In this document: piece after piece, positions 1-64,000 of the stretch
Position numbering within the stretch: the first letter of the stretch is position 1
Layout: each line of letters starts with the position of its first letter
Source: an uncultured Bacilli bacterium
GTDB lineage: Bacteria; Bacillota_I; Bacilli_A; RF39; UBA660
NCBI GenBank assembly: GCA_944350385.1
Contig: CALVOV010000003.1
Coordinates: 1 to 64,000 of the forward strand
Length of the DNA: 64,000 nt
Reading direction: 5' to 3'
The notes under the pieces: generated by a model
What the model saw: only the letters and a program-made list of their open reading frames with translations
The model's database searches: none
Told to the model about the DNA's origin: nothing
Made by a program: the position numbers and the translations under genes

Positions 1-8
1 TATCAAGC

Positions 9-1364
9 TTATCTTTCTGTTATAACTACTTTAACTTTCTTAGTCTTTGAAGTATATGATAACGTTAAATCATCACCAGTTACCTCTACATCTACATCAT
101 GAGTTCCTGGTCCATAATTTTTTAAGTCAATATATGGATGAATAGAAGAAGGATCTACATTATTAATAATGTCTCTACTTCCTTCAACTATAACTGTTAC
201 TTGTCGGTCATTTACAGTAGCAGCTTGAGCCTTATATTTAGAATCTAAATTTTCTGTTGCTACTAATATATCAGAAAATTCTCTAGTAACAGAAACATCA
301 ACACTAACCTTAACGTTAACGGTATTAGAACTTAACTCTGTAATACCCGACGGTTTCTTAATAGTAACCTTAAATTCCTTATCTTTATCTAACTTATCAA
401 CATCAACAGTTACCTCTACTTGTTCAATTTTATCAACTGCTTCTTGCTGACCATAAACTGTTACACTTGAAATATTAGTTTTCATCTCTTTAATAGCTTT
501 ACCAAAAGCTAGAGTTCCTTTTGGAATAACCTTTATTGGAACAACTTTACTTGGTGAAGTTATCGTTAATTTAGCTGTAACTGTAGAAGGAACAATTTCA
601 ACGTCTACAGTTTTACCATTAGAATCGTAAGCAACTAAAGGTACATCTTTTAAAGTAACTTCTCCTGCTTGTTGTCTAGCAATACTATCAACATCTACCA
701 AAGCTTTAACAGTTGCAATTTGATTCAATTTATAATCTGCACCTTTAACAATAGCAGTATTTCTATCTAGTTCAATATCATCAATATATAACTTAGAATC
801 CAAGTTATCATGATGTAATAAATCAACTGATAAAGTTTTATTTACACTATGTTTCTCATAAATTGTTACTGTAACTATGGAAGGATCTAATTTATAATCT
901 AAAGACTTCATTGTTTCAGTATATTTTAGTTGTACTCTATGATTACCTGGTTTTAAACCAGTTAAATCAACTGACACTCCTTGAGATGGAGATTGTTTAG
1001 CTAAAAATATATGTCTTTTTTGACCAACTAGGATAACATCAACTGTTTCAGGTAAACCTTCTACAACATAAGATTCTTCATTATATATAGCAGTAACTGG
1101 ACGATCCTCAAGTATTTCTGCATACTGATCTAACATAATTGTTGTTTCTTGGTCAACAACAACATAGATAACAAAAGCTAATAATAAACTTACAACTAAC
1201 AAGGTAGATTTCTTACTAGCAAATTTATCTAACGTTTTAGCATTTTCTTTAAAAAACTCTATTATTTTTAAAATTATTCTAGTAATCGGATTTATTAGAC
1301 GTTTATCTAAAAATGATGCTATAGACTTAAAAATATTAATAAAAATTTTAATTATTTTCTTCAT
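9..1364 (-). CDS. cdaR: CdaR/YbbR-domain regulator of diadenylate cyclase
   Basis: Membrane-anchored extracytoplasmic protein that in the Firmicutes family binds and modulates CdaA, the c-di-AMP synthase. A basic amphipathic N-terminus is followed by one membrane segment (about residues 53-70, rich in L/V/I) and then a long beta-rich outer region with repeated YbbR-type blocks up to the C-terminus, about 451 residues in all. I chose the ATG at 1364 because GAGGAAGAG lies 4-5 bases upstream; the ATG at 1379 has no ribosome site. The gene overlaps the end of cdaA by 17 bases, so the two are translationally coupled. glmM, the usual third gene, would lie beyond the left edge. Confidence 0.9.
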   Translation of the reverse strand: MKKIIKIFINIFKSIASFLDKRLINPITRIILKIIEFFKENAKTLDKFASKKSTLLVVSLLLAFVIYVVVDQETTIMLDQYAEILEDRPVTAIYNEESYVVEGLPETVDVILVGQKRHIFLAKQSPSQGVSVDLTGLKPGNHRVQLKYTETMKSLDYKLDPSIVTVTIYEKHSVNKTLSVDLLHHDNLDSKLYIDDIELDRNTAIVKGADYKLNQIATVKALVDVDSIARQQAGEVTLKDVPLVAYDSNGKTVDVEIVPSTVTAKLTITSPSKVVPIKVIPKGTLAFGKAIKEMKTNISSVTVYGQQEAVDKIEQVEVTVDVDKLDKDKEFKVTIKKPSGITELSSNTVNVKVSVDVSVTREFSDILVATENLDSKYKAQAATVNDRQVTVIVEGSRDIINNVDPSSIHPYIDLKNYGPGTHDVDVEVTGDDLTLSYTSKTKKVKVVITER

Positions 1365-2178
1365 ATATCTCTTCCTCATCTATAATATTATCTTCTTCAA
1401 CATCTTGCTTAGGTCTTAATTCATCTATTAACATCATTCTAACATCATCTAAAGTTAAATTATATAATAGTTCTCCTTTTATAGCTATAGATACTCGTCC
1501 TGTTTCCTCAGAAACAACAATACAAATAGCATCTGTTTCTTCAGCCAATCCTAAAGCAGCTCTGTGTCGTGTACCTAAACGTCTATTTATTTTTGGACTA
1601 TTGCTTGTTGGGAATACAGCCCCAGCACAAGTAATTCTATCACCTTGAATAATTACTCCACCATCATGTAAAGGGTTACCTTCATAAAAAATAGCAATTA
1701 GCAAATCACTAGACAAATCAGCATAAATTTTTTTTGCTTTATCTATATAATTTGCTAAGCTTTGATCTCTTTCAATAACTATCAAAGCACCTATTCTCTC
1801 TTTTCTCAAATAATCAATAGCATTGATCATTTCATAAACCATGTGTTCTCTTTCATCAACAGTTAAAACCTTATGTCTTCCTAAAAGTTGACTTCTACCT
1901 AATTGCTCCAATATATTTCTAATTTCTGGTTGAAATATAACTATTAAAGCAATAGGTCCCCATTGGATAATATACTCTAATAAAAGGCCAACCGTAACAA
2001 ATCCAAAAAAGTCACTAACTGCTTTTAATAAAATTATAAAAACAACACCCTTAAACAATAAAGATAATTTTAAATTATTTTTGACATTCTTTAATATATA
2101 GTAAAATATAAACCATACTAATAATATATCAACTAACTCTTTAGCAATTGTAAATATGTCATTTAAAGTAATAGACAC
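1348..2178 (-). CDS. cdaA: Diadenylate cyclase CdaA (c-di-AMP synthase)
   Basis: Makes cyclic di-AMP from two ATP at the membrane; c-di-AMP controls potassium and osmolyte transport and wall homeostasis. Three hydrophobic segments fill the first ~90 residues. The DAC catalytic domain follows (about 115-250) with the motifs LHDGGVII and GTRHRAALG, corresponding to the family DGA and RHR motifs; here the third residue of DGA is Gly. The C-terminus is acidic. The start is a GTG at 2178 preceded by AGGAG at about 9 bases. The 276-residue length is normal. It is the first gene of the cdaA-cdaR pair. Confidence 0.95.
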   Translation of the reverse strand: MSITLNDIFTIAKELVDILLVWFIFYYILKNVKNNLKLSLLFKGVVFIILLKAVSDFFGFVTVGLLLEYIIQWGPIALIVIFQPEIRNILEQLGRSQLLGRHKVLTVDEREHMVYEMINAIDYLRKERIGALIVIERDQSLANYIDKAKKIYADLSSDLLIAIFYEGNPLHDGGVIIQGDRITCAGAVFPTSNSPKINRRLGTRHRAALGLAEETDAICIVVSEETGRVSIAIKGELLYNLTLDDVRMMLIDELRPKQDVEEDNIIDEEEIYEENN

Positions 2179-2199
2179 TTACATCATCTCCTATTTAAA

Positions 2200-2466
2200 T
2201 TATTGTCCATGATTATTATCTACCTGGAACTGATTATCATTATTCACTAAATTTTCTTGTTGAATAGGCTGATTAACATTAATTCCTGAATTCACATCAA
2301 TAGTAGCATGAGTTTCATCGTATTTAATTTTAGATTTTTTCCTATTTAAATATTGTTCTCCTAAATAACCAATACATGAACAAATTAAAATAGAATTAAT
2401 AACAACAATAGCAATATATAAAGGACCACTTAATATATCACGGAAAAATACTATAATAAAATCCAT
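2200..2466 (-). CDS. Small single-pass membrane protein, unknown
   Basis: An 88-residue protein I do not recognise. An N-terminal hydrophobic stretch (about residues 2-34, containing two Cys near 29-31) should span the membrane, followed by a basic patch (NRKKSKIKY) and a polar Asn/Gln-rich tail ending DNNHGQ. This predicts an outside or membrane N-terminus and a cytoplasmic tail. It sits 21 bases upstream of cdaA in the same direction and may be cotranscribed with the c-di-AMP genes, but nothing in the sequence ties it to that pathway. Confidence 0.6.
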   Translation of the reverse strand: MDFIIVFFRDILSGPLYIAIVVINSILICSCIGYLGEQYLNRKKSKIKYDETHATIDVNSGINVNQPIQQENLVNNDNQFQVDNNHGQ

Positions 2467-2537
2467 ATTTGCACCCCTATTCTCATAATATATGATAACA
2501 TTTTACATAAAAATTAGCAACCAACATATAATAATTA

Positions 2538-4694
2538 TTACTTATTTTTTTGTTTTATTTTTATATCATGATTAACTGAATCTATTTTTTCTAATACCAA
2601 AAACTGAATTAATTTTTTTTCCTTTGAAGCATTAATTAATTGTAATTTCAAATAATCACCAACACTATAGTTTTCATTATTATCTAAAGAAATTAAAGAA
2701 AAATTATTATCATATAAATATCTTCCAGGTAAATCTTGGACTCTAACTTTTCCCTCTATGTAATTATCTAATTGAATATCAAGGCCATAATCATCAACAC
2801 TAATTATAGAGCCTTTATATTCTTTTCCAACATAAGGTTCAAGATATTCAGCTAAGCGCATTTTTAAAGCTTCGCGTTCTGCATCTTGGGCATGTCTCTC
2901 CATTTTTGAAGATTGAATTCCGATTTCCTCTATATCAGATAAAAAATCAACATTTTTATTATCCAAATTGAGTTTTACTAATCTGTGAACAATTAAATCA
3001 GGATAACGTCTTATAGGTGAAGTAAAATGGCAATAATAATCTTTTGCTAATCCATAATGGCCGATATTTTCTGCAGAATATTTAGCTCTAGACATACATT
3101 GAATTAAATTTGTAGACAATATTTCTTTAAATTTACCTGTTTTTTCAACATGATTTTGTAACTTTTGTAAATCTTTAGGAGAATTACAATAATCTAAACA
3201 TTCATAACTTGGAAATTCATAACCTAAAAAATCAAGAAGATTCAAGAAAGATTCTATTTTTTTAGGAATAGGAACATCATGAATGCGATGAAGACATGGA
3301 TAACCATTATCAGTCAAATGTCTATCTATAGTTTCGTTAGCTAATAGCATAAATTCTTCAATAAGATTCTCCGCCATGCCTTCTTTACGATAATCAATTC
3401 CAACTACTTTATTTTTATCATCATAAACACATTTTATCTCTGGGCGATTAAATTGAAATGAACCATTTAAAACTCTATTTTTTTTAAGTACTAGAGCTAG
3501 TTTATTTAACTTTTTCAATGTTGGCACAAATTCTTTATAAGATTCATCAAAATTTTCATTATTAAGAATTTTGTTCACTTCATTGTAGGTCATTTGTTTT
3601 CTAGAATTTATTACACTCCTAACAATTCTATGTTCACATACTGCACCAGTAGGACTAACTTCCATCAAACAAGAAAGAGCTAATCTATCAACTCCAGGAT
3701 TTAATGAACAAATGCCATTAGATAATTCTTTAGGTAACATAGGTATAACAGTGCCAACAGGATAAACACTGGTACCTCTTTGAAAAGCATCTTGATCTAG
3801 TGCAGAACCTCTCTTTACATAATGACTAACATCAGCAATGTGAACTCCAATTAAATAATTTCCATTATCTAATATTCTGCAACTAAGAGCATCATCTATA
3901 TCTTTAGTGTCATCACCATCAATAGTGAAAATTTCTTCTTTTGTTAAATCTTGTCTATTTAATCTATCAACATCTAAAACATTTTTAGGAATTAGTTTTA
4001 CTTCATCAAGAGACTCTCTACTAAATTCATCATTAATTCCACACTTAAATGCTTCTAAAAGTACATCTTCTGTTGGATCAAACTTATTATTAAATCTTCT
4101 AGTAACCTCTCCAATATATTCATAATCGCTAATTTTATTTTTTAAATTGACAGAAACTTTTATACCCTCAACTTCATAATTATCTAATTTAACTATTAAA
4201 TTCTTTTTTCTTTTATCTAAAGGCTTAATATAATAATCATTACCAGAACGATAAACTTCACCAACAATATAGTTTAATCTTCTAGTAATAACTCTTTTAA
4301 CATCAGCATAAACTACTCCATTCTTATATTTAGAAAACAAATTAACTAAAACAACATCACCATCAATAGCACCATGATTATCTGAATCTAATACATCATA
4401 ACTCGATAATTTACTGAATTTTTCACCATCACTATTTGTATACTCACTCTTAACAATTACTCTACCTTCACCTTTTTTGTTTGAAATATATCTACCTTTT
4501 CTAAAAGATGTTTTTTCAAGTAAAACATAATTATTCTTAGCCGTTTTAATAATAGAGAAATCGTTTTCTTTTTCTTGAAGTAATTCTTCTAATTTTTTTG
4601 CTTGTTCCATATTCAAATCTAATTTTTCAACTAATTTTTCATAAGATAAAGGTTTTTTTGCTTTTTTCAATTCTTCTAATAATCTTTCTTCCAT
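2538..4694 (-). CDS. RNase R family 3'-5' exoribonuclease (first of two paralogues)
   Basis: Processive hydrolytic exoribonuclease of the RNB superfamily, 718 residues. Order of parts: N-terminal winged-helix region (about 1-65), cold-shock-like RNA-binding domains (about 68-215), RNB catalytic domain with IDGDDTKDIDDA (about 258-270, metal-binding aspartates intact) and the SPIRRYPDL block, then a C-terminal S1 domain and a lysine-rich tail. The start at 4694 is preceded by GGTGGGGG. A second complete copy lies at 12109-14217 in the secG-smpB context typical of rnr, so this one is the extra paralogue. The two differ throughout; this is not a recent duplication. Its job relative to the other copy cannot be read from the sequence. 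Confidence 0.9.
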   Translation of the reverse strand: MEERLLEELKKAKKPLSYEKLVEKLDLNMEQAKKLEELLQEKENDFSIIKTAKNNYVLLEKTSFRKGRYISNKKGEGRVIVKSEYTNSDGEKFSKLSSYDVLDSDNHGAIDGDVVLVNLFSKYKNGVVYADVKRVITRRLNYIVGEVYRSGNDYYIKPLDKRKKNLIVKLDNYEVEGIKVSVNLKNKISDYEYIGEVTRRFNNKFDPTEDVLLEAFKCGINDEFSRESLDEVKLIPKNVLDVDRLNRQDLTKEEIFTIDGDDTKDIDDALSCRILDNGNYLIGVHIADVSHYVKRGSALDQDAFQRGTSVYPVGTVIPMLPKELSNGICSLNPGVDRLALSCLMEVSPTGAVCEHRIVRSVINSRKQMTYNEVNKILNNENFDESYKEFVPTLKKLNKLALVLKKNRVLNGSFQFNRPEIKCVYDDKNKVVGIDYRKEGMAENLIEEFMLLANETIDRHLTDNGYPCLHRIHDVPIPKKIESFLNLLDFLGYEFPSYECLDYCNSPKDLQKLQNHVEKTGKFKEILSTNLIQCMSRAKYSAENIGHYGLAKDYYCHFTSPIRRYPDLIVHRLVKLNLDNKNVDFLSDIEEIGIQSSKMERHAQDAEREALKMRLAEYLEPYVGKEYKGSIISVDDYGLDIQLDNYIEGKVRVQDLPGRYLYDNNFSLISLDNNENYSVGDYLKLQLINASKEKKLIQFLVLEKIDSVNHDIKIKQKNK

Positions 4695-4740
4695 AATCCC
4701 CCACCAAAAATAAACACTTATATTGTACTAAAAAAAATAT

Positions 4741-4768
4741 AAAAAAAAAAGACAAAATTAATTTGTCT
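4741..4768 (-). terminator. Intrinsic terminator of the DUF378 gene
   Basis: On the minus strand a 7-bp stem AGACAAA/TTTGTCT with loop TTAAT is followed by about ten T. The TAA stop of the DUF378 gene lies in the loop region. Confidence 0.8.
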
Positions 4769-4961
4769 CTTCAAGATTATTAAATAAAATTCCAATATTT
4801 ACAATTCCAGCAATAGCAATTAATGTATATATTACTCTAGTAATAAATGTTGCACTACCGAATAAGGAAGAAACTAGATTCATATCAAACAATCCAATTA
4901 ATCCCCAATTAACAGCGCCAATAATTGTTATTACCAGTAAAACTTTCTGCATAGTTTCCAT
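4758..4961 (-). CDS. DUF378 family membrane protein (YuzA-like)
   Basis: A 67-residue protein of two hydrophobic helices (about 4-24 and 38-60) with the family signature IGAVNWGLIGLFDMNLV early in the sequence, which matches the DUF378/YuzA family. Function is unknown in the family. The ribosome site AGGAGG is 6-7 bases before the ATG. Its own terminator overlaps the stop codon, so it ends a transcription unit before the first RNase R gene. Confidence 0.85.
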   Translation of the reverse strand: METMQKVLLVITIIGAVNWGLIGLFDMNLVSSLFGSATFITRVIYTLIAIAGIVNIGILFNNLEETN

Positions 4962-5040
4962 AAATTACCTCCTATAAATATAATTTACAGGTAATCAAAA
5001 ATTATACATAAAATATGGTTTTTAAATATAAAAAAACAAA

Positions 5041-5634
5041 TTACTTATCTTTAACATTAATTTTAAATTCTGCAGTAGAAATGTTATTAGATTTATCAAA
5101 AGCCACAACTTCTACATTATATAATCCAGATTTAAAATTATCAAAATTACTATTCAAAGTATAATAGGCAACATTACCAATACCTATAATAATATTTGAA
5201 TAAATCATATTATCAACATTATCAGTTATAGATAATATGTTATCCAACAAATTATATTTTTGCCCTTTATTAATTATTACCTCATCCTCTTTTAATACAA
5301 TAGTAGGACCTTGAGTGTCAACTATTTCCACAGAAACTGGAATTGTTTTTGAAATAAAATATTTTCCAACTTTAACAAAAAAGTATTGTTCACCAATTAT
5401 ATTAGTATTTATTACATCTGAAACACTTAAAATGTCTCCATTATTTTTATTAATAAATTTACTTAAATCATATTCTTTAGAACCATATTCAATAATTTTA
5501 TCATTATCCATTTCAATACTCAAATGATTATGAATATAATTGTAAAATTCTGCATAACAAGAAATACTCAATGACAATACAGAAAAAAATAATATTAAAA
5601 TTTTGCACTTCTTCGACCCATCTTTAGTATTCAT
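5041..5634 (-). CDS. Secreted or membrane-anchored protein with bacterial Ig-like (DUF5011-type) repeats
   Basis: A 197-residue protein: basic N-terminus (MNTKDGSKKCK), a hydrophobic signal segment (about 11-28, ending SISCYAEF), then a beta-rich outer part. The segment around IVDTQGPTIVLKEDEVIINK followed by LLDNILSITDNVDN is typical of the DUF5011/HYR-like Ig fold found in Gram-positive surface proteins. A Cys follows LSIS but the lipobox is not canonical, so a cleaved signal or signal anchor is more likely than a lipoprotein. The start at 5634 is chosen because CAGGAGG lies 4 bases upstream; the longer frame has no such site. Substrate or partner unknown. Confidence 0.7.
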   Translation of the reverse strand: MNTKDGSKKCKILILFFSVLSLSISCYAEFYNYIHNHLSIEMDNDKIIEYGSKEYDLSKFINKNNGDILSVSDVINTNIIGEQYFFVKVGKYFISKTIPVSVEIVDTQGPTIVLKEDEVIINKGQKYNLLDNILSITDNVDNMIYSNIIIGIGNVAYYTLNSNFDNFKSGLYNVEVVAFDKSNNISTAEFKINVKDK

Positions 5635-5752
5635 AAAACCTCCTGAGTGAGGGCTATAATAACATATAACCATATCTTTGTCAAAATATCATAGGTAAAT
5701 GTTATCTCATATTTCACATAATTAAATATAATAAAATGAAAGGAGGAATAAT

Positions 5753-5878
5753 ATGTACGGATTCCAACCCTACTGTAACAATGGAAACAATAATAATGGT
5801 CTTAGTTGGTTCTGGATCATAATTATTATTTTTATATTATTTTTCTTATTTTGTAATAATGGAAATAATAATTTTTAA
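5753..5878 (+). CDS. 41-residue hydrophobic peptide, YjcZ-like in layout
   Basis: A short gene below usual length cut-offs but with an excellent ribosome site (AAAGGAGG, 6 bases before ATG) and a TATAAT box at 5727-5732. The product begins MYGFQPYCNNGNNNN, continues with a W-F-W then Ile/Phe/Leu run of about 15 residues and ends CNNGNNNF. The arrangement (Gly/Asn/Tyr/Cys-rich head, hydrophobic tail) recalls the small YjcZ family of spore-associated membrane peptides, but similarity is only in layout. It is the only plus-strand gene in the first 7 kb. No clear -35 box was seen. Confidence 0.6.
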   Translation: MYGFQPYCNNGNNNNGLSWFWIIIIIFILFFLFCNNGNNNF

Positions 5879-5913
5879 AAAAAATATTACAATATAATGT
5901 ACACCTTTTTTAA

Positions 5914-5942
5914 TTAAAAAAACTCAATCTTTCGATTGAGTC
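5914..5942 (-). terminator. Intrinsic terminator of tmRNA
   Basis: Minus strand: GACTCAATC-GAAA-GATTGAGT followed by seven T. The stem is an 8-9 bp perfect helix with a GNRA-type loop. It lies about 45 bases after the tmRNA CCA end and may also stop plus-strand transcription from the 41-residue gene. Confidence 0.85.
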
Positions 5943-5986
5943 TCTTTAATTTATATTAAAGTTCATAAATTGAACATATTTCAAAA

Positions 5987-6364
5987 TGGTGGAGTTGAGG
6001 AGAATCGAACTCCTGTCCGAAAACAAAGCTACATAAACATCTACAAGTTTAGTTAACTAATCTTTCTTATATACTACCTATATAGTTAACGAAAAAAGTA
6101 ATATACCAGTCTTAAATTCTTACTATTACCCAGACCAATAATAGTCATAACCTAATAAATTGAACCTCAGATTATCCCTTAGGTAAAGATAAAATGAAGT
6201 GTATTCCCTATTTTATATTAGGCAAAAGCAACAGCTTGGTTTCCACCAAACATGTTTGCGAATACTTCTTTTACTTTGTTTGCATTTATTTGTTTTGTCC
6301 GTATCGTGAAACATCCGACCTGCAGTCTATGCTCTTCTATTCCCGTCGAAACCAAATCAACCCC
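5987..6364 (-). ncRNA. ssrA: Transfer-messenger RNA (tmRNA)
   Basis: 378-nt one-piece tmRNA. The 5' end GGGGTTG pairs with CAACTCC, followed by A and an encoded CCA at the 3' end (5987-5989). The characteristic blocks GGTTTCGAC near the 5' end and GTTCGATTCTCC in the T arm are present. The tag reading frame runs from a GCA resume codon at 6283 to TAA at 6218, giving 21 residues that start ANKVKEVF and end GGNQAVAFA. The AFA ending resembles Mollicutes tags more than the LAA/VAA ending of most bacteria. smpB, its protein partner, is at 10434-10871. Confidence 0.97.
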
Positions 6365-6374
6365 ATGCGCTTAA

Positions 6375-6403
6375 ATTATACCACAAAAAAGAAAAAAAGT
6401 CTA
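6375..6403 (-). promoter_or_regulatory. Promoter of ssrA
   Basis: -10 box TATAAT (6375-6380) and -35 box TAGACT (6398-6403), 17-base spacer. Transcription would begin a few bases before the mature tmRNA 5' end. Confidence 0.6.
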
Positions 6404-6428
6404 TTTATTACAAATTTCATGTAAAAAT

Positions 6429-7322
6429 TTAAAAATGAAAATTTATCAAATTATCGTGATAATTCAAAATTTTATTCAAATCCAATAAAAATATTTCATC
6501 ATTTACAGAAATAGCCTTCTTTCTATATATATAAGCAGCTGATTCAAATATAACTAATAAATTATCATTATACACATTAATCTGTTCTAACATCGAAGGC
6601 ATGATAATAGAATTAATATTTATTAACTTATTATTAACAGATTTAGCAACATTTATAAGTGATTTTTTTTTTGTACCTGAAGACCTACTAAATAAATATA
6701 AAATCTCATCATCTTTTTTTACTAAACATAATCCTTGTGTATTATTATATGGATTTTTAATCTTTTTTAAACATTTTCCTAAACTGCCATCTTTTAAAAT
6801 TGCAAATTCCTTTATTATACTTTTCTTTATATCAAAAAAATTAGTAAAATTACCCAAAAAAACTTTATTTTCAAAACAACATATATACGCTGGTGAACTA
6901 CGTCGTGCACTACTAGAATATAATGATCCATCATCATCAACACAATATTTTCCAGTCATTAGTACCATAGAATTATCAATAGCTTTTAAAATGCTTTTTC
7001 CACAATATTTGTGGATAAAAGATGTATTTTTAGATCCACTTCCCGTTACAAACAAACTATCTGTCTCTTTATGATAACAAATACCACCAGCATGAACTTT
7101 ACAATCCAAGAAAATTTTCTTATATTTTCCTGTTTTATCAAAAATATATAATAATGAATTTGACTTTTTTGTAGAATCATAACATGAAATTATTATATTA
7201 TCGTCAATTGAACATATACCTTGTGGAACAAAGAAATTATTCTCTTCCATTAACGGCAATTTACCTAGAATTTTTTTATTAAAAAGGTTAAAAGAAGCAC
7301 ATTTATTTTTCATTAGACACAT
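6429..7322 (-). CDS. Unrecognised protein, probable beta-propeller
   Basis: A 297-residue protein I cannot assign. It contains several repeating strand patterns of the form hydrophobic strand-turn-SxD or G (for example PQGICSIDDNIIISCYD, HAGGICYHKETDSLFVTG, NTQGLCLVKKDDEILYLFS, VYNDNLLVIFES), spaced as in a beta-propeller. No signal peptide or membrane helix is evident, so it is likely cytoplasmic. It is Cys-rich for this genome. GGTGAG lies 3 bases before the ATG at 7322; a second ATG at 7313 is possible. It is divergent from pflB and shares its 110-base intergenic region. Confidence 0.6.
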   Translation of the reverse strand: MCLMKNKCASFNLFNKKILGKLPLMEENNFFVPQGICSIDDNIIISCYDSTKKSNSLLYIFDKTGKYKKIFLDCKVHAGGICYHKETDSLFVTGSGSKNTSFIHKYCGKSILKAIDNSMVLMTGKYCVDDDGSLYSSSARRSSPAYICCFENKVFLGNFTNFFDIKKSIIKEFAILKDGSLGKCLKKIKNPYNNTQGLCLVKKDDEILYLFSRSSGTKKKSLINVAKSVNNKLININSIIMPSMLEQINVYNDNLLVIFESAAYIYRKKAISVNDEIFLLDLNKILNYHDNLINFHF

Positions 7323-7384
7323 ATTCTCACCATTTCATAAGAATTTATTATATTATATGTAAAGTATTAAAAACAAGCATTATA

Positions 7385-7407
7385 ATTATATCACATTATG
7401 ATATAAT
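7385..7407 (+). promoter_or_regulatory. Palindromic operator candidate on the pflB -10 box
   Basis: A perfect inverted repeat ATTATATCA-CATTA-TGATATAAT (9-bp arms, 5-base spacer). Its right arm contains a consensus -10 box TATAAT (7402-7407). No good -35 box lies 16-18 bases upstream, so the promoter may depend on a bound protein or be blocked by one. It does not match the Rex or FNR half-sites I know. Confidence 0.55.
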
Positions 7408-7432
7408 AAATAACGGAAGGTGATTAAATATT

Positions 7433-9667
7433 ATGGAACAATGGAAAGATTTTAAGGAAGGCGCATGGTGTAATGAAATTAACGTGCGTGATTTTATTCA
7501 AAAAAACTATGTTGCTTATGATGGTGACGAATCATTTTTAAGTGGTCCTACCGAAAAAACAAAACGTGTTTTAAAAGTATATGAGGATATGTGTAAAGAA
7601 GAAGTAAAAAAACACGTTATTGATATTGATGTGGATCATCCAGCAGGTATTAATGCTTTCAAACCTGGTTATATTTGTGAAGATGATGATGTAATTGTTG
7701 GTCTTCAAACTGATAAACTAGGTAAAAGGAGTATTGTTCCTAAGGGTGGAATAAAAATGGTTTATCAGGAACTTGAAGCTTATGGCTACAAGATGAATCC
7801 TGAACTTGAAAAGTTCATCAAAGAAACTAATTTAGTTAAGACTCATAACGATGGTGTTTTTGATGCCTATACTTCTGAAATTAGAAAAGCTCGTCACAAT
7901 AAGTTATTAACAGGTCTTCCAGACGCTTATGGACGTGGAAGAATAATTGGAGATTATCGTAGAATTGCCTTATATGGTATTGATTATTTAATGCAACAAA
8001 AGAAAAATGACTGGGATAATATGAAAATTACAGTCATGGATGATGAAACTATTCGTCTACGTGAAGAAATTTCTATGCAATATAGAGCTTTACAAGAAAT
8101 AAAAGAAATGGCTAAGAGCTATGGATTTGATATTTCTATGCCAGCAAAAAATGCAAAAGAAGCTGTTCAATGGACTTATTTTGGATATTTAGCTGCTATT
8201 AAAGAAAATAATGGTGCTGCTATGTCACTAGGTAGAGTTGATGCTTTCTTTGATATCTATTTTGAAAGAGATTTTAAAAATGGTACTTTAACAGAAGAAG
8301 AAGCACAAGAAATAATCGACCAATTTGTTATTAAATTAAGAGCTGCTAGACATTTAAGAACTCCAGAATATGATGAATTATTCTCTGGTGATCCTACTTG
8401 GGTAACTTGTTCATTAGGTGGGATTTCTGTTGATAGTAAATCTATGGTTAATAAAACATCATTCCGTATAGTTCACACATTAGAGAACTTAGAAAGTGCA
8501 CCAGAACCTAATATGACTATTTTATGGGCGCAAAATTTACCTGAAACATGGAAAAAATATTGTGCTAAGATTAGCATAGCAACAGATTCTATTCAATATG
8601 AAAACGATGATTTAATGCGTCCAAGTATGGGAGATGATTACGCAATTGCTTGTTGTGTATCTGCTATGCGTGTTGGTAAAGACATGCAATTCTTTGGAGC
8701 TCGTTGTAATTTAGCAAAAACTTTATTATATGCTATTAATGGTGGTGTTGATGAGGTTAAACGTGAATTAGTTATTCCTGGATTTGAAAAGATGACTGAT
8801 GAAGTACTTGACTACGATAAAGTTAAAGATGCTTATTTCAAAATGATGCATGAAGTTGCTAGAATCTATTCTGATGCAATGAATATTATCCATTATATGC
8901 ATGATAAATACGCTTATGAAGCAGGACAAATGGCTTTGCATGATACTTATGTCAATCGCTTAATGGCTTATGGTGTTGCAGGATTCTCTGTTGCTGTTGA
9001 TTCTTTGTCTGCTATTAAATATGCAAAAGTTAAACCTATTCGTGATAATGATGGTATTGCAGTTGATTTTGAAATTGAAGGAGATTTTCCTAAATATGGA
9101 AATGATGATGATAGAGTAGATAACATAGGTAAAGAAATATTAGAAGTATTTTATAAAGAATTAAGCTCTCATCCATGTTATAGAAATGCTCATCCAACTT
9201 TATCTGTACTTACTATTACATCTAATGTAGTATATGGTTCTAATACAGGATCAACTCCTGATGGAAGAAAAGCTGGTGTTGCATTCGCTCCTGGAGCAAA
9301 TCCAATGCATGGAAGAGATGCTTCTGGTGCTATAGCTTCACTAAATTCAGTAGCAAAATTAGATTGGGCAAATTGTTGCCGTGATGGTATCTCTAATACT
9401 TTCTCTATCGTACCAAATACATTAGGACAAACAGAGAGCGAAAGAGTTGATAACCTAGTAGCATTAATGGACGGATATTTTGTACAAGGAGCACACCATT
9501 TAAATGTTAATGTATTAAATAGAGAAACTTTAATTGATGCCATGAACAATCCGGATAAATATCCATTATTAACTATTAGAGTTTCTGGATATGCAGTAAG
9601 ATTTAATCGTTTAACAAGAAAACAACAAGAAGAAGTTATTTCAAGAACTTTCCACGAAAAAATATAA
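7433..9667 (+). CDS. pflB: Formate C-acetyltransferase (pyruvate formate-lyase)
   Basis: Converts pyruvate and CoA to acetyl-CoA and formate, the anaerobic route of pyruvate use. The 744 residues cover the whole glycyl-radical family: the catalytic adjacent cysteines occur in AIACCVSAM, and the C-terminal glycyl-radical loop is RVSGYAVRF about 30 residues from the end. GGAAGGTGA precedes the ATG by 9 bases. pflA follows after 1 base, so activator and enzyme are made together. Oxygen destroys the radical form, so the gene implies anaerobic metabolism. The promoter carries a 23-bp palindrome. Confidence 0.98.
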
Positions 9668-9668
9668 A

Positions 9669-10397
9669 ATGAATGGATCAATAAATTCTTTTGAATCATT
9701 CGGGTTAGTAGATGGTCCAGGAATTCGTACTGTCATCTTTCTAAACGGATGTAACTTAAGATGCAAATACTGCCATAACCCAGAGATGTGGAAAATGCAA
9801 AAGGTTAACTATACTTCAGATGAAGTCGTTAAGAAATGTATAAGAAACAAACCTTATTTTAAAAGAAATGGAGGGGTAACATTCTCAGGAGGAGAACCCC
9901 TTCTACAATATGATTTTTTAGTAGAGACATGTAAAAAACTGAAAAAAGAAAACATTCATATAGCAATAGATACCGCTGGTGTTGGATTAGGAGATTATAA
10001 AGAATTATTTGAAAATATAGACTTAGTTCTGCTAGATATAAAACATATAGACACGGAAGGTTATAAAAATATAACTGGTGCAAAATCATTAGATAAGTTT
10101 TTTGAATTCGTAGAACAATTAAACAAAACAAATATAGAAGTATGGATCAGACAAGTTATCATTCCTGATGTTAATGATAATGAAAAATACATGATAGAAT
10201 TATCAAACTTTATTAAAAAATACATAAAGAATGTTACAAGAGTAGACTTTTTACCATATCATAAATTAGGAATGGAAAAGTACGGACCATTAAACCTAGA
10301 TTATCCATATAAAGATAAAGTTGAAATGGATAAGAATAGATGTAATGAATTATTTAAATTTTTTAATGAAAATTTTAAAGACTATTATAACAATTAA
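9669..10397 (+). CDS. pflA: Pyruvate formate-lyase activating enzyme
   Basis: Radical SAM enzyme that installs the glycyl radical on PflB. The CxxxCxxC cluster motif is CNLRCKYC near residue 29-36, followed by the glycine-rich GGVTFSGGEPLLQ block and a TIM-barrel-like remainder; 242 residues is normal. It starts one base after the pflB stop and has no clear ribosome site, so translation probably depends on pflB. The stop codon lies in the 3' arm of the terminator at 10377-10409. Confidence 0.97.
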   Translation: MNGSINSFESFGLVDGPGIRTVIFLNGCNLRCKYCHNPEMWKMQKVNYTSDEVVKKCIRNKPYFKRNGGVTFSGGEPLLQYDFLVETCKKLKKENIHIAIDTAGVGLGDYKELFENIDLVLLDIKHIDTEGYKNITGAKSLDKFFEFVEQLNKTNIEVWIRQVIIPDVNDNEKYMIELSNFIKKYIKNVTRVDFLPYHKLGMEKYGPLNLDYPYKDKVEMDKNRCNELFKFFNENFKDYYNN

Positions 10398-10409
10398 TAG
10401 TCTTTTTTT
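10377..10409 (+). terminator. Intrinsic terminator of pflB-pflA
   Basis: Plus strand: AAAGACTATTA-loop-TAATAGTCTTT (11-bp stem) followed by T. The pflA TAA forms part of the 3' arm. Confidence 0.85.
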
Positions 10410-10411
10410 AT

Positions 10412-10446
10412 AATAAAAAAGATATTAACAAAATTAATATCTTTTT
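10412..10446 (-). terminator. Intrinsic terminator of the secG-rnr-capA-smpB unit
   Basis: Minus strand: AAAAGATATTAA-TTTTG-TTAATATCTTTT plus T-run. The smpB stop TAA sits in the 5' arm. It faces the pflA terminator tail to tail. Confidence 0.8.
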
Positions 10447-10871
10447 AAATTCTTTTGAGTTTCTCGTTTTATATCACGCTCTTTAATACTTTCACGTTTA
10501 TCATATTCCTTCTTACCACGACAGACACCTAAAGCAACCTTTAATTTATTATTCTTAAAATATAATTTTACAGGAATTAAAGTGAATCCTTTACGCTCTA
10601 TATATTGTTCTAACTTTTTTATCTCTTTTTTATGTAATAACAACTTTCTATCGCGACTTTCCTGATGATTAAAAATATTTCCCTCTTTGTAATAACCAAT
10701 AAACATATTCAATAAATAAACTTCATGATTCTTAATTATTCCATAACAATCTTTTATATTACAATCTCCATTTCTAATCGATTTAATCTCCGTTCCTGTC
10801 AAAACAATTCCAGTCTCATATATTTCATCAATAAAATAGTCATGTTTTACTTTTCTATTTAATATTTCCAT
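10434..10871 (-). CDS. smpB: SsrA-binding protein SmpB
   Basis: Binds the tRNA-like domain of tmRNA and brings it to stalled ribosomes. The 145 residues contain the family core ETGIVLTGTEIKSIRNG and NHQESRDRKLLLHKKEI, and the basic C-terminal tail (RESIKERDIKRETQKNL) that enters the mRNA channel. Ribosome site GGGAGTGAT precedes the ATG; the gap to capA is 4 bases. rnr two genes upstream fits RNase R's known role in degrading tmRNA-tagged nonstop messages. Confidence 0.97.
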   Translation of the reverse strand: MEILNRKVKHDYFIDEIYETGIVLTGTEIKSIRNGDCNIKDCYGIIKNHEVYLLNMFIGYYKEGNIFNHQESRDRKLLLHKKEIKKLEQYIERKGFTLIPVKLYFKNNKLKVALGVCRGKKEYDKRESIKERDIKRETQKNLKRY

Positions 10872-10875
10872 TTTA

Positions 10876-12102
10876 TCACTCCCACGTTAACCCCCAAGTT
10901 AAATTAGGATATCTTTCATTAACAATATTTTTATAGACATCATAATAATATGTATAATTTGGTAACTGATTATTATTTAGTAATTTATATGGCACTATTT
11001 TAAAATCATAATTTATGCCATTACGCTTCGTAGTAGTAGTATAAATTAATTCAGCCTTAGGGTCAACAACAGATGTAGAAATAGTATCATCAACATTAAC
11101 AATTTTCTTTAAAGTTACTTCAAAAGCTAATCCTGTAAAGTTATCAATATCATTTTGATCACTTATAAAATTACCTAAAGAATAAACAACAAAAGTTTTA
11201 TTATTATTAATATATTCAACAGTTTGTACAACATGTGGATGTGATCCTATAATCAAATCTACACCTAAACTAGATAAATAATTAGCTATTTCTGTTTGCT
11301 TATAATCAACGTTAAATGAATATTCTGTACCCCAGTGCATAGCTACTATAACAAAATCAACTTTATCACGGACAGCAGAAATATCTGCTTGTGCCTTTTC
11401 AGGAGAATATTCATTATTTAAATAGCTTTTTCCATAAGGCGTAGGTAATCCATTATTCCAAATCGTATATGAAATAAAAGCATATTTTATACCATTAACT
11501 TCATGAACAGCAGTAACTGAAGCAGTACGCTCTTCTTCACTGCTCCATTGGCCAGAAGTAACAACATCAGGATGATTTTTCCAATATTCCACAGATTTTA
11601 ATACTCCTATTTCATTTTTATCCATAGTATGATTAGTTGCTAAAGAAACCAAATTAAATCCGGCGTCAATAAGAGCATCTCCTACTTCCTGAGGAGAATT
11701 AAATCTTGGATAACTAGAATAACCTAATGAAGAACCGCCTAAAATTGTTTCTTGATTATAATAAGCTAAATCATACTTTTCAGAAATAGGTTTGATGGTA
11801 TCAAACATAGGTCTAAAATTATATGAGCCATCTGGCTGTTTAGCATCATTATAAACACCCCAATGAATTAAAGCATCTCCTACCATAAAAACCTTTGCAT
11901 TATATTCAATAGGAACTTTCTCTTTTTCTTTTTCTTGAACTACCTCTACATTTTTAGAAGCTTCATTTTTAAAAAAAATGTCTCTATACTGATAAGCAGA
12001 AAAAACTCCAACAGCAAGTAAAAGAAAAAAAGAAAATAGTAAGAGCATAGTCTTCTTTCTTTTAATCTTTCTCGTTAATTTTCTTACTTTTCTACTGCTC
12101 AT
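10876..12102 (-). CDS. CapA/PgsA-family membrane-anchored protein
   Basis: A 408-residue CapA-family (PGA_cap) protein with a metallophosphatase-like fold. A strongly basic N-terminus (SSRKVRKLTRKIKRKK) precedes one membrane helix (about 17-37); the rest faces outward. Family blocks visible: KVFMVGDALIHWG, DLAYYNQETILGG, NLVSLATNHTMDK, FVIVAMHWGTEY and LIIGSHPHVVQ. In poly-gamma-glutamate producers CapA/PgsA takes part in polymer export, but capB/capC are not in this window, so that role is not supported here. It is inserted between rnr and smpB, 6 bases after rnr, with a weak ribosome site AGAAAGG. Confidence 0.88.
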   Translation of the reverse strand: MSSRKVRKLTRKIKRKKTMLLLFSFFLLLAVGVFSAYQYRDIFFKNEASKNVEVVQEKEKEKVPIEYNAKVFMVGDALIHWGVYNDAKQPDGSYNFRPMFDTIKPISEKYDLAYYNQETILGGSSLGYSSYPRFNSPQEVGDALIDAGFNLVSLATNHTMDKNEIGVLKSVEYWKNHPDVVTSGQWSSEEERTASVTAVHEVNGIKYAFISYTIWNNGLPTPYGKSYLNNEYSPEKAQADISAVRDKVDFVIVAMHWGTEYSFNVDYKQTEIANYLSSLGVDLIIGSHPHVVQTVEYINNNKTFVVYSLGNFISDQNDIDNFTGLAFEVTLKKIVNVDDTISTSVVDPKAELIYTTTTKRNGINYDFKIVPYKLLNNNQLPNYTYYYDVYKNIVNERYPNLTWGLTWE

Positions 12103-12108
12103 ACAACT

Positions 12109-14217
12109 TTAAACCTTTCTAACTATTTCAAAATCAATTGTTTTATCTTCTTTAGAAGCTCTAACAACTTTAACTATAACTCTTTCTCCTATTTTATAAA
12201 CCAAATGAGTCTTTTCACCTGTTAAAGTCATATGCTCTTCATCAAAATGAAAGAAATCCTTCATATCTCTGATAGGAACTAACCCTTCTACTAAATTATC
12301 TAATTCAACAAACATTCCAAAACTTGTAACTGAAGAAATCATTCCTTCAAATTCTTCGCCAATATGACCTTCCATATACTCAGCCATCTTCATATCATCA
12401 ACTTCGCGTTCACAATCAACAGAAGCACGTTCTCTAGAAGAAGAATGCTCAGCAATATAAACTAATTTTTCCTCCCATTTTCTTATAGTAGACATATCAA
12501 CATTTCCATCGAATAAATATGTATGCAATAGTCTATGAACTGTCGTATCCGGATAGCGACGAATTGGAGAAGTAAAATGTGTATAACAACTACTTGCTAA
12601 TCCATAATGGCCTAAATTTTGAGGACTATAAATTGCCTTTTGCATACTTCTTAATAATAATGAAGCCAAAATTTTATATTCTGGTTTATCTTCCAATTGT
12701 TTCAATATTCTTTGCATAGTAGTTGGCTTTAAGTTAGAAACATCTCCTGTAATTGTATAACCTAAACTACTAACAAAATTTAAAAAACTTCTTATTTTTT
12801 CTTCTTTTGGAGTCTCATGAATACGATAAATAAATGGTAAATTCATAAAATATATGTGCGTAGCCACACACTCATTAGCTGCAATCATAAAAGATTCAAT
12901 TAGTTTTTCACCGACTCCACTTTCACGAACTGTAATCTCAGTAGGCTTACAATTTTCATCAACTAATATTTTAACCTCATTTATATCAAAGTTTATATAA
13001 CCTCTTCTAATAATTGCTGTTTGCAATATTTTAGCCAAATCGGCCATCAATCGAAGACTTTTTTCATATATAGCATAACCTTCAGGAACTATATTTTTCT
13101 CTAAAATACTATTAACTTTTTTATAAGTCATTTGTATTCTAGAACGAATTACACTAGGAAATATTTGATAATCTATACGTTTTCCCTTATCATCAAATTC
13201 CATAACACAAGAAATAGCCAATCTATCAACGTTAGGATTTAACGAGCAAATACCATTAGACAATTCATGTGGTAGCATTGGTATAACCCTATCAACTAAA
13301 TATACACTAGTTCCTCTTTCCATCGCTTCATTATCCAAAGGAGAATTTTCTTTAACATAATAGCTAACATCAGCAATGTGAACACCCAACTCGTAATGTC
13401 CATTAGGAAGTCTTTTTATCGAAATAGCATCATCAATATCTTTGGTATCATCACCATCAATAGTAAATATTTCCCAATCTCTTAAATCACGTCTACCCTT
13501 CAAATCATAAGGTAAAACTTCCATAGGCATCTGTGAAACTTCTTCCTTTACTTCATCTGGAAAAACCGTATTAATATTATACTTATAAATAATGGACATA
13601 ATATCCACACCCGGATCATTCTTATGACCTATTATTTTCACAACTTTACCTTCATATTTTAAATTATTATTCAAATGTTTTACTAATTCAACAATTACTT
13701 TATGACCATCGACAGCATTTAAAGATAGTTCTCTAGGGACTTCAATATTCAATTTAATTTTATTATCATCTAATTTAATATGACCTTTTCCTTTATCATC
13801 AAAGTTAATTTCACCAATATATTGCTGTACTTGTCTCTTAATTATTTTTAATACTCGCCCCTCTAAACGATCTAGCTTCATCTTACTTGTAATTTCAATT
13901 AAAACAATGTCATCATGAATAGCACCATTCATATTATCTTGTGAAATATACACATTATCTTCACAATTTTCTATTTCAACAAAACCAAAACCTTTTTTAT
14001 TAGCACGCATTACACCTTTTCTCAAATGACTATTTTCAAGCATCAGATATTTATCCTTATTAGAATGATAAATAACAACTTCTTCTTCTAATTCGTGTAA
14101 TAAACTAAGTAATTTTCTAGTTGAATCAACATCATTTATTCCAAGCTTATCTTCAATCTCAAAAACAGATAAAGCTTTATCACTATTTTTTAAAATATTA
14201 AGAATTTTATCTTTCAT
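12109..14217 (-). CDS. rnr: Ribonuclease R
   Basis: Processive 3'-5' exoribonuclease for structured RNA and tmRNA-linked decay, about 702 residues. Winged-helix N-terminus (about 1-65), cold-shock domains, RNB domain with IDGDDTKDIDDA and SPIRRYPD, and a C-terminal S1 domain (GMISSVTSFGMFVELDN). Start chosen at 14217, where AAGGTGGG is 3-5 bases upstream; the longer frame would start inside that site. The position between secG and smpB is the conserved Firmicutes context, so this is the orthologue of B. subtilis rnr and the copy at 2538-4694 is the extra one. Confidence 0.95.
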   Translation of the reverse strand: MKDKILNILKNSDKALSVFEIEDKLGINDVDSTRKLLSLLHELEEEVVIYHSNKDKYLMLENSHLRKGVMRANKKGFGFVEIENCEDNVYISQDNMNGAIHDDIVLIEITSKMKLDRLEGRVLKIIKRQVQQYIGEINFDDKGKGHIKLDDNKIKLNIEVPRELSLNAVDGHKVIVELVKHLNNNLKYEGKVVKIIGHKNDPGVDIMSIIYKYNINTVFPDEVKEEVSQMPMEVLPYDLKGRRDLRDWEIFTIDGDDTKDIDDAISIKRLPNGHYELGVHIADVSYYVKENSPLDNEAMERGTSVYLVDRVIPMLPHELSNGICSLNPNVDRLAISCVMEFDDKGKRIDYQIFPSVIRSRIQMTYKKVNSILEKNIVPEGYAIYEKSLRLMADLAKILQTAIIRRGYINFDINEVKILVDENCKPTEITVRESGVGEKLIESFMIAANECVATHIYFMNLPFIYRIHETPKEEKIRSFLNFVSSLGYTITGDVSNLKPTTMQRILKQLEDKPEYKILASLLLRSMQKAIYSPQNLGHYGLASSCYTHFTSPIRRYPDTTVHRLLHTYLFDGNVDMSTIRKWEEKLVYIAEHSSSRERASVDCEREVDDMKMAEYMEGHIGEEFEGMISSVTSFGMFVELDNLVEGLVPIRDMKDFFHFDEEHMTLTGEKTHLVYKIGERVIVKVVRASKEDKTIDFEIVRKV

Positions 14218-14277
14218 AAGTCCCACCTTCAACATTATTATAGCCTATTTCATAATAGATAACCAGTCTTTAAAGGC

Positions 14278-14304
14278 AAAAAAAAAGGACTTGACCTTTT
14301 TTTA
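14278..14304 (-). terminator. Hairpin with T-run after secG
   Basis: Minus strand AAAAAAGG-TCAAGT-CCTTTTTT. Only two G-C pairs, so probably a partial terminator between secG and rnr. It overlaps the secG stop codon. Confidence 0.5.
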
Positions 14305-14517
14305 TACAAACATAGCAACTAAGCAAATTGCAAAAAAAGCCATACCTAATACAAATGTAATACGACTTATTACTAATTCTGAACCACGTTCTTTTCTGGC
14401 CTTAAAAAGCTCAGAATTACCGCCTGAAAGAATTTGTGCTGCACCATCTGCTTTTCCACTTTGTAAAAGTACAATAATAATTAATAAAATAGAAATTATT
14501 AAGAGTGCTGTTTCCAT
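14302..14517 (-). CDS. secG: Preprotein translocase subunit SecG
   Basis: Small third component of the SecYEG channel, 71 residues. Two membrane helices (about 3-20 and 50-70) flank the conserved loop LLQSGKADGAAQILSGG. ACGGAGGTG precedes the ATG. First gene of the secG-rnr-capA-smpB cluster, the arrangement usual in Firmicutes apart from capA. Confidence 0.95.
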   Translation of the reverse strand: METALLIISILLIIIVLLQSGKADGAAQILSGGNSELFKARKERGSELVISRITFVLGMAFFAICLVAMFV

Positions 14518-14597
14518 AACACACCTCCGTTTTTAATAGCACCTATATAATAACATAAAAGTAAACTAAGTGCAAGAAAACTTTACTTTAAAAGAAT

Positions 14598-16277
14598 TTA
14601 CAAAGATAGCACACTGTCGATACTATCTATATCACATGTGGTAATATTGCCTGTCAATCTGTCCTTAATTTCTACTTTATTGTTAATAGCATCCCTTCCA
14701 ACAATGATTCTTTTTGGTATACCTATTAAATCAGCATCACTAAATTTATAACCAACTCTTAAATCACGATCATCAAATAACACATCTTTTCCTTTAGAAA
14801 TTAATTTATTGTAAATAATATTAGCTAATTCAACTTGATTTTCATCTTTATTATTTACAGTTATCAATTCAACATCAAAAGGAGTCAAAACATTGTTAAA
14901 AATAATACCCTTATCATCATGATTTTGTTCAATGAAAGCGGACAATATCCTGGCTATACCAATACCATAGCATCCCATAACTGGATACTTTAAAGTATTA
15001 TCAATATCTGTAAATTGTAAATTTAAACTTTCACAATACTTAGTTCCCAACTTAAAAGTATTACCAACTTCTATAGCCCTTTTAAAAACTAATTTAGAAC
15101 CACATATTGGGCAAATATCATTACTAGAAACATTTCGTATATCTCCAGTATAATCAATCTTAAAATCATTTAAATTTGCATTTAAATAATGGTAATTAGT
15201 TTTATTGGCACCAACTACAAAGTTATACATATTCAATACTTCTAAATCAACAACAATAGGTATGCTTAAACCAATAGGTCCAGCAAATCCAACCTCAGCA
15301 TGAGTAATTTGTTCATCCTCATCAAAAGTTGCTAAACAAATTTCACTAACTCCAAGCAATTTAGATAGCTTTAATTCATTAACTTCTCTATCTCCTCTAA
15401 CCAAAACTGCATAAAATTGGTTATTAGCTTTATATATTAAAGTCTTTATAGTTTTTTTAATATCACAATCTAAAAATTTACAAACATCTTCAATACTTTT
15501 AACATTAGGAGTTTCTATTAACTTAATATCTTTTATATCTTCAGCTTCGCCTTTTTCAGACTTACAAGGACATATTTCTATATTTGTAGCTAATCCACAA
15601 TTATCACATAATACTAAAGTATCTTCTCCTATATCACAGATAGCTTGAAACTCTTCGGATAAAATACCACCCATTGCACCAGTAGAAGCTTCAACAATTC
15701 TATAATTTAAGCCTATTCGATCAAATATTTTCTTATAAGCATTAAACATTTTATTATAAGAATTACTCAATCCTTCTAAATCTTTGTCAAAAGTATAAGC
15801 GTCCTTCATAACAAATTCTCGAGTACGTATCAATCCATATCTACTACGTGGTTCATCTCGATATTTATTTGCCATTTGATATAGACTAAGAGGCATATCT
15901 TTATAAGATTTTATATAATCTTTTGCTACTTCAACAAACATCTCTTCATGAGTAGGACCTAAAACATAGCTTCTATCAAATCTATCCTTTAAGCTAAACA
16001 TATCACTTCCAAAGACATCTCGTCTACCACTATTAACATAAATATCTTCTGGTAATAAAGAAGGCATAACTAATTCTTGAGAATCAATATTATTCATTTC
16101 CTCACGTACGATATTTTCTATCTTTCTCAAAACTTTTAATCCTAATGGTAAAAATGTATAAATACCACTACCAGTTTTCTTAATCATACCAGCTCTAACT
16201 AATAAATTAGCACTAATAGACTCTTCATCTTTTACATTTTCTTTAAATGTAACAAAAAATGAATTACTTAATTTCAT
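14598..16277 (-). CDS. proS: Prolyl-tRNA synthetase (bacterial type, with editing insert)
   Basis: Charges tRNA-Pro. About 559 residues of class II layout: motif 2 region YRDEPRSRYGLIRTREFVMKDAY, a long INS-type editing domain in the middle (about 220-400), motif 3 GCYGIGIARILSA and the anticodon-binding C-terminus. The reading frame continues upstream, but the true ATG is 16277, with TTGGAGGTG 4-5 bases before it. The upstream extension encodes the T-box sequence and is not protein. Expression is controlled by the T-box leader at 16278-16495. Confidence 0.96.
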   Translation of the reverse strand: MKLSNSFFVTFKENVKDEESISANLLVRAGMIKKTGSGIYTFLPLGLKVLRKIENIVREEMNNIDSQELVMPSLLPEDIYVNSGRRDVFGSDMFSLKDRFDRSYVLGPTHEEMFVEVAKDYIKSYKDMPLSLYQMANKYRDEPRSRYGLIRTREFVMKDAYTFDKDLEGLSNSYNKMFNAYKKIFDRIGLNYRIVEASTGAMGGILSEEFQAICDIGEDTLVLCDNCGLATNIEICPCKSEKGEAEDIKDIKLIETPNVKSIEDVCKFLDCDIKKTIKTLIYKANNQFYAVLVRGDREVNELKLSKLLGVSEICLATFDEDEQITHAEVGFAGPIGLSIPIVVDLEVLNMYNFVVGANKTNYHYLNANLNDFKIDYTGDIRNVSSNDICPICGSKLVFKRAIEVGNTFKLGTKYCESLNLQFTDIDNTLKYPVMGCYGIGIARILSAFIEQNHDDKGIIFNNVLTPFDVELITVNNKDENQVELANIIYNKLISKGKDVLFDDRDLRVGYKFSDADLIGIPKRIIVGRDAINNKVEIKDRLTGNITTCDIDSIDSVLSL

Positions 16278-16495
16278 AAAAACACCTCCAAAAATAAAAG
16301 GATGATACCAAAGGAGTGCAAAGCACGGTACCATCCTTAATTTAACTTAATAATATAACGGCATTAAACACCGAGAGTATAAACTCCTCCATAGAAAGTA
16401 GGAACATTATTAGATTAATATTAGGTTTTCACTATCCCTAACTCACTAAAAATAAGAGCTAACAATGTATTGGTTTTCTATATAGATTTAAAATT
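16278..16495 (-). promoter_or_regulatory. T-box riboswitch leader of proS
   Basis: Minus strand. The T-box sequence AAGGATGGTACCGTG lies at 16324-16338. It can form an antiterminator, or pair its AAGGATGGTACC arm with GGTATCATCCTT (16298-16309) followed by a T-rich run as a terminator. Upstream hairpins are visible (for example TAGCTC...GAGTTA). A GAAAACCTA stretch near 16420-16430 offers a CCT proline codon as a tentative specifier. Uncharged tRNA-Pro would favour read-through into proS. Confidence 0.9.
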
Positions 16496-16501
16496 ATATA
16501 T

Positions 16502-16530
16502 ATGATACATTTAATTAATAAATATGTCAA
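16502..16530 (-). promoter_or_regulatory. Promoter of the proS T-box leader
   Basis: TTGACA (16525-16530), 17-base spacer, TATCAT (16502-16507). It begins three bases after the eno stop codon. Confidence 0.75.
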
Positions 16531-16532
16531 TA

Positions 16533-19107
<2,575 letters not shown>

Positions 19108-19171
19108 ATTATCACCAAAATAATTATACTATAAAACAAGTAATTTAACCACTTCATTTTATATTAGAATA

Positions 19172-19201
19172 TTGAAACTAAATATTTTAATATGCTATAA
19201 T
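19172..19201 (+). promoter_or_regulatory. Promoter of the FemAB-type gene
   Basis: TTGAAA (19172-19177), 18-base spacer, TATAAT (19196-19201). It supports the start at 19229 rather than an upstream start inside the promoter. Confidence 0.7.
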
Positions 19202-19228
19202 TATAAGAGAAATAAAGAGGTGTTGCTG

Positions 19229-20473
19229 ATGAAAATAGTTACCCTAACCCCCAGTCAATTTGACAGATTTTCCAAAAATCATAGATATAGAAATTATTTT
19301 CAAACAAGTAAATATGGAACATTAATGACTAAATTTGGATACAATATTCATTACTTAGGTATTGTAAGTGACACTAACAAATTAATAGGTGCAACTTTAC
19401 TATTATATAAACAAGTATTTATGAACAATAAGATTGCTTATGCTCCTCGAGGAATTCTTTTTAATTATGAGAACATCGATAATTTAAGCGAAGCAATAAA
19501 GAAAATAAAACAAGTTCTTGGAAAACAAGGATTTATGTTACTTAGAATGGATCCCAATATCCCACTAACAATAAGAGATTGTAAAGGAACAATAATGAAT
19601 TTTAATAATCAAGGTGATAGGATAATTACAAATTTAAAAGAAGTTGGATTCAGTTACAAGGGAAAAAACAATAAATTTGAAAATGAAAAACCTCGATGGG
19701 AAGGATTAATTATATTAGGTAATAATACCAAAGAGCTTTTTTCTAAGTTTGAAAAAAGAACTAGAAATAAAGTTAGAAGAGGATTAAATTTTGGAATTGA
19801 AGTTAATAAAGATTCAAATAATAATGTTGATAAATTATATGAATTTATCAAAGATGATACTAAAAAGCCCAAAAATTATTATGAGCAAATATGTAACATT
19901 TTTCAAGATGATGCAGAAGTTTATTATGCAAAAGTTAATACTGAAACATATACCATAAATAGTAGAAGAGCATATGAAAATGAACTTGAAAATAATAATG
20001 TTTTAGCCAGTGAAATTCAGAATCAATCTCTTGATGAAAAACAGAAAAATAATATATTGAACAAAAAAATGGAATCAGACAAATTATTAGATATATATAA
20101 GCAGTCGTTAGTTCAAGCAACAGAATTATTAAAAAAACATCCTAATGGCATTATCATAGCTGGTGCTCTTGTAATAAAATATGATAATGCTGCATTTATA
20201 GTAGAAGAGGGTTATGACAAAAAATATCAATCACAAAATCCAGACTTTGTCATCAAATGGAAAATGATTGAAGACTACACAAAAGAGCATTTAAAGTACA
20301 TAAATTTAAATGGAATAATAGGAGAATTCGAAGAAACATCTGAACATAACATAATAAATGAAAAAAAATTAGGTTTTAATACCACAATAACTGAATATAT
20401 AGGAGAATTTGACATAGTCTTAAATAATTTTACTTATAATTTATATAAAGCTTTTATAAAGAACAAAAAATAA
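19229..20473 (+). CDS. FemAB-family peptidoglycan aminoacyltransferase
   Basis: Uses aminoacyl-tRNA to add residues to the lipid II stem peptide (interpeptide bridge). About 414 residues: two GNAT-like halves with FQTSKYGTLMTKFGYNI early, RTRNKVRRGLNFGI centrally, and a helical arm of about 70 residues (roughly 230-300, rich in E/K/N) as in FemA/FemX proteins, then IAGALVIKYDNAAF and a C-terminal FNTTITEYIGEFD. Ribosome site AGAGGTG precedes ATG 19229. Which amino acid is added cannot be told from the sequence. The divergent neighbour is murD. Confidence 0.88.
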   Translation: MKIVTLTPSQFDRFSKNHRYRNYFQTSKYGTLMTKFGYNIHYLGIVSDTNKLIGATLLLYKQVFMNNKIAYAPRGILFNYENIDNLSEAIKKIKQVLGKQGFMLLRMDPNIPLTIRDCKGTIMNFNNQGDRIITNLKEVGFSYKGKNNKFENEKPRWEGLIILGNNTKELFSKFEKRTRNKVRRGLNFGIEVNKDSNNNVDKLYEFIKDDTKKPKNYYEQICNIFQDDAEVYYAKVNTETYTINSRRAYENELENNNVLASEIQNQSLDEKQKNNILNKKMESDKLLDIYKQSLVQATELLKKHPNGIIIAGALVIKYDNAAFIVEEGYDKKYQSQNPDFVIKWKMIEDYTKEHLKYINLNGIIGEFEETSEHNIINEKKLGFNTTITEYIGEFDIVLNNFTYNLYKAFIKNKK

Positions 20474-20506
20474 AGATAAAACAAACTATAGTTTTATCTT
20501 TTTTTA
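20472..20506 (+). terminator. Intrinsic terminator of the FemAB-type gene
   Basis: AAAGATAAAAC-loop-GTTTTATCTTT followed by T-run. The stop codon lies at its 5' edge. Confidence 0.85.
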
Positions 20507-20508
20507 AT

Positions 20509-20537
20509 ACAAAAAATCAGACATGAGTCTGATTTTT
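20509..20537 (-). terminator. Intrinsic terminator of tuf
   Basis: Minus strand AAAAATCAGAC-TCAT-GTCTGATTTTT with T-run, 9 bases after the tuf stop. Tail-to-tail with the terminator at 20472-20506. Confidence 0.85.
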
Positions 20538-20545
20538 GATTTTAA

Positions 20546-21730
20546 TTATTCAATAATTTCAGTAACGTTACCAGCACCTACAGTACGTCCACCTTCACGA
20601 ATTGAGAATTTAGTACCTTGTTCAAGTGCGATTGAATGAATTAATTCAACTTCAATATTAACGTTATCTCCTGGCATTACCATTTCAACACCTTCAGGTA
20701 AAGTAATAACACCAGTTACGTCTGTAGTTCTAAAATAGAATTGAGGACGATAATTTGTGAAGAATGGAGTATGACGTCCACCTTCTTCTTTGCTTAATAC
20801 ATAAACTGTAGCTTTGAATTTATGATGAGGTGTAACTGTTCCTGGTTTAGCAAGAACTTGTCCACGTTCAACTTCTTCACGAGCAATACCACGTAATAAT
20901 GCTCCAGCATTATCTCCAGCTTCAGCAAAGTCTAATTGTTTACGGAACATTTCAATTCCTGTAACAACTGTTTTCTTAGTTGGTTTAATACCAACGATTT
21001 CAACTTCATCATTTAATTTTAATGTACCACGTTCAACACGTCCAGTAACAACAGTACCACGACCAGTGATTGTAAATACATCTTCGATACTCATTAAGAA
21101 TGGTTTATCATTATCTCTTTTTGGAGTTGGAATCCATGTATCAACAGCTTCCATTAATTCATCAATTTTACCAACCCATTTTGGATCTCCTTCAAGTGCT
21201 TTTAAAGCAGAACCACGGATAATTGGAGTTTCGTCTCCTTCATAACCATATTCATTTAATAATTCACGAATATCCATTTCTACTAAATCTAATAATTCTT
21301 CATCATCAACCATATCACATTTATTCATGAATACTACCATTTTAGGTACACCAACTTGACGAGCAAGTAAGATATGTTCACGAGTTTGTGCCATAGGTCC
21401 ATCAGTAGCAGCAATAACTAAGATTGCTCCATCCATTTGAGCTGCACCAGTAATCATATTTTTAACATAATCAGCATGTCCTGGGCAGTCTACGTGTGCA
21501 TAGTGTCTGCTATCAGTACTATATTCAACATGTGCAGTATTGATAGTGATACCACGTTCTCTTTCTTCTGGTGCTTTATCAATGTTAGCAAAATCAACAG
21601 CTTGGTTACCGTTTTTACCAGCTAAACACTTAGTAATAGCAGCAGTTAAAGTAGTTTTACCATGATCTACGTGTCCAATTGTACCAATGTTAACATGTGG
21701 TTTTGAACGATCAAATTTTTCTTTTGCCAT
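20546..21730 (-). CDS. tuf: Elongation factor Tu
   Basis: Delivers aminoacyl-tRNA to the ribosome. 394 residues from [17 protein letters not shown]-binding motifs: [21 protein letters not shown] and NKCDMVD. GAGGAGGAAA precedes ATG 21730; the longer frame has no support. It follows fusA in the usual rpsL-rpsG-fusA-tuf order, with an added promoter in the 84-base gap. Confidence 0.98.
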
Positions 21731-21764
21731 ATTATAATTTCCTCCTCTTTGGTTTACAAAATAT

Positions 21765-21793
21765 ATTTTATCTAATAATTGAAAGTTTTTCAA
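21765..21793 (-). promoter_or_regulatory. Internal promoter of tuf
   Basis: TTGAAA (21788-21793), 17-base spacer, TAAAAT (21765-21770), between fusA and tuf. It would let tuf be expressed above the rest of the operon. Confidence 0.65.
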
Positions 21794-21814
21794 CTATTTT
21801 GATACATTATTTAA

Positions 21815-23884
21815 TTAATTTCCACTCTTTTTAATTATTTCTTCAGCAATATTTTTTGGAACTTCTTCATAGTGATCAAATTGCATTATGAATGTTGCTC
21901 TACCTTGCGTATTTGAACGTAAGTTAGTAGCATATCCAAACATTTCTGAAAGTGGAACCATAGCGCTTAATTTAATAGCGTTACCTTGTGCTTCTTGTCC
22001 TAATGGTCTACCACGACGAGAAGTTAAATCTCCCATTACATTACCAAAATATTCTTCTGGTGTAGTAACATCAACTTTCATTATTGGTTCAAGTAATACT
22101 GGATTACATTTATTTTTAGCTTCTTTTAATGCAAAACTTGCAGCAATCTTAAATGCCATTTCATTTGAGTCAACATCATGATATGAACCATCAAACAATG
22201 TACATTTAACGTCAATCATAGGGTATCCAGCAAGTACACCTGTTTGTAATGCCTCTTGTAATCCTTTATCAACTACTGGAATATATTCACGAGGAACAAC
22301 TCCACCAACGATTTGATCAACGAACTCGTATCCTTTATCTGGATTAGGCTCAAACTTAACCCAAACGTGTCCATATTGACCACGTCCACCAGATTGTTTG
22401 ATATATTTACCTTCACAATCAGCAGCAGTTTTAATTGTTTCACGATAAGCAACTTGTGGCGCACCAACATTTGCTTCAACGTTAAATTCACGTTTCATAC
22501 GATCAACTAATACATCTAGATGTAATTCACCCATACCAGCGATAACTGTTTGACCAGTTTCATGATCAGTGTGAACTTTAAATGTTGGATCTTCCTCTGC
22601 TAATTTTTGTAAAGCTAATGCCATTTTATCTTGATCAGCTTTAGATTTTGGTTCAACAGCTAATTGAATAACTGGTTCCGGTATCACTAAGCTTTCAAGA
22701 ATAATAGGCTTCTTCTCATCACATAAAGTATCACCAGTTGTTGTATTTTTTAATCCTACAGCAGCAGCAATATCTCCAGTGTAAACATCTGAAATCTCTT
22801 TACGATGATTTGCATGCATTTGTAATATACGACCAATTCTTTCCTTAGTATCCTTAGTTGAGTTTAAAACATATGAACCACTAGCTAGGTGACCAGAATA
22901 AACCCTAAAGAATGTTAAACGACCAACAAATGGATCAGTCATAACTTTAAATGCTAATGCACTAAATGGTTCACTATCACTAGGATGACGATATTCTTCT
23001 TTACCATCCAATGTTTTTCCTTTAATTGACTCAACATCAACAGGACTTGGTAAATAGTCAATAACTGCATCTAGTAATAACTTAATACCTTTATTTCCTA
23101 AAGCAGTTCCACACAAGACAGGGAAGAATTCAGCAGCTAAAACACCTTTACGAATTGCTTTTTTAATCATTTCAACAGTAACTTCTCCACCATCTAGATA
23201 AGTCATCATTGTATCTTCATCAAATTCAGCAACAGCATCAATCAACTCTGCTCTTTTTTCTTCTGCTATATCCTTTAATTCAGCAGGAATTTCGATTTCT
23301 TGTGCATTTTCAGCTTGTTCACCATCATAATGATAAGCTTTCATGTTAACTAAATCTATTACTCCTGAAAAACTATCTTCAGCTCCTATTGGCCATTCAA
23401 TAGGTTTAGCATTAACACCTAAACGGTCAGTAATTGTTTTTAATGTGTATTCGAAATTTGCACCCATTTTATCCATTTTATTTGCGAAAATAATTCTTGG
23501 AACTTTGAATTCAGATGCCTGTCTCCAAACTGTTTCAGTTTGTGGTTCTACTCCAGCTTGTGCATCAAGTAATGCAACAGAACCATCTAATACACGTAGT
23601 GAACGAGAAACTTCAATTGTGAAGTCTACATGTCCTGGAGTATCAATTATATTAAGACGGTATCCCTTCCAATGAGCTGTAGTAGCTGCAGATGTGATAG
23701 TTATACCACGCTCTTGTTCTTGAGCCATCCAGTCCATTTGAGATTCACCATCATGAGTTTCTCCAATTTTATGAGTAACTCCGGTATGGAATAAAATTCT
23801 CTCAGTACATGTAGTTTTACCTGCATCAATATGAGCCATTATTCCAATATTTCTAGTCTTCTCTAAAGACGTATCTCTTGCCAT
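21815..23884 (-). CDS. fusA: Elongation factor G
   Basis: Translocase GTPase, 689 residues, full five-domain length. G motifs [17 protein letters not shown] and NKMDKMGA; domain IV contains [20 protein letters not shown] lies before the ATG. Twelve bases separate it from rpsG, in one operon with rpsL, rpsG and tuf. Confidence 0.98.
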
Positions 23885-23896
23885 AGTAACTCCTTC

Positions 23897-24364
23897 CTAC
23901 CATCTATAATGAGCAAAAGCTTTATTAGCCTCAGCCATTCTATGAGTATCTTCACGTTTTTTTACTGCTGCACCTGTTCCGTTAGATGCATCAATAATTT
24001 CATTAGCTAAATTATCAGCCATACCTTTTCCACCACGTTCACGTGAATACTTAGTTAACCATCTTAATGCTAAAGCTTGGCTTCTAGCAGGTGTAACTTC
24101 AACAGGTACTTGATAATTTGAACCACCAACACGACGACTTTTAACTTCAAGTTGTGGTTTAATATTTTCCATTGCTGCAGTAAATACTTCGATTGGTTCT
24201 TTACCAGTTTTTTTCTTTACCGTATCAAAAGCTTCATAAACTATAGTTTGAGCAGTTCCTTTTTTACCATCTAGCATAATTGTATTGATTAACTTTGCAA
24301 CTATTTTTGATTTATATATAGGATCTGCTAAAATATCTCTTTTTATTGCACGTCTTTTACGCAT
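23897..24364 (-). CDS. rpsG: 30S ribosomal protein S7
   Basis: Primary 16S 3'-domain binder, 155 residues. Starts [17 protein letters not shown] with the family block [15 protein letters not shown] and C-terminal [22 protein letters not shown] precedes the ATG. Twenty-eight bases after rpsL. Confidence 0.97.
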
Positions 24365-24392
24365 GTATATATCCTCCCTTCAATATTAATTT

Positions 24393-24803
24393 TTACTTAG
24401 GTCTTTTAGCACCGTATTTACTACGACCTTGTTTACGATCTTTTACTCCTGCAGTATCTAAAGTACCACGAATGATGTGATAACGAACTCCGATTAAGTC
24501 CTTAACACGTCCTCCACGAATTAAAACAACACTATGTTCTTGTAAGTTGTGTCCAATTCCAGGAATATAAGTATCTACTTCTTTACCATTAGATAAACGA
24601 ACACGAGCATATTTACGTAATGCTGAGTTAGGTTTTTTAGGTGTCTTTGTACCAACACGAGTACAAACTCCACGTTTTTGAGGAGAGGTAACATCAGTTG
24701 TTTTATTCTTAATACTGTTTAACCCAATACCAAGAACTGGTGCTTTACTCTTTCTTACTTTATCCTTACGTTTATTATGAACTAATTGGTTAATAGTAGG
24801 CAT
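24393..24803 (-). CDS. rpsL: 30S ribosomal protein S12
   Basis: Decoding-centre protein, 136 residues. [11 protein letters not shown] carries Lys at the streptomycin-relevant Lys43 position. The other streptomycin loop reads [14 protein letters not shown]: the Pro that is nearly invariant (Pro91 in E. coli numbering) is Ile (codon ATC at 24492-24494). The C-terminus [11 protein letters not shown] is standard. First gene of the str operon, with its own promoter at 24901-24929 and a hairpin in its leader. Confidence 0.97.
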
Positions 24804-24862
24804 GAAATCAATCTCCTTTCTTTACACATATCCAGGTGTATCATTTTACCCTTTAAATAAAA

Positions 24863-24881
24863 CTTTGCATAAAATGCAAAG
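24863..24881 (-). promoter_or_regulatory. Leader hairpin upstream of rpsL
   Basis: CTTTGCAT-TTT-ATGCAAAG, an 8-bp perfect hairpin in the 5' leader of rpsL, about 60 bases before the ATG. Followed by only four T, so it may be a weak attenuator or a protein-binding site. Confidence 0.45.
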
Positions 24882-24900
24882 ATATTTAATCAGCGATAAT

Positions 24901-24929
24901 AATATAACACTTATATAATTTAATGTCAA
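24901..24929 (-). promoter_or_regulatory. Promoter of rpsL-rpsG-fusA
   Basis: Perfect -35 TTGACA (24924-24929), 17-base spacer, -10 TATATT (24901-24906). It directly follows the rpoC terminator, so the str operon is uncoupled from rpoBC. Confidence 0.8.
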
Positions 24930-24939
24930 TAAAAATATT

Positions 24940-24965
24940 AAAAAAGGAGTAAGAAATCTTACTCC
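24940..24965 (-). terminator. Intrinsic terminator of rpoBC
   Basis: Minus strand GGAGTAAGA-TT-TCTTACTCC (20 bases, palindromic) then T-run. The rpoC TAA is inside the 5' arm. Confidence 0.9.
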
Positions 24966-27900
24966 ATAAATTGGTTTTCTAATTTTTCTAATGGTTCTTC
25001 ATCCATAAATTCTTTCTTTAATTCATAGTCTACATCACGATAATTTTTACAACCTGTTCCAGCAGGAATTAATTTACCAATAATTACATTTTCCTTTAAT
25101 CCTGCTAATGGATCTACTTTACCTTTAATAGCAGCATCCGTTAAGATACGAGTTGTCTCTTGGAATGATGCAGCAGATAAGAATGAGTCAGTTTCTAAAG
25201 CTGCTTTAGTAATTCCTAATAAAATTGGTTTTCCTAAAGCTGGTTTCTTTCCTTTAATAACGACCTCTCTATTTCCATCAGTAAACTCTTTAAAGTTAAC
25301 CAATGAACCAGGTAAGAATCTTGTATCTCCACCTTCAATAATTCTAATCTTAGAAATCATTCTTCGTGCAATTACTTCAATATGTTTATCTGAAATATCA
25401 ACACCTTGAGAACGATATGTATTTTGAATTTCTTTTAAGATATAGTTTTGTGTTGTAATTGGGTCTGTAACAGCTAATAATTCTTTAGGGTTAATAGCAC
25501 CTTCAGTCAACTTATCACCACATGAAACTTGATCACCAACTTCAACGCAAAGTTTAGAACCATAGTTAGTAACATGTTCTTTTGTCTCTAACTTGTTAGT
25601 AATGCTAATTTTATATTTGCCATGTTCTTCTTTGATCTTAGTCACTTTACCATCAATTTCTGCAATTGTTGCTTTAGCTTTTGGATTACGAGCTTCAAAT
25701 AACTCTTGAACACGAGGAAGACCTTGTGTGATATCAGCATCACCACCATGAGCAACTCCACCAGAGTGGAAAGTACGCATAGTAAGCTGAGTACCAGGCT
25801 CACCAATTGATTGAGCTGCCATAACACCGATTGCTTCACCAATCTCAACTAAATTACCAGTAGCTAAATTACGTCCATAACACTTTTGACAAACACCATT
25901 TACTGTACCGCAAGTTAAAATAGTTCTTATTTCTACTTCTTTTATTCCAGCTGCAACTATTTTATCAGCCATCTGTTCAGTAATCATTTGTAATTTATCA
26001 ACAATGACTTCTTTAGTTTCTGGATTAATAACTTTTTTATTAGCAAATCTACCAACAATACGATCTTTTAATGTTTCAATTGCTGTACCAGTTTTTTCAT
26101 TTATAAATGCAGATACTACAACTCCTTGATCAGTACCACAATCTTCTTCTCTAACAATCATATCTTGAGATACATCTACTAGACGACGAGTTAAGTATCC
26201 AGAATCTGCTGTTTTTAATGCTGTATCAGCAGAGCCTTTACGAGCACCATGTGTAGATAAGAAGAATTCAGAAACTGAAAGTCCTTCAATAAAGTTTGAT
26301 AAAACTGGAATTTCAACAGATGATCCATCTGGTTTAGCCATGATACCACGCATACCAGCAACCTGAGTAAAGTTAGAAATATTACCACGGGCTTTAGAGT
26401 TCATCATTATGAATATTGGATTATCAATATCTGTTTGAGAAACTTCCTCCAATTCAGCTTTAACTTGGTCAGTAGCATTATTCCATGTTTCAATAACCTT
26501 AGTAAATCTTTCTTCTTCTGTTATTAAACCACGTTTGTATTGCTTATTAATTTTATCTACCATCTTTTGAGCTTCTGCAACAATTTCAGGCTTTTTCTTA
26601 CTAATTTCAACATCTGCCATACTAACGGTAATTCCAGAAATTGTAGAATATTTAAATCCTAAATCCTTTAAATTGTCTAGCATAGTAGAAGTCTCAGTAG
26701 TCTTATATCTCTTAAATACTTGAGCAATTATTTTCTCAAGAGTTCCTTTAGCAAACGGTTTAACTAAAGGCATATCTTTTATTGCTTCAGGAATATTAGT
26801 TCCTCTATCTAAGAAATATTTATTTGGTGTAATATTAGAAATATTATCTTGAGTTGGTTCATTAACAAATGGGAATGAATCAGGTAGTATTTCATTAAAC
26901 TTAATTTTACCAACAGTAGTAACCAAATATTTACCCTTTTGACTTTCTGTAAATAATTTATGTTTAAATGAATTTACTGGAATGGCTATACGAGTATGTA
27001 GAGTAAGTTCTCTTCTCTCGTACGCCATTAACGCTTCATTAGAGTCCTTAAACACTCTACCTTCACCATCTTCTCCAGCCTTTTCCATAGTTATATAATA
27101 GTTACCAAGAACCATATCTTGAGAAGGTGTAACAATTGGATCTCCAGATTTTGGATGTAAAATGTTATTTGAACCTAACATCAACAATCTTGCTTCAGCT
27201 TGAGCCTCTTCAGAAAGAGGAACATGTACTGCCATTTGATCTCCATCGAAATCAGCATTAAATGCAGGACAAACTAATGGATGCAAACGAATAGCTTTTC
27301 CACCTACTAAAATTGGTTCAAAAGCTTGAATTCCTAATCTATGCAATGTAGGAGCACGATTCAACATAACAGGATGTTCTTTAATAACTTCTTCAACAAC
27401 ATCCCATACAACTGGATCTTGATTTTCAATTAATTTTTTAGCAGCCTTGATATTATGTGCAATATCCTTACTTACTAACCCATGAATAACATGAGGCTTA
27501 AATAGTTCCAAAGCCATCTCTTTAGGAATACCACATTGATACATTTTTAATGATGGTCCTACTACGATAACAGAACGACCAGAATAATCAACACGTTTAC
27601 CTAATAAGTTTTGACGGAAACGACCTTGTTTTCCTTTTAACATGCTAGAAAGTGACTTCAAAGGACGATTTCCAGCACCTGTAACACTTCTTCCACGACG
27701 ACCATTATCAAATAATGCATCTACTGCTTCTTGAAGCATACGTTTTTCATTTTGAATAATTATTCCAGGAGCACCTAAATCAATTAATTTCTTTAAACGA
27801 TTATTTCTATTAATAACACGTCTATATAAATCATTTAAATCAGAAGTTGCAAATCTTCCACCATCCAATTGAATCATTGGTCTTAATTCTGGTGGAATTA

Positions 27901-28597
27901 CAGGGATACAATCTAAAATCATCCACTCAGGTTTATTACCAGATTTATAGAATGCATCTAAAACATCTAATCTCTTTAATAACCTTGTTCTTTTTTGACC
28001 CTGAGCGTTCTCTAATTCTTCTGTAATTTCATCAATTTCTTTCTTTAAATCTACTTTTTTAAGTAATTCTTTTATTGCTTCGGCACCCATTCCAACTCTA
28101 AAACCAGTACCATACTTCTCATAATATGCTCTATATTCTTTTTCAGATAGTGTTTGTTTATTTTCTAATGGAGCATTTCCTTTATCAATAACAACATAAC
28201 TTACAAAATATAATACTTCTTCTAGATCTCTTGGGCTCATATCTAGCACAAGACCCATACGTGAAGGAACTCCCTTAAAGAACCAAATGTGTGAGACAGG
28301 TGTTGCCAACTCTATATGTCCCATACGCTCACGACGTACTTTAGAACGAGTAACTTCAACACCACATCTATCACAAATTATATTCTTATAACGAACTCTT
28401 TTGTATTTTCCACAAGCACATTCAAAATCTTTAGTAGGTCCAAAAATTTTCTCACAGAACAATCCATCACGTTCAGGACGTAATGTACGATAGTTGATTG
28501 TTTCGGGTTTTTTTACCTCACCATATGACCATTCACGAATTTTTTCAGGAGAAGCTATACCTATTCTTAAGGCATTAATCTTATTTACTTCTATCAT
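24959..28597 (-). CDS. rpoC: RNA polymerase beta' subunit
   Basis: Largest catalytic subunit, 1212 residues. Zinc-binding N-terminus [12 protein letters not shown]...CDRC, active-site metal motif [12 protein letters not shown], bridge-helix and trigger-loop regions ([29 protein letters not shown]), second zinc site CGTDQG...[11 protein letters not shown]. Its ATG overlaps the rpoB stop by one base (TAATG). No large lineage insertions are evident. Confidence 0.98.
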
Positions 28598-31500
28598 TAA
28601 AACTCATCTCCTTCGCCATCTTCTTGAAATTCACCTTCAAAGTCCATATAACCTTCGTCATTGTCATCGTCTTCATCCTCAGAAGTTTCATCTGAAGAAT
28701 ATGGATAATCATCTGTTATTTCTCTTGCAGGAGATTTTTCTATGTCATCTATAGATGTACTAATATCTTCCTTATCTTCTGCTTCTTCTATTTCTTTTAA
28801 TTGAAGAGTTTTACCATTATCATCAATTATTGAAATATCCAATCCTAAAGCTTGGAATTCTTTCATCAATACTCTAAATGATTCAGGAACACCAGCTTGA
28901 TTAATTTCTTGTCCTTTAACAATTGATTCATATACTTTTACACGTCCAATTACATCATCTGACTTATATGTAATGATTTCCTGTAAAGTATGAGCAGCAC
29001 CATAAGCATAAAGTGCCCAAACTTCCATTTCACCAAATCTTTGTCCACCGAATTGAGCTTTTCCACCAAGAGGTTGTTGAGTAACTAATGAATAAGGGCC
29101 TGTAGATCGAGCATGTAATTTATCATCAACCATGTGATGCAATTTAATCATATACATTACACCAACATTTATTCTATGATCAAAAGGTTCACCAGTACGA
29201 CCATCATATAGAACAGTTTTTCCATCTTCGTCCATTCCAGCTTCTTTCATCATTGCTTGTATATCATTAATATGTGCTCCATCAAATACAGGAGTGGCAA
29301 CATGAACACCTAATTTCTTACAAGCCATACCCATATGAACTTCAAGTATTTGTCCAAAATTCATACGTGAAGGAACACCTTGTGGATTAAGCATAATATC
29401 AACTGGAGTACCGTCTGGTAAATATGGCATATCTTCTTGTGGAAGAATTAATGATATAACACCTTTGTTACCATGACGTCCTGACATCTTGTCTCCAACT
29501 TGAATTTTACGTTTTTGAATAATATAAACACGAATAACTTTGCTTACACCTGCAGGTAACTCATCATTTTCTTTTCTTGAGTAGATTTTGATATCATGAA
29601 CAATACCATCGCCACCATGAGGAACACGTAATGATGTATCTCTTACTTCACGTGTCTTTTCTCCAAAAATAGCATGTAATAATTTTTCTTCTGAAGTTAA
29701 TTCAGCCATACCTTTTGGAGTTACTTTACCAACTAAAATATCTCCTTCTTTTACCTCAGTACCTATAGTTACAATACCATTTTCATCTAGATTACGACGA
29801 GCTTCTTCACTTACATTTGGAATATCTCTTGTAATTTCTTCCGGTCCTAATTTAGTTTCACGACATTGCATTTCATAATCTTCAAGATGTAATGAAGTAT
29901 ACTTATCATCTTTTACTAAATTCTCATTTAAGATAACCGCATCTTCATAGTTATAACCATTAAATGTCATGAATGCAACTGTCATATTTTTACCTAACGC
30001 TAATTCTCCTTTATCAGTAGAATTACCATCAGCTAAGATAGTTTTATCAGCAACTACCTTATCACCAACATGAGCAATTGGTCTTTGATGCATACATATG
30101 CTTGAGTTTGCTAATTCAAAATTAGCTAATCTATAAGTATCTTTTCCTTCTTTTGTTTTTACGACTATTTTCTTAGCATCTGCATATTCAACAATACCAT
30201 CATTTTTTGCCACTACTTCAACTCCAGAATCCTTTGCTGCTATAAACTCTACACCAGTTCCAACGTAAGGAGCTTCAGTCTTAATCAAAGGCATTGCTTG
30301 ACGTTGCATGTTTGCACCCATAAGAGCACGAGTTGCATCATCATGTTCAAGGAAAGGAATACAACTTGTTGTAATGGATACAACTTGTTGTGGACTAACA
30401 TCAATATAATCCACTTGTGATGGCTTTGCTAATATATTTTCTCCCCTAAAACGAGCATTAACTTGTTCATCTATAATTCTATTATTTTCATCAGTTCCAA
30501 CAGTAGATTGAGAAATAATATAATCTAATTCCTCATCCCCAGTCATATAGCGTACTTCATCAGTAATTTGGCTATCAACTACTTTTCTGTATGGAGTCAT
30601 AATGAAACCATAATCATCAATCTTAGCATAACTTGCTAAAGAAGTGATAAGACCAATATTAGGACCTTCTGGAGATTCAATAGGACAAATTCTACCATAG
30701 TGTGAAGAGTTAACATCACGTACTTCTACTCCAGCACGATCTCTAGATAAACCACCAGGTCCTAAAGCTGATAAACGTCGTTTATTAGTCAATTCAGCAA
30801 TTGGATTTGTTTGATCCATAAATTGTGATAATTGAGAACTACCAAAGAATTCTTTCATCGCTGCAGTTACAGGTCTAATATTAATTAATGTTTTAGGTGT
30901 TACTTCTTCCATTTCTTGAGTAGTCATTCTTTCACGAATAACTCTTTCCATTCTAGAAACACCAATACGGAATTGATTTTGTAATAATTCACCAACTTGT
31001 CTAATACGACGATTTCCTAAATGATCTATCTCATCATAATTTCCTACACCCTGTAATAAATTTAAATAATAAGATACAGATGCATAAACATCAGAAATGG
31101 TTAAACGTTTTACATCTATTGATTGATCATTACCAATAACAGAAATAATCTTTTTCTTATCACTAGGATTATATATCCTAACGATTTGAACTTTATTGTA
31201 AGTATCTAAATCTTGATTAACCAAAACTTCAGTTAAACCAAATCCTTTAGATAACGCTTCTTTCAATTCATCAATATTAGTTTTATTAATTACTGTACCT
31301 TTTTCTAAAACAACATTACCATCAACAATTATATCTTCAGCCAACATTTGGTCTAACAATCTATCAGAAACATTTAACTTACGATTAAATTTATATCTTC
31401 CTACTTTTGCTAAATCATATCTAAATTCATCAAAAAATCTTGTAATAATCTGATTTTTAGAAGAATCAAGTGTTGCTGGTTCACCAGGTCTTAGTTTTTC

Positions 31501-32211
31501 ATAAATTTCAATTAAAGCTTCATCAGTATTTTTAGTTGAATCTTTTGCAATAGTATTTTCTAAATATTCATCGTGTCCAAATATTTTGAAAATATCCTCA
31601 TCGCTAGACAAACCAAAAGCCCTAAGTAAAGTTGTTAATGCTACTTTTCTGGTTCTATCAATTCTAACATATAAAACATCTCTAGCATCAACTTCAAACT
31701 CTAACCAAGTACCTCTGGTTGGAATAATTTGGGAAGTAATTAATTCACGACCATTTTTGTCAATTTCTCTATTAAAGTAAACACTAGGAGAACGAACCAA
31801 TTGAGAAACAATAACACGTTCAGCTCCATTAATAACAAAAGTTCCACTATCTGTCATAACAGGTAAATCACCCATAAATATTTCTTGTTCTTTTACTTCT
31901 CCTGTTTCACGATTAAACAAACGAACTTCTACTCTTAAAGGTGCGGAATAAGTTGTTTCTCTATCTTTGCTTTCTTTGATAGAATATCTAGGTTCATCAA
32001 AATGATAATCTCCAAATTCTAAAGATAATGTTCCAGAAAAATTTTCAACTGGAAATAAATCATCAAAAACTTCTTTAATACCTTTTTCAATAAACCATTT
32101 ATAAGATTTTTTCTGAATCTCCAATAAATCTTTTAACTCATATGTATTTCTAATTCTAGAAAAATTACGTCTTTCTCTATAATCGCCACTTTTAACTATT
32201 TTATAAGCCAC
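28597..32211 (-). CDS. rpoB: RNA polymerase beta subunit
   Basis: Catalytic subunit with the rifampicin pocket, about 1204 residues. I place the start at GTG 32211, giving [20 protein letters not shown], which aligns from residue 1 with usual RpoB N-termini and has GGGGTG 9 bases upstream. A GTG four codons earlier (32223) overlaps that site. The rifampicin cluster reads [25 protein letters not shown] in overlapping parts: the His usual before KRR (E. coli His526) is Asn. The C-terminal ~60 residues are extremely acidic ([12 protein letters not shown]). Confidence 0.97.
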
Positions 32212-32245
32212 TATCTTTTTCACCCCACATAACTTAAATCAAATA

Positions 32246-32833
32246 TTATAAAGAACATTTTATAATATAAAAACCTTTTCTCTTATTGAGAATTTCAACA
32301 TTACTATATACTTTTTTTAAGTCGATTAATAACGATTTAGCTCCTTGCTCTTTTCTGATTACCAAGAACAACTTCCCATTTTCTTCTAAGTAATCACAAG
32401 CATTCATAACTATGTCATAGACAACATTTTTCCCAGCCCTTATCGGAGGATTGGTAACAATAGTAGAATATTTCGAATTTATTTTTTCATAAGTGAAGCT
32501 TTCAATAACATGAACATTAGAACAACCATTTTCATTTTTATTTCGCTCAGCTAAATGAAGTGCTCTTCTATTAACATCAACCATATCAACATTAACATTA
32601 AGAATCTTATTCAAAATAATTCCAAATACACCATAACCGCAACCCATATCAAGAATTTTGCCTCCAACTTCTTCAAGCGGGATTGTTTCAAGAAGAAGTC
32701 TACTGCCAAAATCCAAACCATCTTTAGAGAATACACCATTATCAGTAAAAAAAGAAAACTTTTTTCCTAAGACAAAGCATTCGATTTTTTTAACTTTACT
32801 AGGTAAATCTTCATTGCTAAAATATTGCCCCAT
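32246..32833 (-). CDS. ybxB: Class I methyltransferase, YbxB/RsmC-like
   Basis: SAM-dependent methyltransferase, 195 residues, with ILDMGCGYGVFGI (SAM motif I) and TNPPIRAGK, the N/DPPF-like motif of guanine-N2 RNA methyltransferases of the RsmC family. In Bacillus the gene ybxB occupies the same place between rplL and rpoB, so orthology is likely. The exact RNA target is not proven for this family branch. Promoter at 32908-32936; rpoB follows after 34 bases in the same unit. Confidence 0.88.
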   Translation of the reverse strand: MGQYFSNEDLPSKVKKIECFVLGKKFSFFTDNGVFSKDGLDFGSRLLLETIPLEEVGGKILDMGCGYGVFGIILNKILNVNVDMVDVNRRALHLAERNKNENGCSNVHVIESFTYEKINSKYSTIVTNPPIRAGKNVVYDIVMNACDYLEENGKLFLVIRKEQGAKSLLIDLKKVYSNVEILNKRKGFYIIKCSL

Positions 32834-32907
32834 TTTATCGCCTCGTACTAAAAAAAGAAAAAGATAACCATATTAAAAATATATATAGTTATCTCCTTTC
32901 GCATGAT

Positions 32908-32936
32908 ATATTATCGCAAAATAAACTCAAAGTCAA
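32908..32936 (-). promoter_or_regulatory. Promoter of ybxB-rpoB-rpoC
   Basis: TTGACT (32931-32936), 17-base spacer, TAATAT (32908-32913). Located after the terminator of the upstream noncoding RNA, so rpoBC has its own promoter. Confidence 0.7.
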
Positions 32937-33010
32937 TATTTTTTTCTTAAAAAAAGTGATATAAGTCAATTATATAATAAACATTTTGTTAATGCAATAT
33001 TTTTTTACAC

Positions 33011-33224
33011 AAAAAAAGTCACCGCAGTGACCGAGTTTGATAAATATTTGCTAATCTATTATCAGTAGAAAAGTAAATATACTTACCATTAAGAGTTTTC
33101 TTTCTCTCTACAATATTCATAATCTAATCTCAACTAACTTACCCTTTAAGACACGATACCTTCAAAAATTAATATATTCGCCAAAAAGATAAGCAAATAC
33201 ATTAATCAGATATCTTAGATTACA
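33011..33224 (-). ncRNA. Putative structured noncoding RNA B between rplL and ybxB
   Basis: An open-frame-free unit on the minus strand. Promoter TTGACA-17-TAAAAT at 33230-33258 and a strong terminator GTCAC-TGCG-GTGAC plus seven T at 33011-33031. The core is closed by TGATTAAT (33208 down to 33201) with ATTTATCA (33045 down to 33038; 7 of 8 pairs), then ATTTGC/GCAAAT (33198-33193 with 33051-33046). It contains local hairpins (GTAA...TTAC, AGAG...CTCT). Length about 214 nt. I do not recognise the family; it lacks tmRNA, SRP and RNase P signatures. A 6S-like regulator is conceivable but unproven. Confidence 0.55.
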
Positions 33225-33229
33225 ATTTA

Positions 33230-33258
33230 ATTTTAATATTAAAATAATCAATTGTCAA
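33230..33258 (-). promoter_or_regulatory. Promoter of putative RNA B
   Basis: TTGACA (33253-33258), 17-base spacer, TAAAAT (33230-33235). Confidence 0.65.
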
Positions 33259-33268
33259 GAAAAAAAGC

Positions 33269-33613
33269 AAAAAAAATATACAGCCAATGATTAAACTATA
33301 TATCAAAAAAATATAAATAAGTTTTTACTTTCTCATTTTTCTAAATATATTAAAATTAGATAAAATTTTTATTTTTTTATATAAAAATTATACTTATTTT
33401 ATTCTAATATTTTAGATAATATTTTTTTTGAATAAAATATCTGATAAATACTTTATCCATTGGTTTAGGATGCTAAATAAGTTAATCATTACACTCACTT
33501 AGCAGTTAGTTGCTTGAAGTTTCCTTCTTCAAATATTGTAACTAATAGGAATGGTAAGATTTTATTAAAAACTTACAAATTGATTAAAGACAACCAATTT
33601 ATCATCTATTAGT
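33269..33613 (-). ncRNA. Putative structured noncoding RNA A between rplL and ybxB
   Basis: Begins just after a perfect consensus promoter (33620-33648). Structured core 33437-33604: closing helix TGATAAAT/ATTTATCA (33604-33597 with 33449-33442), next helix TGGTT/AACCA, hairpins GTAAG...CTTAC and TTGAAG-AAGGAAA-CTTCAA, and a longer hairpin from GCTAAGT to ACTTATTTAGC. A very AT-rich tail (33300-33436) follows. A moderate terminator, TATATAG/CTGTATA with eight T, lies at 33269-33302. No frame of 60 codons exists on either strand. If that terminator is weak, transcription continues through RNA B as one ~600-nt RNA. Family not recognised. Confidence 0.5.
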
Positions 33614-33619
33614 AATTCA

Positions 33620-33648
33620 ATTATATTATTGTTTTTTTAGTTTGTCAA
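33620..33648 (-). promoter_or_regulatory. Perfect consensus promoter of putative RNA A
   Basis: TTGACA (33643-33648), 17-base spacer, TATAAT (33620-33625). It is the best match to the housekeeping promoter consensus in the window and lies immediately after the rplL terminator, with no coding gene for 780 bases downstream. Confidence 0.8.
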
Positions 33649-33651
33649 TAC

Positions 33652-33680
33652 AAAAAAAAAGAAGTTAATTACTTAACTTC
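33652..33680 (-). terminator. Intrinsic terminator of rplJ-rplL
   Basis: GAAGTTAA-GTAA-TTAACTTC followed by nine T on the minus strand. The rplL TAA lies at the loop. Confidence 0.9.
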
Positions 33681-34037
33681 TACAGTAGCTCCAGCTTCTT
33701 CAAGCTTAGCCTTGATTTCATCAGCTTCAGCAGTAGAAATGTTTTCTTTAACAACTCCATTGCTATCAACGATATCTTTAGATTCTTTTAATCCTAATCC
33801 AGTAATTTCTTTAACAACTTTAATTACAGCAACTTTAGCAACTCCTGCAGCAGCAATTGAAACTGTAACTGTGCTTGGAGCAGCTTCTTCTGCAGCACCT
33901 GCAGCTGGAGCAGCAACAGCAACAGCTGATGGATCTACACCAAATTCTTCCTTCATTGCATCTACTAAGTCTTTAATTTCTAATAAAGTCATTTCTTTTA
34001 AACTACTGATAAAATCTTCTCTTGTTAATTTAGCCAT
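33669..34037 (-). CDS. rplL: 50S ribosomal protein L7/L12
   Basis: Stalk protein that recruits translation factors, 122 residues. N-terminal dimer domain, Ala-rich hinge ([16 protein letters not shown]) and C-terminal domain with [24 protein letters not shown] precedes the ATG. Cotranscribed with rplJ 30 bases upstream; its terminator overlaps the stop. Confidence 0.97.
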
Positions 34038-34067
34038 TATTATTTCCTCCTATTATTTTATATTGAT

Positions 34068-34562
34068 TTATTGATTTTCTTTTTGTTGACTATATAAGTC
34101 TAAGCAGATTGATAAGTCTCTTGCTATACCAATCATGCCACCAGCAAGCATAGTAAGTAATCCTTCTCTTGATGGAATAGTAGCATATTCTGCTAATTTT
34201 GCTTGATCTGCTTTTTCGCCATCAACATAACCTACTTTTAAAACTAATGCTGGGTGATCTTTAGCAAATTCAGATAAAACCTTAATTGGAGCGATTTGAT
34301 CATCACCATATGCAAATGCACTTGGACCATTTAAGCCTTCTCTAAGGTCGATACCTAAGTCATTAAAAGCACGAGCCATTAAAGTATTTTTATATACTTT
34401 ATAATCTGCATTTGATTCTCTTAATTTGATACGTAATTCCTTTGCTTCACTATCTGTCATACCACGATAATCGAATAAAACAATAGTAGTAGCATTTTGA
34501 GTACGATTTTTAATTTCATCAATCACAGCTTGCTTTTGCTTTAAAATTCTCTCGCTTGCCAT
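34068..34562 (-). CDS. rplJ: 50S ribosomal protein L10
   Basis: Stalk base protein that binds L12 dimers, 164 residues from MASERILKQKQAV. Start 34562 is fixed by TAAGGAGGTG. The frame continues upstream only because it crosses the L10 leader. Core block FDYRGMTDSEAKELR and the C-terminal L12-binding helix are present. Likely autoregulated by its leader. Confidence 0.97.
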   Translation of the reverse strand: MASERILKQKQAVIDEIKNRTQNATTIVLFDYRGMTDSEAKELRIKLRESNADYKVYKNTLMARAFNDLGIDLREGLNGPSAFAYGDDQIAPIKVLSEFAKDHPALVLKVGYVDGEKADQAKLAEYATIPSREGLLTMLAGGMIGIARDLSICLDLYSQQKENQ

Positions 34563-34693
34563 AAAACACCTCCTTAATCTATTTAAGGATGCCATAAAAA
34601 AGTTCTTGAGACAAACCAAGAACTTTTCAATTTCTAATTAAAGTCCTCGGTAGGATTTATTTTTATACCTACTGTCTATGGCACCAACAAATT
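34563..34693 (-). promoter_or_regulatory. L10 leader (autoregulatory) with attenuator
   Basis: Minus-strand leader with the conserved block GACAGTAGGT...CCTACCGAGG that the L10-L12 complex binds, flanked by TGCCATA...TATGGCA pairing. An intrinsic terminator AAAAGTTCTTG/CAAGAACTTTT with T-run lies at about 34597-34629, just before rplJ. The layout matches the Rfam L10 leader of Firmicutes. Confidence 0.9.
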
Positions 34694-34699
34694 GTCTAT

Positions 34700-34728
34700 A
34701 TCATACACTATATTTTATTATTTGTCAA
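34700..34728 (-). promoter_or_regulatory. Promoter of rplJ-rplL overlapping the rplA stop
   Basis: TTGACA (34723-34728), 17-base spacer, TATGAT (34700-34705). The -35 hexamer lies within the last codons of rplA (TTT GAC AAA TAA). Confidence 0.75.
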
Positions 34729-35413
34729 AATTATTTTCAATTTTAATTCCTGGACCCATTGCAGCAGAAATTGAAATATTTTTAATGTAATCACCTTTTA
34801 CTGTCGCAGGCTTAATTCTTAATATATGAGCAACAAATGTATCTAAGTTAGCTAATAAATCTTCTTCACTAAATGAAACTTTACCAATTACACCATGAAT
34901 ATTTCCAAAAGTATCAGTTCTATATTCTACACGTCCTGCCTTTACTTCTGAAACAGCTTTTGCTACATCCATAGTAACAGTACCAGTTTTAGGGTTTGGC
35001 ATTAAACCTTTTGGTCCTAATACTCTACCTAATTTACCTAATAAAGGCATCATATCTGGAGTAGCGATCATAGTATCAAAATCAAACCAATTTTCTTTTT
35101 CGATTTTTTCTAACATATCAACATCTCCAACATAGTCAGCGCCAGCTTCTCTTGCTTGATTAGCCTTCTCACCTTTAGCGATAACTACAACTTTTTTAGT
35201 TTTTCCAGTTCCTTTTGGTAATACTATAGCACCTCTTAATTGTTGATCAGCTTTCTTTGTATCAAGATTTAATCTCATTGATATTTCAACTGAACCATCA
35301 AATTTACTAACTGAAGTTTCTTTTACTAATTTAACAGCTTCTTCTTTTGGATAAGCTTTATTCTTTTCTACTTTTGATGCTGCTTCAATATATTTCTTAC
35401 TTCTTTTTTTCAT
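34718..35413 (-). CDS. rplA: 50S ribosomal protein L1
   Basis: Binds the L1 stalk of 23S rRNA and, in many bacteria, represses its own mRNA. 231 residues with the signature [35 protein letters not shown] precedes the ATG. The leader at 35430-35458 resembles an L1-binding site. Confidence 0.97.
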
Positions 35414-35429
35414 ACTTTTTCCTCCTTAT

Positions 35430-35458
35430 GTGGTTTAAGCGGATTTAATTCCTCCCAC
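35430..35458 (-). promoter_or_regulatory. L1-type leader element before rplA
   Basis: Minus strand GTGGGAGG...CCGCTTAAACCAC: a GTGG/CCAC helix enclosing a purine-rich GGAGG strand, 9 bases before the rplA ribosome site. The shape fits the L1 binding site of 23S rRNA and known L1 leaders. Confidence 0.65.
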
Positions 35459-35502
35459 TAGATAATATATCTATAGGATTTTAATAATTATTTATTTTTA
35501 AA

Positions 35503-35934
35503 TTACTCTTGACCTTCAATAGCAATTCCCATATTTTTTGCTGTTCCAGCTACAATTTTCTTAGCTTCTTCAACTGTATAGGCATTAAGATCTGGTAATT
35601 TTGTTTCTGCTATTTCTGTTAATTGAGCTTGAGTAATAGTAGCAACAATTTCCTTAGATCCTTTTGTTGAACCTTTTTGAATTTTTGCATATTTTTTTAA
35701 TAAGAAAGCTGTAGGTGGAGTTTTAATTACAAAGTCAAAACTTCTATCATCATAAATTGAAATTTCTACTGGTAATATATCACCCATTTTTTCTCTAGTT
35801 GCTTCATTGTATTTTGTACAAAAATCTTGAAGATTGATTCCTGCTGGTCCTAAAACAGTTCCAACTGGTGGAGCTGGAGTAGCTTTTCCTGCAGGGATTT
35901 GTAATTTTACTTTTTTAACTGCTTCTTTTGCCAC
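35503..35934 (-). CDS. rplK: 50S ribosomal protein L11
   Basis: GTPase-associated-centre protein, 143 residues. Start at GTG 35934 ([20 protein letters not shown]), 6 bases after AGGAGGTG; an earlier GTG overlaps the ribosome site. Contains [19 protein letters not shown]. First gene of rplK-rplA. Confidence 0.95.
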
Positions 35935-35964
35935 GAAAAACACCTCCTAATTTAAGTTTTCGCG

Positions 35965-36016
35965 AGTGGTACAAATAGCTTGATTACCGCTTTAAATGCA
36001 AACCATGCTTCCCACT
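35965..36016 (-). promoter_or_regulatory. Second L1-type leader element, before rplK
   Basis: Minus strand AGTGGGAAGCATGG...GTACCACT: an AGTGG/CCACT helix beginning with the same TAGTGGGA as the rplA element and containing an inner ATGG...GCAT hairpin. Located about 15 bases before the rplK ribosome site. Confidence 0.55.
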
Positions 36017-36048
36017 AAATTATCTATGTATATAAACATAGCACAAAA

Positions 36049-36077
36049 ATAATATCATAATAATTAATAAAAATCAA
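36049..36077 (-). promoter_or_regulatory. Promoter of rplK-rplA
   Basis: TTGATT (36072-36077), 17-base spacer, TATTAT (36049-36054), directly downstream of nusG. Confidence 0.65.
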
Positions 36078-36084
36078 GTTCTTT

Positions 36085-36618
36085 TTAAGCATTTTCAATT
36101 TGACTAATTTCAACTTCTACTGAAGTTTCTTGTCCAAATAAATCAACTAATAACATGACTTTTTGATTTGGTAAATCAACACTGTCAACTTTTCCATACA
36201 TTCCGTTAAATGGACCTGCAATAATTTTAACTTTTGTACCTTCTTTTAACTCGGTATCAACATCAATTCTACTAATACCCATGCTTCCTAATATTTTGTC
36301 AACTTCTGCTGGTTGTAATGGAGTTGGTTTAGCACCTTTTCCACTTGATCCAATAAAACCAGTTACCCCAGGAGTATTACGAACTACATACCATGCTTCA
36401 TCAGTCATTACCATTTCTACTAAAATATAACCAGGAAACATTTTTTTTACTTTTTCTTTAGTTACACCATCTTTAACTTCAACTACCTTTTCTTCTGGAA
36501 TAACCACTCTAAAAATATAATCTTGCATATCCATTGATTCTGAACGCATTTCAAGTTTTTCTTTAACTTTATTTTCATGACCAGAATAAGTATTAACTAC
36601 ATACCATTGCTTTTCCAT
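36085..36618 (-). CDS. nusG: Transcription antitermination protein NusG
   Basis: Binds RNA polymerase and couples elongation to translation or Rho. 177 residues: NGN domain starting WYVVNTYSGHENKVKEKLE and C-terminal KOW domain (GTKVKIIAGPFNGMYGKV). TAGGAGGTAA precedes the ATG. Follows secE by 15 bases. Confidence 0.97.
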   Translation of the reverse strand: MEKQWYVVNTYSGHENKVKEKLEMRSESMDMQDYIFRVVIPEEKVVEVKDGVTKEKVKKMFPGYILVEMVMTDEAWYVVRNTPGVTGFIGSSGKGAKPTPLQPAEVDKILGSMGISRIDVDTELKEGTKVKIIAGPFNGMYGKVDSVDLPNQKVMLLVDLFGQETSVEVEISQIENA

Positions 36619-36633
36619 ATAAAAAATTACCTC

Positions 36634-36879
36634 CTAAAATAATGATTGAATTAACGCAAAAACAATATCAATAAAATAAAAGAACAAAGCTGCAAATACT
36701 AAAAAACAAATAGTTGCTATAGAATATTTAATAAGATCATTTTTTGATGTCCAATGAACTTTTTTAAATTCACTCTTTACACCATGACAAAAAATTCTAA
36801 ATCTTACCCATAAACTCTTTCTAGGCTCCTTAACTTTGATATTTTTTTTTGATTTTTCTACTTTCTTTTCTTTTGCCAT
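36634..36879 (-). CDS. secE: Preprotein translocase subunit SecE
   Basis: 81 residues: basic N-terminus, amphipathic segment RFRIFCHGVKSEFKKVHW with the family WTSKNDL, and one membrane helix (about 50-75). Start ATG 36879 after AGGTGAGG; a GTG three codons earlier is the alternative. rpmG, usually just upstream, is absent here. Confidence 0.93.
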   Translation of the reverse strand: MAKEKKVEKSKKNIKVKEPRKSLWVRFRIFCHGVKSEFKKVHWTSKNDLIKYSIATICFLVFAALFFYFIDIVFALIQSLF

Positions 36880-36915
36880 ATTCCTCACCTTTTCTTGAAT
36901 TTCATCAAAATAAAA

Positions 36916-36931
36916 AACACTCTCAAGTGCT
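36916..36931 (-). terminator. Small hairpin with T-run between the 36973-37671 gene and secE
   Basis: AGCACT-TGAG-AGTGTT then T-run. It lies downstream of the secE promoter, so it acts within the secE leader and could attenuate it as well as stop upstream transcription. Confidence 0.5.
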
Positions 36932-36940
36932 TACACCATA

Positions 36941-36969
36941 AAAATACCATAAAGACTTGAAAATGTCAA
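36941..36969 (-). promoter_or_regulatory. Promoter of secE-nusG
   Basis: TTGACA (36964-36969), 17-base spacer, TATTTT (36941-36946), three bases after the upstream stop codon. Confidence 0.65.
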
Positions 36970-36972
36970 CAA

Positions 36973-37671
36973 TTACAATCCAAAATGACGTACAAGAAAT
37001 GCAAGAAAACTATATACTAAAACTAAAACTAAAAATACAAGTGGATATAGTAAAATATTTAAAAATGCACTATCTTGCATTTTGTTAATTTTTTTATAAA
37101 TAGCATTATTAATTTTATCATTACTAAACATACTAGATAAATCCTTCTTTTTAGTAAATGATTTCACACTATTATCATTCAAAGCATTCAATTCTTTCTC
37201 TAGTGCATCATTTTCCCTTTTGACTCTTTCTAACTCATATTCGGTAAAATATACAGAAGCACCACGTTCAATAACACCACGATAATAAGGAATATCTGTC
37301 TCTGGTAAGAATGTAGTAAATTCATCAAAATGTTCTTTTAAAAATTCTATTTTGGTATTTAAAGGAAATTTAGAATAAAGAATAACTTGTAGAGCTGATG
37401 AATTTAATATGTCTTCATTTATTAATTTTTGTTGATAATTATAATCATCTTCAGGCATTTTTAACAAGGTATTAAATTTTATTTGATTAATAGAATTATT
37501 AAGAATTTCAATTTCTTTAGGATTAAACGTCTCTACACAATATCCTCTAGCATGAACATACTTCATAGCAAAATCAATATATAAGAACAATTCTCTTTTC
37601 TCAGTATCACTATGATAATCTTTAAACCAATCATTTACATTTGTAACTTTAATTTTTCCTTCATCAACCAT
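36973..37671 (-). CDS. Unrecognised tail-anchored membrane protein
   Basis: About 232 residues, not recognised. A cytoplasmic helical region, a charged probable coiled coil (ELERVKRENDALEKELNAL, about 150-170) and a C-terminal hydrophobic helix (about 208-228) followed by VRHFGL, suggesting a tail anchor. Start ATG 37671 after AGGTGAAT. It fills the position where rpmG would lie between sigH and secE in Bacillus. The downstream secE promoter abuts its stop. Confidence 0.65.
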   Translation of the reverse strand: MVDEGKIKVTNVNDWFKDYHSDTEKRELFLYIDFAMKYVHARGYCVETFNPKEIEILNNSINQIKFNTLLKMPEDDYNYQQKLINEDILNSSALQVILYSKFPLNTKIEFLKEHFDEFTTFLPETDIPYYRGVIERGASVYFTEYELERVKRENDALEKELNALNDNSVKSFTKKKDLSSMFSNDKINNAIYKKINKMQDSAFLNILLYPLVFLVLVLVYSFLAFLVRHFGL

Positions 37672-37710
37672 ATAATTCACCTATCTTAATTACATTGTAC
37701 ATAAAAATTT

Positions 37711-37747
37711 AAAAAAAAACAATTTAAAACTTTATGTTTAAATTGTT
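37711..37747 (-). terminator. Intrinsic terminator of sigH
   Basis: AACAATTTAAA...TTTAAATTGTT followed by about nine T. The sigH TAA sits in the loop side of the stem. Confidence 0.85.
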
Positions 37748-38299
37748 TCTTAACTTCTTTCTAATCAGTGATATTCTACCATCAACAGTAGTCTTTGGAA
37801 TATCTAATAATAATGATATTTCTTTATAAGTAAACCCATTAAACTTCAACTCAAAAACAATACTCTGATTAAAATTCAAACTATTTTTACATTCAAAAAA
37901 CAATTCGTTGTCCATCAAAATATTATCTAAATTTAATGAATTATAAGAAGTGGCAGTTTCCAACACTTCATCAGATAAACTAAAATTCAACGGATAATTC
38001 TTTAAAGTATTATAAGAACGACAATAAGATATCAAATGTCTATCTATACATAAAATTACATAACTATAAAACAATGATTGATCATCATTAAAGTTATTTA
38101 ATGATTTAATAAAAGCAATCTTAGACTCTTGCAATAAATCATCTAAAGAAAGGCCAATATATTTGAACTTTCTATAATACTTTAGTGATACGTTATATAA
38201 AATACTTTCATACTTACTCAATAATATTTTTAAAGATTCTTCATTATTTTCCTTTACTAAATATATTAATTCATAATCATTAATATTTTTATAATTCAA
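37724..38299 (-). CDS. sigH: Sigma-70 family factor, SigH-like
   Basis: 191 residues with region 2 (LSLDDLLQESKIAFIKSLNNF) and region 4 helix-turn-helix (FTYKEISLLLDIPKTTVDGRI). Its place downstream of rlmB and upstream of secE-nusG matches B. subtilis sigH, which starts early sporulation and stationary-phase expression. Region 2 is divergent, so assignment rests on context as much as sequence. yacP, usually between rlmB and sigH, is missing. Confidence 0.8.
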   Translation of the reverse strand: MNYKNINDYELIYLVKENNEESLKILLSKYESILYNVSLKYYRKFKYIGLSLDDLLQESKIAFIKSLNNFNDDQSLFYSYVILCIDRHLISYCRSYNTLKNYPLNFSLSDEVLETATSYNSLNLDNILMDNELFFECKNSLNFNQSIVFELKFNGFTYKEISLLLDIPKTTVDGRISLIRKKLRNNLNIKF

Positions 38300-38305
38300 T
38301 ATACC

Positions 38306-39004
38306 CTACTTTCTATTACGGATAATTTCATAAATCATAATACCTGCAGCAACTGAAGCGTTTAAACTATTAGTTTTTCCATACATTGGAATTTTCACTA
38401 CATAATCACATGATTTTTCCACTAATTTAGAAATTCCATCTCCTTCATTACCAATAACTAACGCTATTTTTCCAGAATAATCAACATTACGATAATCAAC
38501 AGAAGTATCAAGAGATGTTCCTACTATCCAAAAACCATTTTTCTTCAATTCATAAATAGAATTAACAATATTAGAAACACTAACTATAGTCATATTATCC
38601 AAAGTACCAACACTTGTTTTCATAACTGTAGAATTAATTTGTACTTGTCTATTCTTTGGTATAATAATTGCATCAACACCCGCAGCTTCACAAGTTCTAA
38701 TTATTGCTCCTAAATTATGTGGATCTTCCAAGTGATCCAAAATAATTATAAAATTAGGATTGGTAGCAATAATATCGTTCAATTGTGCATATTTATAATC
38801 CGGAATACTTAAGATTATACCTTGATGATTTCCTTTAGACAAATTATCAATTTTATTTTTTTTAGCATATTCATATTTGTAATTACCATTTTCTATAAGA
38901 GAAATTATCTCTTTATCGTCAAAATTCTCTTGTAATAATATTTTTTCTACCTTTTTCTTTTTTTGCAAAATTTCTTTTGCTACATTTCTGCCATATACCA
39001 ACAT
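38306..39004 (-). CDS. rlmB: 23S rRNA 2'-O-methyltransferase, TrmH/SpoU family
   Basis: 232 residues. N-terminal substrate-binding domain (LVYGRNVAKEIL) and SPOUT domain with the three motifs ILDHLEDPHNLGAIIRTCEA, ALVIGNEGDGIS and IPMYGKTNSLNASVAAGI. Start ATG 39004 with GGTGATT upstream, just inside the end of mrnC. Likely modifies G2251 of 23S rRNA (family role). Confidence 0.93.
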   Translation of the reverse strand: MLVYGRNVAKEILQKKKKVEKILLQENFDDKEIISLIENGNYKYEYAKKNKIDNLSKGNHQGIILSIPDYKYAQLNDIIATNPNFIIILDHLEDPHNLGAIIRTCEAAGVDAIIIPKNRQVQINSTVMKTSVGTLDNMTIVSVSNIVNSIYELKKNGFWIVGTSLDTSVDYRNVDYSGKIALVIGNEGDGISKLVEKSCDYVVKIPMYGKTNSLNASVAAGIMIYEIIRNRK

Positions 39005-39005
39005 T

Positions 39006-39380
39006 TTAATCACCAACTATATATTTCATAATTTCATCTATTCGCTCACTTTGTCCTGTTAAGTCCAAATATCCTATTAGCCCTTCTAATCCAGTAGCAT
39101 TCTTATAAGTGACAATATCACAACTTTTTGGGTGACTGTGATTTTTACTATTTCTAATTCTTGTAAATATTTCAATTTCTTCTTTAGTTAATCTTTTTTT
39201 ATTAATTAAATGTCTTATAGCATTACATTGAGAAGTAGCACTGACATATTTAACCGCCATTTTCTGTAGTTCATTAACATTTGCGATACCTTTAGATACT
39301 AAAAAATGTCTAATATAATTTTCATACACACAATCGCCTATATAAGCTAATACTATATTATTTATTTGTCTTACATCCAT
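39006..39380 (-). CDS. mrnC: Mini-ribonuclease 3
   Basis: RNase III-like nuclease without a dsRNA-binding domain that matures 23S rRNA. 124 residues with NNIVLAYIGDCVYENYIRHF (catalytic acidic helix) and RNSKNHSHPKSCDIVTYKNAT. Start ATG 39380, one base after the cysS stop; an in-frame TTG overlaps that stop. Confidence 0.95.
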   Translation of the reverse strand: MDVRQINNIVLAYIGDCVYENYIRHFLVSKGIANVNELQKMAVKYVSATSQCNAIRHLINKKRLTKEEIEIFTRIRNSKNHSHPKSCDIVTYKNATGLEGLIGYLDLTGQSERIDEIMKYIVGD

Positions 39381-39381
39381 A

Positions 39382-40782
39382 TTAATCAACTATCGTATAT
39401 GTCGTTCCTTCTTTTTTATCAAGCAATTTAACTTTCTTTTCTAATAATTCATCACGAATAGAATCAGCTAAGGCAAAATCTTTATTTTTTTTGGCTACAT
39501 CACGTATTTTTATTTTCTCTTCTATATACTTTTTAAATTCTTCATCTATACCAAAATCTTCAACACTATCTAAATTTAATGACAATACACAATCAAATGA
39601 CCTTATTAAACTTAATTTAGTAGAATCATCTAATTCTGAATCTTTTAATACATCATAAACTGAAGTAAGCATTTGAGCCGTATTTAAATCATTACTTAAT
39701 GCTTCTTTAAACTTATTATTATAATCATTAAATTGACTTTCGTTAACAATTCCATTATCTTCTAAATTTTGTACACGTTTTTTTAATTTTGTTAAAGCAT
39801 TTTTAGCAATATCTAAAGATTCATATGTAAATACAAGCGTATTACGATAATGACTACTTAAACAAAAATATCTATAGTCCAAAGGTCTATAACCTTTTGA
39901 TTCTAATAAGGACAAAGTTAAAAATTCTCCATTTGACTTGCTCATTTTCCCTGTTTTATCATTTAAATGTGCACCATGGCACCAAAAATTACACCATTCA
40001 TGACCTAAATATCCTTCGCTCTGAGCAATTTCATTAGTATGATGTGGAAAAATATTATCTACTCCACCACAATGAATATCAACAAAATCACCAAATTCTT
40101 TTATAGCAATACCTGAACATTCAATATGCCATCCGGGATATCCAACCCCCCAAGGAGAATCCCACTTCATAGCTTGGTTCTCAAATTTAGAAATAGTAAA
40201 CCATAATCCAAAATCAAAAGGACTTTTCTTTGCTTTATCATCTTCAACAGTTTCACGAACAGCTACTAATAAATCATCCGGATTTTTTCCAGATAAAGCA
40301 TAATAATCTTTTGCTTTACTTACATCAAAATAAACATTTCCATTAGAAATATAAGCATATCCTTTTTCTAATAATCTCTCTATAATTTTAATATAAATAT
40401 CTACATTAGCACTCGCTTTTTCGATTATAGAAGGAATAGCAATATTTAATTTTGACATATCATTTAGAAAAGCTTTAGTATAAAAATCTGCTATTTCATA
40501 AACTGTTTTACCTTCTCTCTTAGCTCCTTTTAACATTTTGTCTTCTCCAAAATCAGCATCACTAGTCATATGTCCAACATCTGTAATATTCATAACGCGT
40601 TTAACATCATAGCCTAAATATTCTAAACTTTTTTGAAGAACATCTTCAAAAATATAAGTTCTAAGATTACCAACGTGTGAAAAATTATATACAGTAGGAC
40701 CACAAGTATATAAATTAACTTTTCCTTCTATTTTTGGTTTAAATTCTTCTACTTTTTTACTCAAAGTATTGTATAATCTCAT
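39382..40782 (-). CDS. cysS: Cysteinyl-tRNA synthetase
   Basis: Class I synthetase, 466 residues. CGPTVYNFSHVGNLR carries the zinc Cys and the HIGH-type signature; KMSKSNG is the KMSKS loop; zinc ligands continue in WHIECSGIA and HHTNEIAQSE. Followed directly by mrnC and rlmB in the Bacillus order. Confidence 0.97.
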   Translation of the reverse strand: MRLYNTLSKKVEEFKPKIEGKVNLYTCGPTVYNFSHVGNLRTYIFEDVLQKSLEYLGYDVKRVMNITDVGHMTSDADFGEDKMLKGAKREGKTVYEIADFYTKAFLNDMSKLNIAIPSIIEKASANVDIYIKIIERLLEKGYAYISNGNVYFDVSKAKDYYALSGKNPDDLLVAVRETVEDDKAKKSPFDFGLWFTISKFENQAMKWDSPWGVGYPGWHIECSGIAIKEFGDFVDIHCGGVDNIFPHHTNEIAQSEGYLGHEWCNFWCHGAHLNDKTGKMSKSNGEFLTLSLLESKGYRPLDYRYFCLSSHYRNTLVFTYESLDIAKNALTKLKKRVQNLEDNGIVNESQFNDYNNKFKEALSNDLNTAQMLTSVYDVLKDSELDDSTKLSLIRSFDCVLSLNLDSVEDFGIDEEFKKYIEEKIKIRDVAKKNKDFALADSIRDELLEKKVKLLDKKEGTTYTIVD

Positions 40783-40833
40783 AAAATCACCTGATAAAAG
40801 TATACCATAATAATCAGAAAAGTAAAAGCAAAG

Positions 40834-40866
40834 AAAAAGAGTAAAGATTTTTTAATCTTCACTCTT
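40834..40866 (-). terminator. Intrinsic terminator of the YfcC-like gene
   Basis: AAGAGTGAAGATT...AATCTTTACTCTT with a short T-run on the minus strand. Confidence 0.75.
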
Positions 40867-40882
40867 AAAAATTAACTATTTT

Positions 40883-42568
40883 TTATAATAAAATCAATAT
40901 TGTGAATATAATTAATAAAACAACTAATAGTTCTATTAAAAATTTCCATATTGCTTTCATCCATTCCTTATAAGAAACTCCTAAATATGATAAAACACTC
41001 ATTAATACAACACTAGTTGGTGCAAAAATCATAGTAAAACCATACATAGCTTGATAAATAATCCAAATGATTGGATAAACATCAGTATTTGTTACCAAAC
41101 TAGTTAAATAAGGAATTGATGCTTGGAAAGTATATGCACTTTCAACATTAAGTAAACTAGATAAAAATGCAGTTATAGAAGAGGTAACTATATTTAAACT
41201 AGAACCTGTACCTAAAATAGCTTTATAAATAGTCAATTGAAATGGATGATATGTATTGATTATTAATATAGTATAAATTAATAATGTAATTGAAGCTGGA
41301 GCTAAAGCTTTTTTTGCACCACTTATAAATCCATCGATAACATCATTAAGTTTAATTCCATAGATGAAAACTAATAGGAATACTACAAATGCCATTGGGA
41401 ATATCATATCAGTTATTAACCAACCACCAAATGGATTATAATAGCCTAATAATTTAGCAAATAAATTAAACTTAAATATTTGAAATCCATTTACTATTTC
41501 TGCTGCATCTTCCATAGCAGTTATATTAAATACATCTGTCCATGGAATAAATGCTAATGTCATGACAATCAATAAAATAACAAAACCTAAAAGAATTGGC
41601 CATGATTTTGTCTTAGAAGAAACGGCTTTAGGAACTAAATATTCTTCTTTTTGATCAACATTCTTAGCAATTATTACTTCATCATCTAAAATAGCTGCTT
41701 TGTTATTAGATTTAGAAGTTGACTTTTTATTTGTTGACTTTGTCTTCTTCTTTGAAACATTTGAAGATTTAGCTGTAGATTTCTTAGTATCAGTAGATTT
41801 AGTAGTAGTAGTTTTTTTACTAGTTGACTTACTAGTTGATTTTGTAGTTTTAATAGGTTTTTCTATTTTTTCAACCTTTTCTACTATATTATCAGAATTT
41901 GATTCGGCATCTTTATTACCTACTACTTCATTAATAATAACTGCTTGTTTAGTAATAATATTTTTTCTTTTAATATATAAAATTGTATTTAATATTAAAA
42001 GGAATAAACAAGTAATAAGAATAGCAAACTTCAAAGGAACATTATCAGTAAGGTTGCCTCCTAAGTAAGAAGATAAAAGGCTAAGATTATTATAAGCAAA
42101 AGTTGAACCTATAATACCTACCATTGTAGATCCTACCAAAGTTAAAGCAACAACAATTTTATCATAACCCATTAAAAGAATAATAGAAGCTATTAATGGG
42201 AAAAATAAAATCAATCCTAAATTTAGCCCACAAATTGAAGTTAATACAGCAAATAAAATCATTACAATTGAAATAAAAACAATGCCATGTTTTTTAAAAC
42301 AATTTGCCATATTATCTAACATATTGCGATATGCAGGAATTTTATATAAAATTCCATAAAATCCACCAACAACAATCATATAAAATGAAATATATCCAAA
42401 ATATGAAATTGCAGTTAATGGATAATTAAATAGATCAAATAGACCCATTTGAATTCTTCCTTGATCAGTAAACTCACTTGAAAAAGTAGCAGCTGGTAAT
42501 ATCCAAGTAAGTAAAACACATATAAGTATTGTACCAAGGACGATCTTAATTGTATTATGTTTTTTCAT
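40883..42568 (-). CDS. YfcC-like multi-spanning carrier with a Lys/Ser/Thr-rich insert
   Basis: 561-residue membrane protein with about 12 hydrophobic segments. The N-terminus (IKIVLGTILICVLLTWILPAATF) matches the YfcC/DcuC-type carrier superfamily, which moves amino acids or dicarboxylates; the substrate here is unknown. Between the two membrane halves (about residues 205-320) lies a hydrophilic loop dominated by K, S and T (for example TSKSTSKKTTTTKST). Such a repeat is not normal for the family and resembles the tails of DNA- or wall-binding proteins. It has its own promoter and terminator, inserted between lysS and cysS. Confidence 0.75.
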   Translation of the reverse strand: MKKHNTIKIVLGTILICVLLTWILPAATFSSEFTDQGRIQMGLFDLFNYPLTAISYFGYISFYMIVVGGFYGILYKIPAYRNMLDNMANCFKKHGIVFISIVMILFAVLTSICGLNLGLILFFPLIASIILLMGYDKIVVALTLVGSTMVGIIGSTFAYNNLSLLSSYLGGNLTDNVPLKFAILITCLFLLILNTILYIKRKNIITKQAVIINEVVGNKDAESNSDNIVEKVEKIEKPIKTTKSTSKSTSKKTTTTKSTDTKKSTAKSSNVSKKKTKSTNKKSTSKSNNKAAILDDEVIIAKNVDQKEEYLVPKAVSSKTKSWPILLGFVILLIVMTLAFIPWTDVFNITAMEDAAEIVNGFQIFKFNLFAKLLGYYNPFGGWLITDMIFPMAFVVFLLVFIYGIKLNDVIDGFISGAKKALAPASITLLIYTILIINTYHPFQLTIYKAILGTGSSLNIVTSSITAFLSSLLNVESAYTFQASIPYLTSLVTNTDVYPIIWIIYQAMYGFTMIFAPTSVVLMSVLSYLGVSYKEWMKAIWKFLIELLVVLLIIFTILILL

Positions 42569-42586
42569 AATTAACCTCCCACTTTA

Positions 42587-42615
42587 ATTATAGCTATATA
42601 AATTTTAATTTACAA
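42587..42615 (-). promoter_or_regulatory. Promoter of the YfcC-like gene
   Basis: TTGTAA (42610-42615), 17-base spacer, TATAAT (42587-42592); ribosome site GGGAGG follows. Confidence 0.65.
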
Positions 42616-42647
42616 GTATTACCAACGATTTTATGTGAAATTTCAAT

Positions 42648-42674
42648 GAAAAAAAGACCTTTTATTAGTCTTTT
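42648..42674 (-). terminator. Intrinsic terminator of lysS
   Basis: AAAAGAC-TAATAAAAG-GTCTTTT with T-run; lysS TAA is at the loop. Confidence 0.8.
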
Positions 42675-44140
42675 TCATCTTCATTTAGTGGTCTCATTAG
42701 TGGGAACAAAATTACATCTTTAATATTTGCTGAGTTAGTTAATAATTGAACAACACGATCAATACCCATTCCCCAACCACTTATAGGAGGCATACCACAT
42801 TCCATAGCAGAAATGTAGTCATAATCCATAGGCATTGCTTCTTCATCACCGCCAGCTTTTAATCTTGCTTGTTCGATTAATCTTTTTTCTTGCTCTTGTG
42901 GATCTACAAGTTCAGAATAAGCATTAATAATTTCAGCACCATTTATTACTAATTGAAATCTATCAGTTATTTGTGGATTATCATCATTAGCACGAGCTAA
43001 AGGACTTAATTCAATTGGATGCTCTGTTAAGAAAATTGGATTAACAATATGAACACGAGCAACTTTTTTATATAATTGATCTACTAGATTTCCATAACCT
43101 AAATTTTCTAAAGGAACATCAGAGTCAATTTCGATTTTATCTTCTCTAATTTTGTTCAACAATTTCTCTTTAGTGTCATATATATGTAGATCTATATCAC
43201 AATATCTTAAAAGTAAATCTCTAAAACTAACTGCTTCCCATTCACCGCTTAAATCAACCTCTTTATCACCAACAGTAATAACGAGTGTACCAAACAACTT
43301 CTCAATGACAGTTTGTAACATTTCTCTTAAAAATTTCATATTGTCCTTATAATTATAATAAGCACAATAACCTTCCATCATAGTAAAGTCCTGTAAATGA
43401 GTAGCATCAATACCTTCATTTCTAAAACATCTAGCAATTTCAAATACTTTTGTAAATCCACCAACAATTGCCCTTTTTAAATATGTTTCTGGGGCTATTC
43501 TTAAATATAAATCAATATCTAAAGCATTATGGTGAGTAATAAAAGGTTTAGCTAGAGCACCACTTGCTTTATTATTTAAAATAGGAGTTTCTATTTCTAT
43601 ATATCCCTTTTGATCTAAATAATTTCTAATTTCTCTAATAAATTTACTTCTAAATAAAAATTTCTTTTTACTCTCATCATTCATTATCAAATCTAAATAT
43701 CTCTCGCGATATATTTTTTCTATATCTTCAACACCATGAAATTTTTCTGGTAATGGTTTTAATGCTTTTCCTAAAAATTCAATTTTACTAGCTCTTATTG
43801 TTTTTTCACCAGTTTGTGTAGTGAAAACTTCTCCTTCGACACCAATAAAATCTCCTATATCATAATTAGCTTTAAATTCTTGATATTTATCTTCTCCAAC
43901 CATATCTAATTTAACAGAAATTTGAATTTTTCCCTTAATATCTCCTATAGTCAAAAAACTCATCTTTCCCATTTTTCTCATTAGTATAATTCTTCCTGCT
44001 ACACGTACTCCAGTAACACCATCTTCTAGATTACGAGCATCACAAATTTCATAATTTGTTTCATATTTTTCAGGATAAGGATTTTTAATATTTTTTAACT
44101 TTTCCCTTCTAACTAATTCTTGTTCAGATAATTCTCTCAT
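42665..44140 (-). CDS. lysS: Lysyl-tRNA synthetase, class II
   Basis: 491 residues from MRELSEQELVRREK; start fixed by AAAGGAGGAAA. N-terminal OB-fold anticodon domain (VAGRIILMRKMGKMSFLTI), class II motif 2 (FEIARCFRNEGIDATHLQDFTMMEGY) and motif 3 (GWGMGIDRVVQLL). Context dusB-RDD-lysS is a variant of the Bacillus dusB-lysS order. Confidence 0.97.
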   Translation of the reverse strand: MRELSEQELVRREKLKNIKNPYPEKYETNYEICDARNLEDGVTGVRVAGRIILMRKMGKMSFLTIGDIKGKIQISVKLDMVGEDKYQEFKANYDIGDFIGVEGEVFTTQTGEKTIRASKIEFLGKALKPLPEKFHGVEDIEKIYRERYLDLIMNDESKKKFLFRSKFIREIRNYLDQKGYIEIETPILNNKASGALAKPFITHHNALDIDLYLRIAPETYLKRAIVGGFTKVFEIARCFRNEGIDATHLQDFTMMEGYCAYYNYKDNMKFLREMLQTVIEKLFGTLVITVGDKEVDLSGEWEAVSFRDLLLRYCDIDLHIYDTKEKLLNKIREDKIEIDSDVPLENLGYGNLVDQLYKKVARVHIVNPIFLTEHPIELSPLARANDDNPQITDRFQLVINGAEIINAYSELVDPQEQEKRLIEQARLKAGGDEEAMPMDYDYISAMECGMPPISGWGMGIDRVVQLLTNSANIKDVILFPLMRPLNEDEKD

Positions 44141-44153
44141 TTTATTTCCTCCT

Positions 44154-44762
44154 TTAAACATTAATAACCTTTGTCTTAACTATATAATCATGTAAACCTT
44201 TTCTTTCTTTAGTAAACATAATCATAAAAGCACTTATAACAATAAACATATAAATAATAAATTCAAAACTACCTTCAATTACCATATAACTCATTGAATC
44301 ACTTGCTAATGATACAACAAGTACATGTATTAGCCCAAGAAGAATTGAGTCAACTAACAAACTTCGCATTAATACTTGGTTCATAGATAAGTTACCATTT
44401 TGTGAAACTAGTTTTATCTTCATAATTTTTTTACCAATAGTTTGACCATTACGATAATATTGATATACTATAAAATACAAAATTTCTATCAAAATCAATA
44501 TCAACATCTGTATTCCTTGATATTTAGCTGATTGATAAGTCAAAGATGCAGCTTCCGAAACATATGTTTTTATATCTATCTCTTGATTAGTATATTTTTG
44601 AATTACTTCCTCCATTTGAACATCAATTTTATTAATATTCTCGATTTTATCTATCATAAAAGGTGCTGATATTATAGAAGCAACAAATATAACAATAAAC
44701 ATATCTATAATGAAAGCTAAAAACCTAGATAAAAATCTCGCGTTTTCATTACCTTTCTTCAT
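44154..44762 (-). CDS. RDD-family membrane protein
   Basis: 202 residues with the RDD pattern: Arg in ARFLSRFLAFIID, Asp in the first helix, and YRNGQTIGKKIMKIKLV before helix three. About four membrane segments. Function unknown; some relatives affect ion or osmotic balance. It overlaps dusB by 14 bases and uses AAGGAGGAG inside that gene as ribosome site. Confidence 0.85.
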   Translation of the reverse strand: MKKGNENARFLSRFLAFIIDMFIVIFVASIISAPFMIDKIENINKIDVQMEEVIQKYTNQEIDIKTYVSEAASLTYQSAKYQGIQMLILILIEILYFIVYQYYRNGQTIGKKIMKIKLVSQNGNLSMNQVLMRSLLVDSILLGLIHVLVVSLASDSMSYMVIEGSFEFIIYMFIVISAFMIMFTKERKGLHDYIVKTKVINV

Positions 44763-45732
44763 AAAACTCCTCCTTAAATTTTTCTAATAAACTTACTATT
44801 TCAACAATAGATGAACATTTAAATATATTATTGCGAAGTTCGCTCGCTCCTTTTATTCCTTTAAAATACCATGAAATATGATTTCTTATTTCTAAGCAAG
44901 CAAGTTTTTCATTTTTTAATTCCTTCAAATAAGTTAAATGTTTTAAACATACATCTACCCTTTCGTTTAAAGAAACAGAAAATATAGGCTTATTCTCCAA
45001 ATAATTGATTGTATCTCTTATCAGCCAAGGGTTTCCTAAAACACCTCTTCCAATCATTACAGCATCACATCCAGTTAAATCTAACATTTTTTTAGCATCT
45101 GCTGGAGTTTTAATATCACCATTACCTATAACAGGAATTTTAACATTTTCTTTTACTAGCTTAATTATATTCCAATCCGCTTTTCCACTATATCCTTGAC
45201 TTCTAGTACGTGGATGAATACATATTGCACTTGCCCCTGCTTTTTCAATTGTTTTAGCAACCTCTACTGCATTAATACTACTATTATCCCATCCACTACG
45301 TATTTTTACAGTTATTGGAATTGGAACAGCTTCAACAACGGCCTTTACAATACTGTAAATTTTGTCAGGCGATTTTAATAATGCTGAGCCTGCTTGAGCG
45401 CGAACAGCAACTTTAGGAACCGGACATCCCATATTAATGTCAATAATATCAGGATGCATATTTTCATAAATATATTTAGCTGCAGTTACAAAAGAATCAA
45501 CATCACTACCGAAAATTTGCTGAGTAATAGGTCTTTCTTCTTCTGTCATATAAAGCATATCGATTGTTTTTTTATTATTATAAGAAATAGCTTTATCGCT
45601 TACCATTTCAGCATATAATAACCCACATCCCATCTCTTTACAAATTCTTCGATAGGCAGAATTACAAATGCCAGCCATAGGAGCCAAAACAACTTGATTA
45701 GCTATTTTGACATTTCCAATTTTCCACTGCAT
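44749..45732 (-). CDS. dusB: tRNA-dihydrouridine synthase, DusB type
   Basis: Flavin enzyme reducing uridines in tRNA. 327 residues: TIM barrel with VVLAPMAGICNSAYR, DINMGCPVPKVAVRAQAGSAL (catalytic Cys in NMGCP), KIRSGWD, CIHPRTR and IGNGDIKTPADAKK. Located upstream of lysS as in Bacillus. Start ATG 45732, 8 bases after the mscL stop, weak ribosome site. Confidence 0.95.
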   Translation of the reverse strand: MQWKIGNVKIANQVVLAPMAGICNSAYRRICKEMGCGLLYAEMVSDKAISYNNKKTIDMLYMTEEERPITQQIFGSDVDSFVTAAKYIYENMHPDIIDINMGCPVPKVAVRAQAGSALLKSPDKIYSIVKAVVEAVPIPITVKIRSGWDNSSINAVEVAKTIEKAGASAICIHPRTRSQGYSGKADWNIIKLVKENVKIPVIGNGDIKTPADAKKMLDLTGCDAVMIGRGVLGNPWLIRDTINYLENKPIFSVSLNERVDVCLKHLTYLKELKNEKLACLEIRNHISWYFKGIKGASELRNNIFKCSSIVEIVSLLEKFKEEFYEER

Positions 45733-45740
45733 ATTATCAA

Positions 45741-46178
45741 TTATTTTGTTGTTTTTTTAAGCAAATCTCGTATTTCTTCTAATAATAATATCTCTTCGCT
45801 TTTTTTTGACTTATTTTCTTCTTTTTTCTTTCCTACTTCAAAAATTTTATTGGCAAATTTTAATAAGATAAAAAGAACAAAAGCCATTATGACAAAATTA
45901 ATAACAGAAGTTATAAAATCACCATACATAATTTTTTGGCCACCATATATTTTTATAGAACCACCAATATCAGCACCACCAATTCCATTAATTAAAGGAT
46001 TGATGAAATCTTCAGTTAAAGAGGTAACCAAATTAGAAAAAGATCCACCTATAATAACACCGATGGCCATATCCATTACATTACCACGCATGATGAAAGA
46101 CTTAAATTCTGTAATGAAACTAGCACTTTTATTTTTTAATTTTTGCAAATTTTCATTATCTACTACTTTATTAGTCAA
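45741..46178 (-). CDS. mscL: Large-conductance mechanosensitive channel
   Basis: Pentameric emergency valve for osmotic downshock. About 145 residues: a ~25-residue N-terminal extension, SFIMRGNVMDMAIGVIIGGSF (TM1 with pore glycines), periplasmic loop, TM2 (ITSVINFVIMAFVLFILLKF) and a charged C-terminal helix. I favour a TTG start at 46178, six bases after GAGGTG; a GTG at 46187 would overlap that site. Confidence 0.92.
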   Translation of the reverse strand: MTNKVVDNENLQKLKNKSASFITEFKSFIMRGNVMDMAIGVIIGGSFSNLVTSLTEDFINPLINGIGGADIGGSIKIYGGQKIMYGDFITSVINFVIMAFVLFILLKFANKIFEVGKKKEENKSKKSEEILLLEEIRDLLKKTTK

Positions 46179-46227
46179 ACCATACACCTCACTGCTTATA
46201 TTATAATATTTTTTTGTATATTTGCAA

Positions 46228-46268
46228 GAAAAAAGAATTAAACTATTTGTCTAATTCATTTAATTCTT
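46228..46268 (-). terminator. Intrinsic terminator of ftsH
   Basis: GAATTAAA...TTTAATTC followed by TTTTTT on the minus strand. The ftsH stop TAG is in the loop. Confidence 0.8.
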
Positions 46269-48222
46269 TTAATAATTCACTCTTTGACATTTTTGAATAA
46301 TTCTTAACTTCTTTTTTCTTAGCAATTTCACGTAACTTTGTAATAGACATAGCCTCATAGTTATCATCGTTTTCTTCTGGCATTTTACCATGTTCAACTA
46401 AATAATCAATTTGCTCTTTTGTTAAAGTTTCATACTCTAATAAAGATTCAGCAATTAACTGTAACAAATCTCTATTCTTTTTAATTATGTCAGTTGCTTT
46501 TTTATGACAGTCATTAATGATTTTTCTCATTTCCATATCTATTTCATTAGCAACTTCATTAGAAAAGTTATGAGATTTATTATAATCTCTTCCTAAGAAT
46601 ACACTACCTGTTTGTTGTTCAAATTGCAAAGGACCTAAATCACTCATACCATATTCAGTAACCATTGAACGAGCTATTTTGGTTGCTTTTTCAAAGTCAT
46701 TATGTGCACCAGTTGTAATTTCACCAAAAACTATTTCCTCAGCACTTCTACCACCTAATAAACCAGTAATTTCTTCTAATAAGTCTGTTTTTGTAGAACA
46801 CATTTTTTCTTCGCTAGGAACCATCATATTATAGCCACCAGCAGATCCTCTTGGAATAATAGTAACTTTTTGTACGTCACTAGCATTAGCTAATTTTAAA
46901 CCAATCACAGCATGACCTGCTTCATGATAAGCTACTAACTTCCTATCATTCTCACTATATTTGTGAGATAACTTAGCAGGTCCCATTAGAACCCTATCCG
47001 TAGCTTCATCAATCTCACTCATTGTAATTACATCTTTATCTCTTCTTACAGCAAGTAATGCAGCTTCATTAAGTAAATTTTCAAGATCAGCACCACTAAA
47101 TCCAGGTGTCCTTTTGGCAAGATTACTTAATGTTATGCCATCAGCAAGTTTTTTATTTCTAGCATGAACAGCCAATATTTCTTCTCTACCTTTTACATCT
47201 GGTAAATTAACTGTAACCTGTCTATCGAATCTACCTGGTCTTAACAAAGCAGGATCCAAAACATCTGGTCTATTTGTTGCTGCAATTATTATAATTCCTT
47301 CATTTGCACCAAATCCATCCATCTCAGTAAGCAACTGATTTAATGTTTGCTCTCTTTCATCATGTCCTCCACCTAAACCAGTACCTCTTTGACGACCTAC
47401 AGCATCTATTTCATCAATAAATATTAAACACGGTGCATTTCTTTTTGCTTGTTGAAACATATCTCTAACACGACTAGCACCAACACCTACAAATAATTCT
47501 ACAAAATCAGAACCACTTATAAAATAAAATGGTACATCAGCTTCACCAGCAACAGCTTTAGCTAATAAAGTTTTACCTGTTCCTGGAGGACCAAATAATA
47601 AAACTCCTTTAGGAATACGAGCTCCTAACTTTTGAAATTTTTTAGGGTTTTTTAAGAAATCTATTAATTCTTTTAGTTCTTCTTTTTCCTCTTTTAGTCC
47701 TGCCACATCATTAAATGTAACTTTATTAGTATCAGGATTTAATTTTGCACGACTCTTTCCAAAGTCTAATGAGCTTTTACTACCAGACATCTGTCTGCTA
47801 AATAATACAAATCCCAAAATTATCATAATAACAAATGGTAAAACATTCATTACAATCAATAAAAATGTTGAAGAACTAGGATCAGCATTTACATTTATTT
47901 TAAAACTATTTTTGTCTTCAGCTTCAACTATCTTTTTCATAACTTGTTCACTTAAAGGTAATCTAGCAAAAAATGATTCATTCTCATCATAACCCTTTAA
48001 TGAACCTCTAACTTCATATGTATAAGCTGAACTTCGAGTAACAATTTCTAATTCAGTAATATTATTATTATCCAATTCATTAACAAATTCATCATAAGTT
48101 AAAACATTTACACTACTATTTAAAACATTAACAAAATAGAATATCGATATAATGATTAATGTAATAAACAAATATGGGAGTAAACCTTTTTTTACAGTCT
48201 TTTTATCTATATTATTATTCAC
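46243..48222 (-). CDS. ftsH: Membrane ATP-dependent metalloprotease FtsH
   Basis: 659 residues: two N-terminal membrane helices (about 14-33 and 118-138) around an outer domain, AAA domain with [11 protein letters not shown] and [16 protein letters not shown] block [18 protein letters not shown], and zinc protease motif HEAGH. Start GTG 48222, seven bases after AAGGAGG. Follows tilS by 12 bases; hpt, usually between them, is absent. Confidence 0.97.
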
Positions 48223-48234
48223 TAAAATTCCTCC

Positions 48235-49548
48235 TTAACTGTATTTCAATATTATATCATAATAATCATCTTTATTTTTGTCAAATATTGATTTTTTTAT
48301 TCCGGGTATCCAAACTATTTTTCCACTAGAGTCTGAAACTATAGGCCAACTATCTCTATTATTTAAAGGTATTTTACTATCTATAAATATATCTTTTACT
48401 TTTTTTTGCTTATTCATACCTTTAACTAGAATTTTATCTCCAACTTTTCTAGTACGGACTATAAGAGGTAAAGTAACTTCATTACTAGAGAGTCTACAAA
48501 TTGAATTACTATTACCAAAAACTTCATCGACTTTCTTTATAGAATGATTATTTGGCAAATATGCATAATTATCAAATTCTATCTCATAACTACTTATTAA
48601 GTCAGTAGATTTTTTTATTTCTAGAATATTATAACTTTTAACAGCAATAACATTATTTGGTAAATTAATTAAACTATTTGCTTTTTTACTATTTATTAAA
48701 TTTAAAATTAAATCAATATGACGATCATTTATTAAAATTAAATCATCATTATAAAAATCACTTAATAGAGTATATAACACTTCTTTTTGTAAAAAACAAT
48801 CTTCTTTAATAAATTGATCTATCAATATTTTTCCATTTAATATAGTTCTATCGATAACCTTTTCTTTTTCTTTATCTAAATATCTATTAACTTCATTTAA
48901 AGTAGAACTATATTTCAAAAATTTTAAATGCACATTTTTATCTTCTTTTTTCAAAAATGGTAACACGTACTTTCTATACCTATTTCTAGTATATTTATCT
49001 TTTTCATTTGAATCATCTATATAATATTTAATATTATTTTCTTGATCATATTGTTTTAATTCTTCTTTAGTAAAATAGATTAATGGTCTAACAATTTTAT
49101 AACCATCTTTTTCTACTACCTCTTTAAAACCACTATACCCTCTAATATTTGAACCCCTTACAATACGCATTAAAACAGTCTCAATTAAATCATCACCATG
49201 ATGTGCAGTCATCACGTATTGAGCATTATATTTATGAGCTAAATCATCAAAAAACTTATATCTAATATTATGTGCCTCGTTATGAAAATTATCATCACCA
49301 TATGATTCTATAAGCATAGTTTCAAAAGCTATATCATTTTTTCTACAATAGTCCTTCATATATTCTGCTTCTTCATAACTTTGCTTTCTCAAATTATGGT
49401 TAACATGAGCTACTACTAAAGATAACTGATATTTCTCTCTAATCTTTAACAACATATCAATCAAAGCCATTGAATCTGGACCTGTCGAACATCCTACAAC
49501 GATTACATCATTTTTATTAAATTTAAAATAGTTATCAATTCTAATCAT
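48235..49548 (-). CDS. tilS: tRNA(Ile)-lysidine synthase
   Basis: Converts C34 to lysidine in tRNA-Ile(CAU). 437 residues: N-type ATP pyrophosphatase domain with VVGCSTGPDSMAL (the family SGGxDS appears as STGPDS), HVNHNLRKQS, and the C-terminal domain VRTRKVGDKI. The single-residue change in the PP-loop is conservative and I do not read it as inactivating. GGAGGT precedes the ATG. Confidence 0.95.
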   Translation of the reverse strand: MIRIDNYFKFNKNDVIVVGCSTGPDSMALIDMLLKIREKYQLSLVVAHVNHNLRKQSYEEAEYMKDYCRKNDIAFETMLIESYGDDNFHNEAHNIRYKFFDDLAHKYNAQYVMTAHHGDDLIETVLMRIVRGSNIRGYSGFKEVVEKDGYKIVRPLIYFTKEELKQYDQENNIKYYIDDSNEKDKYTRNRYRKYVLPFLKKEDKNVHLKFLKYSSTLNEVNRYLDKEKEKVIDRTILNGKILIDQFIKEDCFLQKEVLYTLLSDFYNDDLILINDRHIDLILNLINSKKANSLINLPNNVIAVKSYNILEIKKSTDLISSYEIEFDNYAYLPNNHSIKKVDEVFGNSNSICRLSSNEVTLPLIVRTRKVGDKILVKGMNKQKKVKDIFIDSKIPLNNRDSWPIVSDSSGKIVWIPGIKKSIFDKNKDDYYDIILKYS

Positions 49549-49605
49549 AATACCTCCATGTCATGACTAGTATATCATATATATAAAGAAAAAAAAGATG
49601 AAATT

Positions 49606-49908
49606 TTATTCATCTTCTGGTATTTTTATGATAAATTCTCCCTCTTTTGAATATAAATATTTTTCTCTAGCATATCTGGCTATATATTCAGAATCTTGTA
49701 ATTTTTTAGCATCCAGTTCTAATTCTTTTTGTTTTTCTTTTAATGACACTAATTCTTCAGCCAATTTTTCCTTTTCTTGATATTTTTCAAAAATAGTAAT
49801 CCAATACTTTCCCATAGTAAATGATAAAGTACATATAATAATAATTGAAGATAAACCAAAAATTAGCATTCTTCTATGCAACTTTTTTTGATTTTGTTTC
49901 TTAAGCAC
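49606..49908 (-). CDS. divIC: Septum formation initiator DivIC/FtsB-like
   Basis: 100 residues: basic N-terminus, one membrane helix (about 14-33), a coiled coil (KEKLAEELVSLKEKQKELELDAKKL) and the family end YARYKYLY-like IARYAREKYLYSKEGE. Recruited to the division septum. GTG start at 49908 with GGTGAT upstream. Sits after yabQ as in Bacillus. Confidence 0.93.
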   Translation of the reverse strand: MLKKQNQKKLHRRMLIFGLSSIIIICTLSFTMGKYWITIFEKYQEKEKLAEELVSLKEKQKELELDAKKLQDSEYIARYAREKYLYSKEGEFIIKIPEDE

Positions 49909-49976
49909 TTTTAATCACCTACCATATCAACATTATTATATAATATCTAAAAATGAAATTCAATAACCACAAAAAA

Positions 49977-50237
49977 TTAAAAATGATTGACAGTTAAATA
50001 GGCACAAAAAAAGCCAAAAATAAAAAAGATTAACATATAATAATTTAAATATAGATAATTAATTTTATAAAATACATAAATAAAAACAATTAAAAATATA
50101 AAATTATATAAAAAATCTGTTAACAATTTAAATTTATGATTTCTTAAAAATTTTTTATAATATTTAAATAGCCAACAAAAAGCAAACCCAAATACAAATG
50201 ACACAAGAATAACGATAAATTGTATTTCTAAACTCAT
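49977..50237 (-). CDS. yabQ: YabQ-like spore cortex membrane protein
   Basis: 86 residues, almost entirely hydrophobic with three probable membrane segments and FKYYKKFLRNHKFKLLTDFLYN between them, the YabQ pattern. Needed for cortex formation in Bacillus spores. Overlaps yabP by one base (TAATG). The C-terminal part is shorter than in Bacillus. Assignment rests on layout and the yabP-yabQ-divIC order. Confidence 0.8.
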   Translation of the reverse strand: MSLEIQFIVILVSFVFGFAFCWLFKYYKKFLRNHKFKLLTDFLYNFIFLIVFIYVFYKINYLYLNYYMLIFFIFGFFCAYLTVNHF

Positions 50238-50530
50238 TATCTGAATAACCTATTAAAAATACTTTCTTCTTTTTCTTTTTTATTACCATCTCCAGCATAA
50301 ACAATACTATTAACTAAACCTTTAATAGAAACATTGCCTTGAATAGTATCTAATTTCAATAGTTCTAAGCCTTCCCCTTTTACTATCATAAATCCTTGTA
50401 TAGTTTCAATAATAAATTGTTTATTATCAAAATTATCTATTTTTTTAACACCAGAAATAACTAAATTTTTTCTTTCTAATAATTGAATACTATGATTATA
50501 ACTATTTATAGAATTATCTTGTTTATCCAT
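50237..50530 (-). CDS. yabP: YabP/YqfC-family sporulation protein
   Basis: 97 residues with the YabP core HSIQLLERKNLVISGVKKIDNF and LDTIQGNVSIKGLVNSIVY. In Bacillus, yabP is expressed in the mother cell and participates in cortex assembly. AGGAGGAAAA precedes the ATG. Confidence 0.9.
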   Translation of the reverse strand: MDKQDNSINSYNHSIQLLERKNLVISGVKKIDNFDNKQFIIETIQGFMIVKGEGLELLKLDTIQGNVSIKGLVNSIVYAGDGNKKEKEESIFNRLFR

Positions 50531-50573
50531 ATTTTCCTCCTACTAAAATATATGCAAGAAAAATACAAATATG

Positions 50574-50596
50574 AAAAAAAGATGCTTTTAAGCATC
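50574..50596 (-). terminator. Intrinsic terminator of spoVG
   Basis: GATGCTT-AA-AAGCATC plus seven T on the minus strand. The spoVG TAA is inside the stem-loop. Confidence 0.9.
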
Positions 50597-50872
50597 TTCC
50601 TCATTTTCACTAGCTTCTGGAGCATTCTTATAAGCTTCTAAAATAGCATCTTCAAACATAGAACGAACTTCTGGATTAATTGGATGAGCAATATCACGAT
50701 AAGTACCAGTAGCTGTTTTTCTACTAGGCATTGCTATAAATAAACCATTATCTCCTTCTATAATACGAATATCATGAACCGCAAAACTTTCATCAATTAA
50801 AACTGATGCAATTCCTTTCATTCGAGAACCTTCTTTTTCAATTTTTCGTACATTAACTGATGTGATTTTCAT
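50588..50872 (-). CDS. spoVG: SpoVG nucleic-acid-binding regulator
   Basis: 94 residues; family core KGIASVLIDESFAVHDIRI and GLFIAMPSRKTATGTYRDIAHPIN. In Firmicutes it affects septation, cortex and virulence or wall traits by binding DNA and RNA. GGGAGG precedes the ATG. Leader contains a hairpin AAAGTAT...ATACTTT (about 50889-50916). I see a sigma-A-like promoter and no clear sigma-H box. Confidence 0.96.
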   Translation of the reverse strand: MKITSVNVRKIEKEGSRMKGIASVLIDESFAVHDIRIIEGDNGLFIAMPSRKTATGTYRDIAHPINPEVRSMFEDAILEAYKNAPEASENEEDA

Positions 50873-50924
50873 GTAAATATCCTCCCTTTAAAGTATCAAA
50901 ATGTATGAAATACTTTACAATTTA

Positions 50925-50953
50925 ATTTTAATATAACAATATAGAAATTGCAA
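50925..50953 (-). promoter_or_regulatory. Promoter of spoVG
   Basis: TTGCAA (50948-50953), 17-base spacer, TAAAAT (50925-50930), right after the veg gene. Confidence 0.55.
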
Positions 50954-50959
50954 CAATTT

Positions 50960-51190
50960 TTAAAGATTGGAAAAATCAACATCTAAAATTTCAAGATTCT
51001 TAGTTAAAAGATCACTATAAGAGAAAGATTTAATAGAATATTCATCTACTAATATAGTAAACACTGCATTATAAGTATTATTAATTATTCCTTCAAATTC
51101 TTCAATTTGATTTCTGGAACCATTAAATCTAAATTTATGTTTTATACCAACATTATTTTTAACTTTATTTTTGATTTTTTCGATCATCAT
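50960..51190 (-). CDS. veg: Veg protein
   Basis: 76 residues, Veg family (DUF1021): GIKHKFRFNGSRNQIEEFEG and AVFTILVDEYSIKSFSYSDLL. In Bacillus Veg influences biofilm matrix expression. Overlaps yabG by ATGA-type arrangement, start ATG 51190 or 51187. Order ksgA-yabG-veg is that of Bacillus. Confidence 0.9.
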   Translation of the reverse strand: MMIEKIKNKVKNNVGIKHKFRFNGSRNQIEEFEGIINNTYNAVFTILVDEYSIKSFSYSDLLTKNLEILDVDFSNL

Positions 51191-51948
51191 CTTGGAAACC
51201 CCACATACATAGTACCATTTGTAATAATTCCACCAATGCCATCACTACCAAACTTAGTTTTATTAATTAATTTTAATAAATCAATACTTTTATTTTTATC
51301 AGAAAAAGCTAATGAGACTGCTAGAACTGCTGGATCTAAAGCGTGAATATTAATTCTTTTGGGACTAGAAGCAAAATTGGCTCCAGCTTTTATTAGATCT
51401 TCATAATCAGACTGACAAGCTCCAGCAATGATGATTAATTTATCTTGATTTTTTTCATATCTTCTTGCCTCCTTAACTGCATCTATATAATTTAAGGAAT
51501 TTTGGTATTCTCTATCTTTACCAAAAATAGCATCATGACCAGTTAAAACTAAAATATCAGGATGAAATTTTTCAAGTAAATCTTTTATTTTAGTACTCAT
51601 CTCAGGTTCTGGAATATAAATACCATTAGCTTTAACACTCATTTTTTTATAAAAAATCATACATCTATCAAGATAATCTTCATCACCATCGATATGTAAA
51701 ATTGTACCAGGTAAATAAAAAAATTCATTTCTATTTAATCCTATATCAGAAAAGTTTTCATTTATTATTTCATCATCATTAATCTCTACTTTTGAAGATA
51801 AAACTAAATCTGATATTTCAGCATCGGCAAATAAACGTACATTAACACCTTTTAAATAAGCAGTATTATTTTCTATATTAACGATTTTAAAAACAATATC
51901 ATTGTTATGTGAAGTTCTAGAAACGAAATCACCTATTTTAAAATTCAT
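51187..51948 (-). CDS. yabG: YabG sporulation-specific protease
   Basis: 253 residues, slightly short for YabG (~290). N-terminal KOW-like part (NFKIGDFVSRTSHNNDIVFKI) and the YabG core YLPGTILHIDGDEDYLDRCM, ILVLTGHDAIFGKD, IAGACQSDYEDLI and GGIITNGTMYVGFP. In spore formers YabG processes coat proteins. GGAGATGATG precedes the ATG. Strong indication of a sporulation programme. Confidence 0.93.
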   Translation of the reverse strand: MNFKIGDFVSRTSHNNDIVFKIVNIENNTAYLKGVNVRLFADAEISDLVLSSKVEINDDEIINENFSDIGLNRNEFFYLPGTILHIDGDEDYLDRCMIFYKKMSVKANGIYIPEPEMSTKIKDLLEKFHPDILVLTGHDAIFGKDREYQNSLNYIDAVKEARRYEKNQDKLIIIAGACQSDYEDLIKAGANFASSPKRINIHALDPAVLAVSLAFSDKNKSIDLLKLINKTKFGSDGIGGIITNGTMYVGFPR

Positions 51949-51987
51949 TTCATCATCTCCAATATGTTATATGCAAAAAAAAAGAAA

Positions 51988-52788
51988 TTATTCACTGATA
52001 CTATTTGCTATATCAATAAAAATTTCTAATTTTAATTGTTCAGCTCTTACATTTAAACCCAAACCATACTTACTTAATACTTCAGATATTTTATTCAAAT
52101 CATATGATTTTAAATTGTTTTTTAAATTTTTTCTTTTAAATTGAAAACTATCTTTTAAAAGTTTCTGAAAATTATCAAAATTTTTCAAAATCAACTTATT
52201 TTCCTTCTCACTGAAAGAGACAATAACACTATCAACTTTTGGTTCAGGTACAAATTGTTTTCTAGAAACAAAGAATTCTTTTTTAACTTTAAAAAAATAA
52301 TTTAACAACACAGTAATTGAACCATATTCTCGATTGCCAGGAGAAGTAGAAAATCTATCTCCAACCTCTTTTTGAACCATCATAATTATTTTTTTAAATT
52401 TTAATTTAGAATTAATCAACTTCATCAAAATAGGAGTAGTTATATAATATGGCACATTACTAACAAAAAATAATTTTTCATAAGTATACTTAGAAAGATC
52501 AGCAGATAAATTAGCTTCTAAAAAATCCTTAAAATAGATATCGACATTATTACAACCTATTAAACGCTTATTTAATTCTTCCTTTAAATCACAATCAATC
52601 TCATAAGCTACAACTTGCTTAGCTCTAATAGATAATTCTCTAGTCATAATAGCTCCACCTGGACCTACCTCAATGACAAGTGAATTTTTATCAAGAGAAG
52701 CACAATCTACTATTTTTTTCACTATATTAGAATCTTTTAAAAAATTTTGACCATACTTTTTTTTGAACTTTACATCATATTTTTCCAT
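51988..52788 (-). CDS. rsmA: 16S rRNA dimethyladenosine transferase
   Basis: Dimethylates A1518/A1519 of 16S rRNA (also called ksgA). 266 residues: KKYGQNFLKDSNIV, SAM motif VIEVGPGGAIMTREL, FVSNVPYYITTPI (NPPY-like NVPYY) and REYGSITVLLNYF. ATG 52788 after GCGGTGA; an upstream GTG is weaker. Followed by yabG. Confidence 0.95.
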   Translation of the reverse strand: MEKYDVKFKKKYGQNFLKDSNIVKKIVDCASLDKNSLVIEVGPGGAIMTRELSIRAKQVVAYEIDCDLKEELNKRLIGCNNVDIYFKDFLEANLSADLSKYTYEKLFFVSNVPYYITTPILMKLINSKLKFKKIIMMVQKEVGDRFSTSPGNREYGSITVLLNYFFKVKKEFFVSRKQFVPEPKVDSVIVSFSEKENKLILKNFDNFQKLLKDSFQFKRKNLKNNLKSYDLNKISEVLSKYGLGLNVRAEQLKLEIFIDIANSISE

Positions 52789-52834
52789 GTATTTCACCGC
52801 TCAAAATTATATCATAGAAAAAGAAAAGTTCCAA

Positions 52835-53440
52835 CTATACATCTTTCCTTTCTTTTTTATTCATTACATTTATATAAATAATCATAGCAATCGGAAATAT
52901 TATAAAAGAAAAGAAACCAATTGGACTAGCAATGAAATCTTTAACGTATCCTAATTTAGGTAACTTTAATACTACTTTACCATAAATATTTCTTTGTTCA
53001 ACAACAGCTAAATCTTCTATTTGATTATTATCACCCTTTGTCCTATAAACTAAATCTCCAGAGGAAATCACTTGAGTCCCAACAACTCTATGAGTTACAG
53101 TCAATCCATCATATCTAGAATCAGTTGATTTAAAAGTTATAATATCTCCTACTGATAAATCTGATTCATTTACTCTTTTAACTAAAACAGCATCATTTAC
53201 CTTTATAGTAGGAACCATACTAGGAGTTACTATAATGTACCCACCAATTAAAGGAACAACCTTATTGCCATTTTTTAAATTATAATAACTATCACCTACA
53301 ACAACAAATGTCATTATTAAAATCAAAAGTATAAAAGAAAATAGAGCAATAAACAAAGCTTTAATAAAAAAATGCAATAAATAACTAATTGTATCTTTTG
53401 TTGAATAATTAATGTCTGTCTTTAAAACTTGAACTTGCAT
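52835..53440 (-). CDS. Signal peptidase I, SipW (ER) type
   Basis: 201 residues with membrane helices at both ends (about 22-50 and 172-193). S26 peptidase blocks: YIIVTPSMVPTIKVNDAVLVKR (catalytic Ser in PSM), VTHRVVG (the His that replaces the usual Lys in the SipW/ER class) and TKGDNNQIED. SipW enzymes mature a restricted set of secreted proteins such as TasA. Two secreted-protein genes lie immediately upstream (53528-54715). GGGTGAT precedes the ATG. Confidence 0.88.
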   Translation of the reverse strand: MQVQVLKTDINYSTKDTISYLLHFFIKALFIALFSFILLILIMTFVVVGDSYYNLKNGNKVVPLIGGYIIVTPSMVPTIKVNDAVLVKRVNESDLSVGDIITFKSTDSRYDGLTVTHRVVGTQVISSGDLVYRTKGDNNQIEDLAVVEQRNIYGKVVLKLPKLGYVKDFIASPIGFFSFIIFPIAMIIYINVMNKKERKDV

Positions 53441-53514
53441 TTTATCACCCTATTTTAATTATAATACTACAAAAATAAATTTACATTATTTTTTTTAATT
53501 TGTTATTTAATAGA

Positions 53515-53539
53515 CAAAAAAAGACATCTATGATGCCTT
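53515..53539 (-). terminator. Intrinsic terminator between the secreted-protein gene and sipW-like gene
   Basis: AAGGCATC-ATA-GATGTCTT with seven T; one G-T pair. The upstream gene's TAG is in the loop. Confidence 0.75.
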
Positions 53540-54133
53540 TCCATTAACTTCTACTTTCAATGAAATAATATCTGTAGGCTGTATAACATATTGACTTCCA
53601 TAATCAACCCAAGCCCTTAATCTATAATTATCGCTTACTGATTTTCTTAAACTATTTGAATATAAAACCATTGAACCTTTTTTTGTCCCTAAACTGGAAT
53701 TTTTTGTACTTAGCTTTATAAAATCAGGATCAAAAACAGAAGAAAAACTTCCACTATTCAACTTTTCTAAATAAACTTTAATATAATCAATAGGTACAGT
53801 ATTTTTATCATCAGGTACGACAGATATTTCATAATCAACTCTTGATGCTTCCTCTAAATCAATAGAAACACTAAAATCAAAATATTTGTCAATACTATTT
53901 TGTGCAATACCATATTGATCATTCAATGCTATCAAATTTGTAAGAGTAAGTACATTTTCTTCATCAGTGTAAGTAAAGTTAATATCCGCTCCAGATAATT
54001 CTCTACTCTCCACTTTTTGTGGAGCACTAAAATAAAGATATAAAACTACAGTTACTAAAGATATAAAAATTAAACTTAAAACAATAATACCAATCCAAAA
54101 CCCCTTAGATATTTTATTATTCTCTTCTTTCAT
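53528..54133 (-). CDS. Secreted protein, candidate SipW substrate (TasA/camelysin-like layout)
   Basis: 201 residues: short polar N-terminus, hydrophobic helix (about 12-34, ending FSAPQ) and a beta-rich outer domain with FDFSVSIDLEEASRVDYEISV and YRLRAWVDYGSQYV near the C-terminus. The phrase pattern (beta-strands, xYxIxxVPxD, RxWV at the end) is shared with its neighbour at 54140-54715, so the two are related. I infer a TasA-type secreted or filament protein from the SipW neighbour; direct homology to TasA is not demonstrated. The only ribosome site, GGAGG, is 14 bases upstream inside the previous gene, so coupling is likely. Confidence 0.6.
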   Translation of the reverse strand: MKEENNKISKGFWIGIIVLSLIFISLVTVVLYLYFSAPQKVESRELSGADINFTYTDEENVLTLTNLIALNDQYGIAQNSIDKYFDFSVSIDLEEASRVDYEISVVPDDKNTVPIDYIKVYLEKLNSGSFSSVFDPDFIKLSTKNSSLGTKKGSMVLYSNSLRKSVSDNYRLRAWVDYGSQYVIQPTDIISLKVEVNGKAS

Positions 54134-54139
54134 AATATT

Positions 54140-54715
54140 TTATTTTGCCTCCGCATATATTTTCATTCCAAAACTATTAGTATCAACTCCAACAGCATAA
54201 GCATCTCCTACCCACACCCTTAATATAAATTTTTGAGTTTCTCCGCTTTTTATATATCCATAATAAAGTCTTTTACTAGTAGGATTTAAAGAAGAAACCT
54301 TTAAATTATAAAATGTTGGAACAGCAAGATTATCAAATCCACTTAATGGTTTGTTATTTTCATCTGTTAAATACATTTTTATGTAATTAGAATGAATTGT
54401 ATTATCATAATCTAAATCACTAGCATAAATTTCATAATAAGTATCTTTATCAGAATTAGATTTAACTTCAAAATTATAATAAGCCTGAACATTTGAATTT
54501 TCATTACTATCAGTAATGCTTTTACCAATATCATCTATCATAGGAAAATTATCTTGAATTATTATAGTGTTTTCCTTATTAGATACTAAAGAAATTTCAT
54601 TACTATTTGAAGTACTATTGTGAAAAAATCTAGGATAGAAAATTACTAATAAAAATATAAATACAATAAATAAAACAATAATTAATAAATTTCTAATTAT
54701 TTCACCTTTTACCAT
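54140..54715 (-). CDS. Secreted protein, second candidate SipW substrate
   Basis: 191 residues: N-terminal hydrophobic helix (about 7-29), then a beta-rich domain: VQAYYNFEVKSNSDKDTYYEIYASDLDY split by turns, IKMYLTDENNKPLSGFD, RLYYGYIKSGETQKFILRVWVG and a C-terminal FGMKIYAEAK. It resembles the 53528-54133 product in order of motifs (membrane helix, Y-E-I-x-A/V, IKxYL, L-R-x-WV). GGGGTG precedes the ATG by 8 bases. Function inferred as extracellular structural protein or its minor partner. Confidence 0.6.
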   Translation of the reverse strand: MVKGEIIRNLLIIVLFIVFIFLLVIFYPRFFHNSTSNSNEISLVSNKENTIIIQDNFPMIDDIGKSITDSNENSNVQAYYNFEVKSNSDKDTYYEIYASDLDYDNTIHSNYIKMYLTDENNKPLSGFDNLAVPTFYNLKVSSLNPTSKRLYYGYIKSGETQKFILRVWVGDAYAVGVDTNSFGMKIYAEAK

Positions 54716-54772
54716 ATTATATACACCCCTTATCTTTGTATATAAACCTCCTATTGTAATTAAAGTTTAGCA

Positions 54773-55531
54773 TCAATTATTATTCAAGTCAAATAATTTA
54801 GAAGCATTATAACTAGTAACTTCTGAAACTTTATTTATACCTATATTTAAAATTTCAGATATTTTTTCAGCAATTATTGGAATATTCTTAGAACTATTCT
54901 TACTACCACGTAAAGGTACTGGGGCCAAATATGGACTATCTGTTTCTAATAAAATATGTTCTATTCCTATTTCCTCAACTACTTTATATAAATTACTATT
55001 TTTAAATGTAACAACTCCACCAATTCCTAAATAATATCCCATTTTAACATAAACTTTTGCTGTCTCAACACTACCACTAAAACAATGAATGTCACCAATT
55101 AAAGAATATTTTTTTAAAATATTTATAGTGTCCTCTGTTGCATCACGAGAATGAATTACTATAGGCATTTTGTATTTTTCTGCAATTTTTAATTGTGCTT
55201 CAAATAAAGATATTTGTAATTTTTTATCTTCTTTTCCATAATGATAATCTAATCCTATTTCACCTATTCCAACTACCTTATCACTGCTCAAAAAATTTTC
55301 TAAATATTTTAAATCTTCCAAACTAGTTTTACTAGCTTCACTAGGATGATAACCGATAGTAACAAAGACATCATCATATTTATTAGACAAATCAACAGAT
55401 TCTTTTATTGTCTCTTTAGTACAACCTGAAATGATAATCTTTGATATACCTGCTGATCGATTTTCTTTAATAACTTTATCTATATCATCGTAGTCCTCTA
55501 TAGACAGATGGCAATGTGTATCAATAAACAT
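54773..55531 (-). CDS. tatD: TatD-family metal-dependent DNase/hydrolase
   Basis: 252 residues (YabD in Bacillus). FIDTHCHLSIEDYDD with metal His, IGEIGLDYH, IVIHSRDATEDT, DIHCFSGS and LLETDSPYLAPVPLRG, all family blocks. Ribosome site AGGAGG directly follows the T-run of the metG terminator. Located downstream of metG as in Bacillus. Confidence 0.95.
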   Translation of the reverse strand: MFIDTHCHLSIEDYDDIDKVIKENRSAGISKIIISGCTKETIKESVDLSNKYDDVFVTIGYHPSEASKTSLEDLKYLENFLSSDKVVGIGEIGLDYHYGKEDKKLQISLFEAQLKIAEKYKMPIVIHSRDATEDTINILKKYSLIGDIHCFSGSVETAKVYVKMGYYLGIGGVVTFKNSNLYKVVEEIGIEHILLETDSPYLAPVPLRGSKNSSKNIPIIAEKISEILNIGINKVSEVTSYNASKLFDLNNN

Positions 55532-55541
55532 AATTCCTCCT

Positions 55542-55570
55542 AAAAAGAAAATCTATAACTATAGATTTTC
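55542..55570 (-). terminator. Intrinsic terminator between metG and tatD
   Basis: GAAAATCTATA-GT-TATAGATTTTC and a T-run. The metG TAG is at the loop, and the T-run abuts the AGGAGG of tatD. Confidence 0.8.
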
Positions 55571-57082
55571 AGTTTCAATTCTCTTAAATAAAGGTTCGGA
55601 TTTATTCAAATTATATGTATTATTAGAAATAAAGTTAAAATCTGATTTATTATTATTAATTTGTGAAGCTATTCTTTTTGAAGTTGTTGGAATAAATGGC
55701 CATAATAAATTTCCACATACTCTAATAGACTCTAATAAATTATACAATACTGTTTCTAAACGCTCTTTCTTTTCTTCATCTTTTGCTAAAATCCAAGGAG
55801 TAGTATCATCAATATATTTATTAGATAAACGTAAAACTTTAAATATTTCATCAAAAGCATCAGCTATTTGTAAATTTTCAAATTTTTCTGAAAGCTTAGA
55901 ATATAATGCATTAATGCTTTCAATAAAAGCAGAGTCTACCTCTCCAGCAACATTTTTATTTTCAATTTTTCCATCAAAATACTTATTTCCCATTGAAATA
56001 GTTCTTTGTACTAAATTTCCTAAATTATTAGCTAAATCAGAATTTACCTTTTCAATTAATTGTGGTCTAGTAATACTTCCATCATTAGTTTGACTCATCT
56101 CATGTAATAAATAATATCTAACAGCATCAACACCAAATTCTGAAACTAAATCATCTGCATATATAACATTTCCTTTTGATTTACTCATTTTATCATTACC
56201 TGATAAAAGCCAAGGATGCCCAAAGATTTTTTTTGGTAACTCTAAACCTAAACTCCATAAGAAACAAGGCCAATAAATAGAATGAAATCTAACAATATCT
56301 TTTCCGATTACATGTAAATCTGCAGGCCATAATTTTTTAAATTGTTCAGTACTACCATCAGGATCATAGCCTATCTTAGTAATATAATTAGTTAAAGCAT
56401 CTAGCCAAACATAAACAACATGCTTAGGATCAAAATCTACAGGAATACCCCAAGAAAAAGATGTCCTAGAAACGCATAAATCTTGTACACCAGGCGCAAT
56501 AAAGTTATTATACATTTCATTAACTCTTGACTCCGGTTTTAAAAATTCAGAATGGTTTTTGAACAAATCTTCCAATTTTTTCTGATAATTACTCAATTTA
56601 AAGAAATAAGCCTCTTCTTTTTGTTCTTGAACTTTTCTTCCACAATCAGGACAATTACCATCAACTAATTGTGATTCAGTCCAAAATGACTCACAAGGAG
56701 TACAATATAATCCTCTATATTCTCCTTTATAAATATCACCTTTTTCATACATTTTTTTAAATATCTTTTGAACAATTCTTTCATGGTCAGAATCAGTAGT
56801 TCTAATAAAATTATCATAATCTACATCTAGTAAATCATACATCCTTTTTACCTCTGCAGATATTTCATCTACATATTCCTTTGGAGTTAATTCTTTAGCT
56901 TCAGCTTTTTCCTGAATCTTTAATCCATGTTCATCTGTACCTGTTTGAAAATAAACATCATAACCTTGTAATTTTTTGAATCTAGCAATTGCATCAGCTA
57001 CTACCGCATCATAAGTATTTCCAATATGAGGTTTTCCTGATGTATATGCAATTGCTGTTGTAATATAATATTTTTCCTTCAT
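55559..57082 (-). CDS. metG: Methionyl-tRNA synthetase
   Basis: 507 residues, class I. TAIAYTSGKPHIGNTYDAV (HIGH), zinc knuckle CTPCESFWTESQLVDGNCPDC in two halves, WLDALTNYITKIGY and KMSKSKGNV. Lacks the C-terminal tRNA-binding (Trbp111) domain of longer forms. AGGAGGGA precedes the ATG. Controlled by the T-box leader at 57083-57322. Confidence 0.97.
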   Translation of the reverse strand: MKEKYYITTAIAYTSGKPHIGNTYDAVVADAIARFKKLQGYDVYFQTGTDEHGLKIQEKAEAKELTPKEYVDEISAEVKRMYDLLDVDYDNFIRTTDSDHERIVQKIFKKMYEKGDIYKGEYRGLYCTPCESFWTESQLVDGNCPDCGRKVQEQKEEAYFFKLSNYQKKLEDLFKNHSEFLKPESRVNEMYNNFIAPGVQDLCVSRTSFSWGIPVDFDPKHVVYVWLDALTNYITKIGYDPDGSTEQFKKLWPADLHVIGKDIVRFHSIYWPCFLWSLGLELPKKIFGHPWLLSGNDKMSKSKGNVIYADDLVSEFGVDAVRYYLLHEMSQTNDGSITRPQLIEKVNSDLANNLGNLVQRTISMGNKYFDGKIENKNVAGEVDSAFIESINALYSKLSEKFENLQIADAFDEIFKVLRLSNKYIDDTTPWILAKDEEKKERLETVLYNLLESIRVCGNLLWPFIPTTSKRIASQINNNKSDFNFISNNTYNLNKSEPLFKRIETENL

Positions 57083-57322
57083 TAATATCCCTCCTAAAAA
57101 AAAATATTATGACATAAGGACGATTCTATCGCGGTACCACCTTATTTCATAATATTTACTATTATACACTCAAATAGTTAACGCCTAACTACGTCTTAGC
57201 CTACATATCGACTAAGAAGTTCAGAAGCCATACTATAATTAAAAATCATTACTTATTTCCACCAACCTAAGTTCTCTATAAACTTTTTTTAATTAAGCTC
57301 TTCCTCATAACTTTTAAAAGAT
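57083..57322 (-). promoter_or_regulatory. T-box riboswitch leader of metG
   Basis: T-box TAAGGTGGTACCGCG at 57131-57145. Terminator alternative: AATATTATGA...TAAGG pairs with CCTTA...TCATAATATT and nine T (about 57095-57156). The distal Stem I block GGTTGGTGGAAA is visible. Several ATG triplets could be the methionine specifier; I could not choose between them. Confidence 0.92.
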
Positions 57323-57328
57323 AATTGT

Positions 57329-57357
57329 ACTTTATCATAAAAAAGTAATTTTAGCAA
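57329..57357 (-). promoter_or_regulatory. Promoter of the metG T-box leader
   Basis: TTGCTA (57352-57357), 17-base spacer, TAAAGT (57329-57334), immediately after the stop of the 57363-58022 gene. Confidence 0.5.
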
Positions 57358-57362
57358 GTTTT

Positions 57363-58022
57363 TTAAATATTATCTTTAAATAACCTAGAATTTTCCAAAG
57401 TAAATAAATATCTTTCAGTTTGTTCTTTAACTAAACTAATTAGTGTCATATCTTTAATCAATATCTTTATATCAATATTTTCCATCAATTGTCTTTCGTA
57501 AGTAATATTTACAAATTTAGTCATATCTTGAGTTAATTTATTTTTTATATCTTCACTTATATTAGCTAAAAACACACTATTGATATTATTCAAAAACTTA
57601 TTAGATGCATTGTTATATTGTTCTTTTATTATAGCTTTAATTTTTTTATTAATAACATTAAAATCTTTTTTTAATATTTTTATTATAGCTTCATTTTTTT
57701 CAAAAGAACTAATTAAAACAACTAAATTATCGATTCTTAATCTTTTAACTTTTTTAACACATTTGATTAAATTACTTCTATACTCATCTACTAAAAAAGT
57801 TAAACTTTCAGTATTCAAAACTATATGGTTTTTCTTAGCCAATGTTAAAAATCTCATTTTAATTGAATCCATAGAATCTAATGGTGGCTTTTTTAATAAA
57901 GACATAATATCTTCATCACATAAAACACTGGTATTATTATTTATATTATCAATAATGGCATGTTTATATGTTTGGTAGTGTTGTTGTTTAAGTTTTTTTA
58001 ATGTATCTTCATTATCTTCCAT
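57363..58022 (-). CDS. Unrecognised helical cytoplasmic protein
   Basis: 219 residues, Lys/Asn/Ile-rich, predicted mostly helical with no membrane segment or signal peptide. I see no known motif. It lies between mfd and metG where Bacillus carries spoVT or abrB-type regulators, but shows no AbrB-like beta swapped-hairpin pattern. TAGGAG precedes the ATG. Could be a structural or adaptor protein; function unknown. Confidence 0.6.
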   Translation of the reverse strand: MEDNEDTLKKLKQQHYQTYKHAIIDNINNNTSVLCDEDIMSLLKKPPLDSMDSIKMRFLTLAKKNHIVLNTESLTFLVDEYRSNLIKCVKKVKRLRIDNLVVLISSFEKNEAIIKILKKDFNVINKKIKAIIKEQYNNASNKFLNNINSVFLANISEDIKNKLTQDMTKFVNITYERQLMENIDIKILIKDMTLISLVKEQTERYLFTLENSRLFKDNI

Positions 58023-58063
58023 ATTTAACTCCTAGTATATTAAATTTAACTATTTATAATAAT

Positions 58064-61000
58064 TTAGTCAATAGACTTTTCCAAATTACTTAAAATTTTA
58101 TTTAATAAATCAACTAAATAATAAATTGGATGCTTTTCTAATTTAATAATATCTAAAATAATAATCAAATTAGATCCTTTAGATAAAAATCTAAACATAT
58201 TACTAATGTTAAATGCATCAACAAATAATTTTTCTGTATCTAATTTTTTTATTAAATCCATATCAAATACTAATTCAATAGAATTTTTATTTTGGTGGAC
58301 ATTTTTTATTTTTATTTTTTGAGCTAATTTCTCAAACCACTCTTCATACATATAAACAACTAAATCTTCATTTAATCGACCAAATCTATCTTCTAATTCT
58401 GATTTTACTTTTACCAATTTTTCATATGAATCTATTTCATTAATTTTTTGATGAATTTCTATTTTTAATTCATCTTCTTTTACATAATCATCAGTAATAT
58501 GCGTAGAGACATTTAATAATGGTTGAGAATTTGAATTTTCTTCTTCTATAGTGATACCTTTTTGTTTATTTATTTCTTCATTAAGCATCTTTAAATATAA
58601 ATCAATCCCAACAGAATCAATAAAACCAGCTTGTTCACTTCCTAAAATATCTCCAGCTCCTCTAATAGATAAATCTCGGGTAGCTATACTAAATCCACTC
58701 CCTAATTCTGTAAATTCTTTGATAACATTTAATCTCTTAATAGCAGTTTCAGTCAAACTTTTAAAAGGCTTATACATCAAATAAGCATAAGCAAATTTAT
58801 TACTTCTTCCTACTCTACCACGAATTTGATAAAGTTGACTTAATCCAAATCTATCAGCATCTAATACAATCAAAGTATTAACATTAGGAATGTCAATTCC
58901 AGTTTCAATAATCGTAGTACACAATAAAACATCATATTTATGATTTATAAAATCAAACAATCTGCTTTCTAGCTCATTTTTATTCATTTGTCCATGAACA
59001 ATAGTAATATTTGCCTCCGGTACAAGTTTTTGTATTTTTAATAATTCTTGATCAATAGACTGAACTCTATTATACAAAATAAATACTTGTCCATTTCTTG
59101 ACAACTCTTTATAAATAGCATCTTTAATAATTTGATTATTTTCTGATATTACATAAGTTTGTACTGGAAAACGATTTACTGGTGGTGTTTCTATAAGTGA
59201 TAAACTTCTTATACCAACCAAAGACATTTGCAAAGTTCTAGGAATAGGTGTTGCCGTTAAAGTTAAAACATCAACATTAACCTTGTATTGTTTAAGTTTT
59301 TCCTTATGAACAACGCCAAATCTTTGCTCCTCATCAATAATAAGTAGTCCTAAATCTTTAGGTTTAATATCGTTGCTTAACAATCTATGAGTACCAATTA
59401 CCATATCAATAGTTCCATCAGCAATCCCAGAAATAATTCTTTTAGTTTCTTTTGGTGAAGTGAACCTATTTAATAAAGCTATGTTTACAGGAAAATCTTT
59501 AAATCTAACTAAGGCATTTTCATAATGTTGGCTTGAAAGAATAGTAGTAGGACATAAAAATAAAACTTGCTTAGAATCTAGTATAGTCTTAAATGCTGAT
59601 ACAAAAGCAACTTCTGTTTTACCAAAGCCAACATCTCCACATAATAACCTATCCATGGGAGTACTAGATTCCATATCTATTTTTATTTGTTCAATAGCTC
59701 TTTGCTGATCTTTAGTTAATTCATATGGAAAAGCATTAGCAAATTCCACCGACATCTCATTATCTTTAGAAAAAGCAAACCCTTTACGAGACTCTCTTTC
59801 TGCATAAATCTTAAGCAATTTATCAGCTATATCATTTATTTTCTTTCTAACTCTTGTTTTTGTTTTTTCCCATTCAATACTATCTAACTTATTTATCTTA
59901 GGAATGACACCTTCTTGAGCAGAATATTTATACAAAGAATCTATTTTTTCAACAGGAATATAAATTTTATCAGTTCCTTGATATAAAATTTCTAAATAAT
60001 CTTTAGATATTTTATTAACATTCAAATTCTTTATCCCATTGTAAATACCTATTCCGTGTACACTATGAACTACATAATCACCAACAGATAATTTAGAAAG
60101 ATCTTTAATACCAACACCATATTTAAAATTAGTATGAAACTTTTTTTTCTTTTCTACATTAATAAATAATTCATTAGCCGTCAAAACAACCACATTATTA
60201 TAAATAAATCCTTGATTTAAGTCTTTATCAATCAAATTAACATCATTCAAAAAAATAGATTCAAAAGTGCTTTCCACTAATTTCATGTTTAAAATAGAAA
60301 TAATTTTTCTTAATTGATATTTTTTTAAACAAATAAGAACTGTAAAATTATTATTTATTTTATCCCTTATAAAAGTATTAATCTTATTAGCATCTTCATT
60401 AAAATTATTAATAGTATGAACATTATAATCTTCTAATTTAGATAAATTTTTATTAGCAATATTATCAATACTCATATAATACATAGGAAAAACTTTATTT
60501 ATTTCATTAAAAGAAAACATATATTGACCATTAAAATCTTGATCACTATTATTTTTATATTCTAATGTTTCATTTAAAATTCTTTTATAAGAAACTTCCA
60601 ATTGATCATAATCTTTAAATATCGTTATATAATCAGTTAAATATTCTTGAATATTTACAACATCTTCATAGAATGGCAAAAATTTTTGCTTATTAAAATG
60701 TAAATCATCAACTTTTTTATCAGTGATAAATTCAGAAAAAGGCCTTACAAAAATACTTTTTAATTCTTTAATTGACTTTTGAGTATCAACATCAAAATAA
60801 CGTATAGATTCAATATCATCCCCAAAAAACTCGATTCTTACTGGATATTCTTCACCAAGAGGAAAAAAATCTAATACAAACCCTCTGACAGCAAATTCAC
60901 CAGTTTTATTAACTATAGTTGTTCTATTATATCCTGATGAATTTAAAGACTGGACAATTCTAGAAGGAGATATTTCATCATTCACATTAAGTTTAAAACT

Positions 61001-61369
61001 ATGATTCTTATAATTTTCTATTGTTGGTAAATATCTTAAATATCCCATAAGATTAGTGACAACAATCATTTTATCTCTGGTCATTAACCTATTTAAAGTT
61101 TCAAGTCTAGAAATAGTTAAATCAGGACTTACAGCCAAAGCTTCACTTGTTAAAAAGTCATCCATTGGAAACAAGCAAACTTTATCACTATAAGTGATTA
61201 ACGAAGAATATAAATTATTTGCTTCATAAAGAGAATTAACTACAACAAATATTGATTTATTTTCTTTTTTTAATATATAAGATAAATAAACACAAAAAAA
61301 TTCATCGGTTAAACCAGTCATACCCATGTCTTTTTGATAATCAAATTTAAATAGATTGAAAAAATTCAT
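58064..61369 (-). CDS. mfd: Transcription-repair coupling factor
   Basis: 1101 residues, near normal length. UvrB-like N-terminal region, RNAP-interacting domain (LSVGDYVVHSVHGIGIYNGI), RecG-like translocase with MDRLLCGDVGFGKTEVA (Walker A), LLIIDEEQRFGV (DEEQ box), TATPIPRTLQMSL and GRVGRSNKFAYAYL, and the C-terminal TRCF domain. Removes stalled RNA polymerase and recruits UvrA. Starts four bases after pth. Confidence 0.97.
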   Translation of the reverse strand: MNFFNLFKFDYQKDMGMTGLTDEFFCVYLSYILKKENKSIFVVVNSLYEANNLYSSLITYSDKVCLFPMDDFLTSEALAVSPDLTISRLETLNRLMTRDKMIVVTNLMGYLRYLPTIENYKNHSFKLNVNDEISPSRIVQSLNSSGYNRTTIVNKTGEFAVRGFVLDFFPLGEEYPVRIEFFGDDIESIRYFDVDTQKSIKELKSIFVRPFSEFITDKKVDDLHFNKQKFLPFYEDVVNIQEYLTDYITIFKDYDQLEVSYKRILNETLEYKNNSDQDFNGQYMFSFNEINKVFPMYYMSIDNIANKNLSKLEDYNVHTINNFNEDANKINTFIRDKINNNFTVLICLKKYQLRKIISILNMKLVESTFESIFLNDVNLIDKDLNQGFIYNNVVVLTANELFINVEKKKKFHTNFKYGVGIKDLSKLSVGDYVVHSVHGIGIYNGIKNLNVNKISKDYLEILYQGTDKIYIPVEKIDSLYKYSAQEGVIPKINKLDSIEWEKTKTRVRKKINDIADKLLKIYAERESRKGFAFSKDNEMSVEFANAFPYELTKDQQRAIEQIKIDMESSTPMDRLLCGDVGFGKTEVAFVSAFKTILDSKQVLFLCPTTILSSQHYENALVRFKDFPVNIALLNRFTSPKETKRIISGIADGTIDMVIGTHRLLSNDIKPKDLGLLIIDEEQRFGVVHKEKLKQYKVNVDVLTLTATPIPRTLQMSLVGIRSLSLIETPPVNRFPVQTYVISENNQIIKDAIYKELSRNGQVFILYNRVQSIDQELLKIQKLVPEANITIVHGQMNKNELESRLFDFINHKYDVLLCTTIIETGIDIPNVNTLIVLDADRFGLSQLYQIRGRVGRSNKFAYAYLMYKPFKSLTETAIKRLNVIKEFTELGSGFSIATRDLSIRGAGDILGSEQAGFIDSVGIDLYLKMLNEEINKQKGITIEEENSNSQPLLNVSTHITDDYVKEDELKIEIHQKINEIDSYEKLVKVKSELEDRFGRLNEDLVVYMYEEWFEKLAQKIKIKNVHQNKNSIELVFDMDLIKKLDTEKLFVDAFNISNMFRFLSKGSNLIIILDIIKLEKHPIYYLVDLLNKILSNLEKSID

Positions 61370-61373
61370 ATCA

Positions 61374-61943
61374 TCACCTATTTTTTTTATTATAAAGACT
61401 CATTAAAATATTAAAATCTTTATAAAAATAATCGTTTAAAACAATATTCAATTCCTTAAAGCAAGCATTAATTTTATTTTTTTCATCAGTTGAAAGTTTA
61501 CCTAAAACATAATCTTTAGTGTCAATACTTCCAGATTTAGAAATACCTATTTTTAATCTTTTATAATTTTGTGTACCTAAATGCAATTCGATATTTTTTA
61601 AACCATTATGTCCACCAGAAGATCCACTTGCCTTTAATTTAAAATTACCAATAGAAATATCTAAATCATCTGAAATGATCAAAATATCTGAAATATCTAT
61701 TTTAAAATAATCAACATATTTTTTAACAACTTCACCAGATAAATTCATAAAAGATTGTGGCTTTAAAAACATAATTTTTTCGTTATTTATATTTGTTTGC
61801 AAAAATATACCATTAAATTTATTGCACCAATTTCCAGAAATTTCATTAATAGAAACAAAATAATCTAAAAAATCAAAACCAATATTATGTCTTGTATGTT
61901 CATACTCTCTACCTGGATTTCCTAATCCTACTACTAATTTCAT
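61374..61943 (-). CDS. pth: Peptidyl-tRNA hydrolase
   Basis: Recycles peptidyl-tRNA. 189 residues: LVVGLGNPGREYEHTRHNIGF (catalytic His in TRHN), LKPQSFMNLSG, SDDLDISIGNFKLKASGSSGGHNGLK. Start ATG 61943 with GGAAGTGAT upstream. In the pth-mfd order of Bacillus. Confidence 0.96.
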   Translation of the reverse strand: MKLVVGLGNPGREYEHTRHNIGFDFLDYFVSINEISGNWCNKFNGIFLQTNINNEKIMFLKPQSFMNLSGEVVKKYVDYFKIDISDILIISDDLDISIGNFKLKASGSSGGHNGLKNIELHLGTQNYKRLKIGISKSGSIDTKDYVLGKLSTDEKNKINACFKELNIVLNDYFYKDFNILMSLYNKKNR

Positions 61944-61948
61944 TGTTA

Positions 61949-62788
61949 TCACTTCCCAATATGATATTCTTTATAAACAATAGATTTTGCAACACCACGT
62001 TCTTTTGCAACTAATTTTATAGCTTCATTTGTTGTTAAACCATCTTTTAAATATAAATCAACATGTTCTTTAATATCTAAATTATTAAAATTATTTTGTT
62101 CATAATTACCAGATACAATTATAACAAATTCGCCTTTTAAATTATCAGATTCTGCTATTATCTCACTAACTTTACCTCTAATTACTTCTTCATGTATTTT
62201 AGAAATTTCTCTTTCTAAACATATATCACGATCACCAAATATTTCTAAAATATTTGATAAAGTATTTTTTAATCTATGTGGTGCTTCATAAAAAATTAAA
62301 GTATAAGGTAATCTTTTCAATTCACCCAATTCTTTTTTTTGTTTAGAGTCTTTTGAATTTAAAAATCCATAGAACAAAAAAGGTGATGGATTAATACCAG
62401 AATTAATTAGAGCTGGCACAAAAGCTGTAGCTCCAGGTAAACTAATAACATTAAAATTATTATTAATAACCTCTTTAACAACAACAAATCCAGGATCGCT
62501 AATTATTGGCGTTCCTTGATCTGTAACTAAACCTATATTTAATCCTTTTTTTAGCTCTTCTACTACATAATCTTTTACTTTGTTTTGATTAAATTCATGA
62601 CAAGCAATTAATTTCTTCTTGATATTATATTTTTGTAACAACTTTCCTGTTTCTCGTGTATCTTCGCATAATAACAAATCAACAGTTTTCAAAATATTAA
62701 GAGATCTTATTGTTATGTCATCTAAATTTCCGATTGGAGTTGGAATCAAATATAAAGATGCTGAATCATCATAACTCTTTTGGCTCAT
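61949..62788 (-). CDS. rsmI: 16S rRNA C1402 2'-O-methyltransferase
   Basis: Tetrapyrrole-methylase fold enzyme, 279 residues: LYLIPTPIGNLDDITIRSL, CEDTRETGKLL, GLVTDQGTPIISDPG, SLPGATAFVPAL and YEAPHRLKNTL. AGAGGTGA before ATG; start overlaps the stop of the preceding methyltransferase gene (ATGA). Bacillus yabC equivalent. Confidence 0.95.
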   Translation of the reverse strand: MSQKSYDDSASLYLIPTPIGNLDDITIRSLNILKTVDLLLCEDTRETGKLLQKYNIKKKLIACHEFNQNKVKDYVVEELKKGLNIGLVTDQGTPIISDPGFVVVKEVINNNFNVISLPGATAFVPALINSGINPSPFLFYGFLNSKDSKQKKELGELKRLPYTLIFYEAPHRLKNTLSNILEIFGDRDICLEREISKIHEEVIRGKVSEIIAESDNLKGEFVIIVSGNYEQNNFNNLDIKEHVDLYLKDGLTTNEAIKLVAKERGVAKSIVYKEYHIGK

Positions 62789-63516
62789 TTTCTCACCTCT
62801 TCCATTAACTTAAAATATTCTTCAGTCATTTGTCCAGTAGAATCATACATTATAAGAGGAGATTCTACTTTTAAACCAGGATTTCCTCCTTTTTGACCTT
62901 CAATTAATACTAATTTAGAACTACTTTCAATATTTTGAAAAACCATTTTAATTTTTTTGGGTTCAATATTATATTTTCTCATGATATCTAAAATTTCGAT
63001 TAATCGTTCTGGTCTATGGACAACACATACATTGCCACCTGTTTTTAAAATGTTACTAGTAACTTTAAATAGTTTTTCTAAATTCATTTTTACTTCATGT
63101 CTAGCAATTTGTTTCTCAACAGAAATATTAACCAAAGATTTTTTTTCTAATTTAAAATAAGGAGGATTACACAAAACTAAATCAAAAAAATCAGTAAAAG
63201 GAAAATTAATTTTATCATCAATATCACAATTATAAATAGTAATTTGATTATCTAAATGATTATACTTAAAAGACTCTTTTGCAAGATTATATAATTTAGT
63301 CTGAATTTCAACACAATATATATTACTTTTGGTTCTCTGTGAAAGTATTAAGGGAATAACACCATTTCCCGTTCCTAAATCACATATTTTTTTATCATTT
63401 GGTCTAATATTAGAATAATTGGCTAAAATAACACTATCTAATGAAAAACAAAAAAAATCAGAATCTTGATAAATTTTTAAATTTTTATATCCTAAAATAT
63501 CATTTAATACTTTCAT
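62785..63516 (-). CDS. Class I methyltransferase, YabB/TrmN6-like
   Basis: 243 residues. Early FSLDSVILANY, SAM motif CDLGTGNGVIPLIL and catalytic NPPY in DLVLCNPPYFKLEKK, the pattern of tRNA(Val) m6A37 methyltransferases (TrmN6) and B. subtilis YabB. Start ATG 63516, overlapping the end of ricT. Target adenine in tRNA is inferred from the family. Confidence 0.88.
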   Translation of the reverse strand: MKVLNDILGYKNLKIYQDSDFFCFSLDSVILANYSNIRPNDKKICDLGTGNGVIPLILSQRTKSNIYCVEIQTKLYNLAKESFKYNHLDNQITIYNCDIDDKINFPFTDFFDLVLCNPPYFKLEKKSLVNISVEKQIARHEVKMNLEKLFKVTSNILKTGGNVCVVHRPERLIEILDIMRKYNIEPKKIKMVFQNIESSSKLVLIEGQKGGNPGLKVESPLIMYDSTGQMTEEYFKLMEEVRK

Positions 63517-64000
63517 TACTTCCATCCTTACAAAATTCTATTATTCCTTGATCTTTTAAGTTAACACAATAAGTACCACGCAATATATCAATAGAAACAA
63601 CTTTCCCCATACCTAAAGGTGTGTCAGTAACCATATCAACTTTTGGAAGATCTTTCTTTAATTTAGTATAAACTTCATTTTCATATCCTAAGCAACATAG
63701 TAATCTTCCACAAACTCCATTTATTTTTGAAGGAGATAAAGCTAAATTCTGATTTTTTGCCATATTAATAGAAACACTACTAAAATCAGTCAAAAAAGCA
63801 TTACAACAAAGAAATAAACCACAAGGTCCTAATCCTCCTATACGTTTTGCTTTATCTCTTACTCCGACTTGTCTTAATTCAATTCTAGTACGATACTTCT
63901 GAGCAATTTTTTTTGCTAATTCTCTAAAATCAACACGTGAATCAGAAACATAAGAAACAACTAATATAGATTTATCAAGATTAAATTTAGCATCAATAAA
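63500..64000 (-). CDS. ricT: RicT/YaaT (PSP1 domain), 5' part outside the window
   Basis: Partial: the frame is open to the right edge, so the N-terminus is missing; 166 residues seen. PSP1 domain with VDFRELAKKIAQKYRTRIELRQVG, then Cys-rich GLGPCGLFLCCNAF and NGVCGRLLCCLGYE, the iron-sulfur ligands of RicT. With RicA and RicF it stimulates RNase Y and, in Bacillus, phosphorelay-driven sporulation and competence. Followed by the yabB-like gene as in Bacillus, with yabA absent between. Confidence 0.93.
   Translation of the reverse strand, partial: FIDAKFNLDKSILVVSYVSDSRVDFRELAKKIAQKYRTRIELRQVGVRDKAKRIGGLGPCGLFLCCNAFLTDFSSVSINMAKNQNLALSPSKINGVCGRLLCCLGYENEVYTKLKKDLPKVDMVTDTPLGMGKVVSIDILRGTYCVNLKDQGIIEFCKDGSNESIK

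Follow-up and report, generated by a model that had tools for sequence, protein, structure and literature searches.

Separate RNAs joined by conserved intermolecular helices are well known, among them U4/U6, two-piece tmRNA and tracrRNA:crRNA; the partners in these systems are either unrelated or fragments of one molecule. For proteins, the evolution of a homodimer into a heterodimer after gene duplication is classic, and we know of no such case for structured RNAs. OLE, ROOL and GOLLD are RNA-only homo-oligomers, each built from one gene product (PMC12286853), and palindrome-driven RNA dimers have been described, with only a handful of natural RNAs known as homodimers (PMC7357161). The closest match for the locus analysed here is PGK RNA (RF03040), which Rfam classifies as Cis-reg and presents as a cis-regulatory monomer in which two strands, x and y, pair in cis.

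The analysed window is a stretch of 64,000 nucleotides from an uncultured gut bacterium (contig CALVOV010000003.1), in which the genes for two putative RNAs, A and B, are located between rplL and rsmC/rpoB (Table 1; the names rsmC, rpoB and rpoC presumably apply, from sequence recognition and the known operon order). A and B share the x/P1/central/hairpin/y order of PGK RNA and its GAGAAAGAAAACUC hairpin, and A also shares its CUGAUAA loop; in contrast to the Rfam description, A and B appear to be two stand-alone genes with x:y pairing in trans. Like OLE, ROOL and GOLLD, A:B would consist of bacterial non-coding RNA with intermolecular pairs conserved by covariation. However, these are homo-oligomers, whereas A:B, known here from sequence alone, comes from two diverged homologous genes, and the three families were unmatched in Rfam searches of the region, which found no credible family besides RF03040. 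The palindrome-driven dimers (PMC7357161) have a self-complementary interface like that proposed below for the single-copy PGK RNA; they are homodimers, whereas A:B is a putative heterodimer. Neither A nor B appears to be an RNA species that pairs with its own copies, as the single-copy PGK RNA probably does, and, unlike the partners in U4/U6, two-piece tmRNA and tracrRNA:crRNA, A and B appear to be homologous protomers.

Judged by its signals, the region holds two separate small-RNA genes, one per half, arranged in tandem on the minus strand with B first and A second, since a predicted promoter precedes each half and a terminator follows each. The terminator of A is the sole terminator-like site listed in a scan of 1.4 kb (0.2 expected), and that of B, absent from the scanner's listing, was identified directly from the sequence. 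Compared with shuffles, minus-strand folding gave z -3.22 and -4.65 for the two halves, whereas plus-strand folding of both halves (z -1.48 and -0.76) was not better than shuffles, and plus-strand RNAs were rejected on this ground. The B core was placed at 33430-33563 by covariance model R1, which reached only four genomes, and at 33427-33562 by R2, which was made from 25 sequences. The initial annotation of this DNA had described five inverted blocks, numbered from the outer ends inward, and one of its readings was a pair of homologous RNAs in inverted orientation; the homology holds up, but both RNAs lie on the minus strand and are not inverted. The closing helices that it drew for each half are present as letters, but are absent from the minus-strand MFE folds and not conserved in congeners, and the compensatory change that it saw between these helices is not the genuine signal, which lies in changes of A versus B across species.

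Table 1. Predicted features of the A and B genes and their surroundings (window positions).
Feature	Position	Strand	Pairing or basis
rplL	33669-34037	minus	
RNA B promoter, TTGACA-17-TATAAT	33620-33648	minus	consensus 12/12, sigma-70-type, predicted
RNA B, ~345 nt	33269-33613	minus	predicted start to terminator
B helix P1 5' strand, ACUAAUAG	33606-33613	minus	pairs with 33541-33548 (fold)
B strand x (block 2), CUUACCAUU	33550-33558	minus	in trans with A 33082-33090, helix (i)
B helix P1 3' strand, CUAUUAGU	33541-33548	minus	fold
B central strand (block 3), UACAAUAUU	33532-33540	minus	in trans with A 33109-33117, helix (ii)
B hairpin UGAAGAAGGAAACUUCA, conserved AAGGAAA loop	33515-33531	minus	B alignment A2
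B strand y (block 4), CAACUAACU	33504-33512	minus	in trans with A 33131-33139, helix (iii)
B hairpin, UUAUCAG (33441-33447) in loop	33430-33458	minus	conserved in alignment A2
RNA B terminator, ATATAG...CTGTAT-T8	33301-33269	minus	read by eye in sequence; kept in congeners
RNA A promoter, TTGACA-17-TAAAAT	33230-33258	minus	consensus 11/12, predicted
RNA A, ~213 nt	33011-33223	minus	predicted start to intrinsic terminator
A helix P1 5' strand	33214-33225	minus	pairs with 33118-33129; A start may fall 2 nt inside
A strand x (block 4 partner), AGUUAGUUG	33131-33139	minus	helix (iii)
A helix P1 3' strand	33118-33129	minus	fold
A central strand (block 3 partner), AAUAUUGUA	33109-33117	minus	helix (ii)
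A hairpin AGAGAAAGAAAACUCU, most conserved part of RF03040	33092-33107	minus	RF03040 alignment
A strand y (block 2 partner), AAUGGUAAG	33082-33090	minus	helix (i)
A loop CUGAUAA	33059-33065	minus	complementary to B loop UUAUCAG
RNA A intrinsic terminator, GGTCACTGCGGTGACTTTTTTT	33011-33032	minus	terminator scan
rsmC-like methyltransferase gene	32246-32833	minus	rpoB, rpoC beyond

A matches RF03040 at 33052-33144 with 35.9 bits, a value that does not reach the gathering score of 50.8; A of the congeners scores 39.8 and 40.6 bits. The GAGAAAGAAAACUC hairpin and the CUGAUAA stem-loop are conserved in A as in RF03040, and the cis helix x:y of the family (CUUAUC/GAUAAG) is mismatched in the alignment of A to the model. 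No RF03040 match was found for the window B, and the B of another genome (G356) is matched. R2 in turn locates B in loci with an A-type RNA and also matches canonical PGK cores, more weakly than B, at up to 62 bits, which indicates that B belongs by homology to the family that A matches. In a tree of 124 cores, built on few columns and unsure in its details, B forms one clade (100/92) beside some canonical RNAs, and A forms one or nearly one clade. By its model match in the case of A, and by the R2 matches and the tree in the case of B, both share apparent common descent with the RF03040 sequences.

The RF03040 model was searched against 386 genomes of the same taxonomic family, all genomes here being draft MAGs, and 92 of these contained matches, 44 of them above the cut-off. 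Wider reach comes only from an exact pattern scan of genome contigs, which yielded 102 stretches, nearly all from uncultured Bacilli and many from gut samples; chance-like pattern matches (L122, L171, L187) were excluded by eye. The pattern had 0 exact matches in viral contigs, and a viral origin was rejected. A stand-alone role for PGK RNA fits better than cis-regulation because the inspected loci have their own promoter, varied neighbours and a terminator, which in the common form carries UUAUCAG in its loop. Among the genes that recur beside the RNA at 117 loci, pgk was not recognised (cluster representatives inspected), and A is not cis-regulatory by position, its terminator preceding rsmC.

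Base pairing between A and B is strongly supported by covariation. Helix (i) joins B-x to A-y (block 2), helix (ii) joins the two centres (block 3) and helix (iii) joins A-x to B-y (block 4). The five blocks of the initial annotation are exact reverse complements where it had placed them; blocks 2, 3 and 4 (CTTACCATT, TACAATATT and CAACTAACT) keep their complementarity in relatives, where compensatory changes are seen, and blocks 1 (TGATAAAT) and 5 (ATCAGATAT) are, by inspection, lost even in both pair-carrying congeners, so that helix candidates from these two blocks were dropped. We found a further match that had not been listed, CTGATAA in A and TTATCAG in B, which supplies a pair of loops. 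In three species of the window's genus, helix (iii) reads AGUUAGUUG:CAACUAACU, AAUUCAUUG:CAAUGAAUU and UUUUGUUG:CAACAAAA, all perfectly complementary, and helix (i) is CUUACCGUU:AACGGUAAG in G002 versus CUUACCAUU:AAUGGUAAG in the window. The suggestion that two minus-strand RNAs pair with each other is thus backed by covariation between the genes.

For a swap test, 33 non-redundant A/B pairs were used, with windows set by anchors and B placed by R2, part of the B training set having first been located through complementarity to A, before the B model existed; a free partner search over whole loci was too noisy (rank 1 in 7/46). Cognate combinations scored 26.8 versus 19.8 for non-cognate ones (z 15.4, 0/20,000 permutations), and each helix taken alone gave the same 0/20,000, with z 9.8 for (i), 11.1 for (ii) and 10.1 for (iii). 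Permutations restricted to clades still yielded z 7.5 (0/20,000). CUGAUAA is present in 33/33 A cores and UUAUCAG in 33/33 B cores. Within the 33 pairs, cis x:y pairing shows no excess in A (z -2.6) or B (z -1.7), nor does self-complementarity of the A centre (z -0.1). Separate partner genes let covariation tell trans from cis, which for a homodimer is impossible from sequence alone; in the A:B pairs, where the two can be distinguished, the arrangement is, by this measure, in trans.

The pairing model also led to a prediction made in advance, namely, that a genome with a non-palindromic PGK core would hold a complementary partner. This was confirmed in G009, where a partner B was found ~300 nt off, on the opposite strand and convergent, with all four helices present: (i) UUCUUAUC:GAUAAGAA, (ii) AAUUACAG:CUGUAAUU, (iii) GGUAAACA:UGUUUACC, plus UUAUCAG. 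G110 likewise holds a partner B complementary to its A. When genome-wide B presence was examined with R2 in 117 genomes from 117 genera, strong matches appeared only in G000, G009, G018 and G110, all of which have a class-A RNA; no partner B was found in G078, a class-A genome that is 71% complete. Cofolding of the window RNAs (binding of -11.9 kcal/mol for AB, -15.5 for AA and -7.6 for BB) did not single out AB. For the cores, cognate cofolds averaged -10.1 versus -6.7 (0/20,000), and AB was better than both AA and BB in 20/33 pairs. RNAcofold cannot represent the x:y helices inside the P1 loop, so its energy is weak proof of pairing.

The homology of both RNAs to RF03040, the intergenic covariation, the loss of self-complementarity and the palindromes of the single-copy RNAs all support, at the level of sequence, one reading that we hold with high confidence: A and B are very probably homologous protomers, descended from a homodimeric RNA whose duplication gave rise to an obligate A:B heterodimer. 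Both would follow a shared plan, P1-5', variable hairpins, x, P1-3', central strand, a hairpin with a purine-rich loop, y and a further stem-loop. The ancestral form, which is apparently still common as PGK RNA, would pair with itself as a homodimer via its palindromic central strand; after duplication, the copies would have diverged, lost self-pairing and become dependent on each other. In the most likely course, each RNA first folds P1 and its hairpins alone, after which the centres pair and x and y are swapped, so that the complex would contain central:central, A-x:B-y and A-y:B-x helices and a contact between the CUGAUAA loop of A and the UUAUCAG loop of B. The outcome would be a pseudo-two-fold complex with the conserved purine-rich loops (AAAGAAAA in A, AAGGAAA in B) exposed. 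Covariation backs the helices; the assembly, stability and partners of the A:B complex are inferred. Presumably, both RNAs are made and dimerise in the cell, and the dimer may present its hairpin loops to a protein or RNA partner, acting in trans as a structural or regulatory RNA. On this reading, an uncharacterised motif that Rfam lists as cis-regulatory would become a testable two-subunit RNA, and dozens of natural A/B pairs, whose interfaces differ, are now supplied for binding and structure work.

The homodimeric origin is the part of this scheme that depends on the single-copy, canonical RNAs. In 63 non-redundant canonical RNAs, we scanned the 27 nt before the hairpin for palindromes of at least 8; a central palindrome is present in 79%, versus 12.7% in shuffled sequences and 24% in a control window. 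The canonical centre is more complementary to itself than to the centres of others (z 14.9), and x:y is self-complementary as well (z 8.4). The palindromes vary widely (ACAAUUGU, UAUGUACAUA, AUAUGAUCAUAU, AUAACUAGUUAU, UUUGCGCAAA and others), and the loop pair covaries, CUGAUAA:UUAUCAG being replaced by CUGACA with UGUCAG in several genera. A homodimer appears to be the simplest reading of the canonical PGK RNA. Alternatively, the A:B pair could be as described and the single-copy RNA a monomer, with the palindrome folded into a hairpin and x:y in cis, as in the RF03040 drawing; the longer palindromes could indeed form 4-bp hairpins with tetraloops. We consider this unlikely, although it is the strongest of the alternatives. 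Self-complementarity at the palindrome centres is far more frequent than a hairpin would require (47:18, versus 198:1033 in shuffles), which argues for two-molecule duplexes, the common ACAAUUGU permits just a 2-bp hairpin, and the homologous helices of the A/B pairs run in trans.

Several genomes carry other combinations of these RNAs. G071 has two PGK RNAs (L050, L057) whose palindromes differ, one being AUAACUAGUUAU and the other UUUGCGCAAA, as if to prevent two homodimers from mixing. Two canonical PGK RNAs with the same ACAAUUGU palindrome are found in tandem, 315 nt apart, in G120 (L039, L056), an arrangement that could resemble an early stage of duplication. Genus g74 includes both types: G373 (L229) has a heterodimer-type pair, its B keeping a AAACUCGG-UUUAUCAG end, and G213 (L253) has a palindromic RNA of the canonical type. 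In genus g18, B seems to start directly at P1, without the helix (i) strand, in G186 and G283 (L230, L231), and G356 has this strand.

Neighbouring small RNAs with extended complementarity look like trans-encoded antisense pairs, and B could be an antisense-type regulator of A, the complementarity serving transient pairing and inactivation rather than a stable complex. Sequence covariation fits stable and regulatory pairing alike. However, antisense pairs are marked by opposed transcription or by unrelated sequence and fold, whereas A and B are homologues that in most cases share a strand, at distances of 215 to 1057 nt in the 33 pairs. Their helices are two-fold symmetric and swapped, and the single-copy form is palindromic at the same sites; antisense regulation predicts none of this homology, symmetry or palindromy, which makes it an improbable account. 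Less probable still is a single read-through RNA running from B to A with long-range intramolecular pairing, the ~600-nt self-folding RNA among the readings of the initial annotation. The halves of the window are in tandem on the same strand, with the complementary segments in antiparallel order, as such a molecule would have them, but the B terminator and the A promoter lie between the halves. Moreover, in 6/33 pairs, A and B are on opposite strands with complementarity kept, so that a single transcript is impossible and this reading is refuted for those pairs, and in G018 the order of the genes is swapped with complementarity again kept. Pairing that outlasts changed gene order and orientation argues for action between RNA molecules. 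A DNA-level inverted repeat (mobile-element ends or recombination sites) or chance in a very AT-rich region, where short inverted matches are common, has a negligible probability: the colinear inverted chain scores 19, a value matched by 0/2000 shuffles of both halves with dinucleotides preserved (maximum 15), opposite-strand pairs carry direct repeats in DNA so that the repeat orientation is not conserved, no transposase was recognised by inspection among the recurrent neighbours, and no relatives were seen that keep the DNA inverted repeat without RNA complementarity.

Returning to the A:B heterodimer, its genes are often found near type VII secretion-like genes, such neighbours being present at 22/42 A-class loci and 0/69 canonical loci. 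The neighbour EssC was recognised by TIGR03928 (E 3.6e-69, below the model cut-off for a partial sequence), and an EssC-like gene is also nearby in G009. Two small genes (MGKYNLGK... and MVKKIKY...), which belong to no Pfam or NCBIfam family, recur beside A-class RNAs in 15-17 loci, for example in L169 (445-1184 relative to the hairpin). At the level of whole genomes, EssC occurs in 71/90 PGK-positive genomes, two with chance-looking RF03040 matches being left out, versus 132/296 others (Fisher p 8e-9, not corrected for relatedness), and in 22/24 A-class genomes of a hand-made list. EssC was rejected as an exclusive marker, being present in 203/386 genomes. The EssC gene of the window's genome is on another contig, and canonical loci have no such neighbour, so that the link of A/B to type VII secretion loci may reflect shared insertion sites; we treat the link as only a lead. 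The broadest version of the scheme, a quaternary RNA complex that passed from homodimer to obligate heterodimer by duplication, with genes in register across genera and a function tied to type VII secretion, is at this point a doubtful, tentative proposal.

The minus strand of the window contains other stretches of note. In the 3' tail of B (33318-33334), GAGAAAGUAAAAACUUA resembles the conserved A hairpin, and a similar AAGAAAGUUAAAACUU stretch is present in congeners. At 50915-50941, a 27-nt stretch has 93% identity with the promoter region of A, a likeness that may be due to chance in AT-rich DNA. A ribosomal protein L10 leader (RF00557, 53.9 bits) precedes rplJ at 34587-34699, as in the congeners, a T-box leader (RF00230, 110.8 bits) is located at 57113-57317, and a tmRNA gene at 5987-6364 encodes the tag ANKVKEVFANMFGGNQAVAFA.
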